A stretch of DNA of 64,000 nucleotides from Stenotrophomonas maltophilia (lineage in GTDB: Bacteria; Pseudomonadota; Gammaproteobacteria; Xanthomonadales; Xanthomonadaceae), in the NCBI RefSeq assembly GCF_039555535.1, contig NZ_CP154630.1, forward strand, positions 385,001 through 449,000. The letters run 5' to 3'. Below, one piece after another: positions 1 to 64,000 of the stretch (position 1 is its first letter; every line of letters starts with the position of its first letter). The position numbers were made by a program, and so were the translations under genes. Below the pieces are notes generated by a model. It ran no database searches. It was not told the origin of the DNA and was given only the letters and a program-made list of their open reading frames with translations.

Positions 1-2563
<2,563 letters not shown>

Positions 2564-2689
2564 TATAACCTCAAGTTGCCTTGGCTTTACGACAACGTCG
2601 TAAGAGCATCCAAGTGCACGCTACGTCACAAGAACTATGCGAGGCTGGCGCCTTGTCCCCTAGGGACGAGTGCGACTCTCCAAAAGCCT

Positions 2690-2805
2690 CCCTGGTGAAA
2701 TTAGCGCTGTGGAACCACCCGATCCCATCCCGAACTCGGAAGTGAAACGCAGCTGCGCCGATGGTAGTGTGGCTCAAGCCATGCGAGAGTAGGTCATCGC
2801 CAGGG
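2690..2805 (+). rRNA. 5S ribosomal RNA, copy 1
   Basis: A 116-nt 5S rRNA whose 5' CCCTGGTG and 3' CGCCAGGG ends pair, with the conserved loop sequence CCCATCCCGAACTCGGAAGTG in the first half. It follows the 23S gene by about 126 bases in the normal rrn order and is followed at once by a rho-independent terminator. It is identical to the two copies downstream. Confidence 0.97.
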
Positions 2806-2814
2806 TTTACACCC

Positions 2815-2846
2815 AAAACCCCGCTGCTCACGCAGCGGGGTTTTTC
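2815..2846 (+). terminator. Rho-independent terminator after 5S copy 1
   Basis: A GC-rich hairpin (CCCCGCTG, loop CTCA, CGCAGCGGGG) flanked by A4 and a T5 tract directly after the 5S gene. This is the expected end of an rRNA operon, yet two more 5S genes follow it. Confidence 0.9.
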
Positions 2847-2937
2847 TTATTAAGTGAAGGCACTGCATTTTCCGGGTGGCTTCCGCCCCAAGGGCAAGAT
2901 CGCGAAGCTGGCGCTGCAAGCGCTGCTGCAACCGTCT

Positions 2938-3053
2938 CCCTGGTGAAATTAGCGCTGTGGAACCACCCGATCCCATCCCGAACTCGGAAGTGAAACGCAG
3001 CTGCGCCGATGGTAGTGTGGCTCAAGCCATGCGAGAGTAGGTCATCGCCAGGG
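2938..3053 (+). rRNA. 5S ribosomal RNA, copy 2 (tandem)
   Basis: Identical in sequence to the first 5S gene and exactly 248 bases downstream of it. The 132-base spacer between copies 1 and 2 is also identical to the spacer between copies 2 and 3, so a whole 248-bp unit (5S, terminator, spacer) is duplicated in tandem. A terminator lies upstream, so its expression would need read-through or a promoter in the spacer. Confidence 0.96.
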
Positions 3054-3062
3054 TTTACACCC

Positions 3063-3094
3063 AAAACCCCGCTGCTCACGCAGCGGGGTTTTTC
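3063..3094 (+). terminator. Rho-independent terminator after 5S copy 2
   Basis: The same hairpin and T5 tract as after copy 1, carried along in the 248-bp repeat unit. Confidence 0.9.
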
Positions 3095-3185
3095 TTATTA
3101 AGTGAAGGCACTGCATTTTCCGGGTGGCTTCCGCCCCAAGGGCAAGATCGCGAAGCTGGCGCTGCAAGCGCTGCTGCAACCGTCT

Positions 3186-3301
3186 CCCTGGTGAAATTAG
3201 CGCTGTGGAACCACCCGATCCCATCCCGAACTCGGAAGTGAAACGCAGCTGCGCCGATGGTAGTGTGGCTCAAGCCATGCGAGAGTAGGTCATCGCCAGG
3301 G
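3186..3301 (+). rRNA. 5S ribosomal RNA, copy 3 (tandem)
   Basis: Third identical 5S gene at the same 248-base period. Its terminator has the loop GCCGCC where the first two have GCTCAC, so this copy sits at the original 3' border of the operon. Confidence 0.96.
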
Positions 3302-3310
3302 TTTACACCC

Positions 3311-3345
3311 AAAACCCCGCTGCCGCCGCAGCGGGGTTTTTCTTT
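3311..3345 (+). terminator. Rho-independent terminator after 5S copy 3
   Basis: Stem CCCCGCTG / CAGCGGGG, flanked by A4 upstream and T5CT3 downstream; it ends the rRNA operon. Confidence 0.9.
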
Positions 3346-3362
3346 GTGCGCGGGAAACGCCG

Positions 3363-3385
3363 GTAGTGCCGGCCGCTGGCCGGCA
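3363..3385 (+). repeat. SMAG-type repeat arm (GTAGTGCCGGCC type)
   Basis: GTAG head followed by the palindrome TGCCGGCC-GCT-GGCCGGCA. First of five arms clustered between the rRNA operon and the M28 peptidase gene. Confidence 0.8.
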
Positions 3386-3408
3386 AGCCGATGGCGGCAC
3401 ATCGCCCG

Positions 3409-3431
3409 GTAGATCCACGCCATGCGTGGAT
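3409..3431 (+). repeat. SMAG-type repeat arm (GTAGATCCACGC type)
   Basis: GTAG head with the hairpin ATCCACGC-CAT-GCGTGGAT. Confidence 0.8.
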
Positions 3432-3453
3432 ACCCTGCGCGAGGAAGCATGGC

Positions 3454-3475
3454 GCCAACCAAGGTTGGCCGCTAC
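3454..3475 (-). repeat. SMAG-type repeat arm (GTAGCGGCCAACC type)
   Basis: Read on the minus strand it starts GTAG and forms the hairpin GCCAACC-TT-GGTTGGC. Confidence 0.7.
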
Positions 3476-3482
3476 CAATCGA

Positions 3483-3505
3483 TGCCGGCCAGCGGCCGGC
3501 ACTAC
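3483..3505 (-). repeat. SMAG-type repeat arm (GTAGTGCCGGCC type)
   Basis: Inverted partner of the first arm in this cluster; it starts GTAG on the minus strand. Confidence 0.8.
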
Positions 3506-3507
3506 CG

Positions 3508-3530
3508 GTAGATCCACACCCGCCGTGGAT
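3508..3530 (+). repeat. SMAG-type repeat arm (GTAGATCCAC type, degenerate)
   Basis: GTAG head with ATCCAC / GTGGAT arms, though the inner stem is eroded. Confidence 0.6.
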
Positions 3531-3548
3531 GAGCCGCCGACAGCACGC

Positions 3549-3580
3549 AAAAAAAAGCGGCGCCCCGTGGGGCGCCGCTT
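3549..3580 (-). terminator. Rho-independent terminator of the M28 peptidase gene
   Basis: On the minus strand, an 11-bp GC stem (GCGGCGCCCC, ACGG loop region) is followed by eight T. It lies 36 bases past the stop codon of the minus-strand peptidase gene. Confidence 0.85.
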
Positions 3581-3616
3581 GAACCTCAACGATGTTCAGT
3601 CGAGCAGGGCTCGCCC

Positions 3617-5332
3617 TTACTTGGCCGAAGCCTTGTCCTTCATCATCGCGTCGCGGGCCGCCTTGAACGGGTTGCCTGCATACCAGTTCGGCCAACGATC
3701 ACCACCGGCCAGCTCCTTGCCGACGCCGTACATCAACTGCAGGTCTTCGACCGTACCGTCCAGCTTCCAGGTGGACGCATCGAACTCGTCCTTCGGGCCG
3801 TGGTAACGGTTGGCACCATAGTCGGCCGCGGCCTTGCGGCCGGCGTCCACGCCGCCCTCGCGCAGGTCCTCGCCACCATCGGCGTACAGTGCCGGCACGC
3901 CGGCCTTGGCGAAGTTGAAATGGTCCGAACGGAAGTAGAAGCCGCTCTGCACCGAAGTCTCACCGTGCAGGGTACGGCCCTGGGCCGCAGCCAGCGGCTT
4001 GAGGATGTCTTCCAGTTCCGAGCTGCCGAAGCCGGTGACGGTCACGTCCTTGGCACGGCCGGCCACCGACATCGCATCAATGTTGATCACACCGGCGATC
4101 TTGTCCAGCGGGAAGGTCGGGTGGGAGACGTAGTACTTCGAACCCAGCAGGCCGGACTCTTCCAGGGTCACTGCCAGGAACACCACCGAACGTTCCGGCT
4201 TCGGATCCTGGTGGGCCATTGCTTCGGCCACCTCAAGGATGCCCGCCACGCCGGTCGCGTTGTCGACCGCACCGTTGTAGATGTTGTCGCCGGTTTCACC
4301 CTCGTGCTTGCCCAGGTGGTCCCAGTGCGCCATGTACAGCACGGCCTCGTCGGCACGCTTGCTGCCCGGCAGCACGCCCACCACGTTGCGCGACTGCTTC
4401 TGCGCGATCTGGCTCTTCAGGTCGACCGCGGCGGTGGCCTTCAGCGGCACCGGCTTGAAGCCGCGCTTGCTCGCATCCTTGTAAGCCTGCGCCAGGTCCA
4501 GGCCGGCACCGGCAAACAGCGCCTTGGCGGCGTCGGCACTCAGCCAGCCCTGTACCGGAATACGGGCTTCCGGGTCATCCTTGGCCGGCAGGTCGTACTG
4601 CGGTCCGGCCCAGGAGTTCTTCACCACATCCCAGCCGTAGGACGCGCCGGCGGTGTCGTGCACGATCAGCGCGGCAGCGGCGCCCTTGCGGGCGGCTTCC
4701 TCGAACTTGTACGTCCAGCGGCCGTAGTAGGTCATGCGCTTGCCGTCGAACAGCTTCGCGTCGTTGACGTGGAAGCCCGGATCGTTGACGAACATCACGA
4801 CCGTCTTGCCCTTCCAGTCCTGGCCGGCATAGTCGTTCCACTTCTGTTCCGGCGCATCGACGCCGTAGCCGACGAACACCAGATCGCTGGCATCAACCTT
4901 CACCTCGGCCTGGCCGGTACGGGTGCCGACCACCATGTCGGTGCCGAACTTCAGCTCGGTGGTCTTGCCACCCTGGGTGATCTTCAGCACAGTCGATGCG
5001 TCGGCCGTGGTTTCGGTCATCGGCACGTCCTGGAACCAGCTGTCGCCGTTGCCCGGCTGCAGACCGATGCGCTGCATCTGGTCGCGGATGTAGTTGACCG
5101 TCAGTTCCTCGCCCTTGCTGCCCGGGGCGCGGCCTTCGAATTCATCCGACGCCAGCGTCTTGACCATCTCGGCGAAGTCGCCGGCGTTGATCTCCGGGGA
5201 GAACTGATGAGCGGCCGGCTTCGGGGCAGCGGCAGCGGTATCGGCGGCCGGCGCGGTGGCCGGCGTGGTTTCGCCTTTGCAGGCACTGAGCGCGGCCGCG
5301 GCGGCCAGGCACAGGAGGAGTTTGCGGGGCAT
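3617..5332 (-). CDS. M28-family metallopeptidase, lipoprotein
   Basis: A predicted exported zinc aminopeptidase of the M28 family (571 aa). The N-terminus is a lipoprotein signal with lipobox LSAC (Cys18) and a low-complexity Ala/Pro/Thr linker to about residue 42. A PA-type insert spans roughly 140-290. The catalytic domain follows with the co-catalytic zinc set: H336 in MAHWDHLG, D357 in NGAVDNATG, the EE pair at 391-392 in TLEESGLLG, D419 in NIDAM and H471 in RSDHFNFAKAG. All ligands are present, so it should be active at the periplasmic face of a membrane. The start is supported by AGGA upstream. It is transcribed alone and ends at a strong terminator. The exact peptide substrate cannot be told. 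Confidence 0.9.
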   Translation of the reverse strand: MPRKLLLCLAAAAALSACKGETTPATAPAADTAAAAPKPAAHQFSPEINAGDFAEMVKTLASDEFEGRAPGSKGEELTVNYIRDQMQRIGLQPGNGDSWFQDVPMTETTADASTVLKITQGGKTTELKFGTDMVVGTRTGQAEVKVDASDLVFVGYGVDAPEQKWNDYAGQDWKGKTVVMFVNDPGFHVNDAKLFDGKRMTYYGRWTYKFEEAARKGAAAALIVHDTAGASYGWDVVKNSWAGPQYDLPAKDDPEARIPVQGWLSADAAKALFAGAGLDLAQAYKDASKRGFKPVPLKATAAVDLKSQIAQKQSRNVVGVLPGSKRADEAVLYMAHWDHLGKHEGETGDNIYNGAVDNATGVAGILEVAEAMAHQDPKPERSVVFLAVTLEESGLLGSKYYVSHPTFPLDKIAGVINIDAMSVAGRAKDVTVTGFGSSELEDILKPLAAAQGRTLHGETSVQSGFYFRSDHFNFAKAGVPALYADGGEDLREGGVDAGRKAAADYGANRYHGPKDEFDASTWKLDGTVEDLQLMYGVGKELAGGDRWPNWYAGNPFKAARDAMMKDKASAK

Positions 5333-5418
5333 CGTCTATTCCTGGAGAACAAAGGGCGGCCGCACGTCGCGCACGGCCGGTGTCAGCGAGTATCACCGAA
5401 CCGGGCGGTCCGGTGCGC

Positions 5419-6081
5419 TCAGTCCGCCGGAGCGGTTTCGGTGTCGAACGGGATCGGCTCGGCGCCGGTAACCGGCCCGATACGGGCAGTGCGATGCACG
5501 TACAGCACCACCTCGCGTTCGAACTGGAGGGGGCCGCTGACAACGGCATTCGGGCCGACGATCACACGCGGCTTGCGGCTGGCGGTGAGCGAGACGCTGA
5601 AGTTCGGCTTGCGCACGTGCACACCGCCGTTGACCTGGGAACCGATGCCGACGGTGATGTCACCGTTGACGGTCTCCACATCCTTGCCGACGCGGCTTTC
5701 GACCAGGCCGATGCCACCGTTCACGGTCTCGACACCGCCTTCGATCTGGCTGCCGCGATCGGTGAAGATGCTGCCGTTGACGGTGCTGACGCTGCCGTGT
5801 GCGATCACCTCGCGGCCCAGGCGTACGCCGCCGTTGACCGTTTCAATCTTGCCGGTACGTGCACGGTCGGCAACCTTGACCCCGCCGTTGACGGTGTCGA
5901 TGCTGCCGGTCTCGACGCCTTCGCCGACGCGGATGCCGCCGTTGACGGTATCCAGCTTGCCGTAGCGTTGGCCGGCGTCGGCGCTGATGCTGCCGTTGAC
6001 CTTGCTGATGTTCTCCTGCGCACAGACCGGCCCGGTGGCCAGTAGTACGCCCAACAGCAGCGGAATGGAAAGAGTTTTCAT
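5419..6081 (-). CDS. Secreted VNG-repeat protein, probable beta-solenoid
   Basis: 220 aa with a clear signal peptide (basic start, Leu-rich core, cleavage near PVCAQ). The mature part is built from repeats of about 20 residues containing VNGG or VNGS; at least seven VNG cores are visible between residues 28 and 150. Each looks like a short beta-strand rung with Gly turns, resembling DUF4097/bactofilin-like polymer folds. The last 70 residues are different and may cap the solenoid. A GAGG ribosome site precedes the ATG. It is divergent from the EnvC-type gene. No enzyme motif is seen; a structural or surface role is inference. Confidence 0.75.
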   Translation of the reverse strand: MKTLSIPLLLGVLLATGPVCAQENISKVNGSISADAGQRYGKLDTVNGGIRVGEGVETGSIDTVNGGVKVADRARTGKIETVNGGVRLGREVIAHGSVSTVNGSIFTDRGSQIEGGVETVNGGIGLVESRVGKDVETVNGDITVGIGSQVNGGVHVRKPNFSVSLTASRKPRVIVGPNAVVSGPLQFEREVVLYVHRTARIGPVTGAEPIPFDTETAPAD

Positions 6082-6176
6082 GGCGACCTCGATGGATGTG
6101 CGGCTGGCAGGCCGCGTGCGGAGATGTCACCATTCCCCGGTACCCCCTGCAACTGCCTGAAGTCACTGGAAAGCCC

Positions 6177-7478
6177 TTGCGCGACAACGTCTTCCCATCA
6201 CGCCGACATCACATCGCCGCTGCCCGCGGCGGGCGCTGGCTGCTGCTGGGGCTGGCGTTGGCGCTGGCCCTGCCGCTGCCCAGCGGTGCGCAGACCACCC
6301 GCGAGACCGAGCGCAAGCTGCAGAAACTGCGTACCGAACTGAAGGGCGTGGCGCAGGAGCGACGGCAGATCGAGGGCCAGCGCGGCCAGGCCTCGCAACA
6401 ACTGCGCGAGGCCGACGAGAAGGTAGCCCGCACCGGCCGTGCCCTTGCGCAGACGGAAGCCGCGCTGCGCGAGCAGGGCCGCGCCCTGGCCGAAGCCGAA
6501 CAGCGCCGCAACACCCTGCAGACCAACCTGGCCCAGCAGCACCGCGAACTGGCCGGGCTGTTGCGCGCGGCGTATCAGCTGGGCAACCACGCACCGCTGA
6601 AGCTGCTGCTGTCGCAGGACACGGTGGCCGATGCCAACCGTGCCCTGGCCTACCACCGCTACCTGCAGCGCGAGCGCGCACAGCGCATCACCACGCTGAC
6701 CGCCGACCTGAAGGAACTGGAAGCGGTGCAGGCGCAGATCGCCGAGCGCAAGCAGAAGCTGCAGGGGGCGCAGCAGGACCAGAAGCAGCAGGCAGCCGCC
6801 CTGGAAGCCGATCGCCGCGATCGCGCAAAGACGGTGGCCTCGCTGGACGAACGCTTCAAGGACCAGCGCGAGAAGGAACAGGCGCTGGGCCAGGATGCCA
6901 AGGCACTGGAAACGCTGCTGGCGAACCTGCGTGCCGCCGCGGCCCGGGCCGAAGCCGAGCGCCGCGCCGCCGCGCGTCGAGCAGCCGCTGAAAAGGCTGC
7001 TGCCGAGCGTGCCGCACGCCAGGCCGCCGCGCAGGGCCGTCCGCCACCGCCGCCCACCAAGGTCCCGCCTGCCGTGGCCTCTGCGCCGGCGCCGAAGGTC
7101 GGTGGCCTGGGCTGGCCGTTGTCGGGCAACCTGCTGGCCCGCTACGGCGGAAAGCTGCCCGACGGCCGCACCAGCAGCGGTGTGCTGATCGGCGCGCCCG
7201 CCGGCAGCACCGTCACTGCCGTGGCCGACGGCACCGTGGTGTTTTCCGACTGGATGACCGGCTACGGCATGATCCTGATTGTCGATCACGGCAACGGCTA
7301 CATGAGCCTGTACGCACACAACGACACCCTGCTGAAGGATGCCGGCGCGCGGGTCAGCCGTGGCGATGCGGTGGCCAAGGTCGGCAATTCCGGCGGCCAG
7401 GGCGTCACCGCGCTGTACTTCGAGCTGCGCCGTGGCGGGCAGCCGGTGAACCCCGACAGCTGGCTGCAGCGGCGCTGA
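6177..7478 (+). CDS. EnvC-type murein hydrolase activator (coiled coil + LytM/M23)
   Basis: A predicted periplasmic activator of cell-division amidases. After a signal peptide (Leu-rich core, cleavage near SGAQ) comes a long Gln/Arg/Glu-rich coiled coil, an Ala/Arg/Pro linker, and a C-terminal LytM/M23 domain containing GNGYMSLYAHN and a final ELRRGGQPVNP. As in EnvC the domain seems degenerate: I do not see the full HxGxD zinc set, so an activator role is likelier than peptidase. I place the start at a TTG (433 aa). The upstream in-frame ATG at 6096 is only 14 bases from the divergent gene and would give a very long n-region. The S41 protease lies downstream, as is common. Confidence 0.85.
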   Translation: MRDNVFPSRRHHIAAARGGRWLLLGLALALALPLPSGAQTTRETERKLQKLRTELKGVAQERRQIEGQRGQASQQLREADEKVARTGRALAQTEAALREQGRALAEAEQRRNTLQTNLAQQHRELAGLLRAAYQLGNHAPLKLLLSQDTVADANRALAYHRYLQRERAQRITTLTADLKELEAVQAQIAERKQKLQGAQQDQKQQAAALEADRRDRAKTVASLDERFKDQREKEQALGQDAKALETLLANLRAAAARAEAERRAAARRAAAEKAAAERAARQAAAQGRPPPPPTKVPPAVASAPAPKVGGLGWPLSGNLLARYGGKLPDGRTSSGVLIGAPAGSTVTAVADGTVVFSDWMTGYGMILIVDHGNGYMSLYAHNDTLLKDAGARVSRGDAVAKVGNSGGQGVTALYFELRRGGQPVNPDSWLQRR

Positions 7479-7586
7479 ATCCAGCGCCTCCGCGTGCAGG
7501 GCGGATTCAACGGGAATTTAGCTGTGCTTCGCGCATAATCGACGCATGTGCCTTGGGCACGATGCCAACGTCGACAGGAGTGATCC

Positions 7587-9029
7587 ATGCGCGCAGCCCG
7601 TACCGCCACCCTCTTGCTGGCCCTGTTGCCGGCGCTGTCCTGGGCGCAGCAGACCGCGCCCGCCCCCAGCCAGGAAACCAGCGGGCAGGCAGCGAACAGC
7701 GAGGAGGCGGTGACCTCGAAGGTGCCGCTGGAGGACATCCGCCGCTTCGTGGCCGTGTACAACGCGGTGCGTGCCGCCTATGTCGACCCGGTCGATGACA
7801 AGAAGCTGATGCAGTCGGCCGTGCGTGGCCTGCTGCTCGACCTTGATCCGCACAGCACCTACTTCAACAAGGAAGACGCGCAGGCCTTCGACGAACAGGC
7901 CAACGGCGCCTACGAGGGCATCGGCGTGGAGCTGCAGCAGCAGCCGGACAACGCCAGCATGAAGGTGATTTCGCCGATCGACGACACGCCGGCGGCCAAG
8001 GCCGGCATCCTCGCCGGCGACCTGATCATTGCCATCGACGGCAAGCCGATCAGCGCGATCGATGCCAGCGAACCGCTGCGTGGCCCGGCCGGCAGCAAGG
8101 TGGTGCTGACCATCGTGCGCGACGGCAAGCCGAAGCCGTTCGATGTCAGCCTCACCCGCCAGACCATCCGCGTGACCAGCGTGCGCAGCCGTCTGCTGGA
8201 GCCGGGCTATGGCTACATCCGCCTCAGCACCTTCCAGGCCGATACCGGTTCGGACTTCCAGAAGCACGTGCAGCAGCTGCAGAAGCAGTCCGGTGGCCAG
8301 CTCAAGGGCCTGGTGCTGGACCTGCGCAGCAACCCGGGTGGCCTGCTGACGGCCGCCGTGCAGGTGGCCGACGATCTGCTCGACAAGGGCAACATCGTCA
8401 GTACCCGTGGCCGCATCAGCATCAGCGATGCCCGATTCGACGCGACCCCGGGCGACCTGCTGAAGGGCGCACCGGTGGTGGTACTGGCCGATGCCGGCTC
8501 GGCCAGTGCCTCGGAAGTGCTGGCCGGCGCGCTGCGCGACAACAAGCGCGCACGCGTGGTCGGCAGCCGCACCTTCGGCAAGGGCTCGGTGCAGACCGTG
8601 CTGCCGCTGGACAACGGGGATTCGGTGAAGCTGACCACGGCGCGCTATTACACGCCCAGCGGCAAGTCGATCCAGGCCACCGGCATCGTGCCGGACGTTG
8701 AGTTGAAACCCGCCCCGACGCCGGCCGACGATGCGCTGCCGGCCAGCCTGAGCGATTACAGCGAAGCGACCCTCCCGGGCCACCTGCGCGGCGACGACGA
8801 AGGCACCGAGGGCTACCACGCCGGCGCGGTGCTGCCGGGCGACGGCCCGATCAACGATGCGCTGGCCGAACTGAAGAATCCCGGTTCGGTAGCTGCACGG
8901 TTGAAGGCCGAAGCGGCCAAGGCAGATGCGGCCAAGGCCGCGAAGGCCGCTGCGGCGAAGCCGGAAACGAAGGCCGAGCCAAAGCCGGAAGCAAAGCCCG
9001 CACCGGCCCCGGCGCCGGCCAAGCCCTGA
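7587..9029 (+). CDS. S41-family C-terminal processing protease (CtpA/Prc type)
   Basis: A periplasmic serine protease of the tail-specific family (480 aa). Layout: signal peptide ending near SWAQ, helical segment, PDZ domain (about 95-180, with the YEGIGVEL strand), then the S41 catalytic core. The serine lies in GSASASE near residue 308 and the catalytic lysine in FGKGSVQ near 333, so the Ser-Lys dyad is intact. The C-terminal 80 residues are an Ala/Lys/Pro-rich, probably disordered tail. The start ATG has AGGAG upstream. Next to an EnvC-type gene, a role in controlling cell-wall hydrolases is plausible, but that is inference from context. Confidence 0.93.
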   Translation: MRAARTATLLLALLPALSWAQQTAPAPSQETSGQAANSEEAVTSKVPLEDIRRFVAVYNAVRAAYVDPVDDKKLMQSAVRGLLLDLDPHSTYFNKEDAQAFDEQANGAYEGIGVELQQQPDNASMKVISPIDDTPAAKAGILAGDLIIAIDGKPISAIDASEPLRGPAGSKVVLTIVRDGKPKPFDVSLTRQTIRVTSVRSRLLEPGYGYIRLSTFQADTGSDFQKHVQQLQKQSGGQLKGLVLDLRSNPGGLLTAAVQVADDLLDKGNIVSTRGRISISDARFDATPGDLLKGAPVVVLADAGSASASEVLAGALRDNKRARVVGSRTFGKGSVQTVLPLDNGDSVKLTTARYYTPSGKSIQATGIVPDVELKPAPTPADDALPASLSDYSEATLPGHLRGDDEGTEGYHAGAVLPGDGPINDALAELKNPGSVAARLKAEAAKADAAKAAKAAAAKPETKAEPKPEAKPAPAPAPAKP

Positions 9030-9031
9030 CG

Positions 9032-9054
9032 GTAGCGCCGGGCCATGCCCGGCG
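9032..9054 (+). repeat. SMAG-type repeat arm (GTAGCGCCGGGC type)
   Basis: GTAG head with the hairpin CGCCGGGC-CAT-GCCCGGCG, three bases after the S41 protease stop codon. Confidence 0.75.
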
Positions 9055-9083
9055 CCGGCCCAAGGGCGGAAGAAGAAAACAAA

Positions 9084-9106
9084 TGCCGGGCAGCGGCCGG
9101 CACTAC
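9084..9106 (-). repeat. SMAG-type repeat arm (GTAGTGCCGGCC type)
   Basis: On the minus strand GTAG is followed by TGCCGGCC-GCT-GCCCGGCA, with one mismatch in the stem. It sits between the convergent S41 and rhomboid genes. Confidence 0.7.
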
Positions 9107-9113
9107 CGGGCGG

Positions 9114-9806
9114 TCAGAACCCGTGCCGCTTGCGCAGCCGGCGCGCGATCGCAGCGCGCACGTACACGCCATACACCAGGCCAAACACGAAGCCGCCGAT
9201 GTGGGCCCACCAGGCCACCATGCCGAAGCTCGGGCCGATATGGGCGAACACCACCTGCAGCGCGGCCCACACGCCGATCAGCAGGTAGGCCGGGGCACGC
9301 ACGAACTCCAGGAACAGGCCAAGCGGGATCACCACGCCCAGCCGCGCACCCGGGAACAGGGCCAGGTAGGCGCCGATCAGCGCCGACACCGCGCCGCTGG
9401 CGCCGATGATGATCTGGTCCGGGCTGCCCATGGTGTAGATCGCCACCAGATTGGATACCGCGCCGCCGACCAGGAACAGCAGCAGCAGCCGCCACGGGCC
9501 CAGCACCCGCTCGGCCGGCAGGCCGAAGATCAGCAGGAACACCAGATTGCCCAGCAGGTGCGACCAGTCCGCGTGCAGGAACAGGGCGGTGAACAGGCGA
9601 AGCACGCTGCCGTCCTGCAGCGTCGCCCACCAGTCGAGCGGGTGGGTCAGGCCGGTGGACAGGGCGCCCCAGTCCAGCCAGAGGCTGCCGCGGGCATCGT
9701 CCGGGCGCGAGATCGACCACAGGAACGCCAGCCACAGTGCCGCAAACAGCACGGGTGTGGCCCAGCGCAGGGCCGCCTTCTTGCGCGACGGGAGGGAGAC
9801 GAACAT
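9114..9806 (-). CDS. Rhomboid-family intramembrane serine protease
   Basis: A 230-aa polytopic membrane protein. The rhomboid signature GASGAVSALIG (catalytic Ser near residue 138) sits at the start of one membrane helix and the partner His lies in WWAHIGGFVFG near 199, so the Ser-His dyad is complete. The loop before helix 2 has HADWSHLLGN, typical of the family (WR-like region and HxxxxHxxxN). About six hydrophobic helices are visible. No ribosome site is obvious and a weak TAGGCT lies six bases before the ATG, so the mRNA may be leaderless. Substrates are unknown. Confidence 0.92.
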   Translation of the reverse strand: MFVSLPSRKKAALRWATPVLFAALWLAFLWSISRPDDARGSLWLDWGALSTGLTHPLDWWATLQDGSVLRLFTALFLHADWSHLLGNLVFLLIFGLPAERVLGPWRLLLLFLVGGAVSNLVAIYTMGSPDQIIIGASGAVSALIGAYLALFPGARLGVVIPLGLFLEFVRAPAYLLIGVWAALQVVFAHIGPSFGMVAWWAHIGGFVFGLVYGVYVRAAIARRLRKRHGF

Positions 9807-9887
9807 GGCACTAGCCTAGCGTGCGGGCGCTTGCGACGGGGATTGTCCTGTTCAGCTTTTGAGACGAAAAAACCGCCTGCGCCGTTA

Positions 9888-9916
9888 TTGTTTCATTAAC
9901 GGCTCTGGGTAATACT
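9888..9916 (+). promoter_or_regulatory. Possible sigma-70 promoter of the FadL-type gene
   Basis: TTGTTT, a 16-17 base spacer, then TAATACT. This is the most AT-rich stretch in the gap of about 230 bases before the porin gene, which otherwise contains nothing recognisable. The match is moderate only. Confidence 0.3.
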
Positions 9917-10033
9917 CGCATACGGCGTCGTATGTCGGGAGGGGAATCCGGCGCGCTTCGACGGGCCTCCGGGCCTGCCGGGCGCAGGCGCACTCAGAGC
10001 ACCATCACCGCTTACCGGAGAGAGAGAACTACG

Positions 10034-11461
10034 ATGCAAACCGCTTCCACCATTGCCCGACTGACCCTGCTGGCCGTCGGCGTTGCCGGTGCGCTGGCCG
10101 CCGCCGATGCCAATGCTGCCGCCTTCCAGCTGAAGGAAAACAGCGCCAAGGGCCTGGGCCGCGCGTTCGCCGGCTCCACCTCGACCGAAGGTGACGCCTC
10201 GGTCATCGCCACCAACCCGGCCTCCATGCGCCTGCTCGACGGCACCCTGGTCCAGGGCGACGTCAGCGCCATCAGCTTCGGCGCCAAGTTCCGCGGCCAG
10301 GGCCAGTACGGCAACGGCGCGCCGATTTCCGGTGGCAACGGCGGCGACGCCGGCATGATCGCCCCGGTTCCGGCCGCCTACTTCCACCTGCCGTTCGGCG
10401 AGAAGGAGAACATGCACTTCGGCGCCTCGCTGACCGTGCCGTTCGGCTTCAAGACCGAATACGACCGTGACTGGGTCGGCCGCTACAACGGCGTCAAGAC
10501 CGAGCTGCAGGCGATCGACCTGGGCGTGGCGTTCTCCTACGACGTCAACCCGTACCTGTCGTTCGGTGCGTCGGTGTTCGCCGAGCGCCTGAACGTCGAC
10601 CTGACCAGCGCCGTCGATACCGGCACCGCGATCAACGCCAGCGCCCAGCAGAAGGCAGCCGCTGCCGTGCTGGCCGCCGGTGGTACCCCGGCTCAGGCCC
10701 TGGCCGCCTCGAGGCAGGCCGCTGCGGCCTTGGCCCAGCAGGGCTTCGCCCCGGGCACCGCCGATGGCTTCCTGCGCATCAAGGGCGATGAAGTGTCGGT
10801 CGGCTACACCTTGGGCATGACGGTCACCCCGGTGGAAGGCACCAACATCGCCTTCAGCTACCGCTCGAAGGTCGAGCACAAGATCACCGACGGCAAGGCC
10901 GACTTCACCATCCCGCAGAACGCTGCCGCCTTCCTGGCCGCGGCCGCCCCGGGTACCTTCATCGACAGCAACGGCCGCGCCACCATCACCCTGCCGGCCA
11001 GCGCCACCGTGGGCTTCACCCACCGCGTGAACGACCAGTGGCAGATCATGGCCGAAGTCACGCGCACGGCGTGGAGCAAGTTCGACCAGGTCACCGTCGA
11101 CTATGATTCCAACCAGCCGGACAGCGTGCTGCCGTTCCACTACCGCGACACCACCTTCGCGTCGATCGGTACTGATTTCCGCGTGAACGACAAGCTGACC
11201 CTGCGTGGCGGCCTGGCCTATGACCAGACCCCGACCACCGACGCCCACCGCGACGTGCGCGTGCCGGACACCACCCGTAAGTGGCTGTCGCTGGGCCTGA
11301 CCTACGCCGCTTCGGACAAGATGGAATACAGCGTGGGCTACACCCACCTGTTCACCAAGGATCCGAACATCACCTCGACCTCGGTCACCGGCAACACCGT
11401 GACCGGCAAGTACAAGGTCAGTGGCGACGTGCTGGCAGCTTCGATGCAGTACAAGTTCTGA
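10034..11461 (+). CDS. FadL/OmpP1-family outer membrane hydrophobic-substrate channel
   Basis: A 475-aa outer membrane beta-barrel for uptake of long-chain fatty acids or other hydrophobic compounds. After the signal peptide (cleavage in ANAA) the mature protein starts AFQLKENSAKGLGRAFAG, the FadL hatch signature. It shows the NPA motif (TNPASM) near residue 60, alternating barrel strands throughout, and a C-terminal Phe (MQYKF) for BAM recognition. An Ala/Gln-rich insert lies near 200-240. The chosen ATG has GGAGAGAGA eight bases upstream and starts a proper signal peptide; an in-frame start 34 codons earlier does not. It is a single-gene unit ending at a strong terminator. Confidence 0.93.
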   Translation: MQTASTIARLTLLAVGVAGALAAADANAAAFQLKENSAKGLGRAFAGSTSTEGDASVIATNPASMRLLDGTLVQGDVSAISFGAKFRGQGQYGNGAPISGGNGGDAGMIAPVPAAYFHLPFGEKENMHFGASLTVPFGFKTEYDRDWVGRYNGVKTELQAIDLGVAFSYDVNPYLSFGASVFAERLNVDLTSAVDTGTAINASAQQKAAAAVLAAGGTPAQALAASRQAAAALAQQGFAPGTADGFLRIKGDEVSVGYTLGMTVTPVEGTNIAFSYRSKVEHKITDGKADFTIPQNAAAFLAAAAPGTFIDSNGRATITLPASATVGFTHRVNDQWQIMAEVTRTAWSKFDQVTVDYDSNQPDSVLPFHYRDTTFASIGTDFRVNDKLTLRGGLAYDQTPTTDAHRDVRVPDTTRKWLSLGLTYAASDKMEYSVGYTHLFTKDPNITSTSVTGNTVTGKYKVSGDVLAASMQYKF

Positions 11462-11490
11462 TGCAGGCCCTGGCCTGAAGCAGCACACGG

Positions 11491-11519
11491 AAGGCCCCGC
11501 GTAAGCGGGGCTTTCTTTT
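11491..11519 (+). terminator. Rho-independent terminator after the FadL-type gene
   Basis: Stem GCCCCGC, loop GTAA, GCGGGGC, then TTTCTTTT. Confidence 0.85.
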
Positions 11520-11591
11520 GGGTGGGTTTCGGGCCATCCACGCATGGCGAGGATCTTCTGGGCAGAGCAGCCATCCACGTCGTGGATCCAC

Positions 11592-11597
11592 GACAAT
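11592..11597 (+). promoter_or_regulatory. Candidate -10 box for leaderless pnuC
   Basis: GACAAT followed by six bases and then the ATG, with no ribosome site. The spacing puts a transcription start at or next to the A of the start codon. Confidence 0.3.
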
Positions 11598-11603
11598 GGC
11601 GCC

Positions 11604-12176
11604 ATGAACCTGTCCGACCCGAACTTCCAGTTGGAGCTGGCTGCCAACATCGCCGTCGCCGGCTCGATCCTGCTGGCGGGCCGCAACAACGTGCACACCT
11701 GGTGGCTGGGCATCGTAGGCTGCGCACTGTTCGCCGCGGTGTTCGAGCGTTCGCACCTGTATGCGGACATGGTGCTGCAGTTCTTCTTCATCGCCATCAG
11801 CGTGCTGGGCTGGTGGCAGTGGCTGCGTGGTGACCATGGTGCACCTCTGCCGATTACTTCATTGCGGCCGCGCGCCTGGGCCTGGCTGGCGCCGCTGGCG
11901 GTAGTGGCCACCTTCGGCTACGGCTGGATGCTGACCCGCCTGACCAGCGCCTACGCGCCGTACATCGATTCGGCGGTGCTGGTACTGAGCGTGATCGCGC
12001 AGATCCTGATGATGCGCCGCAAGCTGGAATCGTGGTGGGTGTGGCTGCTGGTGAACACCGTGGCGGTGCCGCTGTACTACAGCCGAGGCCTGCACCTGAC
12101 CTCTATCCTTTACATCGGTTTCTGGATAAACGCGCTGGTCGCCCTGCGCCACTGGCGCAAGCTGATGCGGGTGTAG
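11604..12176 (+). CDS. pnuC: PnuC-family nicotinamide riboside/vitamin transporter
   Basis: A 190-aa integral membrane protein with about seven hydrophobic helices and the PnuC signatures NVHTWWLGIVGC near residue 32 and the WWQW motif near 75, plus WINALVALRHWRK at the C-terminus. The family imports nicotinamide riboside (or thiamine in some members) by facilitated diffusion. Two reading-frame starts exist; I choose the ATG giving MNLSDPNF because the upstream extension is read through a degenerate SMAG-like hairpin. There is no ribosome site, only a -10-like GACAAT six bases upstream. The stop codon TAG is the TAG of a SMAG repeat head. Confidence 0.85.
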   Translation: MNLSDPNFQLELAANIAVAGSILLAGRNNVHTWWLGIVGCALFAAVFERSHLYADMVLQFFFIAISVLGWWQWLRGDHGAPLPITSLRPRAWAWLAPLAVVATFGYGWMLTRLTSAYAPYIDSAVLVLSVIAQILMMRRKLESWWVWLLVNTVAVPLYYSRGLHLTSILYIGFWINALVALRHWRKLMRV

Positions 12177-12196
12177 AGCCGAGCCCATGCTCGGCT
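12173..12196 (+). repeat. SMAG repeat arm supplying the pnuC stop codon
   Basis: GTAGAGCCGAGCCCATGCTCGGCT; its TAG is in frame with pnuC. Confidence 0.85.
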
Positions 12197-12206
12197 ACGC
12201 CAGGAA

Positions 12207-12230
12207 AGCCGAGCATGGGTTCGGCTCTAC
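12207..12230 (-). repeat. SMAG repeat arm (inverted partner)
   Basis: Reverse-oriented GTAGAGCCGA arm; with the preceding arm it forms a typical dimer. Confidence 0.85.
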
Positions 12231-12245
12231 AGGAAGAAAAACCAC

Positions 12246-12272
12246 AAAAAACCCCGCTTTCGCGGGGTTTTT
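12246..12272. terminator. Bidirectional terminator between pnuC and putA
   Basis: A6, stem CCCCGC-TTTC-GCGGGG, T5: a symmetric hairpin between convergent genes that can serve both strands. Confidence 0.85.
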
Positions 12273-12295
12273 CGTTTACCGCATCAACCGGGCGA

Positions 12296-15200
12296 TCAGT
12301 CGCCCAGGGTCAGCAGCGAGGCGTTGCCGCCGGCGGCAGTGGTGTTCACCGTCACCGTCTTTTCGGTGGCGAAGCGCAGCAGGTAGTGCGGGCCACCGGC
12401 CTTCGGACCGGTGCCGGACAGGCCCTGGCCGCCGAACGGCTGCACGCCGACCACCGCACCGATCTGGTTGCGGTTGACGTAGACGTTGCCGACGTGGACG
12501 CCGTTGCTGATGCGGTCGACGGTCTCGTCGATGCGCGAATGCACGCCCAGGGTCAGGCCGTAGCCGGTGGCGTTGATCTGGTCGATCACTGCATCGAGCT
12601 GGTCACCCTTCCAGCGGATCACGTGCAGGACCGGCCCGAAGATTTCCTTGTGCAGCTGGCCCAGGTCCTTCAGTTCATACGCACGCGGTGCGAAGAAGGT
12701 GCCATTGGCGGCTTCGGCGGACAGCTCGGCGGCAGCGATCAGGCGCGCTTCGCGGTCCATGCGTTCGGCGTGGTCCTGCAGGATCTTCAGTGCATCGGCG
12801 TCGATCACCGGGCCGACGTCGGTGGACAGCAGGCCGGGGTTGCCGACCTTCAGCTCCTTCATCGCACCGGCCAGCATGGTCATCACCTTGTCGGCGATGT
12901 CGTCCTGCACGAACAGCACGCGCGCGGCCGAGCAGCGCTGGCCGGCCGAGGTGAAGGCCGAACCGATGGCGTCCTTGACCAGCTGCTCCGGCAGCGCCGA
13001 GGAGTCGGCGATGAAGGCATTCTGGCCGCCGGTCTCGGCAATCAGCACACCGATGGCGGCATCGCGTGCGGCCATCGCGCGGTTGATCGCACGGGCGGTG
13101 TCGGTGGAGCCGGTGAAGGCGACGCCGGCCACGCGCGGATCGGCGGTGAGCGCGGCACCGACGGTGGCGCCGTCGCCGGGCAGGAACTGCACCACCTCGG
13201 CCGGCACGCCGGCGTCGTGCAGCAGCTTCACCGCGTAGTAGCCGATCAGGTTGGTCTGCTCGGCGGGCTTGGCGATGACGCTGTTGCCGGCGGCGAGTGC
13301 AGCGGCCACCTGGCCCAGGAAGATCGCCAGCGGGAAGTTCCACGGGCTGATGCAGACGAACACGCCGCGGCCGTGCAGCTGCAGCTCGTTGGATTCACCG
13401 GTCGGGCTCGGCAGCTTTTCGGCGTGGCTGAACTGCTCGCGCGCCTGCTTGGCGTAGTAGCGCAGGAAGTCCACCGCTTCGCGCACTTCGGCGATGCTGT
13501 CGGGCAGGCTCTTGCCGGCTTCCTTCACGCACAGCGCCATGAACTCCGGCATGCGCGCTTCCAGCTGGTCGGCGGCGTGCTCGAGGATGGCGGCGCGGCT
13601 GGCGGCCGGGGTGCGGTTCCAGGCCGGCTGCGCGGCCACGGCATTGGCCAGGGCCTTCTGCACGGTGGCGGCGTCGGCGGCCAGCCACTGGCCGACCACT
13701 TCGCGGGTGTCGGCCGGGTTGGTCACCGGCAGCGCAGCGCCGGCCGGGTTGGCACCGGGCACCAGCGGGGCGGCCTGCCAAGGCTTCACAGCCGCGTTGA
13801 TCTGCTCGGCCAGGGCGCGCAGTTCGTTGTCGTTGGCGAGGTTGGCGCCCATGGAGTTCTTCCTGTCGTGGTTCTGGCTGCGCAGCAGGTCAACCGGCAG
13901 CGGGACCTTGGGATGCGGAATCGAAGCGAACGAGGACACCATCTCGACCGGATCGCGGATCAGGTCGGCGATCGGCACGCGCTCGTCGGTGATGCGGTTG
14001 ACGAAGCTGGAGTTGGCGCCGTTTTCCAGCAGGCGACGCACCAGGTACGGCAGCAGGTCTTCATGCGAACCGACCGGCGCATACACGCGGCAGGGCAGGC
14101 CCAGGCGGTCGGCCGGCACCACTTCGGCGTACAGGTCGTCACCCATGCCGTGCAGCTTCTGGTGCTCGTACACGCCGCCGTTTGCGATGCTGCGCACCGC
14201 GGCAATGGTGTGCGCGTTGTGCGTGGCGAACATCGGGTAGATCGCATCGGCATGCGTGAACAGGCGCTTGGCGCAGGCCAGGTAGGAGACGTCGGTGTTC
14301 TGCTTGCGGGTGAACACCGGGTAGCCCGGATAGCCTTCGATCTGCGCGCGCTTGATCTCGGCATCCCAGTAGGCGCCCTTGACCAGGCGCACCTGCAGGC
14401 GGCGACCGGCGCGGCGCGCCATGTCGGCCAGGTGGTCGATCGTGTACGGGGTGCGCTTCTGGTAGGCCTGCACGACCACGCCGAAGCCATCCCAGCCGGC
14501 CAGCGAGGCGTCGGAGAACACCTGCTCGATGATGTCCAGCGACAGTTCCAGGCGGTCGGATTCTTCGGCGTCGACGGTGCAGCCGATGCCGTAGCTCTTG
14601 GCCAGCTGTGCCAGTTCCAGCACGCCCGGCACCAGGTCCTTCAGCACGCGCTCGCGCTTGGCGTGCTCGTAGCGCGGGTACAGCGCCGACAGCTTGATCG
14701 AGATGCCCGGGGCATTGTTGACGTCGCCGTCCGGACGGCCGCCGCGTGCCTTGTGATCGCCGCCGATCGCGTGGATCGCACGACGGTAGTCTTCCAGGTA
14801 GCGCAGCGCGTCCTTCATGGTCAGCGCGCCTTCGCCGAGCATGTCGAACGAGTAGCGGTAGCTGGCGTTGTCGCCCTTGTGCGAGCGCGCCAGCGCTTCG
14901 CTGATGGTGCGGCCCATGACGAACTGGTGGCCCATGATCTTCATCGCCTGGCGCACGGCCAGGCGCACCACCGGCTCACCGACGCGGCCGACCAGGCGCT
15001 TGAACGCGCTGGGCGCATCGGCGCGGGTGGCGTCGTTCATCTGCACCAGCTTGCCGGTCAGCATCAGGCCCCAGGTGGAGGCGTTGACCAGCACCGAATC
15101 GCTGCCGCCCAGGTGCTTTTCCCAGTCGGCATCGGCCAGCTTGTCGCGGATCAGCTTGTCGGCGGTATCCTGGTCCGGAATGCGCAGCAGCGCCTCGGCC

Positions 15201-15514
15201 ACGCACATCAGCAGCACGCCTTCCTCGCTGCCCAGGTCGTACTGGCGCATGAAGGCTTCGATGGCGCCCTGGTCCTTGGCACGCACGCGCACGCGGCCGA
15301 CCAGGTCGGCGGCCAGCGCCTGTACCCGGGACTGTTCCTCGGCGGGCAGGCGGGCCTGCGCCAGCAGTTCGCGCACGTGGCTGGCCTCGTCCTTCAACCA
15401 GGCATCGGTGATGGCCTGGCGGAACGGGTTGGGGGGCGCCGGCAGTTCCGGCGACAGCAGCGCGCCGGGACGCGGGGCGTCGCTGGCGGCAGGGGAGGAG
15501 GAAGGTGCGTTCAT
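12296..15514 (-). CDS. putA: Bifunctional proline dehydrogenase / P5C dehydrogenase PutA
   Basis: A 1072-aa enzyme oxidising proline to glutamate in two steps at the membrane. The order is: helical arm, FAD-binding proline dehydrogenase barrel (about 150-470, with the VRLVKGAYWDAEIK signature), then the NAD-dependent aldehyde dehydrogenase module. In the latter, the general-base Glu is in AETGGQNAF near 825 and the catalytic Cys in GQRCSAARVLF near 860. There is no N-terminal ribbon-helix-helix segment, so unlike E. coli PutA it should not repress its own gene. I use the internal ATG (MNAPSSSP); the 13-codon extension reads through AT-rich promoter-like sequence. No putP neighbour is present. 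Confidence 0.95.
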   Translation of the reverse strand: MNAPSSSPAASDAPRPGALLSPELPAPPNPFRQAITDAWLKDEASHVRELLAQARLPAEEQSRVQALAADLVGRVRVRAKDQGAIEAFMRQYDLGSEEGVLLMCVAEALLRIPDQDTADKLIRDKLADADWEKHLGGSDSVLVNASTWGLMLTGKLVQMNDATRADAPSAFKRLVGRVGEPVVRLAVRQAMKIMGHQFVMGRTISEALARSHKGDNASYRYSFDMLGEGALTMKDALRYLEDYRRAIHAIGGDHKARGGRPDGDVNNAPGISIKLSALYPRYEHAKRERVLKDLVPGVLELAQLAKSYGIGCTVDAEESDRLELSLDIIEQVFSDASLAGWDGFGVVVQAYQKRTPYTIDHLADMARRAGRRLQVRLVKGAYWDAEIKRAQIEGYPGYPVFTRKQNTDVSYLACAKRLFTHADAIYPMFATHNAHTIAAVRSIANGGVYEHQKLHGMGDDLYAEVVPADRLGLPCRVYAPVGSHEDLLPYLVRRLLENGANSSFVNRITDERVPIADLIRDPVEMVSSFASIPHPKVPLPVDLLRSQNHDRKNSMGANLANDNELRALAEQINAAVKPWQAAPLVPGANPAGAALPVTNPADTREVVGQWLAADAATVQKALANAVAAQPAWNRTPAASRAAILEHAADQLEARMPEFMALCVKEAGKSLPDSIAEVREAVDFLRYYAKQAREQFSHAEKLPSPTGESNELQLHGRGVFVCISPWNFPLAIFLGQVAAALAAGNSVIAKPAEQTNLIGYYAVKLLHDAGVPAEVVQFLPGDGATVGAALTADPRVAGVAFTGSTDTARAINRAMAARDAAIGVLIAETGGQNAFIADSSALPEQLVKDAIGSAFTSAGQRCSAARVLFVQDDIADKVMTMLAGAMKELKVGNPGLLSTDVGPVIDADALKILQDHAERMDREARLIAAAELSAEAANGTFFAPRAYELKDLGQLHKEIFGPVLHVIRWKGDQLDAVIDQINATGYGLTLGVHSRIDETVDRISNGVHVGNVYVNRNQIGAVVGVQPFGGQGLSGTGPKAGGPHYLLRFATEKTVTVNTTAAGGNASLLTLGD

Positions 15515-15788
15515 GCCGGTCCGGCCAATGGAAAACTTGGCGATTTTAAACATTTTTGCGGCCTTCGGAAGTGCCGCGCAGACACCTTCATGAAGGGCTG
15601 ATAGCCCCTAACGGTGGTGGATTCGGCGTGTTCATAAATCCTGCCAATATTTGTGCCGAATTCGTCATTCGCGCCGCCGACCTCATGCTGTGTTGCAGCA
15701 TCTGAAAAAGTGTGAATGCACCCTTGCTACCGGCGAGAGGGCGGGGCTACCATCGAGACGTTTCCCGCGGCAGGAACGCGGTTGCGAC

Positions 15789-16265
15789 ATGATCGAGGTG
15801 CTTCCAGCTCCGGATGGGTCAGGTACGCAGCTGCGGCTGCGTCCCCCACGGGCGCTCGATGCCCGGCAGTTCGTCCTGTTGTTCACCGTGTTGTCGGGTG
15901 CGATGTGGCTGGTGTCCGCCTTCGGGTGGTTGGCCGGCAATGCGTTCGCCCCCCTGTTCGCGCTGCTGTACAGCCTGGTGCTGGCGGCGGCGCTGCGTGC
16001 CTTGTGGCGCAGTGGTGAACGGCAGGAGGAGATCCGGGTAGTACCGGCGTACGTGGAGGTCATCCCCGTACCCGGTGGATCGCCGGTGTTCCGGGCCCAC
16101 CCCCACTGGGTGCGCCTGCTCACCGACGATGAGAGGGTCCGGCTGGCATCCAGCGGCCGGCAGGTGGAGGTGGGGAGTTTCCTCGCGCCGGCCGAACGTC
16201 AGACGCTCGCAGAGACACTTGAAAGCTTGCTCGCCGCCAGCGATGGCGGCAACCGACGACGCTAA
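15789..16265 (+). CDS. DUF2244 membrane protein at head of oxidase cluster
   Basis: A 158-aa protein with two adjacent hydrophobic helices (about residues 26-68) flanked by soluble parts, matching the DUF2244 family that commonly precedes cytochrome oxidase genes. Its biochemical role is not known to me; an assembly or accessory function is inferred from position. It ends 11 bases before ctaC, so it is probably the first gene of the operon. The ATG chosen (MIEVLPAPDG) follows a GGAA and leaves out an in-frame upstream stretch of 46 codons rich in Arg and Cys. Confidence 0.8.
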   Translation: MIEVLPAPDGSGTQLRLRPPRALDARQFVLLFTVLSGAMWLVSAFGWLAGNAFAPLFALLYSLVLAAALRALWRSGERQEEIRVVPAYVEVIPVPGGSPVFRAHPHWVRLLTDDERVRLASSGRQVEVGSFLAPAERQTLAETLESLLAASDGGNRRR

Positions 16266-16276
16266 GGGTCTAGGCA

Positions 16277-17233
16277 ATGAAGCAAAGCAGCAGGTGGGGC
16301 ACGAAGTGCGTGAACGCGGTTGCCGCAGTGCTGGCGACCGGGGGACTGATGCCGGCGTTGGCCTGGGCCCAGGCGGCCGATCCCAAGCCGTGGCAGCTGA
16401 ACATGGGCAAGGGGGTGACCCAGACCTCGCGCCTGGCCTGGGAATCGAACAACCTGTCGTTGATCATCTGCACGGTGATCGGCGTCATCGTGTTCGGGGC
16501 GATGGCCTACGCCATCTTCAAGTTCCGCAAATCCAAGGGCGCGGTCGCGGCCACCTTCAGCCACAACACCAAGGCCGAGATCATCTGGACGGTGATCCCG
16601 GTGATCATCCTGATCGTGATGGCATGGCCGGCCACGGCCAACCTGATCAAGATGTACGACACCCGCGATGCCGAGATGACGGTGAAGGTCACCGGCTACC
16701 AGTGGATGTGGAAGTACGAATACCTCGGCGAGAACGTCACCTTCACCAGCCGCCTGGACCGCGAGTCCGACCGGGTGCGGCAGAGCGGCGTCGTGCCGAC
16801 CCGCGAGAGCCATCCGCACTACCTGCTGGATGTCGACAACCGTCTGGTGCTGCCGGTCGATACCAAGGTGCGCTTCGTCATCACCTCCGACGACGTGATC
16901 CACGCCTGGTGGGTGCCGGCGCTGGGCTGGAAGCAGGACGCCATCCCCGGTTTCATCAACGAGGCCTGGACCAGCATCGAGCAGCCCGGCGTGTACCGCG
17001 GGCAGTGCGCCGAGCTGTGCGGCAAGGACCACGGCTTCATGCCGATCGTGGTCGAGGCGGTGTCCAAGGAAGACTTCAAGCAGTGGCTGGCGCAGCGCAA
17101 GCCTGCACCGCCGGCCGAGCCCGCTTCCCCTGCGGCACCTGCAGAACCGGCTGCACCTGCGAGCGAAGCACCGGCAGCACCTGCCGCTGCCGAAGCCGGC
17201 AGCGCACCTGCCACCGCAGCCAGCGGCGCGTGA
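16277..17233 (+). CDS. ctaC: Cytochrome c oxidase subunit II (aa3 type)
   Basis: Subunit II takes electrons from cytochrome c through the binuclear CuA centre. The 318-aa protein has a signal sequence (cleavage near AWAQA), two membrane helices (about 55-80 and 100-120) and a periplasmic cupredoxin domain. The CuA ligands are H and the CAELCGKDHGFM motif (Cys244, Cys248, then His and Met). The aromatic electron-entry patch GYQWMWKYEY is near 135. After residue 275 comes an unusual tail of about 45 residues made almost only of Ala, Pro and Glu, with no covalent heme motif. Followed by ctaD after 62 bases. Confidence 0.97.
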   Translation: MKQSSRWGTKCVNAVAAVLATGGLMPALAWAQAADPKPWQLNMGKGVTQTSRLAWESNNLSLIICTVIGVIVFGAMAYAIFKFRKSKGAVAATFSHNTKAEIIWTVIPVIILIVMAWPATANLIKMYDTRDAEMTVKVTGYQWMWKYEYLGENVTFTSRLDRESDRVRQSGVVPTRESHPHYLLDVDNRLVLPVDTKVRFVITSDDVIHAWWVPALGWKQDAIPGFINEAWTSIEQPGVYRGQCAELCGKDHGFMPIVVEAVSKEDFKQWLAQRKPAPPAEPASPAAPAEPAAPASEAPAAPAAAEAGSAPATAASGA

Positions 17234-17295
17234 TGTAAAGCCCGCGGCCGCCTGCTGCGGCCGTGGTGACAACCGATTCTGAGAGGTGTTTTGCA

Positions 17296-18903
17296 ATGGC
17301 GCACTCGGCAGTTGGGCACGACGATCACCATCACCACCAGAGCTTCTTCGAGCGTTGGTTCTTCTCGACCAACCACAAGGACATCGGCACGCTGTACCTG
17401 GGTTTCAGCTTCATCATGTTCATCATCGGTGCGGCGATGAGCGTGGTGATCCGCGCCGAGCTGGCGCAGCCGGGCCTGCAGTTCGTCAAGCCCGAGTTCT
17501 TCAACCAGATGACCACCGTGCATGCGCTGGTGATGATCTTCGGCGGTGTGATGCCGGCCTTCGTCGGCCTGGCCAACTGGATGATCCCGCTGCAGATCGG
17601 CGCGCCGGACATGGCGCTGCCGCGCATGAACAACTGGTCGTTCTGGCTGCTGCCGGTGGCCTTCAGCCTGCTGCTGCTGACCCTGTTCCTGCCCGGTGGT
17701 GCACCGGCCGGTGGCTGGACCCTGTACCCGCCGCTGTCGCTGCAGGGTGGCTACAACGTCGCCTTCAGCGTGTTCGCCATCCATGTGGCCGGCATCAGTT
17801 CGATCATGGGCGCGATCAACATCATCGCCACCGTGCTCAACATGCGCGCGCCGGGCATCGACCTGCTGAAGATGCCGATCTTCTGCTGGGCCTGGCTGAT
17901 CACCGCGTTCCTGCTGATCGCGGTGATGCCGGTGCTGGCCGGCGCGGTGACCATGCTGCTGACCGACAAGTTCTTCGGCACCAGCTTCTTCAACGCCGCC
18001 GGTGGCGGTGACCCGGTGATGTACCAGCACATCTTCTGGTTCTTCGGGCATCCCGAGGTCTACATCATGATCCTGCCCGCGTTCGGCGTGGTCAGCGAGA
18101 TCATCCCGACCTTCAGCCGCAAGCCGCTGTTCGGCTACCAGGCGATGGTGTATGCCACCGCCGCGATCGCGTTCCTGTCGTTCATCGTCTGGGCCCACCA
18201 CATGTTCACCGTGGGCATGCCGCTGGGTGGTGAGATCTACTTCATGTTCGCCACCATGCTGATCTCGATCCCCACCGGCGTGAAGGTGTTCAACTGGGTC
18301 AGCACGATGTGGCGCGGTTCGCTCACGTTCGAAGCGCCGATGCTGTGGTCGGTGGCCTTCGTCATCCTGTTCACCATCGGTGGCTTCTCCGGCCTGATGC
18401 TGGCCATCGTCGCCGCCGACTTCCAGTACCACGACACCTACTTCGTGGTGGCCCACTTCCACTACGTGCTGGTGACCGGCGCAGTGTTCGCGCTGATCGC
18501 GGCGGTGTACTACTGGTGGCCGAAGTGGACCGGGCGCATGTACAGCGAGAAGTGGGCCAAGGTGCACTTCTGGTGGTCGATCGTGTTCGTCAACCTGCTG
18601 TTCTTCCCGCAGCACTTCCTCGGCCTGGCCGGCATGCCGCGCCGCATTCCCGATTACAGCGTGGCGTTTGCCGACTGGAACCTGATCAGCTCGATCGGTG
18701 CGTTCGGCATGTTCGTCACGCCGTTCATGATGGCCGCGATCCTGCTGTCGTCGCTGCGCAACGGCGAGAAGGCCGAAGCGCGGAGCTGGGAAGGCGCGCG
18801 TGGCCTGGAGTGGACGTTGCCGTCGCCGGCACCGGCACACACCTTCACCACGCCGCCGACCATCCGCCCAGGGGACCTGGCGCATGACGACATCACGCAT
18901 TGA
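17296..18903 (+). CDS. ctaD: Cytochrome c oxidase subunit I (aa3 type)
   Basis: The catalytic subunit of the proton-pumping terminal oxidase (535 aa, 12 membrane helices). The N-terminus is unusually His-rich (GHDDHHHHQ). Visible motifs: TTVHALVMIF with the low-spin heme His; WFFGHPEVYIMILP with the CuB His cross-linked to Tyr; HHMFTVGM with the CuB His pair; and DTYFVVAHFHYVL with the two heme ligands. The HPEVY motif and the neighbouring heme A genes make it an A-type, heme-copper aa3 enzyme, not a quinol bo3 oxidase. The ATG start is chosen over an upstream GTG-like extension. GAGAGG precedes it. Confidence 0.98.
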   Translation: MAHSAVGHDDHHHHQSFFERWFFSTNHKDIGTLYLGFSFIMFIIGAAMSVVIRAELAQPGLQFVKPEFFNQMTTVHALVMIFGGVMPAFVGLANWMIPLQIGAPDMALPRMNNWSFWLLPVAFSLLLLTLFLPGGAPAGGWTLYPPLSLQGGYNVAFSVFAIHVAGISSIMGAINIIATVLNMRAPGIDLLKMPIFCWAWLITAFLLIAVMPVLAGAVTMLLTDKFFGTSFFNAAGGGDPVMYQHIFWFFGHPEVYIMILPAFGVVSEIIPTFSRKPLFGYQAMVYATAAIAFLSFIVWAHHMFTVGMPLGGEIYFMFATMLISIPTGVKVFNWVSTMWRGSLTFEAPMLWSVAFVILFTIGGFSGLMLAIVAADFQYHDTYFVVAHFHYVLVTGAVFALIAAVYYWWPKWTGRMYSEKWAKVHFWWSIVFVNLLFFPQHFLGLAGMPRRIPDYSVAFADWNLISSIGAFGMFVTPFMMAAILLSSLRNGEKAEARSWEGARGLEWTLPSPAPAHTFTTPPTIRPGDLAHDDITH

Positions 18904-18911
18904 GGTGGGGC

Positions 18912-19130
18912 ATGCATAACGAGAGCCCGCTGCAGACCTGTAGAGCCGAGCCATGCTCGGCTGACGTGGAGCAGCCGAGCATGGCCCGGCTCCACAACAG
19001 CCCGGGCGACGCCCCGGAAAACGACATCGAACTGCAACGCCAGCGCGCCAGGCGCACCGCCCTGTGGGTGGGCGCCATCGCGGTGCTGGTCTACGTCGGC
19101 TTCATCCTCAGTGGGGTGATCGGCCGATGA
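18912..19130 (+). CDS. Small oxidase-cluster membrane protein with in-frame SMAG insertion
   Basis: A 72-aa protein starting eight bases after the ctaD stop, with a good ribosome site (GAGGTGGGGC). The C-terminal half is a conserved-looking single helix: [13 protein letters not shown], a hydrophobic segment, then FILSGVIGR. The N-terminal half is largely encoded by a complete SMAG dimer read in frame (RAEPCSAD... QPSMARLH). Its stop overlaps ctaG by ATGA. A start at the ATG inside the second SMAG arm would give a 45-aa protein, close to the usual size of such cox-linked proteins. Role unknown; assembly-associated by position. Confidence 0.7.
18940..18962 (+). repeat. SMAG repeat arm inside a coding sequence
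   Basis: GTAGAGCCGAGC-CAT-GCTCGGCT, read in frame within the small membrane gene after ctaD. Confidence 0.85.
18973..18995 (-). repeat. SMAG repeat arm inside a coding sequence (inverted, degenerate)
   Basis: Minus-strand GTGGAGCCGGGCC-AT-GCTCGGCT; the head is GTGG instead of GTAG, and one stem base differs. It removes what would be a CTAC. Confidence 0.8.
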
Positions 19131-19717
19131 GCGACGCACCGGCCACCGCGACCTCACGCAGTGCCGGGCTGCCGCGCCTGATCGGCGTGGCGGTGGCGGT
19201 GTTCCTGCTGACGTTCTCGCTGGTGCCGCTGTATCGCATCGCCTGCGAGAAGGTGTTCGGCGTGCGCCTGGAGCGCGGCCCCGGCAGCGAAGCCAGTGCG
19301 GGTGCGGCGTCCGGCAAGCGCACCGTACGGGTGGAATTCGATGGCGGCGTCAACTCGCGCCTGCCGTGGTCGTTCCATCCCGAACAGCTGACCATGGACG
19401 TGGTGCCCGGTGAACTCAACGAGGCCCTGTACTTCGCCCGCAACGACAGCCAGCAGGCCGTGGTCGGCAGTGCGGTGCCTTCGGTGGCACCGGCGCGCGC
19501 GTCGGGTTTCTTCAGCAAGACCGAATGTTTCTGTTTCACCGCGCAGACGCTGCAGGCCGGCGAGAAGCGCGACATGCCGGTGCGCTTCATCGTCGATCCG
19601 GACCTGCCGCCGGAGATCAGGACGATCACCTTGTCCTACACCTTCTACCGCAACGACGCGTTGTCCGATCGGCTGGCTCCGGCCGCCACCTCGGAAGGCG
19701 CGCACGCCGCACCCTGA
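19127..19717 (+). CDS. ctaG: Cytochrome c oxidase assembly protein CtaG (Cox11 family)
   Basis: A 196-aa copper chaperone that delivers CuB to subunit I. It has one N-terminal membrane helix ([21 protein letters not shown], about 18-36, ending with the conserved YRIACE) and a periplasmic immunoglobulin-like domain. The copper-binding pair is in [10 protein letters not shown], and [17 protein letters not shown] and the VDPDLP stretch match the family. It overlaps the preceding small gene by four bases (ATGA), so the two are translationally coupled. ctaE follows after 13 bases. Confidence 0.95.
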
Positions 19718-19730
19718 CCCGGATACCGAC

Positions 19731-20606
19731 ATGGCCCAGACACCGACCGACGCCAACGTGTACTTCGTCCCGGCCCAGAGCAAATGGCCGTTCGTGGGTT
19801 CCATCGCGATGATGGTGACCATGGTGGGCGTGGCCAGCTGGCTCAACGATGCCAGCTGGGGACGCTGGACGTTCTACCTCGGCATCGCGATGCTGGTGCT
19901 GACCCTGTTCTGGTGGTTCAGTGACGTGGTGCGCGAATCGCAGGCCGGCAACTACAACCATCAGGTCGATGGCTCGTTCCGGATGGGGATGATCTGGTTC
20001 ATCTTCTCCGAGGTGATGTTCTTCGGCGCCTTCTTCGGCGCGCTGTTCTACACCCGCAACCTGGGCCTGTCGTGGCTCAGCGGCGAAGGCCGCGGGGTGA
20101 TGACCAACGAACTGCTCTGGCAGGGCTATTCCGCCGGTTGGCCGACCAACGGCCCGGCGGCGATCGGTGGCGCCTTCCAGACCATCCCGGCCTGGGGCCT
20201 GCCGCTGATCAACACGCTGATCCTGCTCACCTCCGGCGTGACCCTGACCATCGCCCATCACGCGCTGAAGGCGGGCAACCGCCGCCAGCTGCTGATCTGG
20301 CTGGGCCTGACCGTGGTGCTCGGCCTCGGCTTCCTCACCCTGCAGGCGGAGGAGTACATCCATGCCTACAAGGAACTGAACCTGACGCTCGGCTCGGGCA
20401 TCTACGGTTCGACGTTCTTCATGCTGACCGGCTTCCACGGCGCGCATGTGCTGCTGGGCACGATCATGCTGATCGTGATGTGGCTGCGTTCGGCCAAGGG
20501 ACACTTCACCCGCGACAACCATTTCGGCTTCGAAGCCGCCGCGTGGTACTGGCACTTCGTCGACGTGGTGTGGCTGATGCTGTTCCTGTTCGTCTACGTG
20601 CTTTGA
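19731..20606 (+). CDS. ctaE: Cytochrome c oxidase subunit III
   Basis: A 291-aa membrane protein of seven helices that stabilises subunit I and proton uptake. Family features are visible: KWPFVGS near the N-terminus, GMIWFIFSEVMFFGAFFGALFY around residue 85-105 with the conserved Glu, HHALKAGNR, GFHGAHVLLG near 230 and WYWHFVDVVWLMLF at the C-terminus. The start gives the normal length; the frame is open upstream only as a shadow of ctaG. It lies 13 bases after ctaG. Confidence 0.97.
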   Translation: MAQTPTDANVYFVPAQSKWPFVGSIAMMVTMVGVASWLNDASWGRWTFYLGIAMLVLTLFWWFSDVVRESQAGNYNHQVDGSFRMGMIWFIFSEVMFFGAFFGALFYTRNLGLSWLSGEGRGVMTNELLWQGYSAGWPTNGPAAIGGAFQTIPAWGLPLINTLILLTSGVTLTIAHHALKAGNRRQLLIWLGLTVVLGLGFLTLQAEEYIHAYKELNLTLGSGIYGSTFFMLTGFHGAHVLLGTIMLIVMWLRSAKGHFTRDNHFGFEAAAWYWHFVDVVWLMLFLFVYVL

Positions 20607-20626
20607 CCGCGCACGCATCGGTGGCC

Positions 20627-20845
20627 TCAGCCGCCGATGTCGTGCGGTTTGATCCAGCCCATGTAGATGCTCACGATCACCAGCAGGATCAACGCCACCG
20701 ACACCGCGATGCGACGTGTCAGTGCGTTGACCGTGCGCTTGGTCTGGCCGCGGTCGACCAGCAGGTAATACAGGCCGGCGCCCAGATTCCAGACGATGAC
20801 GATCAGAAACGCGATTACCAGCAGGGTCTTCAGCGAATCACTCAT
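20627..20845 (-). CDS. DUF2909 twin-transmembrane protein, opposite strand within oxidase cluster
   Basis: A 72-aa protein with two membrane helices (about 7-28 and 48-64) separated by a basic loop (DRGQTKRTVNALTRR), matching the DUF2909 family found beside cox genes. It is read against all its neighbours, in the 296-base gap between ctaE and the SURF1 gene, and so is antisense to any read-through mRNA joining them. Function unknown; the repeated association with cytochrome oxidase suggests assembly or modulation. Confidence 0.75.
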   Translation of the reverse strand: MSDSLKTLLVIAFLIVIVWNLGAGLYYLLVDRGQTKRTVNALTRRIAVSVALILLVIVSIYMGWIKPHDIGG

Positions 20846-20902
20846 GCGCGGCTCGAGGGCAGGGTGGATGTGCCTATCTGACCGCGTTTGCGCGGACTTG
20901 TC

Positions 20903-21640
20903 ATGATGCGCCAGCACACGCGCGTGCTCGGATGGCTGCTGGCGGTGCTGGCAATGGCCGGTTTCACCGCATTGGGGTTGTGGCAGCTGCAGCGCATGCA
21001 TGCCAAACAGGCAATGTTGGATGCACAAGGTCCAGCCACAGCGCAGGTACTGTCGCTGGCACAGGCGCTCGCCGCACCCGGCGCGTTGCATGGCGTGGCC
21101 GATCACGGTCGCTTCCTTCCCGGCGTGGTGCTGCTGGACAACCAGACCCGGCACGGCCGCGCGGGGGTAAAGATCTACCGCCCGTTCCGCAGTGACGAAG
21201 GCAGCGTGCTGCTGGTCGATCTGGGATGGCGCGCGCTGCCGCCGGATCGCGCCCTGCCGGAGCTGCCCGCACCGCCTTCGCCGGTGGCCGTGCGTGGCCT
21301 GCTGGCACCGCCGCCGTCGGCCGGATTGGCACTCGGTCCCGCATTCTCCGCTACGGGGGAAGCGGGCCGCTGGCTGGCCAGCCGGTTGCCGGCCGAAGGC
21401 CTGGCCCGCGCGCTGGGGGTGCAGTCACTTCCCGATCGTGTACTGCGCCTGGACCCTTCACTGCCCTTCGGTGACGAGCGCGACCTGGACCTGCTGCCGA
21501 ACACGCTGCCACCGCAGCGCCACCTGGGCTACGCCGTGCAGTGGTTCGGGCTGGCCCTGACCGTGCTGGTGGTGGCGCTGGTGCTGGAATGGCGCAGGAG
21601 GCGCGCCGTGGCCCGACCGGCATCCCGTACCCAACCATGA
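20903..21640 (+). CDS. SURF1-family cytochrome oxidase assembly protein
   Basis: A 245-aa protein with two membrane helices, one at each end (about 8-26 and 210-230), and a soluble domain between them. The GLWQLQRMHAK motif after helix 1 and the VDLGW(R)ALPPDR segment near 105 are SURF1 hallmarks. In bacteria SURF1 proteins bind heme A and help insert it into subunit I. The start is an ATG in the pair ATGATG; an upstream TTG would add five residues. It restarts the plus-strand cluster after the opposite-strand DUF2909 gene, so it may have its own promoter. Confidence 0.92.
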   Translation: MMRQHTRVLGWLLAVLAMAGFTALGLWQLQRMHAKQAMLDAQGPATAQVLSLAQALAAPGALHGVADHGRFLPGVVLLDNQTRHGRAGVKIYRPFRSDEGSVLLVDLGWRALPPDRALPELPAPPSPVAVRGLLAPPPSAGLALGPAFSATGEAGRWLASRLPAEGLARALGVQSLPDRVLRLDPSLPFGDERDLDLLPNTLPPQRHLGYAVQWFGLALTVLVVALVLEWRRRRAVARPASRTQP

Positions 21641-21646
21641 GAAAAT
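21641..21646 (+). promoter_or_regulatory. Candidate -10 box for leaderless transcription of the CxxxC protein gene
   Basis: GAAAAT followed by seven bases and then ATG. The site overlaps the end of the SURF1 gene, so it would be an internal operon promoter. Confidence 0.25.
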
Positions 21647-21653
21647 GCCCCGC

Positions 21654-22223
21654 ATGAACACTGCTACGTCCCCGCAGGTGCGCGGCTCAGGCCGCCGGAC
21701 CCTGGTGCTGCTGTTTGCCGTGTTCTTCGGCGCGATGGCGCTGGCTGCCGTGCTGCGCTTCTCTGGCTGGCAGCCCACCGGGCACCGTAATGCCGGCCAG
21801 TTGCTGAAGCCGCCGATGGATCTACGCCAGCAGGCTCCGACGCTGGCCAACGGCCAGCCCTATCCGTGGAACCCCGAGGCCCGGACCTGGCGCCTGCTGG
21901 TGGCGCCGGCCGGTGCCTGCGACGCACAGTGCGTCACTTTGTCGCAGGGACTGGGCAAGGTGTGGCAGCTGTTCGGCCATAACGCCGATAATGTCGAGAT
22001 CCTGTGGCTGGGTACGCCACCGGCGTCGATCGCCTCGCTGCCCGCGCTGCGGCCGCTGGCTCCGTCGCCAGCCCTGCGCGCGGCATTGCCGGGCGTTGAT
22101 GATCCGGCGGGACTGCCGGTCTACGTGATCGATCCGAACGGCTTCGTGATCATGCGCCATGCCCCCGGCAGTGACCTGGGGGGCCTGCGCAAGGACATGG
22201 CCACGTTGCTGAAACTGAAGTGA
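21654..22223 (+). CDS. Membrane-anchored CxxxC protein of the oxidase assembly cluster
   Basis: A 189-aa protein with one N-terminal membrane helix (about 15-35) and a thioredoxin-like periplasmic domain. The only Cys pair is in GACDAQCVTL, a CxxxC arrangement like that of SCO copper chaperones, and the C-terminal part has the LPVYVIDPNGFVIMRH strand seen in SCO and thioredoxin folds. The usual SCO His is not evident, so thiol-disulfide exchange or copper handling for CuA is only inferred. It lies between SURF1 and ctaA. An alternative ATG is three codons upstream. Confidence 0.75.
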   Translation: MNTATSPQVRGSGRRTLVLLFAVFFGAMALAAVLRFSGWQPTGHRNAGQLLKPPMDLRQQAPTLANGQPYPWNPEARTWRLLVAPAGACDAQCVTLSQGLGKVWQLFGHNADNVEILWLGTPPASIASLPALRPLAPSPALRAALPGVDDPAGLPVYVIDPNGFVIMRHAPGSDLGGLRKDMATLLKLK

Positions 22224-22233
22224 GTCCCGTTTG

Positions 22234-23397
22234 ATGAGCCTTTCCGCGCGTCCGGCGCTGCACCGCAATTTCCACCGCCTGGCGTGGTTCGCCATGATCA
22301 TGACCGCGAGCACGATCATGTTCGGCGCCTTCGTGCGCCTGTCCGATGCCGGCCTGAGCTGCCCGGACTGGCCCACCTGCTATGGGCAGGCCACCTGGCC
22401 GCAGCACGTGGAAGAAACCATCGGCCACCCGGCGGCGGAAATCCGCCCGCTGGAAACGCACAAGGCCTGGCGTGAGCAGGTGCACCGCTTCCTGGCCGGC
22501 GCGCTGGGCATCGAGATCCTGACCCTGGCGCTGCTGGCCACGCGCAAGCGGCGATTCGGAAGCACGGCGGTGGTGACCGCCTGCGTGCTGGTGGCCGCCG
22601 GCATACCGCTGTACATGATGGGCTGGCATGGCACCGCCAGTGCATTGGCCCTGATCGGCGAGGCGATCCTGCTGATCGCCGCGCTGCGCTGGAGCAACAT
22701 CGACCTGGCGCGTGCTGCCCTGCTGACCCTGGCGGTGGTGATCTTCCAGGCCCTGCTGGGCATGTGGACGGTGACCCTGCTACTCAAGCCCATCGTGGTG
22801 ATGGGCCACCTGCTGGGCGGCATGCTGATGTTCGCGCTGCTGGTGTGGATGGCCTGGCGCGCCACGCATATGCCGATCACCCTGGCCGAAGCACCGAAGC
22901 TGAAGTGGCTGCTGCGCATCGGCGTTGCGGTGCTGGTCACCCAGATCGCACTGGGCGGCTGGGTCAGCGCCAACTACGCTGCGCTGGCCTGCGGCGGTGG
23001 CAGCGCCTCGCTGGACAATTTCCCGCGCTGCGCCAACCAATGGTGGCCGCAGCACAACTTCGTCGAAGGCTTCACCCTGTGGCGCGGCATCGGCGTGGAC
23101 TACGAAGGGGGCGTGCTGGATGGTGCCTCGCGTATCGCCATCCAGATGGCGCATCGCCTGTTCGCGGTGGTGGTGGCCGTCTACCTGCTGTGGCTGGGCG
23201 TGCGCCTGTTCCGCCTGCCGAGCATGCGTGGCTGGGCCAGTGCGCTGATCGTACTGCTGGTGCTGCAGGTCACCCTCGGCATCCTCAATGTGAAGCTGGC
23301 GCTGCCGCTGGAAGTGGCGGTGGCCCACAACGGCGTGGCCGTTGCCCTGTTGTTCGTGCTGGTCAGCCTGCTGGCCCGCCTGCGTGCCCCGGACTGA
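22234..23397 (+). CDS. ctaA: Heme A synthase (COX15/CtaA family)
   Basis: A 387-aa membrane enzyme oxidising the heme O methyl group to a formyl to make heme A. Eight helices are visible. Conserved points: [21 protein letters not shown] near residues 30-50, [16 protein letters not shown] with heme-binding His residues, MGHLLGG near the middle, and [13 protein letters not shown] in the second half. It has the long loop with a Cys pair (LSCPDWPTC) and a second Cys pair (LACGG...RCANQ). Ten bases after the preceding gene, four bases before ctaB. Confidence 0.96.
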
Positions 23398-23401
23398 TTC
23401 C

Positions 23402-24295
23402 ATGTTTTCCAATTACCGCCAGTACTGGGACCTGACCAAGCCCAAGGTCGTCGCCCTGATCGTCTTCACTGCCCTGGTCGGCATGGTCCTGGCCATTCCG
23501 GGCGTGCCCAGCTGGGAGCAGGTGCGCGCCGGCGTGCTCGGTTTCCTCGGCATCTGGCTGGCGGCCTCGGCCGCCGCCGCCATCAACCAATTGCTGGATG
23601 CGCACATCGATGCACAGATGGCGCGCACCTCGTGGCGTCCGCTGGTGGTGGGCAAGGTCAAGCCGTGGCAGGTGCTGGTGTTCGCCGGCGTGCTGATCGT
23701 GTTGTCGATGACCATCCTGGTGCTGTGGGTGAACCTGATCACCGCGGTGCTGACCTTCGCCTCGCTGATCGGCTATGCGGTGATCTACACCGTGTACCTG
23801 AAGCGCGCGACCTCGCAGAACATCGTCATCGGCGGCCTGGCCGGCGCGATGCCGCCGATGCTGGGCTGGGCCGCAGTGACCGGCATGCAGGGCTCGTCGG
23901 ACTGGGCGTACTCGTCGCTGCTGGTGCTGATCATCTTCATCTGGACCCCGCCGCACTTCTGGGCGCTGGCGATCTTCCGCCGCGAGGACTACGCCAAGGC
24001 GGAAATTCCGATGCTGCCGGTGACCCACGGCGTGGTGCACACCCGCAAGCAGATCATGGTGTATTCGGTGGTGCTCGCACTGGTCTGCCTGCTGCCGTAC
24101 CTGGTGGGCATGAGCGGCGCGTTCTACCTGGGCGGCGCGATCGTGCTCAACGCCGTGTTCCTCTGGTACGCCTGGCGCATGCTGAACCCGCCGGACGAAC
24201 TGTTCTCGATGAAGATGTTCTACTACTCCATCGTGTACCTGATGGCGCTGTTCGCCTTCCTGCTGGTGGACCACTGGATCCTGCCCTGGTTGTAA
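23402..24295 (+). CDS. ctaB: Protoheme IX farnesyltransferase (heme O synthase)
   Basis: A 297-aa UbiA-family prenyltransferase that adds farnesyl to protoheme to form heme O, the substrate of CtaA. Motifs: [10 protein letters not shown] at the N-terminus, the first Asp-rich motif [20 protein letters not shown] near 70, [17 protein letters not shown] near 130, and the second Asp-containing loop [16 protein letters not shown] near 200. Nine helices. The ATG is four bases after the ctaA stop, so the two are coupled. It ends the oxidase cluster, and a SMAG dimer follows. Confidence 0.97.
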
Positions 24296-24305
24296 AGCGC
24301 CACCT

Positions 24306-24329
24306 GTAGAGCCGAGCCCATGCTCGGCT
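24306..24329 (+). repeat. SMAG repeat arm (GTAGAGCCGAGC type)
   Basis: First arm of a dimer directly after the heme O synthase gene; no T-tract terminator is seen there, so the dimer may mark the 3' end of the cluster. Confidence 0.85.
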
Positions 24330-24348
24330 GAGGGCTGGTTGGAAGAGC

Positions 24349-24372
24349 AGCCGAGCGTGGGCTCGGCTCTAC
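24349..24372 (-). repeat. SMAG repeat arm (inverted partner)
   Basis: Minus-strand GTAGAGCCGAGCCCACGCTCGGCT. Confidence 0.85.
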
Positions 24373-24436
24373 ACTTGATCTCTTCCAGCGGCGTCGCCAT
24401 TGCTGTTCCTGACCCCAAGGAAAGGAGCGAGCAGGG

Positions 24437-25258
24437 ATGCATTCGATTTTCCGCTGGACCAGCGCGCTGCTGCTGGCGCTCGGCATGGCCCTCAATGTGC
24501 ATGCCGACGACACCGCCGCGCAGATCCGCCAACACGCCGGTGAGCACCGCCTGTTGATACTGGGCGAATTCCACGGTACCCGCGAGACACCGCTGCTGGT
24601 TCGGGAACTGATGGAGGCCTACGCAGCCGATGGCACTCCGGTGCGGTTGGCATTGGAGCTGCCGACTGACGAGAACGCCGCGCTGGCGACGTATCTGGTG
24701 TCTTCCGGCACGGCCAAGGCGCGCGCTGCATTGCGTGGCACGCCGTACTGGAGCGTCCGCAGCCGCATGCATGACGGCCGTCGCAGCAAGGACATGCTCG
24801 ACCTGATCGAAGCGGCGCGCGCGCTGCGTACCCGGGGGCGCGACGTGCAGGTATTCGGTTTTGATCGCGTGCTACCCGCCGAAACGGCGGGTAGTGGGGC
24901 ACGCGACCGGGCGATGGCCCAAGAGGTCCGCGTGCGCGCACAGGCATTGCCGAACAACGCACGGCTGCTGGTGCTGACCGGCAACGTACATGGCATGCGT
25001 ACGCAGCCGAAGATGATTGCGTACCCCCCGATGACGGCATTGCTGAACGATCTGGAGCTCTACAACGTGCGTATCGAGGCGCGTGGCGGGGAGGGTTGGG
25101 GCTGTGCCGCCCCTGGACGTTGCGAAGCGCGCCAGCTGCCGGGTCATGCCGGGACATCGCCCAGGGTGGATACCGGTGCTGACCGCAGCTACGACCTGAG
25201 GGTATGGCTGCCGCGATTCAGCGTGGCGCGGCTGCTGGACAGCGATTCGGTCTGGTGA
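24437..25258 (+). CDS. Secreted protein of the ChaN/TraB/EreA-like fold, function unknown
   Basis: 273 aa with a signal peptide (cleavage near NVHA). The body has three spaced motifs reminiscent of the ChaN / Tiki-TraB / erythromycin-esterase superfamily: LILGEFHGTRET near residue 40, VFGFDR near 148 and VLTGNVHGMRTQ near 180, in the order expected for paired metal- or catalysis-linked Glu and His residues. A Cys pair (GCAAPGRC) near 218 may form a disulfide. A perfect CTAC...GTAG hairpin lies in the coding sequence around codon 145. Possible roles are heme handling or hydrolysis of a small ester; I cannot choose. GGAAAGGAG-like ribosome site upstream. Confidence 0.65.
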   Translation: MHSIFRWTSALLLALGMALNVHADDTAAQIRQHAGEHRLLILGEFHGTRETPLLVRELMEAYAADGTPVRLALELPTDENAALATYLVSSGTAKARAALRGTPYWSVRSRMHDGRRSKDMLDLIEAARALRTRGRDVQVFGFDRVLPAETAGSGARDRAMAQEVRVRAQALPNNARLLVLTGNVHGMRTQPKMIAYPPMTALLNDLELYNVRIEARGGEGWGCAAPGRCEARQLPGHAGTSPRVDTGADRSYDLRVWLPRFSVARLLDSDSVW

Positions 25259-25301
25259 TCATCCACGCGTGGCGTGGATCCAACTGCGCCGTTCAACCGC
25301 C

Positions 25302-25325
25302 AGCCGAGCGTGGGCTCGGCTCTAC
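25302..25325 (-). repeat. SMAG repeat arm (GTAGAGCCGAGC type)
   Basis: Between two convergent genes; a related ATCCACGCG / CGTGGAT hairpin lies just upstream at about 25260-25280. Confidence 0.8.
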
Positions 25326-25326
25326 A

Positions 25327-25349
25327 GTAGATCCACACCGTGCGTGGAT
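25327..25349 (+). repeat. SMAG repeat arm (GTAGATCCACAC type)
   Basis: GTAG head and an ATCCACAC-CGT-GCGTGGAT hairpin starting one base after the previous arm, so arms of two families are juxtaposed. Confidence 0.75.
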
Positions 25350-25364
25350 GTTCTCCACGTCGTG

Positions 25365-26336
25365 TCAGGACTTGCGTTTGGCGTAGCGCTGCGCGATCAC
25401 ACCGCAGACAATCAGCTGGATCTGGTGATAGATCATCACCGGCAGCACGATGGCACCGAGGCTGCCACCAGCAAACAGCACCTTGGCGATCGGTACGCCC
25501 GTGGCCAGGCTCTTCTTCGAGCCGCAGAACACGATGGCGATCTCATCCTCGCTGTTGAAGCGCAGGCGGCGGGCGATGAAGGTGATCAGCGGCATGGCGA
25601 TACCCAGCAGCACCGCGGCCACCACTGCCACGGCCAGCAACGAGAGCAGCGGCGTCTTGCTCCACAGGCCTTCGGTCACTGCCTCGCCGAACGCCGAATA
25701 CACCACCAGCAGGATGGTGGCCTGGTCGGTGTAGCGCAGCAGTGCGCGCTGCCGCTCCACCCAGCCGGCAATCCATGGCCGCAGCAGGTGGCCGGCCACG
25801 AACGGCACCAGCAGCTGCAGCATGATGCCGCCGATCGCATGCAGCGGGTCGTGCACGCCGCCGGAGGTACCCGCCAGTGCGGTCAGCAGCAGCGGGGTCA
25901 GGAACACACCGAGGATGCTCGACAACGAAGCACTGCACACCGCTGCCGGTACGTTGCCGCGCGCCATCGAGGTGAACGCGATGGACGACTGCACGGTGGA
26001 CGGCAGGGTGCACAGGAACAGCACGCCCAGGTACAGCTCCGGGGTCAGCAGCCAACCCGACAGTGGCTTGAACATCAGCCCCAGCAGCGGGAACAGGATG
26101 AAGGTGCAGGCGAGGATGGTCAGGTGCAGCCGCCAGTGCAGCATGCCGCCGATGATCGACTCGCGCGGCAGGCGTGCGCCATGCAGGAAGAACAACGCCG
26201 CGATGGCGACCGTGGTGACATCGTCGAGGACGATGGCGGCGGCGCCCTTCATCGGCAGCAGGGAAGCCAGGCCGACGGTGCACAGCAGGGCGAGGGTGAA
26301 GTTGTCCGGTCGCAGGCGCGACCACCAGCGGGTCAT
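25365..26336 (-). CDS. Bile acid:sodium symporter family (YfeH/SLC10A7 type)
   Basis: A 323-aa transporter with about ten helices. LPSTVQSSIAFTSMARGN near residue 115 and the later VFCGSKKSLATGVPIAKVLF near 265 are the two discontinuous-helix signatures of this branch of the BASS fold. The substrate is unknown; members of this branch are not shown to carry bile acids in bacteria. It lies 28 bases downstream of the phosphatase-like gene on the same strand and could be cotranscribed with it. Confidence 0.88.
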   Translation of the reverse strand: MTRWWSRLRPDNFTLALLCTVGLASLLPMKGAAAIVLDDVTTVAIAALFFLHGARLPRESIIGGMLHWRLHLTILACTFILFPLLGLMFKPLSGWLLTPELYLGVLFLCTLPSTVQSSIAFTSMARGNVPAAVCSASLSSILGVFLTPLLLTALAGTSGGVHDPLHAIGGIMLQLLVPFVAGHLLRPWIAGWVERQRALLRYTDQATILLVVYSAFGEAVTEGLWSKTPLLSLLAVAVVAAVLLGIAMPLITFIARRLRFNSEDEIAIVFCGSKKSLATGVPIAKVLFAGGSLGAIVLPVMIYHQIQLIVCGVIAQRYAKRKS

Positions 26337-26364
26337 GGTGGGCAGAGTCCTTTGTGCGGAGGGT

Positions 26365-26865
26365 TCAGGGCGAGGTGACCGGTGTGGCCAGGCGCTGGCG
26401 GGTGGCGGCTTCCAGCGACTTCAGCCCAGCGCGCTGGCCCAGCTGAAGGGCCTGTTCCGGGCTGGCATGTTCGTAGCGTGCACTGACCAGGCCGAGCACG
26501 GCACCGGCGCGGTTGCCGGAGGCGCAGTGCAGCAGCACCGGCCCCTGGCTCTGCTGCAGGGCCTGGTGCACGGCGCGCACATTGGGCGCATCCAGCCCCT
26601 CGGCACCGGCCACCGGAATGCGCACATAGCGCAGGCCCAGCGATTCGGCCACGTGCGCTTCATCGAAACCGCGGTCCTCGTCGGGCTGGCGCAGGTCGAT
26701 CACGGTGCGTACGCCTTGTGCGGCCAGTTCGCGCAGTTGTGCGGCACTGGGCTGGCCGCCGGCATACAGGCCGGGCCGGACTTCATTGAGCGGGGTATCC
26801 GCAGCCAAGGCCGCCAGCGGCAGGCAGAGCGACAACAACAGCAGGCAGGTCAGGCGCAGCAGCAT
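26365..26865 (-). CDS. Secreted DSP/PTP-like phosphatase (DUF442-type)
   Basis: 166 aa with a signal peptide (cleavage after AALAA). The C-terminal half carries the cysteine-phosphatase loop HCASGNRAGA (CX5R, Cys near residue 113), and the general acid may be the Asp in RQPDEDRGFD. The N-terminal pattern NEVRPGLYAGGQPS is typical of the beta-lactamase-hydrolase-like (DUF442) branch. A periplasmic phosphatase acting on a small phosphorylated compound is likely, but its substrate is unknown. It lies between dnaG and the BASS transporter, all on the minus strand. Confidence 0.8.
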   Translation of the reverse strand: MLLRLTCLLLLSLCLPLAALAADTPLNEVRPGLYAGGQPSAAQLRELAAQGVRTVIDLRQPDEDRGFDEAHVAESLGLRYVRIPVAGAEGLDAPNVRAVHQALQQSQGPVLLHCASGNRAGAVLGLVSARYEHASPEQALQLGQRAGLKSLEAATRQRLATPVTSP

Positions 26866-26894
26866 GGTCCTCTCCGTGAAAGCGTTCTGCCCCT

Positions 26895-28637
26895 CTACAG
26901 GCGCAGCCCGGCGCGGGCCTTCAACAGCTCGCGCAGTTCGTATTTGTCAGTATCGTCCAGACCCTGCTGGCGCTGCTTTGCCAACAACTCCTCCAGACGT
27001 TGCACCAGCAGCTGTTTCTCCAGCTGGGCCACGGCGTCGTGCAGTTCCTGGGTCCAGCTGGCCTCGGTGCCGGGCAGCGTCTGTGCGGCCAGTGTATGCA
27101 GCGAGGCCTGTTCCTCGCGGCCGTCGAAGTGTTCCAGCAGGGCGCCGGTGCTGATGTCCGGGCGCTGTTCGACCAGCCCCAGCAGCTCCAGCAGCAGCTC
27201 CACGCCGGGCAGGCGCAGGCCCTGGAAGTGATGCTTGCCGCCCAGGGTCAGGGCCAGTGACGGTTGTTGCAGCAGCACGGCGATCGCGCCGCGCACCAGG
27301 CTGCGCTTGGCCACTGGCTGGATCGTGCGCGAGGGCTGGCGCTGTGGCTGTGGTGCGCGCGTGGCGGCAGTGTTGCCCCCCCCCAGACCGGTCAGCTGCC
27401 CCAGCTGCTGCTTCATCAGATCGCCGAAGGCGCCGTCGGGAATCTGCGCCAGCATCGGCTTTGCCCGTTCGGCCAGGCGGGCCTTGCCGTCCAGCGTACC
27501 CAGGTTGATCTCGCGGGTCAGTTCGTCGAAGAAGAACTGCGACAGCGGCGTGGCCTGCTTCAGGCGTTCGTTGAAGGCCTCGGCGCCTTCCTTGCGCACG
27601 ATGGTGTCCGGGTCCTCGCCATCGGGCAGGAACAGGAAGAAGGCCTGGCGGCCATCCTTCATGCGCGGCAGCACCGACTCCAGCGCCTTCCAGCCGGCAC
27701 GGCGGCCGGCGGCGTCGCCGTCGAAGCAGAAGAACACGTCCGGCGCGTTGCGGAACAACAGCTCGGCATGGTCCGGCGTGGTCGCCGTGCCCAGCGTCGC
27801 CACCGCCTGGGTGACGCCGAACTGGAACAGCGAGACCACGTCCATGTAGCCCTCGACCACGATCAGCCGCTCGATCTTCTGGTTGGCCTGGCGCACCTGC
27901 CACAGGCCGTACAGTTCGCGGCCCTTGTGGAACAGCGCGGTCTCGGGCGAGTTGAGGTACTTGGGGCCGTCGTCCTTCTCGAACACGCGGCCGCCGAAGG
28001 CGATCACGCGGCCACGGCGGTCGAAGATCGGGAACATCACCCGGTCGCGGAACTTGTCGTAGACGTGGCCGCGATCGTTCTTGGAGAACAGGCCGGCGCG
28101 GTCGAGCAGCTTCATGCGCCGCTCGTCCTTGCCCAGCGCATCGCGCAGCCCGCTGTAGCCATCGGGCGCATAGCCGATCTGGAAGCGTGCGCGGTTCTCT
28201 TCGTCCACGCCGCGGCCGTCGAGGTAGCTGCGTGCCTTCTCGCTGCCTTCCAGGTTCTTCTGGAAGAACTTGGCAGCGGCGTCCAGAGCGGAGTAGAGCT
28301 CGCGGCTGTCGTCCTGCTGCTGCGGGCTGCGCGGGTTCTCGCTGCGCGGCACTTCCATGCCGGCGCGCTTGGCCAGTTCATCCACCGCGTCGAGGAACTC
28401 GAGGCGGTCGTAGTTCATCAGGAAGCTGATCGCGGTGCCGTGCGCGCCACAACCGAAGCAGTGATAGAACTGCTTGGTGGGCGAGACCGTGAACGAGGCC
28501 GAGCGTTCGTCATGGAACGGGCAGCGCGCTGCGTACTCCTTGCCCTGGCGCTTCAACGGCACGCGGCTGCCCACCACCTCGACAATGTCGGTGCGGGCGA
28601 GCAGGTCGTCGATGAAAGCGTCGGGGATACGGGCCAT
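26895..28637 (-). CDS. dnaG: DNA primase
   Basis: DnaG lays down RNA primers at the replication fork. The 580-aa protein has an N-terminal CHC2 zinc domain (Cys39, His42, Cys60, Cys63), the RNA polymerase core with EGYMDV and FDGDAAG TOPRIM motifs near residues 265-310, and a C-terminal DnaB-binding region. The linker near residue 420 holds a Gly run encoded by nine consecutive G on the coding strand. The true start is the ATG giving MARIPDAF; a TTG two codons upstream is possible. Xanthomonads usually carry it near rpsU and tsaD, as here, with yihY and yqeY between. Confidence 0.97.
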   Translation of the reverse strand: MARIPDAFIDDLLARTDIVEVVGSRVPLKRQGKEYAARCPFHDERSASFTVSPTKQFYHCFGCGAHGTAISFLMNYDRLEFLDAVDELAKRAGMEVPRSENPRSPQQQDDSRELYSALDAAAKFFQKNLEGSEKARSYLDGRGVDEENRARFQIGYAPDGYSGLRDALGKDERRMKLLDRAGLFSKNDRGHVYDKFRDRVMFPIFDRRGRVIAFGGRVFEKDDGPKYLNSPETALFHKGRELYGLWQVRQANQKIERLIVVEGYMDVVSLFQFGVTQAVATLGTATTPDHAELLFRNAPDVFFCFDGDAAGRRAGWKALESVLPRMKDGRQAFFLFLPDGEDPDTIVRKEGAEAFNERLKQATPLSQFFFDELTREINLGTLDGKARLAERAKPMLAQIPDGAFGDLMKQQLGQLTGLGGGNTAATRAPQPQRQPSRTIQPVAKRSLVRGAIAVLLQQPSLALTLGGKHHFQGLRLPGVELLLELLGLVEQRPDISTGALLEHFDGREEQASLHTLAAQTLPGTEASWTQELHDAVAQLEKQLLVQRLEELLAKQRQQGLDDTDKYELRELLKARAGLRL

Positions 28638-28699
28638 GGGCAACAGGGCAGGGCGCGGCCGCCAGGGCGCGCAGCAGGGGGCGGCGGATTCCCCCTAGT

Positions 28700-29644
28700 T
28701 TACTCGCTGGTGACCTGCGGGCCTGCCTGTTCCGCATCGACCCCGGCCTTGGCCAGCTGCGCCCGCGCATGCAGGCGTTCGTCGATCACCGCGGTCATCA
28801 ACGCACCGACGAAGAACACGGCGGTGGCGTAGTAGATCCACACCAGCGCGATCACCAGCGCGCCCATCGAGCCGTAGGCGCTGCCCGGGGCCACGGTGGC
28901 GATGTAGACGCCGATGCCGTAGCGGCCCAGGGTGAACAGCACCGAGGTGATGGCACCGCCGATGAAGGCCTGGCGCCAGGCCACGCGGCGGTCCGGCAGG
29001 TAGTGGTAGAGGAAGGCGAAGGCCAGCGTGTACAGCAGCAGCGAGGTCAGGTAGCCGATCGCCGGTAGCACCGAGGGCAGCTGTGCGAACACCACTTGCA
29101 GCGCAGTGGTGGCAGTCATCGACAGGATCAGCAGGAAGCCCAGTGCCAGCACCACGCCGAAGGAGAACACGCGTTTGCGCAGCCAGGCCTTGATGCCTTC
29201 CAGACGCTGGCCGCTGGTGTGGAAGATCCGGTTCAGCGCGTTCTGCAGCTGGGCGAACACGGCGGTGGCACCCACGAACAGCAGCAGCGTGCTCCACAGC
29301 CCGGCCAGCGAACCCACGCTGGGCTGGCTGTTGGCGTTGTGCAGCACGGTGTCGGCGACGCTGGCCACGCTGCTGCCGGCCACTGAACCGATCTGGCTGA
29401 TCAACGTCTGTTGTGCTGGCGGGTACAGCGAGGCAGTCAGCCACAGCAGCAGCACCAGCAGCGGTGCCATCGACAGCAGGGCGTAGAAGGAGACCGAGGC
29501 GGCCTGGGTCAGCACGTCGATTTCGACGAAGCGCTTGGCGACCGCCATCGGGAAGCTGTCCTGCAGGCGGTCAGCATAGTGGCGAAGCCGTGCGGGGATG
29601 CCGTGGGGACGCGTGTCGGTGGGGGCGTTGGATTGCTCGACCAT
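28700..29644 (-). CDS. YihY/BrkB-family inner membrane protein
   Basis: A 314-aa protein with about six helices. VSFYALLSMAPLLVLLLW near residues 50-70, the ALNRIFH segment and GSAYGSMGALVIALVWIYYATAVFFVGA in the C-terminal half are typical of the YihY/virulence factor BrkB family (UPF0761). Despite the older ribonuclease BN label this is a membrane protein of unknown function. It is in the rpsU-dnaG macro-region on the minus strand, 62 bases before dnaG. Confidence 0.9.
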   Translation of the reverse strand: MVEQSNAPTDTRPHGIPARLRHYADRLQDSFPMAVAKRFVEIDVLTQAASVSFYALLSMAPLLVLLLWLTASLYPPAQQTLISQIGSVAGSSVASVADTVLHNANSQPSVGSLAGLWSTLLLFVGATAVFAQLQNALNRIFHTSGQRLEGIKAWLRKRVFSFGVVLALGFLLILSMTATTALQVVFAQLPSVLPAIGYLTSLLLYTLAFAFLYHYLPDRRVAWRQAFIGGAITSVLFTLGRYGIGVYIATVAPGSAYGSMGALVIALVWIYYATAVFFVGALMTAVIDERLHARAQLAKAGVDAEQAGPQVTSE

Positions 29645-29697
29645 GGGGGTGTTGTAACAGCCGGCGGTCGAAAGAGCGGTGAAGCGGGTGCATCAAT

Positions 29698-29738
29698 GGG
29701 GTCAGAGCCCTTCCGCGATGCGAAAGGGATCCGACCCC
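29698..29738. repeat. 41-bp dispersed palindrome, copy A (GGGGTCAG type)
   Basis: GGGGTCAGAGCCCTTCC, a short loop, then GAAAGGGATCCGACCCC. It is one of three copies of the same length in this window; the other two lie before glnE. It sits just after the yqeY stop on the minus strand and may serve as its transcript end. Confidence 0.75.
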
Positions 29739-29747
29739 GGCAATGGC

Positions 29748-30191
29748 TTACGCCAGCAGCTGCTTGACCAGCTTGGACACCAGGCCCATGTCCGCCTGGC
29801 CGGCGAGCTTGGGCTTCAGCGCACCCATCAGCTTGCCCATGTCAGCCGGGCCGGAAGCACCGGTCTCGGCGATGGCGGCCTGGATGGCGGCCACGATCTC
29901 GGCTTCGCCCATCTTGGCCGGCAGGTAGGCTTCGATGACCACGATCTCGGCGCGCTCGATCTCGGCCAGGTCTTCACGGTTGGCGGCTTCGAACTGGCTG
30001 ACCGAGTCCTTGCGCTGCTTGACCATCTTGTCGAGCACGGCGATCACGGCGGTATCGTCCAGCTCGATGCGCTCGTCCACTTCGCGCTGCTTGATGGCGG
30101 CGTTGATCAGGCGGATCACGCCCAGCTTGTGCTTCTCGCCCGCCTTCATGGCGGCCTTCATGTCGTCGGTGAGCTGCTGCTTCATGCTCAT
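29748..30191 (-). CDS. yqeY: GatB/YqeY domain protein
   Basis: A 147-aa all-helical YqeY protein, related to the tail domain of the GatB amidotransferase subunit, which contacts tRNA. MKAAMKAGEKHKLGVIRLINAAIKQREVD near the N-terminus and the TGASGPADMGKLMGALKPKLAGQADM segment at the C-terminus are diagnostic. A GAGG site precedes the ATG. It follows rpsU on the minus strand, a conserved rpsU-yqeY-dnaG order, but a terminator between them limits read-through. Its molecular function remains uncertain. Confidence 0.93.
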   Translation of the reverse strand: MSMKQQLTDDMKAAMKAGEKHKLGVIRLINAAIKQREVDERIELDDTAVIAVLDKMVKQRKDSVSQFEAANREDLAEIERAEIVVIEAYLPAKMGEAEIVAAIQAAIAETGASGPADMGKLMGALKPKLAGQADMGLVSKLVKQLLA

Positions 30192-30245
30192 GAGGAACCT
30201 CGTGGTGGTAGGTGGGGCGGGGCGGATGCCCGAACCCGGAAACGC

Positions 30246-30277
30246 AAAAAGCCGGCGACGCTCGCGCGTGCCGGCTT
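30246..30277 (-). terminator. Terminator after rpsU
   Basis: Minus-strand hairpin GCCGGCACGC...GTCGCCGGC followed by T5, in the gap between rpsU and yqeY. Confidence 0.75.
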
Positions 30278-30324
30278 CGGCTCCATCGCGACAGGCAAGC
30301 CCGCCGCAATGAAGATGCGTCCGA

Positions 30325-30540
30325 TCAGTACAGGCGCTGACGCTTGGTGACGTCGCGCGACGAGCGGCGCAGCTGACGCTTCACAGCAGCGGCGGCCTTG
30401 CGCTTGCGCTCCTGGGTCGGCTTTTCGTAGAACTCGCGCTTGCGGGTTTCGGCCAGCACACCGGCCTTTTCGCAAGTGCGCTTGAAGCGGCGAAGAGCAA
30501 ACTCGAAGGGCTCGTTCTCGCGGACTTTGACGCTGGGCAT
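30325..30540 (-). CDS. rpsU: 30S ribosomal protein S21
   Basis: A 71-aa very basic protein with the S21 signature: [20 protein letters not shown] at the start, [19 protein letters not shown], and a Lys/Arg-rich end. S21 binds the platform of the 30S subunit and helps mRNA recruitment. The gene has a GGAG ribosome site seven bases upstream of the ATG and a strong sigma-70 promoter about 50 bases before it. Confidence 0.98.
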
Positions 30541-30588
30541 GGAATCTCCGGGACACAGTAGAACCGGGTCACGCCCGGCGAGCCGCAC

Positions 30589-30616
30589 ATTATAGCGGCG
30601 AATAGACAAACTGCAA
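30589..30616 (-). promoter_or_regulatory. Sigma-70 promoter of rpsU
   Basis: On the minus strand: TTGCAG, a 16-base spacer, then a perfect TATAAT. Transcription would start near 30582, giving a 5' leader of about 40 bases before rpsU. Confidence 0.75.
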
Positions 30617-30693
30617 GCGGGCAACCCTGAATACGGGCCGGAAGTTCGAAAGCAGTGAGATCTGCACATCCCCCGAGGGGGCGGCAGGGGCGT

Positions 30694-30699
30694 CATAAT
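30694..30699 (+). promoter_or_regulatory. Candidate -10 box for leaderless tsaD
   Basis: CATAAT (five of six consensus bases) ending seven bases before the tsaD ATG, with no clear ribosome site; the mRNA would start at the start codon. No good -35 is seen. Confidence 0.45.
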
Positions 30700-30706
30700 A
30701 GCAGGC

Positions 30707-31732
30707 ATGCGAGTCCTTGGCATCGAATCTTCCTGTGATGAGACCGGCGTGGCGGTGTATGACACCGACCTGGCCGGCAGCGCGGCCCTGCGCGCCCATG
30801 CGGTCTACAGCCAGATCGCCCTGCACGCCGAGTACGGCGGTGTGGTGCCCGAGCTGGCCAGCCGCGACCATGTCCGCAAGCTGCTGCCGCTGGTGCGGCA
30901 GACCCTGGCCGAGGCCGGGCTGGGCGTGGGCGACATCGACGGCGTGGCCTATACCGCGGGCCCCGGCCTGGTCGGCGCCCTGCTGGTGGGCGCCGGCGTG
31001 GCGCGCTCGCTGGCCTGGGCGCTGGAGGTGCCGGCGGTGGGCGTCCACCATATGGAAGGCCATCTGCTGGCCCCGCTGATGGAAGACGATCCGCCGGAAG
31101 CGCCGTTCGTGGCGCTGCTGGTGTCCGGCGGCCATACCCAGCTGGTGGCCGTGGATGCCATCGGCCAGTACCGCCTGCTGGGCGAGACCCTGGACGATGC
31201 GGCCGGCGAGGCCTTCGACAAGACCGCCAAGCTGATGGGCCTGCCGTACCCGGGCGGCCCCCAGCTGGCCAGGCTGGCCGAGCAGGGGACGCCGGGCGCG
31301 TACCGCTTCGCGCGGCCGATGACCGACCGCCCTGGGCTGGATTTCAGCTTCTCCGGCCTGAAGACCCAGGTCCTGATGGCCTGGCGCGACAGCGACCAGA
31401 GCGAGCAGACCCGCGCCGACATCGCCCGTGGCTTTGAAGATGCCGTGGTCGAGACCCTGTCGATCAAGTGTGAGCGCGCGCTGGAAGCGGCCGGCACCAA
31501 CGTGATCGTGGTGGCCGGCGGCGTGGGCGCGAACAAGCGCCTGCGCGCCCGTCTGCAGCAGATGGCCGAGCGCCTGGGTGGCCGCGCCTGCTTCCCGCGG
31601 CCGGCACTGTGCACCGACAACGGCGCGATGATCGCCTTCGCCGGCGCCCTGCGCCTGCAGGCCGGCCAGCACAGCCCGCCGAAGGTGGACGTGACCCCGC
31701 GCTGGGACATGGCGACCCTGCCAGCGGTGTGA
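30707..31732 (+). CDS. tsaD: tRNA N6-adenosine threonylcarbamoyltransferase TsaD
   Basis: The catalytic subunit that transfers threonylcarbamoyl to A37 of ANN-decoding tRNAs. The 341-aa ASKHA-fold protein starts [19 protein letters not shown], has the metal-binding [10 protein letters not shown] motif near residue 110, VSGGHTQLV near 138, and the nucleotide-binding [13 protein letters not shown] near 270. Length and motifs are normal. It is divergent from rpsU, a common arrangement in gammaproteobacteria. Confidence 0.97.
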
Positions 31733-31740
31733 ACCAGCGG

Positions 31741-31759
31741 CGCCGGGCCACGCCCGGCG
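31741..31759. repeat. SMAG-like hairpin lacking the GTAG head
   Basis: CGCCGGGC-CAC-GCCCGGCG directly after tsaD; it matches the stem of the GTAGCGCCGGGC type, but the head is absent. Confidence 0.4.
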
Positions 31760-31765
31760 GACGTA

Positions 31766-32425
31766 TTACCGACGCCCTGCCAACGGCGACGCCGCCAGCA
31801 CGGTCGTCGCCCGCTCATGGCGCTGCAGCCAGCCCAGGGTGTGCGGGCAGCGGGCGTGGATCAGCCGCCCGATCGCGGCCAGATCGGCGCCGATGTCGCG
31901 CTCGAGGATGGGCTCGTGATGGGCGATGCGGTTGCGCAGGTGGCGGATGCGGCCAATATCCGCGTGGATGGCTTTCCGGATGACACTGGGGTGGGCGCAA
32001 GGCGCATGGCGCAGGACTCCGCTGAGTGCCGGTATCCACAGCGTGGAATCGAAGCGACATGTGAACAGCTGCTGCCAGAACACCATGGGCAGGTTGGCGA
32101 CGATTTCTGGTGTATCGCTTACGCGACTGGCAAGTTGTTCCAGTGCCGTGCGTGGAGAAGTACTGGACGAAGTTGGCAGCCTGCGTCTAAAGGCATCATT
32201 CCAGGGCCAACGTGGACCGTGCTGCCGAACAAGAACCATTGCCGCGGCGTTGCGGGTGACCACCTCGCATAGATGGACCGGCATCATCAGTGCACCGCAC
32301 AGCCGCATGTTCCAGAGGTAGAGGGATTCGGCTGTGACGTCGGGGCCGCAGGTCGATGCGATTCTCTCGTAAGTGGACAGACGCTCCGCTGACAACGCGC
32401 GCCGCAGTGCATCGTATGAAGCCAT
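31766..32425 (-). CDS. Abi-family HEPN-like protein, possible phage-defence gene
   Basis: A 219-aa soluble protein of the Abi_2/AbiD/F type. Most telling is HLRNRIAHHEPIL near residue 168, an RX4H HEPN ribonuclease motif, with an N-terminal YLWNMRLCGALMMPVHLCEVVTRNA segment matching the usual first helices. In the family these proteins abort phage infection by cleaving RNA. The stop region lies in a GC-rich SMAG-like tail after tsaD, but the gene and its upstream flank have codon use and composition less GC-rich than its neighbours, which suggests later acquisition. It stands alone without an antitoxin-like partner. A function in defence is inferred. Confidence 0.75.
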   Translation of the reverse strand: MASYDALRRALSAERLSTYERIASTCGPDVTAESLYLWNMRLCGALMMPVHLCEVVTRNAAAMVLVRQHGPRWPWNDAFRRRLPTSSSTSPRTALEQLASRVSDTPEIVANLPMVFWQQLFTCRFDSTLWIPALSGVLRHAPCAHPSVIRKAIHADIGRIRHLRNRIAHHEPILERDIGADLAAIGRLIHARCPHTLGWLQRHERATTVLAASPLAGRR

Positions 32426-32565
32426 CGTGATGTGCGGTGGTGAAGAATGTGTCGATGTTGGCCAGTCAGGCGGGCAACAACCATAAGGGAACGTCGTTGT
32501 CCGTGCGGCCGATTCTCTGTGTTTCGCCTCGGACGAATACCTGAGCTTGCCTGTCGGAATTGGCC

Positions 32566-32595
32566 TTGACCGACGATCTGGTCCTTACCTACTCT
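32566..32595 (+). promoter_or_regulatory. Promoter-like sequence before the candidate small RNA
   Basis: TTGACC (five of six -35 bases), an 18-base spacer, then TACTCT (weak -10). It points to a start near 32602. Confidence 0.35.
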
Positions 32596-32601
32596 GCGTG
32601 C

Positions 32602-32694
32602 CTGCGCCACCGGGACTCGCGGCTGTTCAACAGCTCCCCCCGGGGACAAACGGTAGTACCAAAGGGCCCTGCTAGCGGGGCCCTTTGTTTTTTT
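32602..32694 (+). ncRNA. Candidate small RNA or folB leader
   Basis: About 93 nt from a promoter-like site to a textbook terminator, without a credible ORF. It contains the hairpin GCTGTTCAACAGC, a C6 run that could be exposed, and a final 9-bp stem with T7. It could be a trans-acting RNA, or an attenuated leader of folB, whose ATG is 97 bases further on. I do not recognise a known family. Confidence 0.4.
32661..32694 (+). terminator. Strong rho-independent terminator without an upstream gene
   Basis: AAAGGGCCC, loop TGCTAGCG, GGGCCCTTT, then GT7. The nearest plus-strand gene upstream (tsaD) ends 930 bases earlier, with a minus-strand gene between. Confidence 0.85.
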
Positions 32695-32790
32695 CCGGGC
32701 CCGCCCCGTGCCGGCCACCCGTCGCCCGTTCCGGGCAGGGTCACTGCCGTGCCGTTACCATGGTCGCCTGTATTGGCGCTGGTAACCGCA

Positions 32791-33144
32791 ATGGACAAGG
32801 TTTTCATCGAGGGGCTGACGATCGATGCCCTGATCGGCATCTACGATTGGGAGCGACGGATCCGCCAGGACCTGGTGTTTGACCTGGAAATGGGCTTCGA
32901 CAACCGTCGCCCTGCGGCTACCGATGACATCGCCCACACCCTGAACTACAAGGCGGTGAGCAAGCGCCTGGAGCAGTTCGTGCGCGAGTCGGAGTTCGGC
33001 CTGGTCGAGACACTGGCCGAGCGCTGCGCGCAGATCGTGCTGACCGAATTCGACGTGAAGTGGCTGCGCCTGAAGCTGAGCAAGCCCGGTGCGGTGCGCG
33101 GCGCGCGCGCGGTGGGCGTGATCATCGAGCGTACGCGGGAATGA
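32791..33144 (+). CDS. folB: Dihydroneopterin aldolase
   Basis: A 117-aa enzyme of folate synthesis that splits dihydroneopterin to hydroxymethyl-dihydropterin and glycolaldehyde. MDKVFIEGLTIDALIGIYDWERRIRQDL carries the conserved Glu and Gly-Ile-Tyr-x-WE stretch, LNYKAVSKRLEQFV the substrate loop, and LVETLAERCAQ the pterin-anchoring Glu. LSKPGAVRGARAVGV near the end matches the conserved KPxA. The start is an ATG with no strong ribosome site. In xanthomonads it usually follows tsaD, as here apart from the Abi gene between. Confidence 0.96.
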   Translation: MDKVFIEGLTIDALIGIYDWERRIRQDLVFDLEMGFDNRRPAATDDIAHTLNYKAVSKRLEQFVRESEFGLVETLAERCAQIVLTEFDVKWLRLKLSKPGAVRGARAVGVIIERTRE

Positions 33145-33157
33145 CCCGGTAACCCCG

Positions 33158-33180
33158 GTAGTGCCGGCCGCTGGCTGGCA
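33158..33180 (+). repeat. SMAG repeat arm (GTAGTGCCGGCC type, single)
   Basis: GTAG head with TGCCGGCC-GCT-GGCTGGCA, one stem mismatch. It is not paired with an inverted copy. Confidence 0.7.
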
Positions 33181-33215
33181 ACCTTGGCAACAACGGAACA
33201 GACAGGAGACAACTG

Positions 33216-34487
33216 ATGGTGGATGCGGTGGTGGCGGTACAGTGGCTGGAAAAGCTGCAGAACACACTGGAACCCTATCCCGGCGCCTACCTGGCGTTGA
33301 TGATCTCGGCGCTGCTGATCGCCGCCGGCCTGGCCAACTGGGTGACCAAGCGCATCCTGCTGCGCGGGCTGCGACGCCTGCTCAGCCGCCTGCCGGGCGC
33401 TGACACCGGCCGTGGCAGCCACCTGATGCGGGTGATCTCGCGTCTGTCCAATGTGGTGCCCAGCCAGGTGATCGCCTCGGGCATCCGCATCGTGCCGGAC
33501 CTGCCGCCAGGGCTGGTGGGCTTCATCATCGGCGCCTGCCAGGCGTGGGCGATCCTGACCGTGGTGCTGGCCATCTCGCATGCGCTGGATGCGGCCAACG
33601 ACCTGTACGAACGTCGCCCCGAGGCACGCAACAAGCCGATCAAGGGCTATCTGCAGGTCGCCAAGATCGTCATCTTCGTGATCGCCGGCCTGTCGATCGT
33701 TGCCACCCTGGCCGGCGTCGACCTGCGCTATCTTGTCACCGGCCTTGGCGCGGCCACCGCAGTGCTGATGCTGATCTTCCAGGACACCATCCTGTCGCTG
33801 GTGGCCAGCGTGCAGATCAGCGGCGATGGCCGCGTGCGCATCGGCGACTGGATCGAGATGCCCAGCCAGAACGCCGATGGCGATGTCATCGACATCGCGC
33901 TGCACACCGTCACCGTGCAGAACTTCGACAAGACCATCACCACCATCCCGACCAAGAAGCTTGTGACCGAGTCGTTCAAGAACTGGCGCGGCATGCAGGA
34001 AGCCGGTGGCCGCCGCATCAAGCGCGCGCTGTACCTGGACCAGCACAGCGTCGGCTTCCTGGATGAGGGCGACCTGGCCTTCCTCGGCCAGTTCGCGCTG
34101 CTGCGCGACTACCTGCGCGAGAAGGAACAGGAGCTGGGGCAGTGGAACGGGCGCCTGCGCGAGCAGGGCGTGGCCGAGGTCAACAGCCGCCGGGTGACCA
34201 ACCTGGGCACCTTCCGTGCCTACGTCGAGCGCTACCTGCGCAGCCACCCGGGCATCCATACCGACATGACCCTGCTGGTGCGGCAGCTGCAGCCGACCAC
34301 CGAGGGCCTGCCGCTGGAGCTGTACTGCTTCACCCGCAGCACCGCCTGGGGCGAGTACGAGGCGGTGCAGTCGGACATCTTCGACCACCTGCTGGCGATC
34401 CTGCCGGCCTTCGGCCTGCGCGTGTTCCAGGCCTCCAGCGACGCCATGTTGATGGCCGGGCAGCGCCAGCTGGCCGGCTCGGAGTAA
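33216..34487 (+). CDS. MscS-family mechanosensitive channel (YbdG-like)
   Basis: A 423-aa membrane protein with four or five helices before a soluble MscS beta domain. The pore-lining helix and following strand VTGLGAATAVLMLIFQDTILSLVASVQI near residue 170-195, then GRVRIGDWIEM and FDKTITTIPTKKLVTESFKNW, are the MscS signature. The size and the long C-terminal domain with REKEQELGQWNG resemble YbdG. A good AGGAGAC site precedes the ATG. It should open under membrane tension and protect against hypo-osmotic shock, although YbdG-like channels need a gain-of-function change or strong stress to show activity. Confidence 0.9.
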   Translation: MVDAVVAVQWLEKLQNTLEPYPGAYLALMISALLIAAGLANWVTKRILLRGLRRLLSRLPGADTGRGSHLMRVISRLSNVVPSQVIASGIRIVPDLPPGLVGFIIGACQAWAILTVVLAISHALDAANDLYERRPEARNKPIKGYLQVAKIVIFVIAGLSIVATLAGVDLRYLVTGLGAATAVLMLIFQDTILSLVASVQISGDGRVRIGDWIEMPSQNADGDVIDIALHTVTVQNFDKTITTIPTKKLVTESFKNWRGMQEAGGRRIKRALYLDQHSVGFLDEGDLAFLGQFALLRDYLREKEQELGQWNGRLREQGVAEVNSRRVTNLGTFRAYVERYLRSHPGIHTDMTLLVRQLQPTTEGLPLELYCFTRSTAWGEYEAVQSDIFDHLLAILPAFGLRVFQASSDAMLMAGQRQLAGSE

Positions 34488-34497
34488 GCTGCGATGC

Positions 34498-34528
34498 CTC
34501 CAGCCGGACCGTACGGATCCGGCTGGAG
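34498..34528 (+). terminator. Possible terminator after the mechanosensitive channel gene
   Basis: A ten-base inverted repeat CTCCAGCCGG / CCGGCTGGAG around a ten-base loop, 11 bases past the stop codon. There is no T tract, so it may be only a 3'-end stabiliser. Confidence 0.35.
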
Positions 34529-34574
34529 CCTGAAACTGAATGACGAAACCTCTCGCCAAATGGCTCGGGATCGC

Positions 34575-34602
34575 TAGAATGCCGGGCTTGTAAACGTTTT
34601 CA
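34575..34602 (+). promoter_or_regulatory. bglX promoter and LacI-type operator
   Basis: TAGAAT (-10, five of six) is followed after eight bases by the near-palindrome TGTAAACGTTTTCA, which matches the TGNAANCGNTNNCA pattern bound by LacI/GalR-family sugar repressors. The operator would cover the transcription start. No repressor gene lies nearby. Confidence 0.5.
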
Positions 34603-34615
34603 TCAAGGACTGCTG

Positions 34616-36790
34616 GTGGCCTCCGATCGCATCGAATCCCTCATTGCCCAGATGACCGTCGAGGAAAAGGTCGGCCAGCTGGGTGTCTTCGCGGACATGG
34701 TCCGCCCGTTCGCCCCGGACGTGAACCCGGAAGCCAACGTGCGCAATGCCGACCAGGTGCTGCAGCAGGTGCGCGAGGGCAAGGTCGGCTCGCTGTTCAA
34801 TGGTGTCGGCGCCGAGCTGGGCCGCCGCATCCAGCAGGTCGCCACCGAGGAAAGCCGCCTGGGCATCCCGGTGATCCTGGCCGCCGACGTCATCCACGGC
34901 ATGCGCACCGTGTTCCCGATTCCGCTGGGCGAGGCCGCCAGCTTCGAGCCGGACCTGGCCGAGCGCACTGCGCGTGCCACTGCCATCGAGGCCACCGCCG
35001 CCGGCCTGCACTGGACCTACGCACCGGCCGTGGATATCGCCCGCGACCAGCGCTGGGGCCGTGGCGCCGAAGGTGCCGGTGAGGACGTGGTGCTGGGCTG
35101 TGCGTTCGCCGCCGCCCGCGTGCGCGGCTTCCAGGGCAGCGACCTGCGCGCGGCCGATTCGCTGCTGGCCACGCCCAAGCATTTCGCCGCCTATGGCGCG
35201 GTGATGGCCGGCATGGAATACAACATGGTGGACATCTCGCCGCAGACCCTGCGCGACGTGCACCTGCCGCCGTTCAAGGCCGCCTTCGACGCCGGCGCGA
35301 TCACCGTGATGTCTTCGTTCAACGACATCAACGGCGTGCCGGCCAGCGCCAATGCCGAACTGCTGACCGACATCCTGCGCGGTGAGTGGAAGTTCCCGGG
35401 CGTGGTGATCTCCGACTACACCGCCGACATGGAACTGGTCGCCCACGGCTATGCCGCCGACGACCGCGATGCCACCGCCAAGGCGTTCACCGCCGGCCTC
35501 GACCTGAGCATGCAGAGCGGCTTCTACGCCGAGCACCTGCCGGGCCTGGTCGAGAGCGGCGAGGTGCCGATGGCGGTGCTGGATGAAGGCGTCCGCCGCA
35601 TCCTGTGGCTGAAGGAAACCATCGGCCTGTTCGACGACCCGTACCGTTCGCTGGACCCGGCGCGCGAAGCCGATACCTCGCACATCGCCGCGCATGACGA
35701 CCTGTCGCGTGATGCCGCGCGCCGCTCGATCGTGCTGCTGAACAACCGCGACAACGTGCTCCCGCTGCAGAAGACCGGGCAGAAGATCGCACTGATCGGC
35801 CCGTTCGTGCAGGACCGCGAGAACATCGAAGGCTGCTGGACGCTGTTCGGTGACAAGCAGCGCTATGTGGACCTGGAAACCGGCGTGCGCGCCGCCATCG
35901 GCGATGCCTCGCTGCTGGAGATCGTGCCCGGCTGTGATCTGGAAACCGCGATTCCGGGCGGCACCGAAGCGGCCGTTGCCGCCGCGCTGCGTGCCGACGT
36001 GGTGGTGCTGGCACTGGGCGAACCGCAGCGTTACAGCGGCGAAGCGCAGTCGCGCGTGGAGATCACTCTGCCGCCGGCACAGCAGGCGCTGGCCGAAGCG
36101 GTGGCGATGACCGGCAAACCGCTGGTGGTGCTGCTGCGCAATGGCCGCGCGCTGGCGCTGCAGGGCGCGGTGCGCAACGCGCATGCCGTGGCGGTCACCT
36201 GGTACCTGGGCACGCAGACCGGCCATGCCGTGGCCGATGTGCTGTTCGGTGATTACAGCCCGTCCGCGCGCCTGCCGGTCAGCTTCCCGCAGGTGTCCGG
36301 CCAGCAGCCGTATTTCTACAACCATCCGCGTACCGGCCGCCCGGAACTGCCGACCATGTCGGAGTTCAAGGCGCGCTGGCGCGAGATCCCGAACGAACCG
36401 CTGTACCCGTTCGGCCATGGCATCGGCTACACCACCTTCGCTTACGGCGTGCCGCAGCTGAGCACGGCACAGCTCGGCTGGGACGACACCCTGACCATCA
36501 CCACCGTGCTGACCAATACCGGCCGCGTGGCCGGCGAGGAAGTGGTGCAGTTGTACATCCACGACCGCGTGGCCAGCCGCGTGCGCCCGGTGCGCGAACT
36601 GAAGGACTTCCGCAAGGTGGCACTGCAGCCGGGCGAGTCGGCCGAAGTGGTGTTCACCCTGACCCGTGAACAGCTGGCGTTCACCGGCCGCGACGGTGTG
36701 CTGCGCGCGGAACCGGGTCAGTTTGACCTGTGGGTCTGCGCCTCGTCGGCGGCCGGCGAAGCCGTGCAGTTCGAGCTGCTGAAGGGTTGA
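34616..36790 (+). CDS. bglX: Glycoside hydrolase family 3 beta-glucosidase (BglX type)
   Basis: A 724-aa exo-acting beta-glycosidase. The GH3 N-terminal barrel shows ILAADVIHGMRTVFPIPLG, KHFAAYG and the nucleophile Asp in VVISDYTADMEL near residue 266; the C-terminal sandwich and a fibronectin-III-like domain follow (PFGHGIGYTTF, then a domain with LYIHDRVASRVRPVRELKDF). The start is a GTG with AAGGA ten bases upstream, and the protein begins at once with ASDRIESLIAQMTVEEKVGQ. There is no signal peptide, unlike periplasmic BglX, so it is probably cytoplasmic or its leader is lost. A LacI-type operator lies just upstream. Confidence 0.93.
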   Translation: MASDRIESLIAQMTVEEKVGQLGVFADMVRPFAPDVNPEANVRNADQVLQQVREGKVGSLFNGVGAELGRRIQQVATEESRLGIPVILAADVIHGMRTVFPIPLGEAASFEPDLAERTARATAIEATAAGLHWTYAPAVDIARDQRWGRGAEGAGEDVVLGCAFAAARVRGFQGSDLRAADSLLATPKHFAAYGAVMAGMEYNMVDISPQTLRDVHLPPFKAAFDAGAITVMSSFNDINGVPASANAELLTDILRGEWKFPGVVISDYTADMELVAHGYAADDRDATAKAFTAGLDLSMQSGFYAEHLPGLVESGEVPMAVLDEGVRRILWLKETIGLFDDPYRSLDPAREADTSHIAAHDDLSRDAARRSIVLLNNRDNVLPLQKTGQKIALIGPFVQDRENIEGCWTLFGDKQRYVDLETGVRAAIGDASLLEIVPGCDLETAIPGGTEAAVAAALRADVVVLALGEPQRYSGEAQSRVEITLPPAQQALAEAVAMTGKPLVVLLRNGRALALQGAVRNAHAVAVTWYLGTQTGHAVADVLFGDYSPSARLPVSFPQVSGQQPYFYNHPRTGRPELPTMSEFKARWREIPNEPLYPFGHGIGYTTFAYGVPQLSTAQLGWDDTLTITTVLTNTGRVAGEEVVQLYIHDRVASRVRPVRELKDFRKVALQPGESAEVVFTLTREQLAFTGRDGVLRAEPGQFDLWVCASSAAGEAVQFELLKG

Positions 36791-36800
36791 TCGCGGAATG

Positions 36801-36871
36801 GCAGCGCCGGGCCATGCCCGGCGTTGCTGCGCTCACATTGCACGAACACGCCGGGCGTGCCCCGGCGCTAC
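36801..36871. repeat. SMAG-like dimer (CGCCGGGC type)
   Basis: A plus arm GCAGCGCCGGGC-CAT-GCCCGGCG and a minus arm ending CGGCGCTAC, spaced 25 bases. The first head is GCAG instead of GTAG. Confidence 0.65.
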
Positions 36872-36903
36872 CATCGGGCTCCCTGTTTCGATGGAGTGCG
36901 CGC

Positions 36904-37449
36904 ATGCGCTGGATGGCTTATCTGATTCCCGCCCTGTTGCTGGCGGCCTGTTCGCAGCCGGCGGCACCACCGGCCGAGCCCGCCGCGGATGCACCGCCGC
37001 CGATGGAGGCCAGCGCCCCGGCAACGCCTGCGGCATCCACCGCTGAGCCCGCCGCCGCTGCACCGGCCGCACCCGAAGCGGATGCGCCCGCGGAAGACGC
37101 ACGCGCACGCATCGAAACGCTGCTTGGTGATGCGGCGCAGTACGAAAAGGTGTTCAACGCGTTCAGGACCGCCGTGGTCGGTGGTGATCGTGCTGCCGTG
37201 GTGGAGGAAGTGCGCTTCCCGCTGAACATCGCGGATGGAAAGAAGATCACCGGCCCGGGCGAGTTCCAGCGCAACTACGAGAAGATCATCACACCGGCGG
37301 TGGTCAAGGCGGTGTCCGAACAGGACTTCGGCAAGGTCTTCGTCAACCAGCAGGGCGTGATGATCGGCGATGGACAGGTGTGGTTGAACGGGCAGTGCCT
37401 GGACCAGGCCTGCAAGAAGACCGAGGTGAAGGTCATCACCATCCAGTAA
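36904..37449 (+). CDS. Conserved lipoprotein of unknown function
   Basis: 181 aa with a lipoprotein signal (lipobox LLAAC, Cys near 17), an Ala/Pro/Glu linker of about 45 residues, and a globular C-terminal domain of about 115 residues with FNAFRTAVVGGDRAAVVEEVRFPLNI and WLNGQCLDQACKKTEVKVITIQ. That domain resembles small NTF2/DUF-type folds but I cannot assign it. GGAG lies before the ATG. It is convergent with the sugar dehydrogenase gene. Confidence 0.75.
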   Translation: MRWMAYLIPALLLAACSQPAAPPAEPAADAPPPMEASAPATPAASTAEPAAAAPAAPEADAPAEDARARIETLLGDAAQYEKVFNAFRTAVVGGDRAAVVEEVRFPLNIADGKKITGPGEFQRNYEKIITPAVVKAVSEQDFGKVFVNQQGVMIGDGQVWLNGQCLDQACKKTEVKVITIQ

Positions 37450-37455
37450 ACGGAA

Positions 37456-37476
37456 GCGGCCCCGCATGCGGGGCCG
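37456..37476. terminator. Hairpin between convergent lipoprotein and sugar dehydrogenase genes
   Basis: CGGCCCCGC-AT-GCGGGGCCG. The T tract is poor on both strands, so its terminator strength is uncertain. Confidence 0.45.
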
Positions 37477-37495
37477 TCCCGGGAAAATGTGCCGA

Positions 37496-38665
37496 TCAGG
37501 CCTTCGGCGTCAGCTTCAGCAGGCGCGCCTTGCTGCCGTCTTCCAGCAGCCACAGGGCGCCATCCGGGCCCTGTTCCACTTCGCGGATGCGCTCGCCCAT
37601 GTTGAAGCGTTCGGCTTCGCGCGCGCTGTCGCCATCAAAGGCCACGCGCACCAGCGAGGTCGACGACAGCCCACCGATGAAGCCGCTGCCCTTCCACTGT
37701 GGGAACAGGCTGCCGCTGTAGATCACGAAGCCGGCCGGCGAGATCACCGGCGTCCAGGTCACCTTGGGTGCAGCGAATTCCGGGCGGGTGTCGTGGTCGG
37801 GAATCGGGCGCCCGTCGTAGTGGTCGCCGTTGGAGACGATCGGGTAGCCATAGTTGGCGCCGCGCACGATCAGGTTCAGTTCGTCGCCGCCAGCCGGGCC
37901 CATTTCATGCGCCCACAGCTTGCCGTTGGCGTCGAAGGCCATGCCGAGGATGTTGCGGTGGCCCAGCGACCAGATCTGCGCGGCCACGCCGCCCTGGGAG
38001 GCGAACGGGTTGTCGGCGGGCAGGCTGCCATCGTCGTTGAGGCGGACGATCTTGCCGAGGTTGCTGCCCATGTCCTGCGCCGGGTCGAACTTCTGCCGCT
38101 CGCTGGAGCTGATCCACAGCTTGCCGTCCGGGCCGAAGGCAAGGCGATGGCCGTAGTGGCCTTCACCGCTGACCTTGGGGCTTTGCCGCCAGATCACCTT
38201 CAGGTCCTTCAGTTGACCGGCACCGTCGTCATCCAGCGCCAGCGTGGCACGGGCCACGGCCGCACCGCGGGTGTCCAGCGTGCCTTCCTCGGCGTAACTG
38301 ACGTAAACGACATGATTCCGGGCGAAATCGGGGTGCAGGATGATGTCGCCAAAGCCACCTTGGCCACCGTAGGCGACCTTCGGAACGCCGCTGATCTCAT
38401 GCTTCTGGCCGCTGGCCAGGTCCAGATGCTGCAGCTTGCCACGCTTTTCGGTGACCAGCAGGCCGCCGTCAGGCAGGAAGGTCATCGCCCACGGCTGGTC
38501 GAAGCGGCTGACTTCGGTGGCGTCGAACGGGCGCTGGTCGGCGGCGGTAGAGGCCACGGGCGCGGTGGCTTGGGCGCCGTTGGCGGCCGGGTCGGCGGCA
38601 TTGCAGGCAGAGGTGGCGAGGATCGGCACCAGGCCGAGGGCGAGCAGCAGGGGTGTGCGGGTCAT
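37496..38665 (-). CDS. PQQ-dependent sugar dehydrogenase (aldose dehydrogenase type), lipoprotein
   Basis: A 389-aa six-bladed beta-propeller of the soluble glucose dehydrogenase/YliI family, oxidising aldoses with pyrroloquinoline quinone. A lipobox ATSAC (Cys near 21) anchors it to a membrane on the periplasmic side. [91 protein letters not shown] and [17 protein letters not shown] are successive blade signatures and include the catalytic His. No pqq synthesis genes are near. Start chosen at the ATG that gives the lipoprotein signal. Confidence 0.92.
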
Positions 38666-38833
38666 GGGTATCTCCAGGGCGGGGATGCGGATGGCCGGGC
38701 TGTCCCTTGTATACCACTGGAGGCGTGACCGTCGTGGCCCGAAGGTCCTGCGCCCCCCTGTGCGACGGCGGCGGGATCGTCTAGGGTGGGCACGCCCGGG
38801 CAAAGCAAGCCCGCCTGACTGCAAGGATCTGCA

Positions 38834-39289
38834 ATGAACACTGCCATGCCCCACAAGCCGTCCACCGCCTTCATCGCCGCCTCGTGGGTGGCCCTGCTGC
38901 TGGGCGCGGCGGCCTACCTGATCGGCCTGTTCAACGCCGCCACGATGGCGCTCAACGAAAAGGGCTACTACCTGACCCTGCTGCTGTTCGGCCTGTTCGC
39001 GGCGGTGTCGCTGCAGAAGAGTGTGCGTGACCGCGTCGAGGGTATTCCGGTGAGCGCGCTGTACTACGCGCTGTGCTGGTTTGCGCTGCTGTCGGCGCTG
39101 ATGCTGCTGCTTGTTGGGCTGTGGAATGCCACCCTGGCATCAAGCGAGAAGGGCTTCTACGGCATGGCGTATGCGCTGTCGCTGTTCGGCGCTGTGGCGG
39201 TGCAGAAGAACACCCGCGACCTCATCGCTGCAGGTGGTGGTGAGAGCAAGCGCAGCGCGGTCGTGCCACCGCTGCCGGAACAGGAGTGA
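38834..39289 (+). CDS. YiaA/YiaB-family inner membrane protein
   Basis: A 151-aa protein made of two similar halves, each with a pair of helices: [26 protein letters not shown] with [28 protein letters not shown], then [23 protein letters not shown] with [28 protein letters not shown]. The duplicated KGYY/KGFY and QKxxRD points are typical of the YiaA/YiaB family. Function unknown; it has been linked to stress in some bacteria. AAGGA precedes the ATG. Confidence 0.88.
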
Positions 39290-39299
39290 TCGACCCGGT

Positions 39300-39322
39300 G
39301 TAGAGCCGAGCCATGCTCGGCT
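39300..39322 (+). repeat. SMAG repeat arm (GTAGAGCCGAGC type)
   Basis: Ten bases after the YiaA-type gene. Confidence 0.85.
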
Positions 39323-39323
39323 C

Positions 39324-39346
39324 AGTCGAGCATGGCTCGACTCTAC
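39324..39346 (-). repeat. SMAG repeat arm (GTAGAGTCGAGC type)
   Basis: Inverted partner with C-A instead of C-G pairs in the stem (AGTCGAGC / GCTCGACT), a compensated change that keeps the hairpin. Confidence 0.85.
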
Positions 39347-39360
39347 AGACGTGGTGCGAG

Positions 39361-39384
39361 AGCCGAGCACGGGCTCGGCTCTAC
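39361..39384 (-). repeat. SMAG repeat arm (GTAGAGCCGAGC type)
   Basis: A third arm in the same gap, in the same orientation as the second, with GTGC between stems. Confidence 0.8.
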
Positions 39385-39396
39385 AGAAGCCTGGCG

Positions 39397-39720
39397 TTAT
39401 CGCTTCAACCGCGGGTCCGCCAGCTGTGCATCTTCCCAGCCACGGCGCACAGCGCCGCGCACCTGGGCCCATTCCAGCCGGCTGCGGCCACGTTCATTGG
39501 CCCAGCGTGATTCCAGCTCGGCTTCGACCTGTTCGTAGGCGCGGATCATGTCCTGTGCGCGGGCCGCATGGCCGATGCGGTAGGCCGGTTCGTAGTCCTC
39601 GAAGAACAGCTGGTCGTCGTAGTACGGCTCGGACGTATAGCGTTCGCGCCAGTAGTTGCTGACCGCGTCGCGCGGCGTGCTGTCGTCCGGTACGCGGCCG
39701 GGGATCTGGTACTCGGTCAT
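39397..39720 (-). CDS. Conserved hypothetical protein, 107 aa
   Basis: A charged, aromatic-rich soluble protein (pI near neutral) with WRERYTSEPYYDDQLFFEDYEPAYRIG near residues 24-50 and an Arg/Glu-rich helix after it. No signal peptide, membrane segment or known catalytic motif is visible. GGAGCC lies just before the ATG. I do not recognise a function. It stands between a SMAG cluster and the APC permease gene, all on the minus strand, but separated from the permease by a SMAG arm. Confidence 0.7.
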   Translation of the reverse strand: MTEYQIPGRVPDDSTPRDAVSNYWRERYTSEPYYDDQLFFEDYEPAYRIGHAARAQDMIRAYEQVEAELESRWANERGRSRLEWAQVRGAVRRGWEDAQLADPRLKR

Positions 39721-39804
39721 GGAAGGCTCCGTTGTGGACGAAGCCTGATCGTGCCTGCGTGGCGGTTAACGGCCCGGTCCGGCAGCGTGATCGCCAGATC
39801 AATC

Positions 39805-39827
39805 CGCCGGGCATGGCCCGACGCTAC
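39805..39827 (-). repeat. SMAG repeat arm (GTAGCGTCGGGCC type)
   Basis: Minus-strand GTAG head followed by CGTCGGGC-CAT-GCCCGGCG; it sits four bases after the APC permease gene, at its 3' end. Confidence 0.7.
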
Positions 39828-39830
39828 CGG

Positions 39831-41132
39831 TCACGCGGCGTCGGCATCCTTGCGCGGCAGCTTGTAGATCACCGCGCCGATGGCAAACGCCACTAGTGCG
39901 GCGGCGATGTTCTGCCAGCTGGCACTGGCGAACAGTGCAAGGCACAGCAGCAGCGCCAGCACCGGAATCAGTGGGCCGCCGGGTAGTTTCAGTGCACCTG
40001 GCCGGTCCGCGAAGCGTTTGGCCAGCACCAGCACCGCAGCCGCCGTACCGATGTAGGCGAACAGGCGCGTGGTCATCGACAGCAGCGCCAGCTGCACGAA
40101 CGAACCCGACAGGGCCAGGCCGAGCGCGATCAGGCCCTGGCACAGGATCGACGCGGCCGGGGTGTGGAAGCGTGGGTGCACCTGCGCCAGGATCTTCGGC
40201 CCGTAGCCATCGCGGGCCAGCGCAAACAGGAAGCGCGGGCCCATCATCATCGTGTTGCTGTTGGTGCCGAGGATGGAGATGGTGGCACCGACAGTCAGGA
40301 TCAGCGCCAGTGCTTCGCCACCGAAGCCGGCGGCGGCATCGGCCAGCGGCGTGGCCGAGCTGGACAGGCCGGCCAGCGTGCCTTGTGCCACCACCTGCAC
40401 CGCGCCGTAGATGACGGTGACGGTGATGATCATGGTGATCAGCGCGAACGGAATGTCACGGCGCGGATTGCGGTATTCGCCGGCGGCGGCCGGAATGTTC
40501 TCGAAACCAGCGTAGGCGTACAGCAGCAGGAGCGCGGCTTCGCCCATGCGCTGCAGGTCATGCGGGTCCGGGCGCTGGCCGGAGAACGCCAGCTGCGGGT
40601 CGATGTAGAACGCGCCGATGGCCACGAACAACAGCAACGGCAGCATCTTGCCGATCACCAGCACCACGCCGGTGCGCGCGGCCGAGCGCACGCCGATGAT
40701 GTTGACCCCGGTGAGGAAGCCCAGCGATACCACGATCACCGCGATGCGACCCATGCCGGCGCCAGCCCACGGCCAGAAGCGTGCGACCGCATCGGCCAGC
40801 GCATTGCTCAATGCGGCCGCCGAGCTGATGCGGGTCAGCCAGATCATCCAGCCGATCTCGAACCCGGCGAAGCGCCCGAACGCCTCGCGGGCATACAGGT
40901 AGCTGCCGCCGGGCTCGTCGAAGTAGCTGGCGGCCTGTGCGTAGCACAGCACCAGCAGCGCGACGACGACGCCGGCGGCGACCACGCCCCACAGGCTGAA
41001 CGGGCCGAGCAGGGCGACGGTGGCGGCCGGCAGCAGGTAGATGCCGCTGCCGATCACATCGTTGATCGACAGGCCGACGATCTGCCAGCGGCTGACCGCG
41101 CGCTGCAGCTGCGGTTCGTCCTGCGCGCTCAA
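39831..41132 (-). CDS. APC-superfamily amino acid/peptide permease
   Basis: A 433-aa, 12-helix transporter of the amino acid-polyamine-organocation type: IVGLSINDVIGSGIYLLPAATVALLGP at the start has the GSGI substrate loop, followed by FDEPGGSYLYAREAFGRFAGFEIGW. I place its start at a TTG whose TTGA overlaps the stop of the upstream transpeptidase gene, so the two are translationally coupled. In this locus it would be the inner-membrane importer of amino acids or short murein peptides released outside. Substrate inferred from context only. Confidence 0.85.
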   Translation of the reverse strand: MSAQDEPQLQRAVSRWQIVGLSINDVIGSGIYLLPAATVALLGPFSLWGVVAAGVVVALLVLCYAQAASYFDEPGGSYLYAREAFGRFAGFEIGWMIWLTRISSAAALSNALADAVARFWPWAGAGMGRIAVIVVSLGFLTGVNIIGVRSAARTGVVLVIGKMLPLLLFVAIGAFYIDPQLAFSGQRPDPHDLQRMGEAALLLLYAYAGFENIPAAAGEYRNPRRDIPFALITMIITVTVIYGAVQVVAQGTLAGLSSSATPLADAAAGFGGEALALILTVGATISILGTNSNTMMMGPRFLFALARDGYGPKILAQVHPRFHTPAASILCQGLIALGLALSGSFVQLALLSMTTRLFAYIGTAAAVLVLAKRFADRPGALKLPGGPLIPVLALLLCLALFASASWQNIAAALVAFAIGAVIYKLPRKDADAA

Positions 41133-41890
41133 TGGGCGTCTCCGCGCAGTGCGGGCAGCTGCCACTGAGCCTGCAGGCGCGTGTACTCGGCGCGCGGCAG
41201 CAGCACGAAGCGCGGCGCATCCTGCGGCCGCAGCCAGTCCAGCAGCGCCTGCATGCGCGCCTGCGGCATCGCGGTGCAGCCGGCGGTGGCCTCGCCGGGC
41301 TGCCGCCACAGGTGGGCGAAGATGCAGCTGCCCTTGCCGGGCTGGTTGTCCGGGTTGTGGGCGATGACGAAGCCTTCCTGGTAACGGACGTCGCCCTTGT
41401 TGTGCAGATCCAGCCGCATCGGCTCGGTGGAAACTGCCACGGCTGCCTTGCCGACCTTCTTCGCGTCGACGATGCGGTTGTAGAACGGCGAGGCAGGCAC
41501 ATCCATGCAGTAGCTGCTGTCGAGCATCGGCTGGTAGGCCATCGCGGTGCCGGGGCGGGTGACCGCATAGCCGAACGCGCTGCCGAGCGCGAACACGCCC
41601 GCCGGGCTGCGGCCATCGCCTTCCTGCTTCTGCGGGCCGTCGGCCTGCGCCGGGTGCAGGCCCAGGCCCCAGGCACTGCCGGTGCGGCCAAGCGCCACCG
41701 GGAACGCCCGTCCATGCGCATGCCAGCCCTTGCCATCGCGCACATAGGCCTGCAGCTGGCCCTGGGTGCTGTCCCAGCCATCGCTGGTGACCACGATCAG
41801 CTGGCGCGCACCCTCCAGCGGCGCGGCGTGGACGGACACCGTTGCGGCAAGCAGCAGCGCAGCGGTAGCGAGACGGACCAGCGATTTCAT
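41129..41890 (-). CDS. L,D-transpeptidase (YkuD-fold) family protein
   Basis: 253 aa with a signal peptide (cleavage near VHA). The catalytic region contains FAHLWRQPGEATAGCTAM near residue 200: the HX(n)SXGC-like motif of YkuD-type L,D-transpeptidases with the active Cys. GRTGSAWGLGLH and SPAGVF near 70-100 match the YafK/ErfK branch. It could cross-link or cleave murein stem peptides, or serve as an L,D-carboxypeptidase. The regulator gene lies 15 bases upstream and the permease overlaps downstream, so the three form a tight operon. Confidence 0.87.
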   Translation of the reverse strand: MKSLVRLATAALLLAATVSVHAAPLEGARQLIVVTSDGWDSTQGQLQAYVRDGKGWHAHGRAFPVALGRTGSAWGLGLHPAQADGPQKQEGDGRSPAGVFALGSAFGYAVTRPGTAMAYQPMLDSSYCMDVPASPFYNRIVDAKKVGKAAVAVSTEPMRLDLHNKGDVRYQEGFVIAHNPDNQPGKGSCIFAHLWRQPGEATAGCTAMPQARMQALLDWLRPQDAPRFVLLPRAEYTRLQAQWQLPALRGDAH

Positions 41891-41905
41891 CAACAGGTGC
41901 TCCGG

Positions 41906-42754
41906 TCAGGAATCCAGCAGGTGGTCGATCCGCTCCAGATTCACCGCCAGCTGCTGCTGGCGGTCCGGATTGGCGTGGCAGAGCAGCACGAACAGGAAAT
42001 CGAGCAGGGCATGCATGGCGCTACGGTACAGCAGCTGCGCGACCTGCGGCGTGCGATCATGCGCACACACCGCCAGTGCTGCGTCAGCATGCGCGCGCAG
42101 CGGGTTGGCGGTGTGGCGGGTAATGGAAATCACCTTGCCACCCATGTCCTGGAACTGGCGCGACAGCTGCGAAAGCTGCGGCAGGTTGCCGAATTCGGAG
42201 AACACCAGCAGCGCATCGCCGGGGCGCGCGGCCGACAGGTTGGCCAGCATCAGGATCGGGTCGGTGTGCGGCACCACCAGCAGGCCGAGCAGCGACAGCC
42301 GCATGGCGAACTCGCGGGCGAACAGGCCATCGTCACCCAGGCCATGGACGAACAGTTTGGGCGCGCCGTCGAGGAGCTGCACGATGCGCTCGATCTCTTC
42401 GCGCGGGTTCGCCTGGCGGGTTTCCTCTTCGGCCTGCGCCTTGCTGCGACGCAGGGCGTCGCCCAGGCGCAGGTAGTCATCGCTGCTGTCGGGTTCGGTG
42501 GGTGCCTGCTGCGGATCGGCGCCAGCACGGGCGACATCCTGGCCGATCGAGTACTTCAGGTCCGGGTAGCCCTTGAAGCCGAGCTTCTGGCTGAACTTCA
42601 CCACGCTGGACTGGCTGATGCCGAGCGCACTGGCCAGCTGCTGGGACGAGTAGTCGCGCAGCAGGTGGGCGTTGTCGAGGATGAAGTCGGCAATGCGGCG
42701 TTCGATGGCCGACATCTGCCCGCGCTCGGAACGGATCTTCAGCAGGGGCGGCAT
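41906..42754 (-). CDS. MurR/RpiR-family transcriptional regulator
   Basis: 282 aa with an N-terminal RpiR helix-turn-helix (ERRIADFILDNAHLLRDYSSQQLASALGISQSSVVKFSQKLGFKGYPDLK, residues about 15-65) and a SIS sugar-phosphate-binding domain (KLFVHGLGDDGLFAREFAMRLSLLG, then VFSEFGN). MurR-type members respond to sugar phosphates such as MurNAc-6-P. It is the first gene of the regulator-transpeptidase-permease unit and probably controls the locus. The open frame extends upstream through a repeat element; I use the ATG at MPPLLKIRSE. Confidence 0.88.
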   Translation of the reverse strand: MPPLLKIRSERGQMSAIERRIADFILDNAHLLRDYSSQQLASALGISQSSVVKFSQKLGFKGYPDLKYSIGQDVARAGADPQQAPTEPDSSDDYLRLGDALRRSKAQAEEETRQANPREEIERIVQLLDGAPKLFVHGLGDDGLFAREFAMRLSLLGLLVVPHTDPILMLANLSAARPGDALLVFSEFGNLPQLSQLSRQFQDMGGKVISITRHTANPLRAHADAALAVCAHDRTPQVAQLLYRSAMHALLDFLFVLLCHANPDRQQQLAVNLERIDHLLDS

Positions 42755-42815
42755 GCGGGGTGTCCGGGCATGTGTAGGCGCGTTGCGGTTGGCAGCGTAG
42801 AGCGTGTCATGGAGT

Positions 42816-42999
42816 GGGTCGGGCGGGTGGGGTTTGCAGGGGACGCCGTGAATCCGTCCATGGAGGCTTGGCCGCGCTTGCGCGTTTGCGCTGTCCTGCG
42901 CAAACGGCAAGACCGGGGTTGGGCGTCCTGCCCAACCCGCCCGAGGCATGCCTCGGGCCCATGGCGCGGACACCCCTGCAAACCCCACCCGCCCGACCC
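42816..42999. repeat. 184-bp long palindromic intergenic element, copy 1
   Basis: Perfect 27-bp inverted ends (GGGTCGGGCGGGTGGGGTTT and CAGGGG on the left) flank an interior that includes the motif GGACGCCGTGAATCC, CCATGGAGGCT and two nested inverted repeats. A shorter relative lies at 53067-53150. Confidence 0.8.
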
Positions 43000-43273
43000 C
43001 GGACAGATCGCGCGCGTGCCAGCCGCGAAGGGGATACGGGGTAGAGCAGAAGCAAGCGCAAAAGCATCCACGCATGTAGTGGATCCACGGGATGCAGTTG
43101 TTGCCTTTGACGTTGAGTCCGCCTTCAAGCGAGCCGAGCACCGCAGGTCCGGCGAGGGCGAAGAGGGGCGGGTGTCTGAGCGCAGCGAGTTCCCGCGCCG
43201 TCCCTCGACGGGCCGAGGAGCGCAGGGAACCGGTGCGTAGCACCGGCTCGCGGCCGGCGGAGCGTTTCTTTTG

Positions 43274-43305
43274 GTTACTTTTCTTTCCGCGGAAAGAAAA
43301 GTAAC
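43274..43305. repeat. 32-bp perfect palindrome
   Basis: GTTACTTTTCTTTCC, GC, GGAAAGAAAAGTAAC. AT-rich in a high-GC gap, preceded by TTTCTTTTG. Similar palindromes are common in proteobacterial intergenic repeats; it could act as a bidirectional terminator or a protein site. Confidence 0.85.
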
Positions 43306-43352
43306 GCCCGACCAAGAGTCAGTTGTACGCCAGGCCAGCCGCAAGGCAGAGA

Positions 43353-44447
43353 TCAACCCAGCATCTCCAGCCCACGCACTTCGGTGATGCCCAACCCCGG
43401 CACGTCGCTGATGCTGATCTCCGATTCGTTGAAATGCACGCCCCCGCTGACCGGGTCGAACTGGCCCAGCGACGGGCCGTCCAGGTCGACCTTGGTGATC
43501 ACATCGCTCTTGGCCACCGCCAGGTGCACGGCGGCGGCAACGCTGATGCTGGATTCGATCATGCAGCCGATCATGCACGGCACACCGTAGATGCCGGCGA
43601 TGTCGGCGATGCGGATCGCGTTGGACAAGCCGCCGGTCTTCATCAGCTTGATGTTGATGATGTCGGCCGCGCGCTGCTGGATCAGGTCCATCACCTGGCT
43701 CGGGCTGAACACGCTCTCGTCGGCCATCACCGGCGTGTTGACGCGGTCGGTGACGTACTTCAGACCGCTGATGTCGGCCGCCTTTACCGGTTGCTCCAGC
43801 AGCTCCAGCACCACGCCGGCCTCTTCCAGCGTGCGCATCGCATGCACCGCCTGCTTGGCGGTCCAGCCCTGGTTGGCGTCCAGGCGCAGCAGGGCGCGGC
43901 CTTCCACCGCCGCATGGATCGCCTTGACCCGCTCGATGTCCAGGCCGATGTCCTTGCCGACCTTGATCTTCAGCGACTCGAAGCCGCGGTCGATCGCCGA
44001 CAGTGAATCGGCCACCATCTTGTCGATGTAGTCCACGCTGATGGTGATGTCGGTGGTGATCACCGGGTCGCCGCCACCGAGCATCTGGTACAGCGGCGCA
44101 CCGTGCAGCTGCGCCCACAGGTCGTACAGCGCGATCTCCACCGCGGCCTTGGCACTGGTGTTGCGCTCCATCGCGGTCTGCACCAGCCCGCACAGACGAT
44201 TGAGGTTGACCACGTCCTGGCCGATCAGGCGCGGCGCGATGAAGTGGCGGATCGCTTCGATGATCGAGCCGTGCGTATCACCGGTGATCACTGCGGTGGC
44301 GGGGGCTTCGCCGTAGCCGGTGTGGCCGGTGTCGGTGCGGATCAGTACGACCACGTCTTCCACGGTCTCCACCGTGCGCAGGGCGGTCTTGAACGGCGTC
44401 TTCAGCGGCACGCGCAGCATGCCCAGTTCGATGGCAGTGATCTTCAT
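43353..44447 (-). CDS. Dipeptide epimerase of the enolase superfamily (Ala-D/L-Glu type)
   Basis: A 364-aa muconate-lactonizing subgroup enzyme epimerising dipeptides such as L-Ala-D-Glu, the core of murein stem peptides. The acid/base Lys is K162 in KIKVG, with K267 in NIKLMK opposite; metal ligands are D190 (RLDANQGW), E218 (LLEQP) and D243 (MADES). The C-terminal VDLDGP (D321, D323) is the motif that binds the dipeptide ammonium. Its ATG overlaps the NlpC/P60 stop (ATGA), so the two are coupled. This is the clearest sign that the locus handles murein peptides. Confidence 0.92.
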   Translation of the reverse strand: MKITAIELGMLRVPLKTPFKTALRTVETVEDVVVLIRTDTGHTGYGEAPATAVITGDTHGSIIEAIRHFIAPRLIGQDVVNLNRLCGLVQTAMERNTSAKAAVEIALYDLWAQLHGAPLYQMLGGGDPVITTDITISVDYIDKMVADSLSAIDRGFESLKIKVGKDIGLDIERVKAIHAAVEGRALLRLDANQGWTAKQAVHAMRTLEEAGVVLELLEQPVKAADISGLKYVTDRVNTPVMADESVFSPSQVMDLIQQRAADIINIKLMKTGGLSNAIRIADIAGIYGVPCMIGCMIESSISVAAAVHLAVAKSDVITKVDLDGPSLGQFDPVSGGVHFNESEISISDVPGLGITEVRGLEMLG

Positions 44448-45892
44448 TCAGGAGTCTTGGCGCGCAGGCGCTGGATGTTGGTGATGCGGTCGATGTAGCG
44501 GACGGTATCGCTGGCCATCATCGGCTCCAGCGGCGTGACCGAAACACCATTGAGGTGGGCCTGTACGCGCTTGCCGTCAGCACCGAACCAACTGCCGCCC
44601 GCGGTATCGTGGATGACCCAGGTGCGGCCGTCGACGTGGCCGATAGCCATCATCACGTGCCCAGGGATATAGACCAGGTCGCCCACCTGCAGATCGGTGA
44701 CCGCACGTTCGCGCGCGGCCTTGCCGACCCTGTCGGTGAAGGGCAGGCGGTCCAGCGCAGGGCTGATCGCCTGTGCGCTGGTATTGCGCGGCAGCAGCAC
44801 GCCGAAGCTGCGGTAGATCTCGGAAACGAAGCCGCTGCAGTCGCGCGTGTCGTAGTCGTGGCCCCAACCGTAGCGCTCGCCCAGGAACTTGAAGGCCTGC
44901 TGCAGCAGCAGGCGCGGAGTCAGTGGCAGGTAGTCGGCGGCGGTGTCCTGCGAGCGCGGCAGCAGCGCCGGCACCAGCTTCAGGCGGCCATCGGTTTCGC
45001 GCACCGGCAGCTGCACAACCCACGAGGCATGCGCCTGCTGGCCGTTCACCGGTTCGGCGGCGGGCCAGTCGGCCAGCACCGGCAGGCGCACGCCCATGTC
45101 CAGCTGCAGGCGCGAGACGCGCGGTTCCTCCGGGGTGTAGGCGGTCTGTGCGGTGGCGCCGGTGACGATGCGATACGGGCCCTTCGTGCCGTAGCCGAGC
45201 ACCGTGCCCTTGTCGCCGCTGGCGATGGCGTCGGCTTCGATCCACGCGCTGTAGCGCTCGCTGTGCACGAACAGCCAGCGGCCATCGGCGCTGCGATGGA
45301 CCACGGCAACCTTGTCACCGGGGAACAGTGCCGATTCCTGGAAGCGGTCGATGTCGGTGTCACCGGCAGTGCTGAAGACGCGCTCGCGGGTGGGGAAGGT
45401 GCGCAGCGCGGCACGCTTCACCACCAGCCCGTAGGCCGGTGTCACCTGCGCGGGAATCGCATCGAGGCCGAGGTTGGCCTGGATGCCGCTGCGTAGCGCC
45501 GGGGCGATGGCCTTGCCCTTCTCGTTGAACAGTGCACGCTCGGGCCAGCGTGACAATGCGCTGATGCTGGCGCGTACCTGCGCGGCATCGAGCTGTGCGG
45601 GCAGCGAAGCGATGTCCTGGATGTGGCTGTCCTGCGCCCGCATCCGCGCGTTCTGCGCGTCGATCTGCGCGCGGTCCAGGATCGGCGCATCGGCATTGTC
45701 CAGGCGTGCGGCCCAGTACTGCGGTGTCAGGTAGGCCTCGTGCAGGCCAACCACATAGGGCAGCGGCGCGCCGGGGTCAGGTGGCGGTGCAGCCTGTGCG
45801 AAGGCCGGTGCGGCCAGCAGGCACAGGGCCAGGGTCAACCGGCGCGACCACTGCCGGTCCGGTGCGCGGGAAGCCAGGATCATGCGCTGCAT
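44444..45892 (-). CDS. SH3-NlpC/P60 (C40) murein peptidase
   Basis: 482 aa with a signal peptide (cleavage after AFAQA), an N-terminal domain of about 130 residues, two SH3-like modules (about 140-310) and a C-terminal NlpC/P60 domain. Catalytic Cys is in YDTRDCSGFVSEIYRSFG near 352 and His in IPGHVMMAIGHVDG near 412. The enzyme should cut gamma-D-Glu-mDap bonds in the periplasm and release L-Ala-D-Glu, the substrate of the epimerase encoded next. A strong GGAGG site lies just upstream, and the divergent transglutaminase gene starts 120 bases away. Confidence 0.92.
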   Translation of the reverse strand: MQRMILASRAPDRQWSRRLTLALCLLAAPAFAQAAPPPDPGAPLPYVVGLHEAYLTPQYWAARLDNADAPILDRAQIDAQNARMRAQDSHIQDIASLPAQLDAAQVRASISALSRWPERALFNEKGKAIAPALRSGIQANLGLDAIPAQVTPAYGLVVKRAALRTFPTRERVFSTAGDTDIDRFQESALFPGDKVAVVHRSADGRWLFVHSERYSAWIEADAIASGDKGTVLGYGTKGPYRIVTGATAQTAYTPEEPRVSRLQLDMGVRLPVLADWPAAEPVNGQQAHASWVVQLPVRETDGRLKLVPALLPRSQDTAADYLPLTPRLLLQQAFKFLGERYGWGHDYDTRDCSGFVSEIYRSFGVLLPRNTSAQAISPALDRLPFTDRVGKAARERAVTDLQVGDLVYIPGHVMMAIGHVDGRTWVIHDTAGGSWFGADGKRVQAHLNGVSVTPLEPMMASDTVRYIDRITNIQRLRAKTPE

Positions 45893-45912
45893 ACCCTCCT
45901 CGAATGCCAGTT

Positions 45913-45926
45913 GGAATATTTATTCC
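45913..45926. promoter_or_regulatory. Candidate operator palindrome 1 of the murein locus
   Basis: Perfect GGAATA-TT-TATTCC palindrome in the AT-rich divergent promoter. It lies 20 bases upstream of the NlpC/P60 ATG. A site for the MurR/RpiR protein encoded in the locus is inferred. Confidence 0.5.
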
Positions 45927-45944
45927 TTTCTCTGGCGAAAGCAA

Positions 45945-45957
45945 GAATAAATTATTG
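45945..45957. promoter_or_regulatory. Candidate operator palindrome 2 of the murein locus
   Basis: GAATAA-A-TTATTG, perfect over AATAA-A-TTATT. Its centre is about 32 bases from that of the first palindrome, close to three helical turns, so two dimers could bind the same face. Confidence 0.45.
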
Positions 45958-46015
45958 ACCGGTGTTCCGGCCCGTGTTACACAGCCATTACCACCCGCGC
46001 TGGGGAAGTGTCGCT

Positions 46016-47488
46016 GTGGATCCTGCCGTTCGCAAACCGCGTCTGCCTGCTGCTGCCGGCCTGTGTGCCGCGCTGCTGCTGTGGGCGTCGGCCGCGCAGG
46101 CGGCGGATGCGCGCAGCAGCCAGCAGCGGGCGCGCCAGACGCAGGTGATCGACCTGATCGACAGCGGTCGTTTCAGCGATGCCGAAGCGCTGCTGGCAAC
46201 GGCAGGCAATACTGCCGAAGGCGCCTTCCAGCGCGAGCGCATGCGCCGTATCCGCCTGGATTTCAGCCTTGACCAGCAGGCCGCGAAGGCCGCCGTGCGC
46301 CGCTGGATCCCCGACCTGAGCGACGAGGAATTCGCGCGCTGGGACCAGCTCGGCCTGATCGAACACCTCGATATCGATGGCACGCGCCGGTACTTCAAGC
46401 GTGCACCGTCGAACCTGTTCCTGCTCAGCGACGAAGCGCGTGCACGTCGCCGCGCAGATGCGCCTATGCCGGCGCCAGGCCCGAACGAAGTGCTCAACGC
46501 ACACCACGCGCGCGTGGTTGCCGCCGCCGAACAGAGCGGCCAGGCCTGGGTGCTGCCACAGCGCATCGAATTCACCCAGACGCTGACGGTGAAGGCCGAT
46601 GCCGTGCCGGCCGGCGAAACCGTGCGCGCATGGATTCCCTATCCGCGCGAGATCCCGGGGCAGCAGGAGCAGGTGCAGTGGCTGGGCAGCGCCCCGGGCA
46701 AGGCGCGGGTGGCACCGGCCAGTACCCTGCAGCGCACCGCCTACCTGGAAGCCAAAGCCGTAGCCGGCAAGCCGACCCGGTTCGAGATCCGCTACGCGGC
46801 GACGATCTTCGCGCGGCACACCGCGATCGATCCGGCGAAGGTGCAGGCCACGCCGAATGATCCTGCGTTGAAGCCCTACCTGGCCCAACAGCTGCCGCAT
46901 GTGCGCTTCACCCCGGCGCTGAAGCTGTTCTCCGACCAGGTGCTGCAGGGCGAAACACGCCCCCATGAAGTGGTGCGCAGGCTGTTCGCTGCTGTCGACC
47001 GTATTCCGTGGGCCGGTGCACGCGAATACTCCACGCTCAGCAACATCAGCGATTACGCCTTGCGCACTGGCCATGCCGACTGCGGGCAGCAGACCCTGCT
47101 GCTGATCGCGCTGATGCGCATGAACGGCATTCCCGCGCGCTGGCAGTCGGGCATGGTGTTCTCCGGCGATGGCAGTGGTTACAACAATCTGCACGACTGG
47201 GGGCAGGTCTACCTGGCGCCGTACGGCTGGCTGCCAATGGACGTGACCACCGGCGCGCTGGCCAGCGATGTAACGGCATTGCGCGACTTCTACCTGGGTG
47301 GCCTCGATGGTTACCGCATCGCCTTCAACGACGATTTCGGCCAGCCCTTGGTGCCGGCCAAGCAGCACTTCCGCTCGGAAACGGTCGACTCGCAGCGCGG
47401 CGAGGCCGAGTGGGCAGGCGGCAACCTGTACTTCGACCAATGGAGCTACGACTTCCAGTGGCGGGTACTGCCAGCCGGGCAACGCTAG
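46016..47488 (+). CDS. Secreted transglutaminase-like cysteine protein
   Basis: A 490-aa protein with a signal peptide (cleavage after AAQA), a helical N-terminal domain, a beta domain (about 190-290) and a transglutaminase-core fold. The triad is in TGHADCGQQT (Cys near 355), NNLHDWGQVYL (His near 392) and PMDVTTG (Asp near 407). Bacterial members act as peptidases or amidases, which fits removal or rearrangement of cell-wall peptides. I use a GTG start seven bases after GGGGAAG, giving a normal signal peptide; a more upstream GTG exists. First gene of the plus-strand arm. Confidence 0.85.
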   Translation: MDPAVRKPRLPAAAGLCAALLLWASAAQAADARSSQQRARQTQVIDLIDSGRFSDAEALLATAGNTAEGAFQRERMRRIRLDFSLDQQAAKAAVRRWIPDLSDEEFARWDQLGLIEHLDIDGTRRYFKRAPSNLFLLSDEARARRRADAPMPAPGPNEVLNAHHARVVAAAEQSGQAWVLPQRIEFTQTLTVKADAVPAGETVRAWIPYPREIPGQQEQVQWLGSAPGKARVAPASTLQRTAYLEAKAVAGKPTRFEIRYAATIFARHTAIDPAKVQATPNDPALKPYLAQQLPHVRFTPALKLFSDQVLQGETRPHEVVRRLFAAVDRIPWAGAREYSTLSNISDYALRTGHADCGQQTLLLIALMRMNGIPARWQSGMVFSGDGSGYNNLHDWGQVYLAPYGWLPMDVTTGALASDVTALRDFYLGGLDGYRIAFNDDFGQPLVPAKQHFRSETVDSQRGEAEWAGGNLYFDQWSYDFQWRVLPAGQR

Positions 47489-47539
47489 CGCGACACATCG
47501 CATTCCACACCATTCAATTCTTGCAGGAGAGAGCAGGGG

Positions 47540-50500
47540 ATGAAGGCTTACAGCATCAAGCGGGCGGCATTGTGCGTCGCCCTCGGGGCGTGTCTGGGCG
47601 TAGTGCTGCCCGGCATCGCGATGGCACAGAACGTAAGCGGCGCGGTCGCCGGCCGTGCAACCGCCGGTGACCAGGTCACCGTGGTCAGCAGCAGCACTGG
47701 CCTGACCCGTACCGTCACCGTTGGCGCCGATGGCAGCTACCGCCTCGGCCAGCTGCCGGTGGGTGACTACCAGCTGCAGCTCAGCCGCGATGGCCAGAAG
47801 CTGGGCGATCAGGTATCGGTAAGCGTTGCCGTCGGCGGTACAACCACGGTCAACCTGGCCAGCGGCGGCGGTGTCACCAACCTGGATGCACTGCAGGTGG
47901 TTGGCACGCGCGTGATCAACCGCGTGGATGTCTACTCCACCGAAACCTCGTTCAACATCAACCGCCAGGAGATCTCGCGGCTGCCGGTGGCGCAGGACCT
48001 GTCTGCGGTCGCGCTGATGGCGCCGGGCGTGGTCGGCGGCAACTCCTCATTCGGTGGCCTGTCGTTCGCCGGTTCATCGGTGGCCGAGAATGCGGTCTTC
48101 ATCAACGGCCTTAATGTCACCGACATGTATACCCGTCGTGGCTTCAGCACCGCGCCGTTCGCGTTCTTCAATGAATTCCAGGTCAAGACCGGCGGTTACT
48201 CGGTGGAGTTCGGCCGCTCCACCGGTGGCGTGATCAACGCCGTGACCCGCTCGGGCAGCAATGAATTCGAGGGCGGTGTTGAAGTCACCGCCGAGCCGAG
48301 TGCGTGGCGCGCCAGTGGCGGCGATCATTTCCACCGCGACGGCACTCCGCATTCCTACGGCAGCCGCGACAACAATTCCTTCCTGAAGACCAACGTCTGG
48401 GGCTCGGGACCCATCATCAAGGACAAGCTGTTCCTGTTCGCGATGTACGAGGACCGCAGCGACAAGGGCCACAACACCTCGTCCGATGGCAGTACCTGGT
48501 TCAAGAACGATTCCGGCAACGGCTTCTGGGGCACCAAGCTGGACTGGAACATCAACGACAACCACAGCCTGGCGCTGCTGGCGTTCTCCGACGAGGGCGA
48601 TGTCACCAATGCGTCGTACGGCTACAACTGGAAGGCCGACCAGCTCGGTGCGTGGGGTGGCGACTCGGTCACCGAGACCGGCGGCCGCAACTGGTCGGCC
48701 ACCTACACCGGCCACTTCGGCCAGAACTTCACCGCGCGTGCCATGGTCGGCCAGAACAAGCAGCGCGCCTTCACCAACTCGTCGCTGGACCAGGCCTGCA
48801 GCCCCGTGTTCACCGACAGCACCTACGGCCCGCGGCTGGGCAAGCTGCAGGGGCTGCGCGCCGGTTGCCACCCGACCGGCGCGGCCGTGGCCGAGCGCGA
48901 TGACACCCGCGATGTCGCGCGCCTGGACTTCGAATGGCAGCTCGGCGACCACCTGCTGCGCTTCGGTGTCGACCGCGAACTGATGACCACCAAGCAGTCC
49001 ACCCGTTATCCAGGGCCGACCGAGCTGAGCTACACCGCCTACGTGGCGCGGCCCGGCGATGAAGTGTGGGATGGCGCCAACGCCTACGTACCGGCCGGCG
49101 TCACCGAGATGCTGCGTGCTCGCAACCGCCGCTCGGGCGGCACCTTCGAGACCGAGGCCAATGCCTTCTATCTGGAAGACATCTGGAACATCACCCCGAA
49201 CCTGATGCTGAACCTTGGCGTGCGCTGGGACCGCTTCGAGAACCGCACCGCTGCAGGCAAGGCGTTCATCAAGATGGACGACCTGATCGCGCCACGCGTC
49301 GGCTTCTCCTGGGACATGCGCGGCGATGGCAGCACCAAGCTGTTCGGCAACGCCGGCCGCTACTACCTGCCGGTCACCAACAACATCAACGTGAACTTCG
49401 CCGGTGGCCTGACCGACGAATACAGCTATTACGTGCTGAACGGCTGGGAACGGAAAACCTCGCCGACCGGTTCGCCGTACATGGCACCCATCGTCGGCCA
49501 GCAGATCGGGCCGACCGACACCCGCATGAACACCGGCGGCGCCGACCTGCGCCAGAGCGTGGACCGTGACCTGAAGGCGGTTTACCAGGACGAGTACATC
49601 CTGGGCTTCCAGAACATGATCAACCAGGCCTGGTCGTGGGGCGTCAATGCCACCTACCGGCGCATGACCCGCGCGCTGGATGACATCCGCATCAACTACA
49701 CCCCATGCGGCCCGACCCCCAGCACGCTGTGGCCGATCGCCAACCCGGGCGAGAGCCTGACGATCTGGGGCGACAAGAGCATCGGTTGCGCCAACGAAGG
49801 CTGGATCACCATCGATACCGCCAACAGCGGCTACCGCAAGGGCGGCAGCGGCGAGGTGATCGGCTACTCCAAGCCCAAGCGCACCTACAAGGCGCTGGAG
49901 TTCCAGATCGACCGTGCCTGGGACGAGAAGTGGATGTTCAACGCGTCCTACCTGTGGTCGAAGAGCGAAGGCAACTTCGAAGGCCCGGTGAACTCCGATA
50001 CCAATTACGGTGATACCGGCATGGTGCAGTTCTGGGACCACCCGGCCACCAATGAACGTTATGGCGTGCTGTTCAACGACTTCCGTCATCAGTTCAAGCT
50101 GCGTGCCGCGTATGCGCTGAACAAGCAGTGGTCGTTCGGCACCACGCTGCAGGTGCAGTCCGGTGGCCCGATCACCGCCTACGGCGTGATGTGGCCGAAC
50201 GACTCCATCGCCGGTGGCAGCACCTCCAGCGAGGGCAGTGGCGGTGGCACCGGCTGGCTGTGCGTGGCCAACTGTGCGGGTCCCTACAACCAACGGCAGT
50301 TCGAATACAGCCCACGCGGTGCGTTTGGCCGCCTGCCGTGGACCTGGACCATGGGGGCCAATGTGACCTGGCGGTTGCCGGTGGAGGGCATCGACCTCAG
50401 CGCCCGCTTGTCGGTGTACAACCTCACCAACAACCAGAAGACCATCAACGTGCACCAGCGCTATGAAGCACAACCCGGCCAGTACCGTGAGGCGACATTT

Positions 50501-50563
50501 GCGACCGGCACGCGCTGGCAGGCCCCGCGTTATACCCAGCTGGTGGTGACCTGGAACTTCTGA
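47540..50563 (+). CDS. TonB-dependent receptor, Oar-like with N-terminal regulatory domain
   Basis: A 1007-aa outer membrane importer. A signal peptide (cleavage near AMAQ) is followed by a carboxypeptidase-regulatory-like beta domain (about 30-115), the plug (LDALQVVGTRVINRVD, VFINGLNVTD, NEFQVKTGGYSVEFGRSTGGVINAVTRSG) and a large 22-strand barrel that ends in VVTWNF. Oar-type receptors of xanthomonads take up diverse nutrients other than iron. The gene starts 51 bases after the transglutaminase gene with GGAGAGAG before the ATG and precedes murein peptidase genes, so uptake of murein peptides is inferred. Confidence 0.92.
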   Translation: MKAYSIKRAALCVALGACLGVVLPGIAMAQNVSGAVAGRATAGDQVTVVSSSTGLTRTVTVGADGSYRLGQLPVGDYQLQLSRDGQKLGDQVSVSVAVGGTTTVNLASGGGVTNLDALQVVGTRVINRVDVYSTETSFNINRQEISRLPVAQDLSAVALMAPGVVGGNSSFGGLSFAGSSVAENAVFINGLNVTDMYTRRGFSTAPFAFFNEFQVKTGGYSVEFGRSTGGVINAVTRSGSNEFEGGVEVTAEPSAWRASGGDHFHRDGTPHSYGSRDNNSFLKTNVWGSGPIIKDKLFLFAMYEDRSDKGHNTSSDGSTWFKNDSGNGFWGTKLDWNINDNHSLALLAFSDEGDVTNASYGYNWKADQLGAWGGDSVTETGGRNWSATYTGHFGQNFTARAMVGQNKQRAFTNSSLDQACSPVFTDSTYGPRLGKLQGLRAGCHPTGAAVAERDDTRDVARLDFEWQLGDHLLRFGVDRELMTTKQSTRYPGPTELSYTAYVARPGDEVWDGANAYVPAGVTEMLRARNRRSGGTFETEANAFYLEDIWNITPNLMLNLGVRWDRFENRTAAGKAFIKMDDLIAPRVGFSWDMRGDGSTKLFGNAGRYYLPVTNNINVNFAGGLTDEYSYYVLNGWERKTSPTGSPYMAPIVGQQIGPTDTRMNTGGADLRQSVDRDLKAVYQDEYILGFQNMINQAWSWGVNATYRRMTRALDDIRINYTPCGPTPSTLWPIANPGESLTIWGDKSIGCANEGWITIDTANSGYRKGGSGEVIGYSKPKRTYKALEFQIDRAWDEKWMFNASYLWSKSEGNFEGPVNSDTNYGDTGMVQFWDHPATNERYGVLFNDFRHQFKLRAAYALNKQWSFGTTLQVQSGGPITAYGVMWPNDSIAGGSTSSEGSGGGTGWLCVANCAGPYNQRQFEYSPRGAFGRLPWTWTMGANVTWRLPVEGIDLSARLSVYNLTNNQKTINVHQRYEAQPGQYREATFATGTRWQAPRYTQLVVTWNF

Positions 50564-50618
50564 GGCCACGATCCGCGCCGTCCACCGTGACGGCGCAGGC
50601 AATGGAGGGACTGCCCGC

Positions 50619-52172
50619 ATGCACCACCTGCTGATCCTCGCGGCGGCACTGGCTGCACCGTCCGCGTCGTCGGCCGACAGCGCCGCAATCGAGGCCGACA
50701 TCGCGGCCGTGGTCCAGGCCGAGCATCTGCCCGGGCTGGCGCTGGCGGTGGTCGAGGAGGGGCGGGTGGTCCATCGCCATGCAGGGGGCGCGCGCGGCGA
50801 TGGCGGCCGCATCGACGAGGACACGCTGTTCAAGATCGCGTCCAACAGCAAGGCGATGACCGCTGCGCTGCTGGCGCGGTTGGTGCAGCAGGGCAGGCTG
50901 CACTGGGATGATCCGGTGCAGCGGCATCTGCCGGGCTTCCGCATGCACGATGCGTGGGTGGGCCAGCAGATGCAGGTGCGCGACCTGTTGATCCACAACA
51001 GCGGCCTCGGCCTGGGCGCCGGTGATCTGATGCTGTGGCCGGAGCCGAACGCCTTCACCCGTGCCGACATCATCGCCGGGCTGGCGCACCTGAAGCCGGT
51101 CAGCAGCTTCCGCAGCCGCTATGCGTACGACAACCTGATGTACGTGGTGGCCGGCGAAGTGGCGGCGGCGGCGGGTGGCAAGCCGTACGACCAGTTGATG
51201 CGCGAGCAGGTGTTCGAACCACTGGGCATGACGCGCTGCCAGGTGGGGGCGTGGTCGGTGAAGCGCGTGGGCAACGTGGCACAGCCGCATGCCTGGCGTG
51301 GTGAACGCAACGAGGTGGTGAACGCCGATGCTGCGATCAGCCCGGACCTGCCCTCGATGGCGGCGGGTGGCATCCGTTGTTCGCTGCGCGACATGACACG
51401 CTGGATGCAGGTGCTGCTCGATCCCGCCCTGGTACCTGACTGGCTGGACAGCACGCAACGCCGCACGCTGTGGACCCTGCACATGCCGATGCCACTGGGC
51501 GAGCGCCAGCGGCGCTGGGACAACGCGCATTTCTACGGTTATGGGTATGGCTGGCGGGTGTCGGACATGGACGGGCAGTGGAAGGTGGCGCATACCGGCA
51601 CGCTGTCAGGCATGTATTCATCGCTGGCGCTGCTGCCCGACCGCAGGGTGGGCGTGGTGATGCTGATCAACGGCGAAGGCGAGGACGCACGCACGGCGCT
51701 GATGCAGGCGATGCTGAAGCGCTTCACCGCACCAGACGATACGCGCCCGGCGATGGAGTACCTGGCCGAACTGAAGGCTGACCGAGCGGCGCAGGCAGCG
51801 TCTGGCCACCAACGGCCGGCGACCGCAGCCGCGCAGCCGGCACGCGGCGATGACCTGCCGCGTTGGCAGGGTCGCTACAGCGATCCCTGGCTGGGGCCCG
51901 CATCGTTGTGCCCGGACAGGGACGGCCTGCGCTTCAGCGTGGACAGATCGCCACGGCTGCAGGGTGCCGTGCTGCAACTACAGGAGCGTTGGCTGCTGCG
52001 CTGGGATACGCTGGGCGAAGACGCGCAGGCGTGGCTGCAGCCAGGCGAAGGCCCGGCACCGACACTGGACCTGCGTGCCATCGATCCGGACATCGACTTC
52101 AGCTATGACTTCCAGGACCTGCATTTCACTCGTACTGGCGACTGCCCTGGCAGCGACCGCCAACGCCGCTGA
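50619..52172 (+). CDS. Penicillin-binding-protein-type serine hydrolase (class C beta-lactamase fold)
   Basis: A 517-aa secreted hydrolase. After a short signal peptide, IASNSKAMT (SxxK, Ser near 74) and YDNLMYVVAG (YxN near 170) form the catalytic core, and the KTG-like motif is HTG in KVAHTGTLSGMY near 327, all in the right order. The C-terminal 130 residues form an extra domain like that of D-aminopeptidases and PbpE-type esterases. Likely a DD-peptidase, esterase or D-aminopeptidase on murein peptides; it is not obviously an antibiotic-resistance enzyme. Its 3' end overlaps the dipeptidase gene by 68 bases. Confidence 0.87.
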   Translation: MHHLLILAAALAAPSASSADSAAIEADIAAVVQAEHLPGLALAVVEEGRVVHRHAGGARGDGGRIDEDTLFKIASNSKAMTAALLARLVQQGRLHWDDPVQRHLPGFRMHDAWVGQQMQVRDLLIHNSGLGLGAGDLMLWPEPNAFTRADIIAGLAHLKPVSSFRSRYAYDNLMYVVAGEVAAAAGGKPYDQLMREQVFEPLGMTRCQVGAWSVKRVGNVAQPHAWRGERNEVVNADAAISPDLPSMAAGGIRCSLRDMTRWMQVLLDPALVPDWLDSTQRRTLWTLHMPMPLGERQRRWDNAHFYGYGYGWRVSDMDGQWKVAHTGTLSGMYSSLALLPDRRVGVVMLINGEGEDARTALMQAMLKRFTAPDDTRPAMEYLAELKADRAAQAASGHQRPATAAAQPARGDDLPRWQGRYSDPWLGPASLCPDRDGLRFSVDRSPRLQGAVLQLQERWLLRWDTLGEDAQAWLQPGEGPAPTLDLRAIDPDIDFSYDFQDLHFTRTGDCPGSDRQRR

Positions 52173-52818
52173 ACCACCGCGTGTTTCACCCGCCACCGGC
52201 GCGGCCGACGCCGGGCTGGTGGAGATCCGGTCGGTGGCGCCACGTATCGACATGGATATCCGCTACGCCGGTGCCAACAACTTCACCGGCGCGCGTGTTC
52301 CGGGCTACGAGGCTCCTTCCTGTTACCTGCTGGCCCCGGTGGCGAAAGCGCTGGCGCGGGTGGAACAGGATCTGCGTGCGCAGGGTTTTGGCCTGCGCCT
52401 CTACGACTGCTACCGGCCAGTACGCTCGGTGCAGGCCTTCATGGCCTGGGTGAACGACCCGGGCGAACTCTCGCGCAAGGCGTTGCAGTACCCGGACCTG
52501 GACAAGCCGCGCCTGCTGGCCGATGGCTACATCGCAGAGCGTTCTGGCCACAGCCGTGGCGCCACGGTGGATCTTGGGTTGCTGGATTGCAGCAGCGGCA
52601 GCTGCACGCCGTTGGACATGGGTACCGACTTCGACTTCTTCGGGCCACGTGCGCACACGCAGGCGAGCGGACTGAGCGAGGTGCAGCAGGCAAACCGCCA
52701 GCAGTTGGTACGGGCAATGGCGCGCCGCGGCTTCGTGAATTACCCCCAGGAGTGGTGGCACTACACCCTGCAACCCGAACCGGATCCGGGCACCGCGTAC
52801 GACGTCCCGGTACGGTAG
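52105..52818 (+). CDS. ddpX: D-alanyl-D-alanine dipeptidase (M15D, VanX/DdpX type)
   Basis: A 237-aa secreted zinc dipeptidase that splits D-Ala-D-Ala. The zinc and catalytic motifs are SGHSRGATVDL near residue 148 (His, Asp) and EWWHYTL near 217 (Glu, His), with RLYDCYRPVRSVQAF near 100 carrying the conserved Arg. A signal peptide (cleavage near NAAEP) begins at an ATG inside the previous gene; the 68-base overlap implies strong coupling. Because it is exported it should act as a nutrient scavenger, not as a vancomycin-resistance enzyme. Last gene of the murein locus. Confidence 0.93.
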   Translation: MTSRTCISLVLATALAATANAAEPPRVSPATGAADAGLVEIRSVAPRIDMDIRYAGANNFTGARVPGYEAPSCYLLAPVAKALARVEQDLRAQGFGLRLYDCYRPVRSVQAFMAWVNDPGELSRKALQYPDLDKPRLLADGYIAERSGHSRGATVDLGLLDCSSGSCTPLDMGTDFDFFGPRAHTQASGLSEVQQANRQQLVRAMARRGFVNYPQEWWHYTLQPEPDPGTAYDVPVR

Positions 52819-52913
52819 GGGTATCGGCAGGGCTGCGCCCTGCACCCGCTACAAGCCAGAGCAACAGCAACAGCACGCATTCCGTGGGATGGCGGGGTGG
52901 GTCGCTGCTGTTG

Positions 52914-52936
52914 GTAGGTGTCGACCTTGGTCGACA
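52914..52936 (+). repeat. SMAG-type repeat arm (GTAGGTGTCGACC type)
   Basis: GTAG head followed by TGTCGACC-TT-GGTCGACA. Confidence 0.75.
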
Positions 52937-52938
52937 CG

Positions 52939-52961
52939 GTAGATCCACGCCATGCGTGGAT
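52939..52961 (+). repeat. SMAG repeat arm (GTAGATCCACGC type)
   Basis: First arm of a dimer with a 44-bp AT-rich spacer containing the small palindrome TCGAAATATTCGA. Confidence 0.8.
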
Positions 52962-53005
52962 GCTCTTCGTTCAATTCTCGAAATATTCGATTTCGATTGA
53001 GATTC

Positions 53006-53028
53006 ATCCACGCATGGCGTGGATCTAC
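53006..53028 (-). repeat. SMAG repeat arm (GTAGATCCACGC type, inverted)
   Basis: Perfect inverted match of the preceding arm. Confidence 0.8.
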
Positions 53029-53066
53029 CACCAACCGTCATCAGGAATCTGTCGGAGGTGGGGCGG

Positions 53067-53150
53067 TGTGGGTGGGCAGGACCGTTGGCGCCATGGATGG
53101 CGCCATCGAGCCCCCAGGGATGGGTTTACGGCGTGTCCTGCCCACCCACA
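53067..53150. repeat. 84-bp palindromic intergenic element, copy 2
   Basis: Perfect 16-bp inverted ends (TGTGGGTGGGCAGGAC). On the minus strand its interior reads GGACACGCCGTAAACCC, TCCCTGGGGGCTCGATGG, the same order of blocks as in the 184-bp element at 42816, so the two belong to one family. Confidence 0.75.
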
Positions 53151-53278
53151 TCGTCCCGCCAAACCATCAACAGTCCAGAGCCGCTTTGGCTTTGGCCGTT
53201 GCCTGAAGCCTCTGCGGGTGCAGGGTGCAACCCTGCCGATACCCTTACACTGACCGCCTTCCCACCGTTGCCCACCCG

Positions 53279-53650
53279 ATGAACCTTCCCCTGCACTTCG
53301 GCCTGCTCGGCACCCTGGAAGCCGGCGCCATCGCCCTGCTGGTCGGCCTGCTGGTGTACTTCCTGTGGTCGCGGTTGTGCCGGCTGCTGCACTGGTCGAT
53401 GGGTCATGCCATCGGCTGGGCCTGTGTCATCTCGGTGGTGGCCTCCGCCGGCATCGATGCGTGGAAGCTGTTCTACATGGGCATCGTGCGGCTGGAGTCA
53501 CCGCTGTACGCGCGCATCTTCCTGTCCACCATCCATGATCCGAACGAACTTGGCAGCCGCGTGGTGCTGGAAATCGCCGGCGCGCTCGCCGGTGTTGCGC
53601 TGGGATGGGTGATGTTCAGTTCGCGGTCATCGGCCCAGACCGCGAATTGA
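53279..53650 (+). CDS. Small membrane protein of unknown function
   Basis: A 123-aa protein with three predicted helices: GLLGTLEAGAIALLVGLLVYFLWS, HAIGWACVISVVASAGIDAWKLFYMG and VVLEIAGALAGVALGWVMF. Two acidic residues lie in or next to the membrane segments. No known family motif is evident to me. A start at MNLPLHFG is chosen because upstream in-frame sequence is intergenic in character. It stands alone; no neighbour suggests a job. Confidence 0.65.
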   Translation: MNLPLHFGLLGTLEAGAIALLVGLLVYFLWSRLCRLLHWSMGHAIGWACVISVVASAGIDAWKLFYMGIVRLESPLYARIFLSTIHDPNELGSRVVLEIAGALAGVALGWVMFSSRSSAQTAN

Positions 53651-53704
53651 CGCAGGTTTTTCGTTCGCTGCCGGTTAAATCCTGGCGCGCTGAATGCGCA
53701 GCTT

Positions 53705-53769
53705 ATGAGCCACTCACTTCGCGCTAACCACCGTACTAAAGCATGTGCGGTGGCGAGTGGTTAATCGCG
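53705..53769 (+). promoter_or_regulatory. Structured leader-like segment before the EF-hand gene
   Basis: Two exclusive foldings are visible: CCACTC...GAGTGG with nested CCACCG...CGGTGG, or TAACCAC...GTGGTTA, which share bases 53757-53760. No T tract follows. It could be a leader switch or chance. Confidence 0.3.
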
Positions 53770-53882
53770 TGTGTTGATGCCGGTCGCAGCGCAAAATCGA
53801 TTCAGAAAGGCGGTGGCAGGGTAGGTGCCGTGCGGAGACAAGACGCCGCGCAACACCACCCAATCGGTAGGAGACACCCCTG

Positions 53883-54299
53883 ATGACTATTCGCAACCGC
53901 AAGCCCCTGATCGCCCTGATCGTCGCCGCCGGCAGCGTGCTGGCCATTCCGGCGATGGCGCAGTCGGCCAAGCAGCAGGCGGCGCATGCGCAGAACGAGG
54001 CCGCGCAGGCCCAGCAGGCGGCTGCACAGGCCGGCCAGGCCGCTGACCAGGCGACCAATGCGGCCGCAGCGGCATCGGCACAGGCCAATGGCGGTGGCCA
54101 GACCTGGGCCAGCATCGATACCGATGGCAACGGCACCATCAGCAAATCCGAGGCGCAGGTGAACGCGGGCCTGGCCCAGGTGTTCGACCAGGCCGATACC
54201 AACAAGGACGGCGAGCTGAGCGCCGATGAGTACAAGGCCTACGTGGCCGCCCAGCAGGCCGGTGCCGGTGGCGCAGCGCAGGGTGCACAGGGCAAGTAA
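53883..54299 (+). CDS. Secreted EF-hand calcium-binding protein
   Basis: 138 aa with a signal peptide (cleavage after PAMAQ), an Ala/Gln-rich helical stretch to about residue 70 and two EF-hand loops: DTDGNGTISKSE (about 79-90) and DTNKDGELSADE (about 103-114), both with canonical acidic ligands at positions 1, 3, 5 and 12. A likely periplasmic Ca2+ sensor or buffer; partner unknown. The upstream leader is long and can fold in two ways. GGAGAC precedes the start. The gene ends at a strong terminator. Confidence 0.88.
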   Translation: MTIRNRKPLIALIVAAGSVLAIPAMAQSAKQQAAHAQNEAAQAQQAAAQAGQAADQATNAAAAASAQANGGGQTWASIDTDGNGTISKSEAQVNAGLAQVFDQADTNKDGELSADEYKAYVAAQQAGAGGAAQGAQGK

Positions 54300-54321
54300 G
54301 ACCTGCATCGGGGCGTATGGG

Positions 54322-54354
54322 AACCCGGGCGGCTTCGGCCGCCCGGGTTTTTTC
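54322..54354 (+). terminator. Rho-independent terminator after the EF-hand gene
   Basis: AACCCGGGCGGC, TTCG tetraloop, GCCGCCCGGGTT, T4 tail. Confidence 0.92.
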
Positions 54355-54370
54355 GTCACCATGGCCCCTG

Positions 54371-54376
54371 TATCCT
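54371..54376 (+). promoter_or_regulatory. Candidate -10 box for leaderless HAD hydrolase gene
   Basis: TATCCT ending six bases before the ATG; there is no ribosome site. Confidence 0.35.
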
Positions 54377-54382
54377 TGCGCG

Positions 54383-55135
54383 ATGAACACCCCCACGCCT
54401 GCGCCGTCGCGCGCCATCGGCCTGGTCGGTTTTGACGGTGACGATACGCTGTGGAAGAGCGAGGACTACTACCGCAAGGCCGAGCAGGATTACCTTGACC
54501 TGCTGTCGCGCTACGTCGACGTGCATGACACCCATACCGCGCGCCACCTGCTGGAAGTGCAGCAGCGCCACCTGGGCACCTTCGGCTACGGCGTGAAGAG
54601 CATGACGCTGTCGATGATCGAAGCGGCCATCGACATCACCGGCCAGCGCATTGACGCGAAGGACATCCAGCGCATCCTGGACATCGGCCACGACACCCTG
54701 CGCCACCCGGTCGAACTGATCGACGGTGTGCGCGAAGCGGTGGCGGCCATCGCCGAGCACTACCCGGTGGTGCTGATCACCAAGGGCGACCTGTTCCACC
54801 AGGAAGCGAAGATCAAGGTCGCCAACCTGGCCGAGCTGTTCCCGCGCATCGAGATCGTCTCGGAGAAAGATCCGGAAACCTATGCCCGCGTGCTGGCCGA
54901 ATTCGATCTGCCGATGCAGCGCTTCGTGATGGTCGGCAACTCGCTGCGTTCGGACATCGAGCCGGTGGTCACCCTCGGTGGCTGGGGCGTGCATACCCCG
55001 TATGCAGTGACCTGGGCACACGAGACCCAGCACGGTGTGGCCGACGACGAACCGCGCATGGTGACCGCCGACACCGCCCACGATTGGCCGGCTGCACTGG
55101 CGGCGATCGAGGCCAAGGCCGCCGCGGCGGCCTGA
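54383..55135 (+). CDS. HAD-superfamily hydrolase
   Basis: A 250-aa cytosolic phosphatase-like protein. Motif I is GFDGDDTLWKSE (nucleophile and acid Asp near residue 18), motif II the Thr in VVLITKGD near 130, with the Lys-containing KIKVANLAELF after it, and motif IV GNSLRSDIEP near 190. The helical cap is of class I type. Substrate unknown; members of this branch often act on sugar phosphates or nucleotides. Start chosen at the ATG after a terminator, with a TATCCT box close to it. Confidence 0.88.
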   Translation: MNTPTPAPSRAIGLVGFDGDDTLWKSEDYYRKAEQDYLDLLSRYVDVHDTHTARHLLEVQQRHLGTFGYGVKSMTLSMIEAAIDITGQRIDAKDIQRILDIGHDTLRHPVELIDGVREAVAAIAEHYPVVLITKGDLFHQEAKIKVANLAELFPRIEIVSEKDPETYARVLAEFDLPMQRFVMVGNSLRSDIEPVVTLGGWGVHTPYAVTWAHETQHGVADDEPRMVTADTAHDWPAALAAIEAKAAAAA

Positions 55136-55154
55136 CAGGGCCCGGCGGCTGCGG

Positions 55155-55160
55155 CAGAAT
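55155..55160 (+). promoter_or_regulatory. Candidate -10 box for the 162-aa secreted protein
   Basis: CAGAAT ending six bases before the ATG, again without a ribosome site. Confidence 0.3.
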
Positions 55161-55166
55161 CGGGCC

Positions 55167-55655
55167 ATGAACCTCCGACTGCGCGTGTTGCTGTTGTCCC
55201 TGCTGCTGGCGCCGGCCACCGTGCTGGCCCAGCAGACCGCCGAGCGTTCGGCAGCCTACGAGGTGGAGACCGGTGACAGCTGGGTCGATGCCCAGCTGCA
55301 GGACATCAACCACTACGCCGAGCGCTACCCCGACGCCTTCCTCGACGAAGTGTCGCGCTATGCCGACGTGCCGCGCGGCTACATCAGCGCGCTGTTCACC
55401 ACCCATGGATGGCAGGCCGGGGACATCTATTTCGCCTGCTTCTGGGCCAAGGCCAGCGGCCAGACCTGCCGCGACAGCGTGCGCGCCTTCAGCCAGGACC
55501 CGGAGGGCGGCTGGGAAGCCGTGGTGAAGCGGATGCCCGCCAAGCCCGACAACCTGCATTACCGCGCCGTGCGCCATGCCATCGTGGCCAGCTACCAGCA
55601 CTGGGACCGGCCGATCACCCTGGATGCCACCCTCAAGCGCCAGTTGAAGCGGTAG
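55167..55655 (+). CDS. Conserved secreted protein, 162 aa, function unknown
   Basis: A signal peptide (VLLLSLLLAPATVLAQ) is followed by a soluble domain with many aromatic and acidic residues: SWVDAQLQDINHYAERYP, YISALFTTHGWQAGDIYFACFWAKASGQTC and HWDRPITLDATLKRQLKR. Two Cys (FACF and TCRD) may form a disulfide. I do not recognise a function. The stop codon TAG belongs to the GTAG head of a SMAG repeat. The start is 31 bases after the HAD gene. Confidence 0.75.
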   Translation: MNLRLRVLLLSLLLAPATVLAQQTAERSAAYEVETGDSWVDAQLQDINHYAERYPDAFLDEVSRYADVPRGYISALFTTHGWQAGDIYFACFWAKASGQTCRDSVRAFSQDPEGGWEAVVKRMPAKPDNLHYRAVRHAIVASYQHWDRPITLDATLKRQLKR

Positions 55656-55670
55656 CGCCGGCCGCTGGCT
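55652..55670 (+). repeat. SMAG repeat arm (partial) supplying a stop codon
   Basis: GTAGCGCCGGCCGCTGGCT; the right end of the stem is truncated. Its TAG ends the 162-aa gene. Confidence 0.6.
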
Positions 55671-55674
55671 GATT

Positions 55675-55756
55675 CTGGTGGGTGCGAACCTTGGTTCGCA
55701 CGCCTTTTGCTCCTTCCCCCGCCAGATCAGTGCGAACCAAGGTTCGCACCCACCAG
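55675..55756. repeat. Inverted repeat dimer (GGGTGCGAACC type)
   Basis: 27-bp perfect inverted arms, each itself a hairpin GTGCGAACC-TT-GGTTCGCAC, flanking a 28-base spacer. Same design as SMAG dimers but the head is TGGTGG. Confidence 0.75.
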
Positions 55757-55861
55757 ACCTGCCCGGGTCAGGCGCCATGTTGCTCTGCATATCGCCGCCG
55801 CCACGCACTCCGGCGACAATACGGGTCCGAGCTGTTCCCCGTTCCCGTAATCGAGTGACTG

Positions 55862-57223
55862 ATGAGCGCCTCTTTCGTTTCGCCTGATGTGATCCGCCGC
55901 CTGTTCGCGCAGGCCATGTCCCGCATGTACCGCACCGAAGTGCCGCTGTACGGCACGCTGGTGGAACTGGTGGAGCGGATCAACGCGCAGGTGCTTGCCC
56001 AGGATCCGGCGCTGGCCGCGCAGCTGCAGCGCAACGACGAGCGTGCACGCCTGGATGAAGAGCGCCATGGCGCGATCCGCGTCGGCACCGTGCAGGAGCT
56101 GGCCACGCTGCGCCGCCTGTTCGCGGTGATGGGCATGTACCCGGTGGGCTACTACGACCTGTCGGTGGCTGGCGTGCCGGTGCACTCCACCGCGTTCCGC
56201 CCGCTCACTGGCACCGCGCTGGCGCAGAACCCGTTCCGCGTGTTCACCTCGCTGCTGCGCCTGGAGCTGATCGAAGACGAAGCGCTGCGTGCCGAATCGG
56301 CGAAGATCCTTGCGCGACGCCGTATCTTCACCGACGGCGCGCTGGCGCTGATCGACCAGGCCGAGCGTGACGGCGGCCTGTCGCAGGCTGATGCCGAACG
56401 CTTCGTCGATGAAGCGCTGGAAACCTTCCGCTGGCACGGCGATGCCACCGTTGACCTGCCGACCTACCACGCGCTGCACAACGCGCATCGCCTGGTGGCC
56501 GACGTGGTCAGCTTCCGTGGCCCGCACATCAACCACCTGACCCCGCGCACGCTGGACATCGACGCCGCGCAGGCCGCGATGATCGAACACGGCATGGCGG
56601 CCAAGGCGGTGATCGAAGGCCCACCGCGCCGCGCCTGCCCGATCCTGCTTCGCCAGACCAGCTTCAAGGCACTGGAAGAGGCCGTGCATTTCCCGGGCGG
56701 CGAAGGCGGCGATGCCGGCACCCATACCGCGCGCTTCGGCGAGATCGAACAGCGCGGCCTTGCGCTCACCCCGAAGGGCCGCGCGCTGTACGACCAGCTG
56801 CTGTCGCAGGCACGCGATGCCGGTGGCGAAGGCAGCACTGGCGGCGACTACGGCCAGCGCCTGCAGGCGGTGTTCGCCAGCTTCCCGGATGACCATGACA
56901 CGCTGCGCCAGGAAGGCCTGGGCTATTACCGCTACCAGCTGACCGACGCCGGCCGCGCCGCGCCCGAGCGCGTGGCCGATCTGCCGGCTGAAGTGCTGGT
57001 GGCCGCCGGACTGGCCACGGCCGATCCGATCGTCTACGAGGATTTCCTGCCGGTCAGTGCCGCAGGCATCTTCCAGTCGAACCTGGGCGGTGAAGAACAG
57101 CGCGCCTATGCCGCACACGCCAACCGCGAGGCCTTCGAGCAGGCGCTGGGCGTGGCTGTGAATGACGAGTTCGAGATCTACGAGCGGCTGCAGGCCGAAT
57201 CGTTGGCGGCGCTGCGCGGGTAA
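55862..57223 (+). CDS. 2-oxoadipate dioxygenase/decarboxylase family (DUF1338, HglS/YdcJ)
   Basis: A 453-aa VOC-fold Fe(II) enzyme. The family converts 2-oxoadipate to D-2-hydroxyglutarate in lysine breakdown. YYDLSVAGVPVHSTAFRPL near residue 100 has the His and Arg of the active site, and the metal ligands continue in INHLTPRTLDID near 225 and LRQEGLGYYRYQLTDAG near 350. FRWHGDATVDLPTYHALHNAHRLVADV also matches. Full length. No lysine-pathway neighbour is near, so its substrate here is inferred from family only. Confidence 0.88.
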   Translation: MSASFVSPDVIRRLFAQAMSRMYRTEVPLYGTLVELVERINAQVLAQDPALAAQLQRNDERARLDEERHGAIRVGTVQELATLRRLFAVMGMYPVGYYDLSVAGVPVHSTAFRPLTGTALAQNPFRVFTSLLRLELIEDEALRAESAKILARRRIFTDGALALIDQAERDGGLSQADAERFVDEALETFRWHGDATVDLPTYHALHNAHRLVADVVSFRGPHINHLTPRTLDIDAAQAAMIEHGMAAKAVIEGPPRRACPILLRQTSFKALEEAVHFPGGEGGDAGTHTARFGEIEQRGLALTPKGRALYDQLLSQARDAGGEGSTGGDYGQRLQAVFASFPDDHDTLRQEGLGYYRYQLTDAGRAAPERVADLPAEVLVAAGLATADPIVYEDFLPVSAAGIFQSNLGGEEQRAYAAHANREAFEQALGVAVNDEFEIYERLQAESLAALRG

Positions 57224-57237
57224 ACGACTTGCCGTGG

Positions 57238-57261
57238 AGCCGAGCGTGGGCTCGGCTCTAC
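57238..57261 (-). repeat. SMAG repeat arm (GTAGAGCCGAGC type)
   Basis: First of three arms between convergent genes. Confidence 0.8.
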
Positions 57262-57285
57262 AGGGATTCTGTGGAGCGGGCCCTT

Positions 57286-57308
57286 GTAGAGCCGAGCCAT
57301 GCTCGGCT
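57286..57308 (+). repeat. SMAG repeat arm (GTAGAGCCGAGC type)
   Basis: Plus-strand arm, paired with the following inverted arm. Confidence 0.85.
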
Positions 57309-57322
57309 GCACAGGGAAGGAG

Positions 57323-57345
57323 AGTCGAGCATGGCTCGACTCTAC
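57323..57345 (-). repeat. SMAG repeat arm (GTAGAGTCGAGC type)
   Basis: Stem AGTCGAGC / GCTCGACT, the same compensated variant as at 39324; 12 bases before the CoA-transferase stop codon. Confidence 0.85.
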
Positions 57346-57356
57346 AGCCGCGGGCG

Positions 57357-58871
57357 TCAGCCCTTCATCGTGCCGGTATCCAGCCAGCGCTGGTGCCACG
57401 ACAGCGCTTCCGGCAGCAGGTGCGGGGTGTGCTTGCCGTAGCTTTCGCGGCTGGCACGGTCGAAGTAATCCTGCAGCTGCGGGCGGAAATCCGGGTGCGC
57501 GCAGTTGTCGATCAGCACCTGCGCGCGCTTGCGCGGGGTCAGGCCACGCAGATCGGCCAGGCCCTGTTCGGTCACGATCACCGACACGTCGTGCTCGGTG
57601 TGGTCCACATGGCTGGCCATCGGCACGATCGCCGAGATGGTGCCGTTCTTGGCGGTGGACGGGCTCAGGAACGCCGACAGGAAACCGTTGCGGGCAAAGT
57701 CACCCGAACCGCCGATGCCGTTCATGATCCGCGTGCCCATCACGTGCGTCGAATTGACGTTGCCGTAGATGTCCACCTCGATCATGCCGTTCATGCCGAT
57801 GCAGCCCAGGCGGCGCACCAGTTCCGGGTGGTTGGAGATTTCCTGCGTGCGCATGATGATGCGCTCGCGGTAGAAATCGATGTTCTCCTTGAACGTCTCG
57901 TTGGCCTGCGGGCTCAGTGCAAAGCCCGTGCACGAGGCATAGCTCAGCACGCCGTCGCGCAGCAGGTCGAGCATGCCGTCCTGGATCACCTCGGTGAACG
58001 CGGCCAGATCGCGGAAACCGCTCTTGGCCAGGCCGGCCAGCACGGCGTTCGGAATGTTGCCCACGCCCGACTGCAGCGGCAGCAGGTTCGGCGGCAGGCG
58101 GCCCTTCTTCACTTCGTGCTGCAGAAACTCGATCAGGTGCGAAGCGATCTGCTCGCTGGTCGCATCGATCGGGCTGAACGGGCTGTTGCGGTCCGGGCCG
58201 TTGGTGCGCACCACCGCCACGATCTTGTCCGGGTCGCAGCGCAGCGCGGTGTCGCCAATGCGGTCGTTGGCGTTCACCAGCGGAATCGGCTTGCGGTGCG
58301 GCGGCAGCGCGGTGCCGTAGTAGATGTCGTGCATGCCGTCGACGCCGGCCGGCTGCCATTCGTTGACCTCGACGATCACCTTCTTCGCCAGGTCCAGCCA
58401 GGTCTTGTTGTTGCCGACCGAGGTGGACGGCACCAGCGAACCGTCCTCGCGGATGGCCGAGACTTCGATCACGGCGGTATCGATCTCGCCGTAGAAACCG
58501 AACCACACGTGCTGGGCCACGTGGCTGAGGTGGATGTCGATGTAATCCAGTTTGCCCTCGTTGATGCGGTTGCGCGCATCCGGGTCGCTCTGGAACGGCA
58601 TGCGCATGGCGATGCCATCGGCCTTGGCCAGCGCGCCATCAAGCTCCGGAGCGGTGGAGGCGCCGGTCATCAGCTTGATCTGGAAGGGGTTGCCCTGGGC
58701 ATGCACCGCTTCGATGCGGCGGGCCAGTTCGACGGGAACGGCCTTGGGATACCCGGAGCCGGTAAAGCCGCTCATGGCCACGGTTTCACCGGGCTGGATC
58801 AGCGCGGCTGCGGCCTCGGCGGAGACCACGCGGTCACGGAGACGCGCGTTGGCGATGCGATCAACAGACAT
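57357..58871 (-). CDS. Acetyl-CoA hydrolase/transferase, probably succinyl-CoA:acetate CoA-transferase
   Basis: A 504-aa class-I CoA-transferase. MSGFTGSGYPKAVP at the N-terminus, PLQSGVGNIPNAVL near 265, the catalytic Glu in AFTEVIQDGMLDLL near 292, and NVNSTHVMGTRIMNGIGGSGDFARN near 380 are characteristic of the AarC/Cat1 (SCACT) branch. It would swap CoA between succinyl-CoA and acetate, giving a bypass of the succinyl-CoA synthetase step or allowing acetate use. The Glu forms the covalent CoA thioester. Single-gene unit; the region upstream is not coding. Confidence 0.93.
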   Translation of the reverse strand: MSVDRIANARLRDRVVSAEAAAALIQPGETVAMSGFTGSGYPKAVPVELARRIEAVHAQGNPFQIKLMTGASTAPELDGALAKADGIAMRMPFQSDPDARNRINEGKLDYIDIHLSHVAQHVWFGFYGEIDTAVIEVSAIREDGSLVPSTSVGNNKTWLDLAKKVIVEVNEWQPAGVDGMHDIYYGTALPPHRKPIPLVNANDRIGDTALRCDPDKIVAVVRTNGPDRNSPFSPIDATSEQIASHLIEFLQHEVKKGRLPPNLLPLQSGVGNIPNAVLAGLAKSGFRDLAAFTEVIQDGMLDLLRDGVLSYASCTGFALSPQANETFKENIDFYRERIIMRTQEISNHPELVRRLGCIGMNGMIEVDIYGNVNSTHVMGTRIMNGIGGSGDFARNGFLSAFLSPSTAKNGTISAIVPMASHVDHTEHDVSVIVTEQGLADLRGLTPRKRAQVLIDNCAHPDFRPQLQDYFDRASRESYGKHTPHLLPEALSWHQRWLDTGTMKG

Positions 58872-58899
58872 GACGACACGTGTTGCTGGGGGAATCCCG

Positions 58900-59098
58900 A
58901 TTATCGGCCATCCTCATCCGTACGGGGGGTTCTACCTTCGTGGAATGGCTTTTCCCCGGAGGGCTCACCCATACCCACCGGTTTTGTTTTGCAGTGCAGC
59001 GTGCAAAGTGCTTTCGCAGCCCGCACGATGGCCCTGCATCCCGACGTGGGGGAGGGAGCAGAGCCCGCTGGCAGTTCGCTGCAAGCGGGCTTTTTTAT
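58900..59098 (+). ncRNA. Possible small RNA ending at an orphan terminator
   Basis: A plus-strand transcript must end at the terminator here, but the divergent CoA-transferase gene faces the other way and no ORF fits. The 5' end is unknown; 58900 is only an outer bound and I see no good promoter. Not a family I recognise. Confidence 0.25.
59062..59098 (+). terminator. Strong orphan rho-independent terminator
   Basis: AGCCCGCT, G, GCAG, TTCG tetraloop, CTGC, A, AGCGGGCT, then T5ATT. Confidence 0.88.
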
Positions 59099-59134
59099 TG
59101 CCTGCCGTCCAGTATGAATACGCGGCACCCCATC

Positions 59135-59175
59135 GGGGTCGGATTCCTTTGCCAAGGGCAAAAGGCTCTGACCCC
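59135..59175. repeat. 41-bp dispersed palindrome, copy B
   Basis: GGGGTCGGATTCCTTTG, loop, AAAAGGCTCTGACCCC: the reverse-complement orientation of copies A and C. Confidence 0.75.
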
Positions 59176-59202
59176 ACCCGCGGCATCAAGCGGCGGCATC
59201 TC

Positions 59203-59243
59203 GGGGTCAGGGCCCTTCGCCGTTGGCAAAGGGATCCGACCCC
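59203..59243. repeat. 41-bp dispersed palindrome, copy C
   Basis: GGGGTCAGGGCCCTTCG, loop, GCAAAGGGATCCGACCCC. With copy B it forms an inverted pair separated by 27 bases. Confidence 0.75.
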
Positions 59244-59245
59244 GC

Positions 59246-59251
59246 GAGAAT
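59246..59251 (+). promoter_or_regulatory. Candidate -10 box for leaderless glnE
   Basis: GAGAAT ending six bases before the glnE ATG; no ribosome site is visible. Confidence 0.25.
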
Positions 59252-59257
59252 CGGGGC

Positions 59258-62053
59258 ATGACCCTCGCCCCCGCTGAACTGTCCGCCGCCCTCCAGCCCG
59301 TTGTCGACCGCGCCTTGTCGCGATTGGCCCAGGCGCTGCCCGAGCCCTCCCCGGCCGACCTGCTGCCGCTGCTGACCCGGCTGGCGGTGGCCAGCGACTT
59401 CGCCCTGGATACCCTGGTGCGGCAACCGGCGCTGCTGGCGCAGCTGGCCGCCCCGGGTTGCCCGCCGATCCCGGCGCCGGTGCTTGACCCGCTGCAGCCC
59501 AGTGATTGGCCGGCACAGCTGCGGCGCTGGCGTGCGGCGATGTCCACGCGGCTGATCTGGCGCGACCTGGCTGGGCTGGACGACGTGGCGCAGACCCTGG
59601 CCGGCGCCACCACCCTGGCCGAGGACTGCCTGCGGCTGGCGCTGGACGCGCTGCAGCAGGAGTTCGCCCAGCGCCACGGTGTGGTTCGCGATGGCGAAGG
59701 CGCCCCGCAGCAGCTGGTGGTGTTCGGCCTCGGCAAGCTCGGTGGCGGCGAGCTCAACTTCAGTTCCGATATCGACCTGGTCTACGCCTACCCGCACGGC
59801 GGCGAATCCGATGGCCCGCGCGCGCTGGCCGCCGAAGAGTATTTCGCCCGCCTCGGCCAGCGCCTGGCCAAGCTGCTGGACGAAACCACGGTCGATGGCT
59901 TCAGCCACCGGGTGGACCTGCGGTTGCGCCCGTTCGGCAGCGCCGGCCGCGTCGCGCTGTCGTTCGCGGCAATGGACCAGTACTTCCAGCGTGAGGGCCG
60001 CGACTGGGAGCGCTACGCATGGCTGAAGGCGCGCGCGGTAGCCGGCGACATCGCCGCCGGTGAGGCGTGGCTGCAGACGCTGCGCCCGTTCGTCTACCGC
60101 CGCTACCTCGATTTCACCGCACTTGATGGCCTGCGCGAGATGAAGGCGGCGATCACCGCCGAAGTCGCGCGCCGCGAGCTGCACGAAGACATCAAGCGCG
60201 GCGCCGGTGGCATCCGCGAGATCGAGTTCCTGTGCCAGGCGCTGCAGCTGATCCGCGGTGGTCGCGAACCGGCCCTGCGCGAACGCCGACTGCTGGTGGC
60301 ACTGGATGCGCTGGTCGCCGCCGGTCAGATCGCGCCGGAGGATGGCGCGGCGCTGCGCGAGGCCTACCTGTTCCTGCGCCGGCTGGAAAACCGCCTGCAG
60401 ATGCTGCGCGACGCACAGACCCACGTGCTGCCCAGCGATGCATTGGACCGTGAGCGCATCGCCGTCGGCCTCGGCTATCCGGACTGGGACGTACTGCGCG
60501 CGGCACTGGCCGTGCAGCAGGCGCGGGTCAGTACCGAATTCGCCGCGCTGCTGGCGCCGCGCAAAGGCCAGGCCGCACCCGACGCACTGGCCAACTACTG
60601 GCGCAGCCTGCCCGACGGCAGCAACGCACCGCTGCTGGCCGAAGCCGGTTTCCTCGATGCCAACGGCGCCGACCAGTCGCTGCGTGATTTCGCCCAAAGC
60701 ACCGGTGTGAAGTCGTTGTCCGACGCCGCGCGTGCCCGCCTCGATCGCGTGCTGCCGGCGCTGCTGCATGCCGCCACGCGTTCGCCGCAGCCCGATGCCG
60801 CGCTGAAGCGCGTGCTTGGCCTGTTGCAGGCGGTGCTGCGCCGGACCAGCTATCTCGCACTGCTGGATGAGCAACCGAGTGCGTTGACGCGGCTGGTGGA
60901 TGTGCTGGCGCGCAGTGCGCTGCTGGCCGAGCGTCTGGCTGCGTATCCATTGCTGTTGGACGAACTGCTGGACGTGCGCGTGTCCGGGCCGATGCCGGAT
61001 GCTGCCGGCATGCTGGCCGAGTGCCAGCAGGTGCTGGCGGTGGAGGATCCCGAATCCGCGCTGCGCTGGCTCAACGAGACGCGGCTGGCGCTGAGCTTCC
61101 GCATGGCGATGGCCACGCTGGACGGGCGCCAGGGCGCGGTGGACAGCACCCGGCAACTGGCCGAGCTGGCGCAGGCGGTGGTGATCACTGTGCTGGCGAT
61201 GGCCGAAGCGGACATGCGCGCCGCACACGGCGAGATTCCCGGTGGGCGCTTCGCGATCATCGGCTACGGCAGCCTGGGTGGGCTGGAGCTGGGTTTCGGT
61301 TCCGACCTGGACCTGGTGTTCCTGCACGACAACCCGGCCGGCGTGGATGCCAGCGATGGTGCGCGGCCGCTGGAGCCGGGCCGCTGGTATGCGCGCCTGG
61401 CACAGAAGGTGATGGCACTGCTTGGCGCGGTCACCGCCGCCGGCCGCTTGTACGACATCGACGTGCGCCTGCGCCCGGATGGCGGCAAGGGTTCGCTGGT
61501 GTCTTCGTTGGCCAGTTACACCGAATACCAGCGCGAACGCGCATGGACCTGGGAACACCAGGCGTTGGTGCGCGCACGCGGCGTGGCCGGTGATGCCAGC
61601 CTGCTGGCCGACTTCGAACAGGTGCGTGCGCAGACGCTGGGTCGTGAGCGCGATCCGGCGACGCTGTATGCCGATGTGCTGAAGATGCGCGGCCGCATGC
61701 GCACCGAACTGGACCGCAGCGATGCCGCGCGGCTGGACCTGAAGCAGGGTGCCGGCGGCGTAGTGGACCTCGAGTTCCTGCTGCAGACCGGCGTGCTGGC
61801 GCGCAGCGCGCAGCATGCGGCGCTGTTGGAACCGCGCGATACACCGTCGTTGATCGATGCGCTGGCGGTTGCCGGCTTCCTGCCCGATGCCACCGCGCAG
61901 GGGCTGCATGGCGCGCATGCCACGCTGCTGGACGTAGGCCTGGCCTGCACGCTGGATCGGCGCCCGCGATTGGCACCGACCACGCCTGCGATTGAAGACG
62001 CGTGCGCAGTGATTACGGCAGCGTGCAGAGCCGCGGCGTTGCCGTTCGGGTGA
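59258..62053 (+). CDS. glnE: Bifunctional glutamine synthetase adenylyltransferase/deadenylase
   Basis: A 931-aa enzyme that attaches and removes AMP on glutamine synthetase in response to PII and glutamine. Two nucleotidyltransferase domains are clear. The N-terminal deadenylylase has [22 protein letters not shown] near residue 160; the C-terminal adenylylase has [23 protein letters not shown] near 672. Each carries the GS/DxD metal motif. A helical linker with [22 protein letters not shown] and the second [13 protein letters not shown] follow the two domains. The start used gives a normal N-terminus; no ribosome site is visible and a GAGAAT box lies six bases upstream. Confidence 0.95.
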
Positions 62054-62081
62054 TGCACGGTCGTGCGGGAATGCGCTCTTG

Positions 62082-62104
62082 GTAGGTGCCAACCTTGGTT
62101 GGCA
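62082..62104 (+). repeat. SMAG repeat arm (GTAGGTGCCAACC type)
   Basis: GTAG head followed by TGCCAACC-TT-GGTTGGCA, first arm of a dimer after glnE. Confidence 0.8.
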
Positions 62105-62138
62105 CAACCCATCAGCGTTCATGACCCCGGCAACAGCG

Positions 62139-62161
62139 TGCCAACCAAGGTTGGCACCTAC
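62139..62161 (-). repeat. SMAG repeat arm (GTAGGTGCCAACC type, inverted)
   Basis: Perfect inverted partner, 34 bases on. Confidence 0.8.
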
Positions 62162-62176
62162 CAAGGCATGTGGGGG

Positions 62177-62737
62177 TCAGCTGGTGGCGCGCAGCGGTGC
62201 CATCTTCCACAGCAGCGCGCGGAACGGCGCCAGCAGGCACACGCCGATGGCCAGCTTCACGGCCAGGTCACCCGCCGCCCAGCTCACCCACGGCAACGCC
62301 GAACCGGCAAACGCGATCGACCAGAAAATGGTGGTGTCCACCGCCGCACTGCAGGTGGTGGCCACCATCGGTGCGCGCCACCAGCTGCCACGGCGCAGGC
62401 GGTCGAACACGGTGATATCCAGCAGCTGCGCCACGATGAAGGCCGAGCACGAGGCTATGGCGATACGCGGCGTGGCCACCCAGATCGACAGCAGCACCGC
62501 CACCAGGAAGCCGATCCACGCCACGCGGCGCGCCGGGCCCGGGCCGAAGCGGCGGTTGATCAGGTTGCTGACCAGGAACGCCACCGGATAGCTGAAGGCA
62601 CCCCAGGTCAGCCAATCGTTGATCGGGTACTGCACCAGTACGTTGGACAGCAGCACCACCGCGCCCATCGCCAGTACCGCCAGCACGAGGGCGCGCGGGG
62701 TCAGCGGGGCAAACAGAGGGGCAGGACGCACGGACAT
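62177..62737 (-). CDS. Queuosine precursor transporter (YhhQ/VUT family)
   Basis: A 186-aa membrane protein with five or six helices. FSYPVAFLVSNLINRRFGPGPARRVAW near residue 50, SCSAFIVAQLLDITVFDRLRR near 95 and WWRAPMVATTCSAAVDTTIFWSIAFAG near 115-140 are the vitamin-uptake-transporter signatures of the YhhQ family, which carries preQ0/preQ1 or related purines. The ATG at MSVRPAPL is chosen over an in-frame start six codons upstream. No queuosine genes are next to it. Confidence 0.92.
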   Translation of the reverse strand: MSVRPAPLFAPLTPRALVLAVLAMGAVVLLSNVLVQYPINDWLTWGAFSYPVAFLVSNLINRRFGPGPARRVAWIGFLVAVLLSIWVATPRIAIASCSAFIVAQLLDITVFDRLRRGSWWRAPMVATTCSAAVDTTIFWSIAFAGSALPWVSWAAGDLAVKLAIGVCLLAPFRALLWKMAPLRATS

Positions 62738-62812
62738 GGCGAGCCAGGGGGACAAAGGGAATCACCCATTATCCGCCCGGCCCGCGCCAAATCCAAAAAC
62801 GCTCGTTCAGCT

Positions 62813-63325
62813 TTACAGCGCTTCGCTCATCACATCGCCCGCCGCGTAGGCGGTGGGCACGTAGGCCAGTGCCTGGCCCTGCGCGCTCTTCACGGTCCAG
62901 CCGGCACCGGCCTCGGTGGGGTCGAAATGCACCTGCTGGCCGACCACGAACGCTGCGGTCTGGTCTTCATGCATGCGCGCCGGCCAGCGCAGGGTCGCGG
63001 TCTGGTCCGCCTTGTCCGGCACCTGCAGCTGCACCTGGCGCTCGCCCTCCGGTGTGGTCTCCACCTTCTTCACCTCCATCGGCGGCAGCGGCACCGCCTT
63101 GGTGCGCTGGGCTTTCTCACGGCGTTCGCTGGCCTTGAACGGCGCCTTGGACAGTTCGGACAGGCCCGCCGATGCGGCAAGGGGCACCGAGACCACGATC
63201 ACCGAAGTGATCAGCACGCTGGCCTCGCTGCTGTTCAACTGCGGTGCGGCGCCGGCATGGACGGTGGGCACCAGCAGTGCGGAGAGCAGCAGGACGGAAG
63301 CAGGAACGCGCAGGCAACGGAACAT
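62813..63325 (-). CDS. Secreted protein of a paralogous pair, 170 aa
   Basis: A signal peptide (VPASVLLLSALLVPTVHAG) precedes a domain with ERQVQLQVPDKADQTATLRWPARM, AAFVVGQQVHFDPTEAGAGWTVKS and AQGQALAYVPTA. The last 90 residues align by eye with those of the gene just upstream, so the two arose by duplication. No enzyme motif or known family is recognised. A hydrophobic stretch (ASVLITSVIVVSVPLAAS) near residue 45 might be a second membrane segment. Strong AGGAGG ribosome site. Probably in one operon with its paralogue and the truncated gene beyond it. Confidence 0.75.
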   Translation of the reverse strand: MFRCLRVPASVLLLSALLVPTVHAGAAPQLNSSEASVLITSVIVVSVPLAASAGLSELSKAPFKASERREKAQRTKAVPLPPMEVKKVETTPEGERQVQLQVPDKADQTATLRWPARMHEDQTAAFVVGQQVHFDPTEAGAGWTVKSAQGQALAYVPTAYAAGDVMSEAL

Positions 63326-63357
63326 GGAGACCTCCTGGTCAGAGTGGAGACGGCGGC

Positions 63358-63852
63358 TCAGCGCCGGGTATCGAAAATGTCGCGCGGGCCGGTGGCCTCG
63401 GGCAGGTATTCCAGCGGGCGGCCCTGGTTGTCCTTCACCTGCCAGCCCTGGTCGGTCCCGGTCGGCTCGAAGTTCACGGTCTGGCCTACGGTGAACTGCA
63501 CGGCGGGATCGCCGGGGCGCTTCGGCCACTGCATCGACGCGGTGTTCTGCGGGTTGTTGGCATCACGCAGCAGCACCTCGCGGCGGCCGTCGACGGTGGT
63601 GGCGATGGCGCTCACCTGCATCTGCGGCAGCTTCACCGATGCGCCATGGCCGGGCGGCAGCCCGGCATCCTGGGCTTCCCTGGCAGCGGCGGCGCGCGCT
63701 GAAGCAACCAGGGGGGCGGACATTTCCAGGCTCGGCCCCTGCGGACCCGGGTCCTGCAGGATGATGATGCGGCGTTCGGCATGGGCAGTGTTCGCGCCGA
63801 GCAGGCCGGCAACCATCACCATCGACATCAGGGAAACAAGCAGCGGACGCAT
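63358..63852 (-). CDS. Secreted protein of a paralogous pair, 164 aa
   Basis: A signal peptide (cleavage near TAHAE) precedes a mature domain ending with REVLLRDANNPQNTASMQWPKRPGD, VQFTVGQTVNFEPTGTDQGWQVKD and NQGRPLEYLPEATG. These match in order the C-terminal blocks of the 170-aa neighbour (WP.R, FxVGQxVxFxPT, GWxVK, GxxLxYxP). Length and signal suggest a periplasmic or surface protein. A GAGGAGAA site precedes the ATG. Function unknown. Confidence 0.75.
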   Translation of the reverse strand: MRPLLVSLMSMVMVAGLLGANTAHAERRIIILQDPGPQGPSLEMSAPLVASARAAAAREAQDAGLPPGHGASVKLPQMQVSAIATTVDGRREVLLRDANNPQNTASMQWPKRPGDPAVQFTVGQTVNFEPTGTDQGWQVKDNQGRPLEYLPEATGPRDIFDTRR

Positions 63853-63871
63853 GTCGTTCTCCTCGCGGGAT

Positions 63872-64000
63872 TCAGGGCGTGGCGGCAGCAGCACCGGCCA
63901 CCGGCACATGGGGGATCACCAGTTCCTGCTGCAGCTGGCTGCGCTGGTGCAGGAAGTCGAACACCGATTCCACCGTCACCACCGAATAGTTGCCGGAGAT
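63872..64000 (-). CDS. 3' end of a gene cut by the window edge, unidentified
   Basis: The last 42 codons (minus strand) encode ISGNYSVVTVESVFDFLHQR, then SQLQQELVIPHVPVAGAAAATP and a stop. The frame is open to the window end and lies 19 bases upstream of the 164-aa gene, so it is probably the first or an earlier gene of the same operon. Too short to assign a family. Confidence 0.55.
   Translation of the reverse strand: MSGNYSVVTVESVFDFLHQRSQLQQELVIPHVPVAGAAAATP

Follow-up and report, generated by a model that had tools for sequence, protein, structure and literature searches.

A candidate murein-peptide utilisation locus with a TonB-dependent receptor in Stenotrophomonas maltophilia

Fragments of murein serve as an important signal and nutrient; how they cross the outer membrane is usually explained by porins or leakage. 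Lysobacter and Stenotrophomonas are among the bacteria for which lysis of neighbours or muropeptide-induced beta-lactamase is known. The induction of beta-lactamase by muropeptides is also described in PMC5574705. A gene cluster of S. maltophilia, lying within the 64,000-nucleotide stretch analysed here (hereafter the window), raises the question of whether cell-wall peptides may be taken up actively, through a TonB-dependent receptor.

The first-pass annotation had described ten genes between positions 39831 and 52818. The locus is real, but nine genes were named and nine lie inside this interval. Open reading frames and family searches bore out its two divergent arms and their gene families, and the couplings that it had listed are all present at the junctions given. 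Reading outwards from the divergent promoter, the minus strand encodes a peptidase of the gamma-D-Glu-diamino-acid endopeptidase type with SH3b and NlpC/P60 domains (44444-45892; PF12913 and PF00877; 3M1U), and a dipeptide epimerase of the L-Ala-D/L-Glu type (43353-44447), the two genes overlapping by four bases (ATGA). There follow a spacer of about 600 bases in which no gene was recognised (42755-43352), which holds a perfect 32-base palindrome (43274-43305), a MurR/RpiR-type regulator (41906-42754, ATG start), a YkuD-fold enzyme of the L,D-transpeptidase/carboxypeptidase type (41129-41893; PF03734, 30.8 bits, cut-off 23.4), and an APC-family amino-acid permease (39831-41132; PF13520, 1.1e-45, scored on the longer ORF), whose TTG start overlaps the YkuD stop as TTGA. 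The plus strand encodes a transglutaminase-fold cysteine enzyme (45962-47488, with a likely GTG start at 46016 judged by eye), an Oar-like TonB-dependent receptor with a CarboxypepD_reg domain (47540-50563), an AmpH-like serine hydrolase of the beta-lactamase/PBP fold (50619-52172; PF00144, 3.8e-66), and a VanX-type D-Ala-D-Ala dipeptidase of family M15 (52105-52818; PF01427, 9.2e-38; VanX 1R44, 1e-41), the last two genes overlapping by 68 bases. Hydrophobic N-termini judged by eye give a signal-like start to the YkuD, NlpC/P60, transglutaminase-fold, PBP-fold and VanX-type proteins; the epimerase lacks one and is predicted to be cytoplasmic.

Conservation was assessed in a main set of 72 named loci of at least 15 kb (8 of the 80 named loci, being shorter, were excluded) and in 40 further loci, 5 of them from other families; some genomes sit in both sets (e.g. 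L060 and L129), and the 112 loci are thus not all independent. In the main set, the minus arm is represented by the epimerase in all 72 loci, NlpC/P60 and RpiR in 71 each and YkuD in 65, and the plus arm by the transglutaminase-fold enzyme in 63 and a TonB receptor in 68, this last count being of matches to three receptor queries, of which L132, L144, L162 and L164 gave none. The second set contains NlpC in 39 loci, RpiR and YkuD in 34 each, transglutaminase in 31 and any receptor in 36. The comparison of gene order that the first-pass annotation had proposed finds it conserved over many genera of one bacterial order. Five flanking genes, by contrast, are present in 15, 8, 18, 19 and 5 of the 72 loci, falling to 2, 1, 7, 6 and 2 in the 57 loci where the epimerase is below 87% identity. 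Since content and order are kept while flanking genes are mostly absent, the genes have not come to lie together by chance. The permease position varies, with an SDF/GltP-like symporter instead in 43 of the 72 loci and APC in 24.

The HTH_6 and SIS domains of the regulator match the MurR/RpiR family. With the NCBIfam equivalog for E. coli MurR itself it scores 90.8 bits, below the cut-off of 408. The divergent promoter bears a two-part palindromic site on the plus strand: half 1 is the palindrome GAATATTTATTC (45914-45925, contig positions 430914-430925), the one place in the 4.83-Mb genome that matches GAATANTTATTC exactly, and half 2, GAATAAATTATTGAC (45945-45959), likewise has its sole exact match here. 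Half 2 overlaps a -35-like TTGACC (45955-45960), which opens a possible plus-arm promoter recognised by eye from conservation (TTGACC, 17 bases, TACACA; 45955-45983, plus strand); a consensus promoter scanner made no call for it, and a resembling arrangement is seen in relatives. Because the site overlaps the -35-like box, RpiR would most likely act on it as a repressor.

Site and regulator travel together. Among 395 family genomes, exact half 2 occurs in 190 and RpiR in 213, with both in 188, RpiR only in 25 (scored on exact half 2), the site only in 2 and neither in 180 (Fisher p 1.7e-81, uncorrected for kinship). With up to two mismatches allowed, half 2 is found at some point of the locus sequence in 104 of 106 RpiR-positive loci, the window included, with just 5 further matches across all loci; a script counted it less than 600 bases from NlpC in 76 of the 106. 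All 30 site-centred loci retrieved are flanked by NlpC or DUF819 on one side and by a transglutaminase or receptor gene on the other, and in genus g37 the epimerase is present in 35 of 35 genomes (E<=1e-60), RpiR and the site in none. As side observations, distances suggest that in many of the other RpiR-positive loci among the 106 a DUF819 gene intervenes between NlpC and the site (about 1.2 kb), and one locus scored RpiR-negative (L051) holds what looks like a remnant of RpiR, matching at 40% identity across a fraction of 0.3 of the length.

A second exact copy of half 2 is present in 16 of the 395 genomes searched, in every case ahead of a TonB receptor gene. These receptors are of three types, and in one genome (G063) the copy precedes an Oar receptor on a contig separate from the transglutaminase arm. 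The site copies support membership of the receptor in a putative RpiR regulon. The first-pass annotation had tied its reading to genes conserved and regulated together; as far as sequence allows, conserved order, the promoter site and the 16 receptor-linked copies speak for both. The window receptor has a fold matching solved TonB transporters, scoring 26.7 bits with the TonB barrel Pfam model, just under the cut-off of 27, and above cut-off with OMP_b-brl_4. The receptor is also the most variable part of the locus, with two deep Oar clades alternating and other receptors substituting, which counts against uptake of murein peptides because one universal peptide would not require such variability.

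Among solved structures, the epimerase is closest to the L-Ala-D/L-Glu epimerase of B. subtilis, 1JPM, at 353.7 bits against 265.9 for the next best, a match from which specificity for L-Ala-D-Glu may be proposed. R24 and the KxK and DxD positions of that enzyme are invariant among 6 aligned sequences, and the motifs are present in 108 of 113 homologues; NCBIfam equivalogs built on other branches score below cut-off (NF041118 250.8/500; NF011708 118/343). The SH3b plus NlpC/P60 architecture is that of the YkfC-type subfamily acting on free murein peptides. In YkfC, the Asp256 position binds the free peptide N-terminus (PMC2954226). Motif scoring finds Asn there in 105 of 106 sequences and Asp in one, and the nearest solved relative, 3M1U, likewise has Asn; lacking the acidic residue, the NlpC enzyme may therefore accept larger muropeptides. 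The His and Cys motif of YkuD is intact (100/100 homologues) and the PBP-fold hydrolase has SxxK, YxN and HTG in 75 of 77 homologues, with 104.2 bits against the AmpH cut-off of 266; the dipeptidase reaches 180.6 bits against the VanX equivalog cut-off of 320.

We consider it probable that the cluster serves murein-peptide utilisation, answers to a single local regulator and relies on TonB-driven capture. Murein fragments, from lysed neighbours or own turnover, would enter via the Oar receptor, energised by TonB. In the periplasm, NlpC/P60 would, judging by its family, cleave between gamma-D-Glu and diaminopimelate. Other bonds could be trimmed or cleaved by the YkuD, PBP-fold and transglutaminase-fold enzymes, and the VanX-type enzyme would split D-Ala-D-Ala. 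An APC or SDF carrier would move amino acids and L-Ala-D-Glu over the inner membrane, where the epimerase would convert L-Ala-D-Glu to L-Ala-L-Glu for ordinary dipeptidases, and RpiR, bound to the two-part site between the arms, would be freed by a murein-derived signal. The earlier description as a peptide version of a polysaccharide utilisation locus agrees well with the linked receptor, enzymes, carrier, regulator and shared site. From 'capture and recycling', we keep the murein-peptide reading and prefer 'catabolism' to 'recycling', because the genome also encodes an Mpl ligase for ordinary recycling. Against the utilisation reading count its SIS-domain regulator at a peptide locus, in a genome where a search found neither MurQ above cut-off nor NamZ, the Asn of NlpC, the sub-cut-off equivalog scores of dipeptidase, hydrolase and epimerase, the loci without a receptor match, and the 25 genomes with RpiR but no exact half 2.

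Alternatively, the locus might serve self-recycling only, own-wall peptides being salvaged in the periplasm while the co-regulated receptor takes a different nutrient of the same growth state. The degradative enzymes do appear periplasmic or cytoplasmic, receptor types vary, and two loci, L082 and L162 of Xanthomonas hortorum, have epimerase, NlpC and YkuD without a match to the three receptor queries; L162, which lacks RpiR and the site as well, also retains APC, amidase and VanX. Nevertheless, we regard this explanation as unlikely, given the receptor genes behind all second site copies, the Mpl ligase already available, and the renewed combination of such enzymes with an Oar-like protein in L080, L217 and L219 of other families, where the receptor is assigned by similarity (TonB barrel model 22.9 bits in L080, cut-off 27; no match in L217 and L219). 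L082 also has a large ORF without family assignment.

A broader scavenging function, in which a mixture of peptides or proteins released by cell lysis enters through the receptor and both the epimerase and the peptidases accept a wide range of dipeptides, would suit the receptor diversity and the nearest solved relative of the transglutaminase-fold enzyme (3ISR, 'putative cysteine protease'), but the epimerase's closer match to 1JPM than to other dipeptide epimerases and the murein-type partners (VanX-type, NlpC, YkuD, Amidase_2, LysA, LD-carboxypeptidase, NamZ, MurQ) make it improbable. YkuD, PBP-fold and NlpC families also serve in wall editing, which favours a wall-remodelling or beta-lactam stress locus with incidental transport genes; this would leave unexplained the receptors with the same site, the amino-acid carriers, LysA and racemase, as well as the D-Ala-D-Ala dipeptidase and a cytoplasmic epimerase, and is very improbable. 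A chance gathering of unrelated genes, favoured by the variable cluster ends and nothing more, is contradicted by gene conservation and site data and already refuted by conservation across genera.

Returning to murein-peptide utilisation, we lean slightly towards a wider proposal, that at least three TonB receptor types (Oar-like plus two others) actively import murein peptides or muropeptides and were repeatedly recruited into one RpiR regulon, and that complete loci of relatives use foreign wall as food, in both peptide and sugar halves. The locus is a testable candidate for active cell-wall-peptide uptake; if the conserved receptor does belong to a murein-peptide regulon, such uptake becomes directly testable, with the regulatory site as a handle for tracing more receptors, and with natural variants for ligand tests in the receptors that replace one another.

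The E. coli ycjG/mpaA genes with PgrR resemble the locus in using an epimerase to break down murein peptides and in having a local regulator, and differ in that this regulator is of the LysR type and the peptidase cytoplasmic; to our knowledge, that system has no receptor. Regulation of the Bacillus ykf genes also differs from that of the Stenotrophomonas locus. In ykf, the epimerase (YkfB) adjoins an SH3b-NlpC/P60 peptidase (YkfC) with the same proposed chemistry (PMC2954226), but the host is Gram-positive, transport relies on an oligopeptide-binding protein, a TonB receptor is absent because there is no outer membrane, and YkfC has the Asp256 signature that the Stenotrophomonas NlpC lacks. 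Among TonB-receptor utilisation loci, the Caulobacter GlcNAc cluster similarly groups receptor, enzymes, inner-membrane carrier and regulator (PMC13046382); its substrate is a sugar, whereas the Stenotrophomonas locus has peptidases and an epimerase. Tannerella forsythia, with murTKQ and NamZ, scavenges foreign murein, its salvage being described for the sugar half (PMC10465942), whereas the Stenotrophomonas locus covers the peptide half only.

NamZ, a kinase and MurQ are carried by two f14-family relatives, L217 and L218, no receptor being found among the ORFs of L218. On sequence grounds, the accessory genes of relatives serve murein chemistry: they include LysA (diaminopimelate decarboxylase, above cut-off), Amidase_2 and an M19 membrane dipeptidase. 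Assemblies in other families are of two types, one with LD-carboxypeptidase, alanine racemase, amidase and an Oar-like receptor, the other with NamZ, MurQ and a symporter. L217 additionally shows two gene fusions, of TGase with YkuD and of an amidase with a beta-lactamase fold.

The interval 39831-52818 holds nine genes, arranged by ORF and family calls in two divergent arms; the first-pass annotation had described the arms correctly but miscounted ten genes. The minus arm encodes an SH3b-NlpC/P60 peptidase, a dipeptide epimerase, an RpiR regulator, a YkuD-fold enzyme and an APC permease, and the plus arm a transglutaminase-fold enzyme, an Oar-like TonB receptor (Oar, 47540-50563), a beta-lactamase-fold hydrolase and a VanX-type dipeptidase. 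The gene couplings noted earlier (ATGA, TTGA and 68 bases) are borne out by the window sequence. Judged by eye, N-termini are signal-like in the peptidase, YkuD, transglutaminase-fold, hydrolase and dipeptidase proteins, and not in the epimerase and regulator. The 600-base spacer separating epimerase from regulator contains a perfect 32-base palindrome (43274-43305, GTTACTTTTCTTT-CCGCGG-AAAGAAAAGTAAC), present once in the window.

We interpret these genes as a TonB-receptor locus for nutrient utilisation, the putative nutrient being murein peptides; the receptor ligand, the activity of each enzyme, and the binding and signal of the regulator are predictions. TonB-receptor utilisation loci are already known for sugars, the proposed substrate here being murein peptides, and we found no description of such a locus with a TonB receptor in the literature searched for this analysis. 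This reading, first proposed from the sequence alone, holds up in the sequence tests named for it, co-conservation and, as far as sequence can show, co-regulation.

Of the 395 family genomes, 295 carry an epimerase relative at E<=1e-60. We compared 40 stretches of ~18.6 kb and 80 named loci, the counts being based on the 72 named loci longer than 15 kb. These contain the epimerase (72), NlpC (71), RpiR (71), YkuD (65), an APC or SDF carrier (67), the transglutaminase-fold gene (63), Oar (63), the beta-lactamase fold (51) and VanX (42), and 68 have any of three receptor types. The low VanX and hydrolase counts may in part reflect accessory genes displacing these two past the stretch end, and may include true loss as well. 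Flanking genes are rarer: glucose-dehydrogenase-like 15, YiaAB 8, a small ORF adjoining the permease 18, an ORF past the dipeptidase 19, and HAD 5. Where epimerase identity is below 87% (n=57), the block is kept, with NlpC and RpiR in 56 each, Oar in 49 and any receptor in 53; the five flanking genes there number only 2, 1, 7, 6 and 2. Genera with the locus include Stenotrophomonas, Pseudoxanthomonas, Xanthomonas, Luteimonas, Lysobacter, Rhodanobacter, Dyella, Luteibacter, Frateuria, Dokdonella and Tahibacter.

The divergent promoter carries a two-part palindromic site, GAATATTTATTC (half 1, 45914-45925) and GAATAAATTATTGAC (half 2, 45945-45959), the latter overlapping a -35-like TTGACC with TACACA 17 bases beyond. 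Within two mismatches, half 2 occurs in 104 of 106 RpiR-bearing loci, window included, the exceptions being L161 and L164 (Pseudidiomarina); only five further matches at this stringency exist in all loci. Each half has one exact match in the window's genome, where the only other site-like match (G000:C1:1016886-1016900, L203) has 2 mismatches. Across the 395 family genomes, exact half 2 (W at one place) is found in 190 and RpiR (E<=1e-60) in 213: 188 have both, 25 RpiR only, 2 the site only and 180 neither, the two site-only genomes being incomplete assemblies (85% and 57%). A reversed control pattern gave no match in the table of site counts. Genus g37 provides a natural control, with the epimerase in 35/35 genomes and neither RpiR nor the exact site in any of them. 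The site is decayed or absent in RpiR-less loci of genus g26 (L051, L078) and X. hortorum (L162), and L050 of genus g26 has RpiR and the site together. In each of the 30 site-centred loci fetched, the site has NlpC or DUF819 as one neighbour; the other is the transglutaminase-fold gene, except in L186, where a receptor takes its place. RpiR is predicted to bind the site and may act as a repressor.

Sixteen of the 395 genomes have a second exact site copy, and none has three. In all sixteen, each inspected, the gene behind it is a TonB receptor: TBDT7 in fourteen (including L057), TBDT14 in one (L232) and Oar in one (L237), Pfam confirming receptor identity in examples of each type. Two further loci (L072, L108) likewise have such a site ahead of a TBDT7 receptor. 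In genome G063, the Oar with its own copy lies inside a 201,966-base contig (position ~56,600) and the transglutaminase arm (L236) on another; this receptor therefore departed the cluster yet retained the site, in a draft assembly. These site copies tie receptors to the regulon independently of gene order.

The receptor itself turns over. Oar proteins from 97 loci form two clades (50 and 47 members) with cross-clade identity of about half, and the clade label switches at least 18 times on an epimerase, NlpC and RpiR tree of 94 loci; 200 runs with shuffled labels gave a mean of 31.8 changes and a minimum of 25. The window and five relatives (L088, L089, L090, L092, L093) have three receptor types among them, with epimerases 99-100% and remaining cluster genes 87-99% identical. 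At 47540-50563, distinct Oar types are swapped among close Stenotrophomonas relatives, the rest of the cluster being 87-100% identical. DNA similarity is lost within the receptor gene and returns close to its end; residues 181-240 are the most conserved part. Surface-driven exchange would explain this turnover, candidate drivers being pressure from phages or bacteriocins, or the choice of ligand.

Comparable gene sets occur in other families. In L080 and L081, both of one such family, an S66 LD-carboxypeptidase, epimerase, NlpC and amidase are divergent from an Oar-like receptor and symporter, with an alanine racemase close by (L080 domains are from Pfam, the TonB barrel model scoring under cut-off). 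Family f14, outside the order, has three loci. L217 combines epimerase, NlpC, VanX, amidase, RpiR, a D-amino-acid-transaminase-like protein, NamZ, a kinase-MurQ fusion, a symporter and a partial receptor-like ORF, 51-53% identical to L080 and L219 proteins and without Pfam match. L218 has NlpC, epimerase, YkuD, DUF819, a kinase-like protein, MurQ, NamZ and RpiR; none of its listed ORFs is a receptor. In L219, epimerase and NlpC are accompanied by YkuD, PBP4 and a receptor-like protein in which CarboxypepD_reg is the only domain found. In Pseudidiomarina (L164), a carrier, hydrolase, alanine racemase, NlpC and epimerase are divergent from RpiR, with no match to the receptor queries used. A 708-residue ORF (L217:5833-7959) joins the transglutaminase and YkuD domains, which the window encodes on opposite arms, and an 815-residue ORF (L217:2328-4775) fuses amidase, PG-binding and beta-lactamase-fold domains. 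Such fusions and partner genes connect the plus-arm enzymes with murein.

The window's genome (4.83 Mb, single contig) encodes Mpl (619.9 bits); the best MurQ match is under cut-off (27.6 bits) and NamZ was not found, so it retains only the peptide half.

Accessory genes in the 72 loci include LysA (24; 471 bits, cut-off 297.9), M19 membrane dipeptidase (19), Amidase_2 (12) and a DUF819 membrane protein (24). The latter adjoins NlpC and epimerase both within the order and beyond it (L061:8607-9794, L218:7917-9083), and may carry murein dipeptide or D-amino acids across the inner membrane. An L-piperidine-6-carboxylate dehydrogenase (763.6 bits in L069, cut-off 730) is next to the carrier gene in 11 of the 112 loci (L060, L061, L068, L069, L070, L117, L121, L129, L146, L151, L156), ten of them also with LysA; this pairing may mean that diaminopimelate is catabolised by way of lysine. 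Often pyrD comes next after the dehydrogenase, which may be its plain chromosomal neighbourhood.
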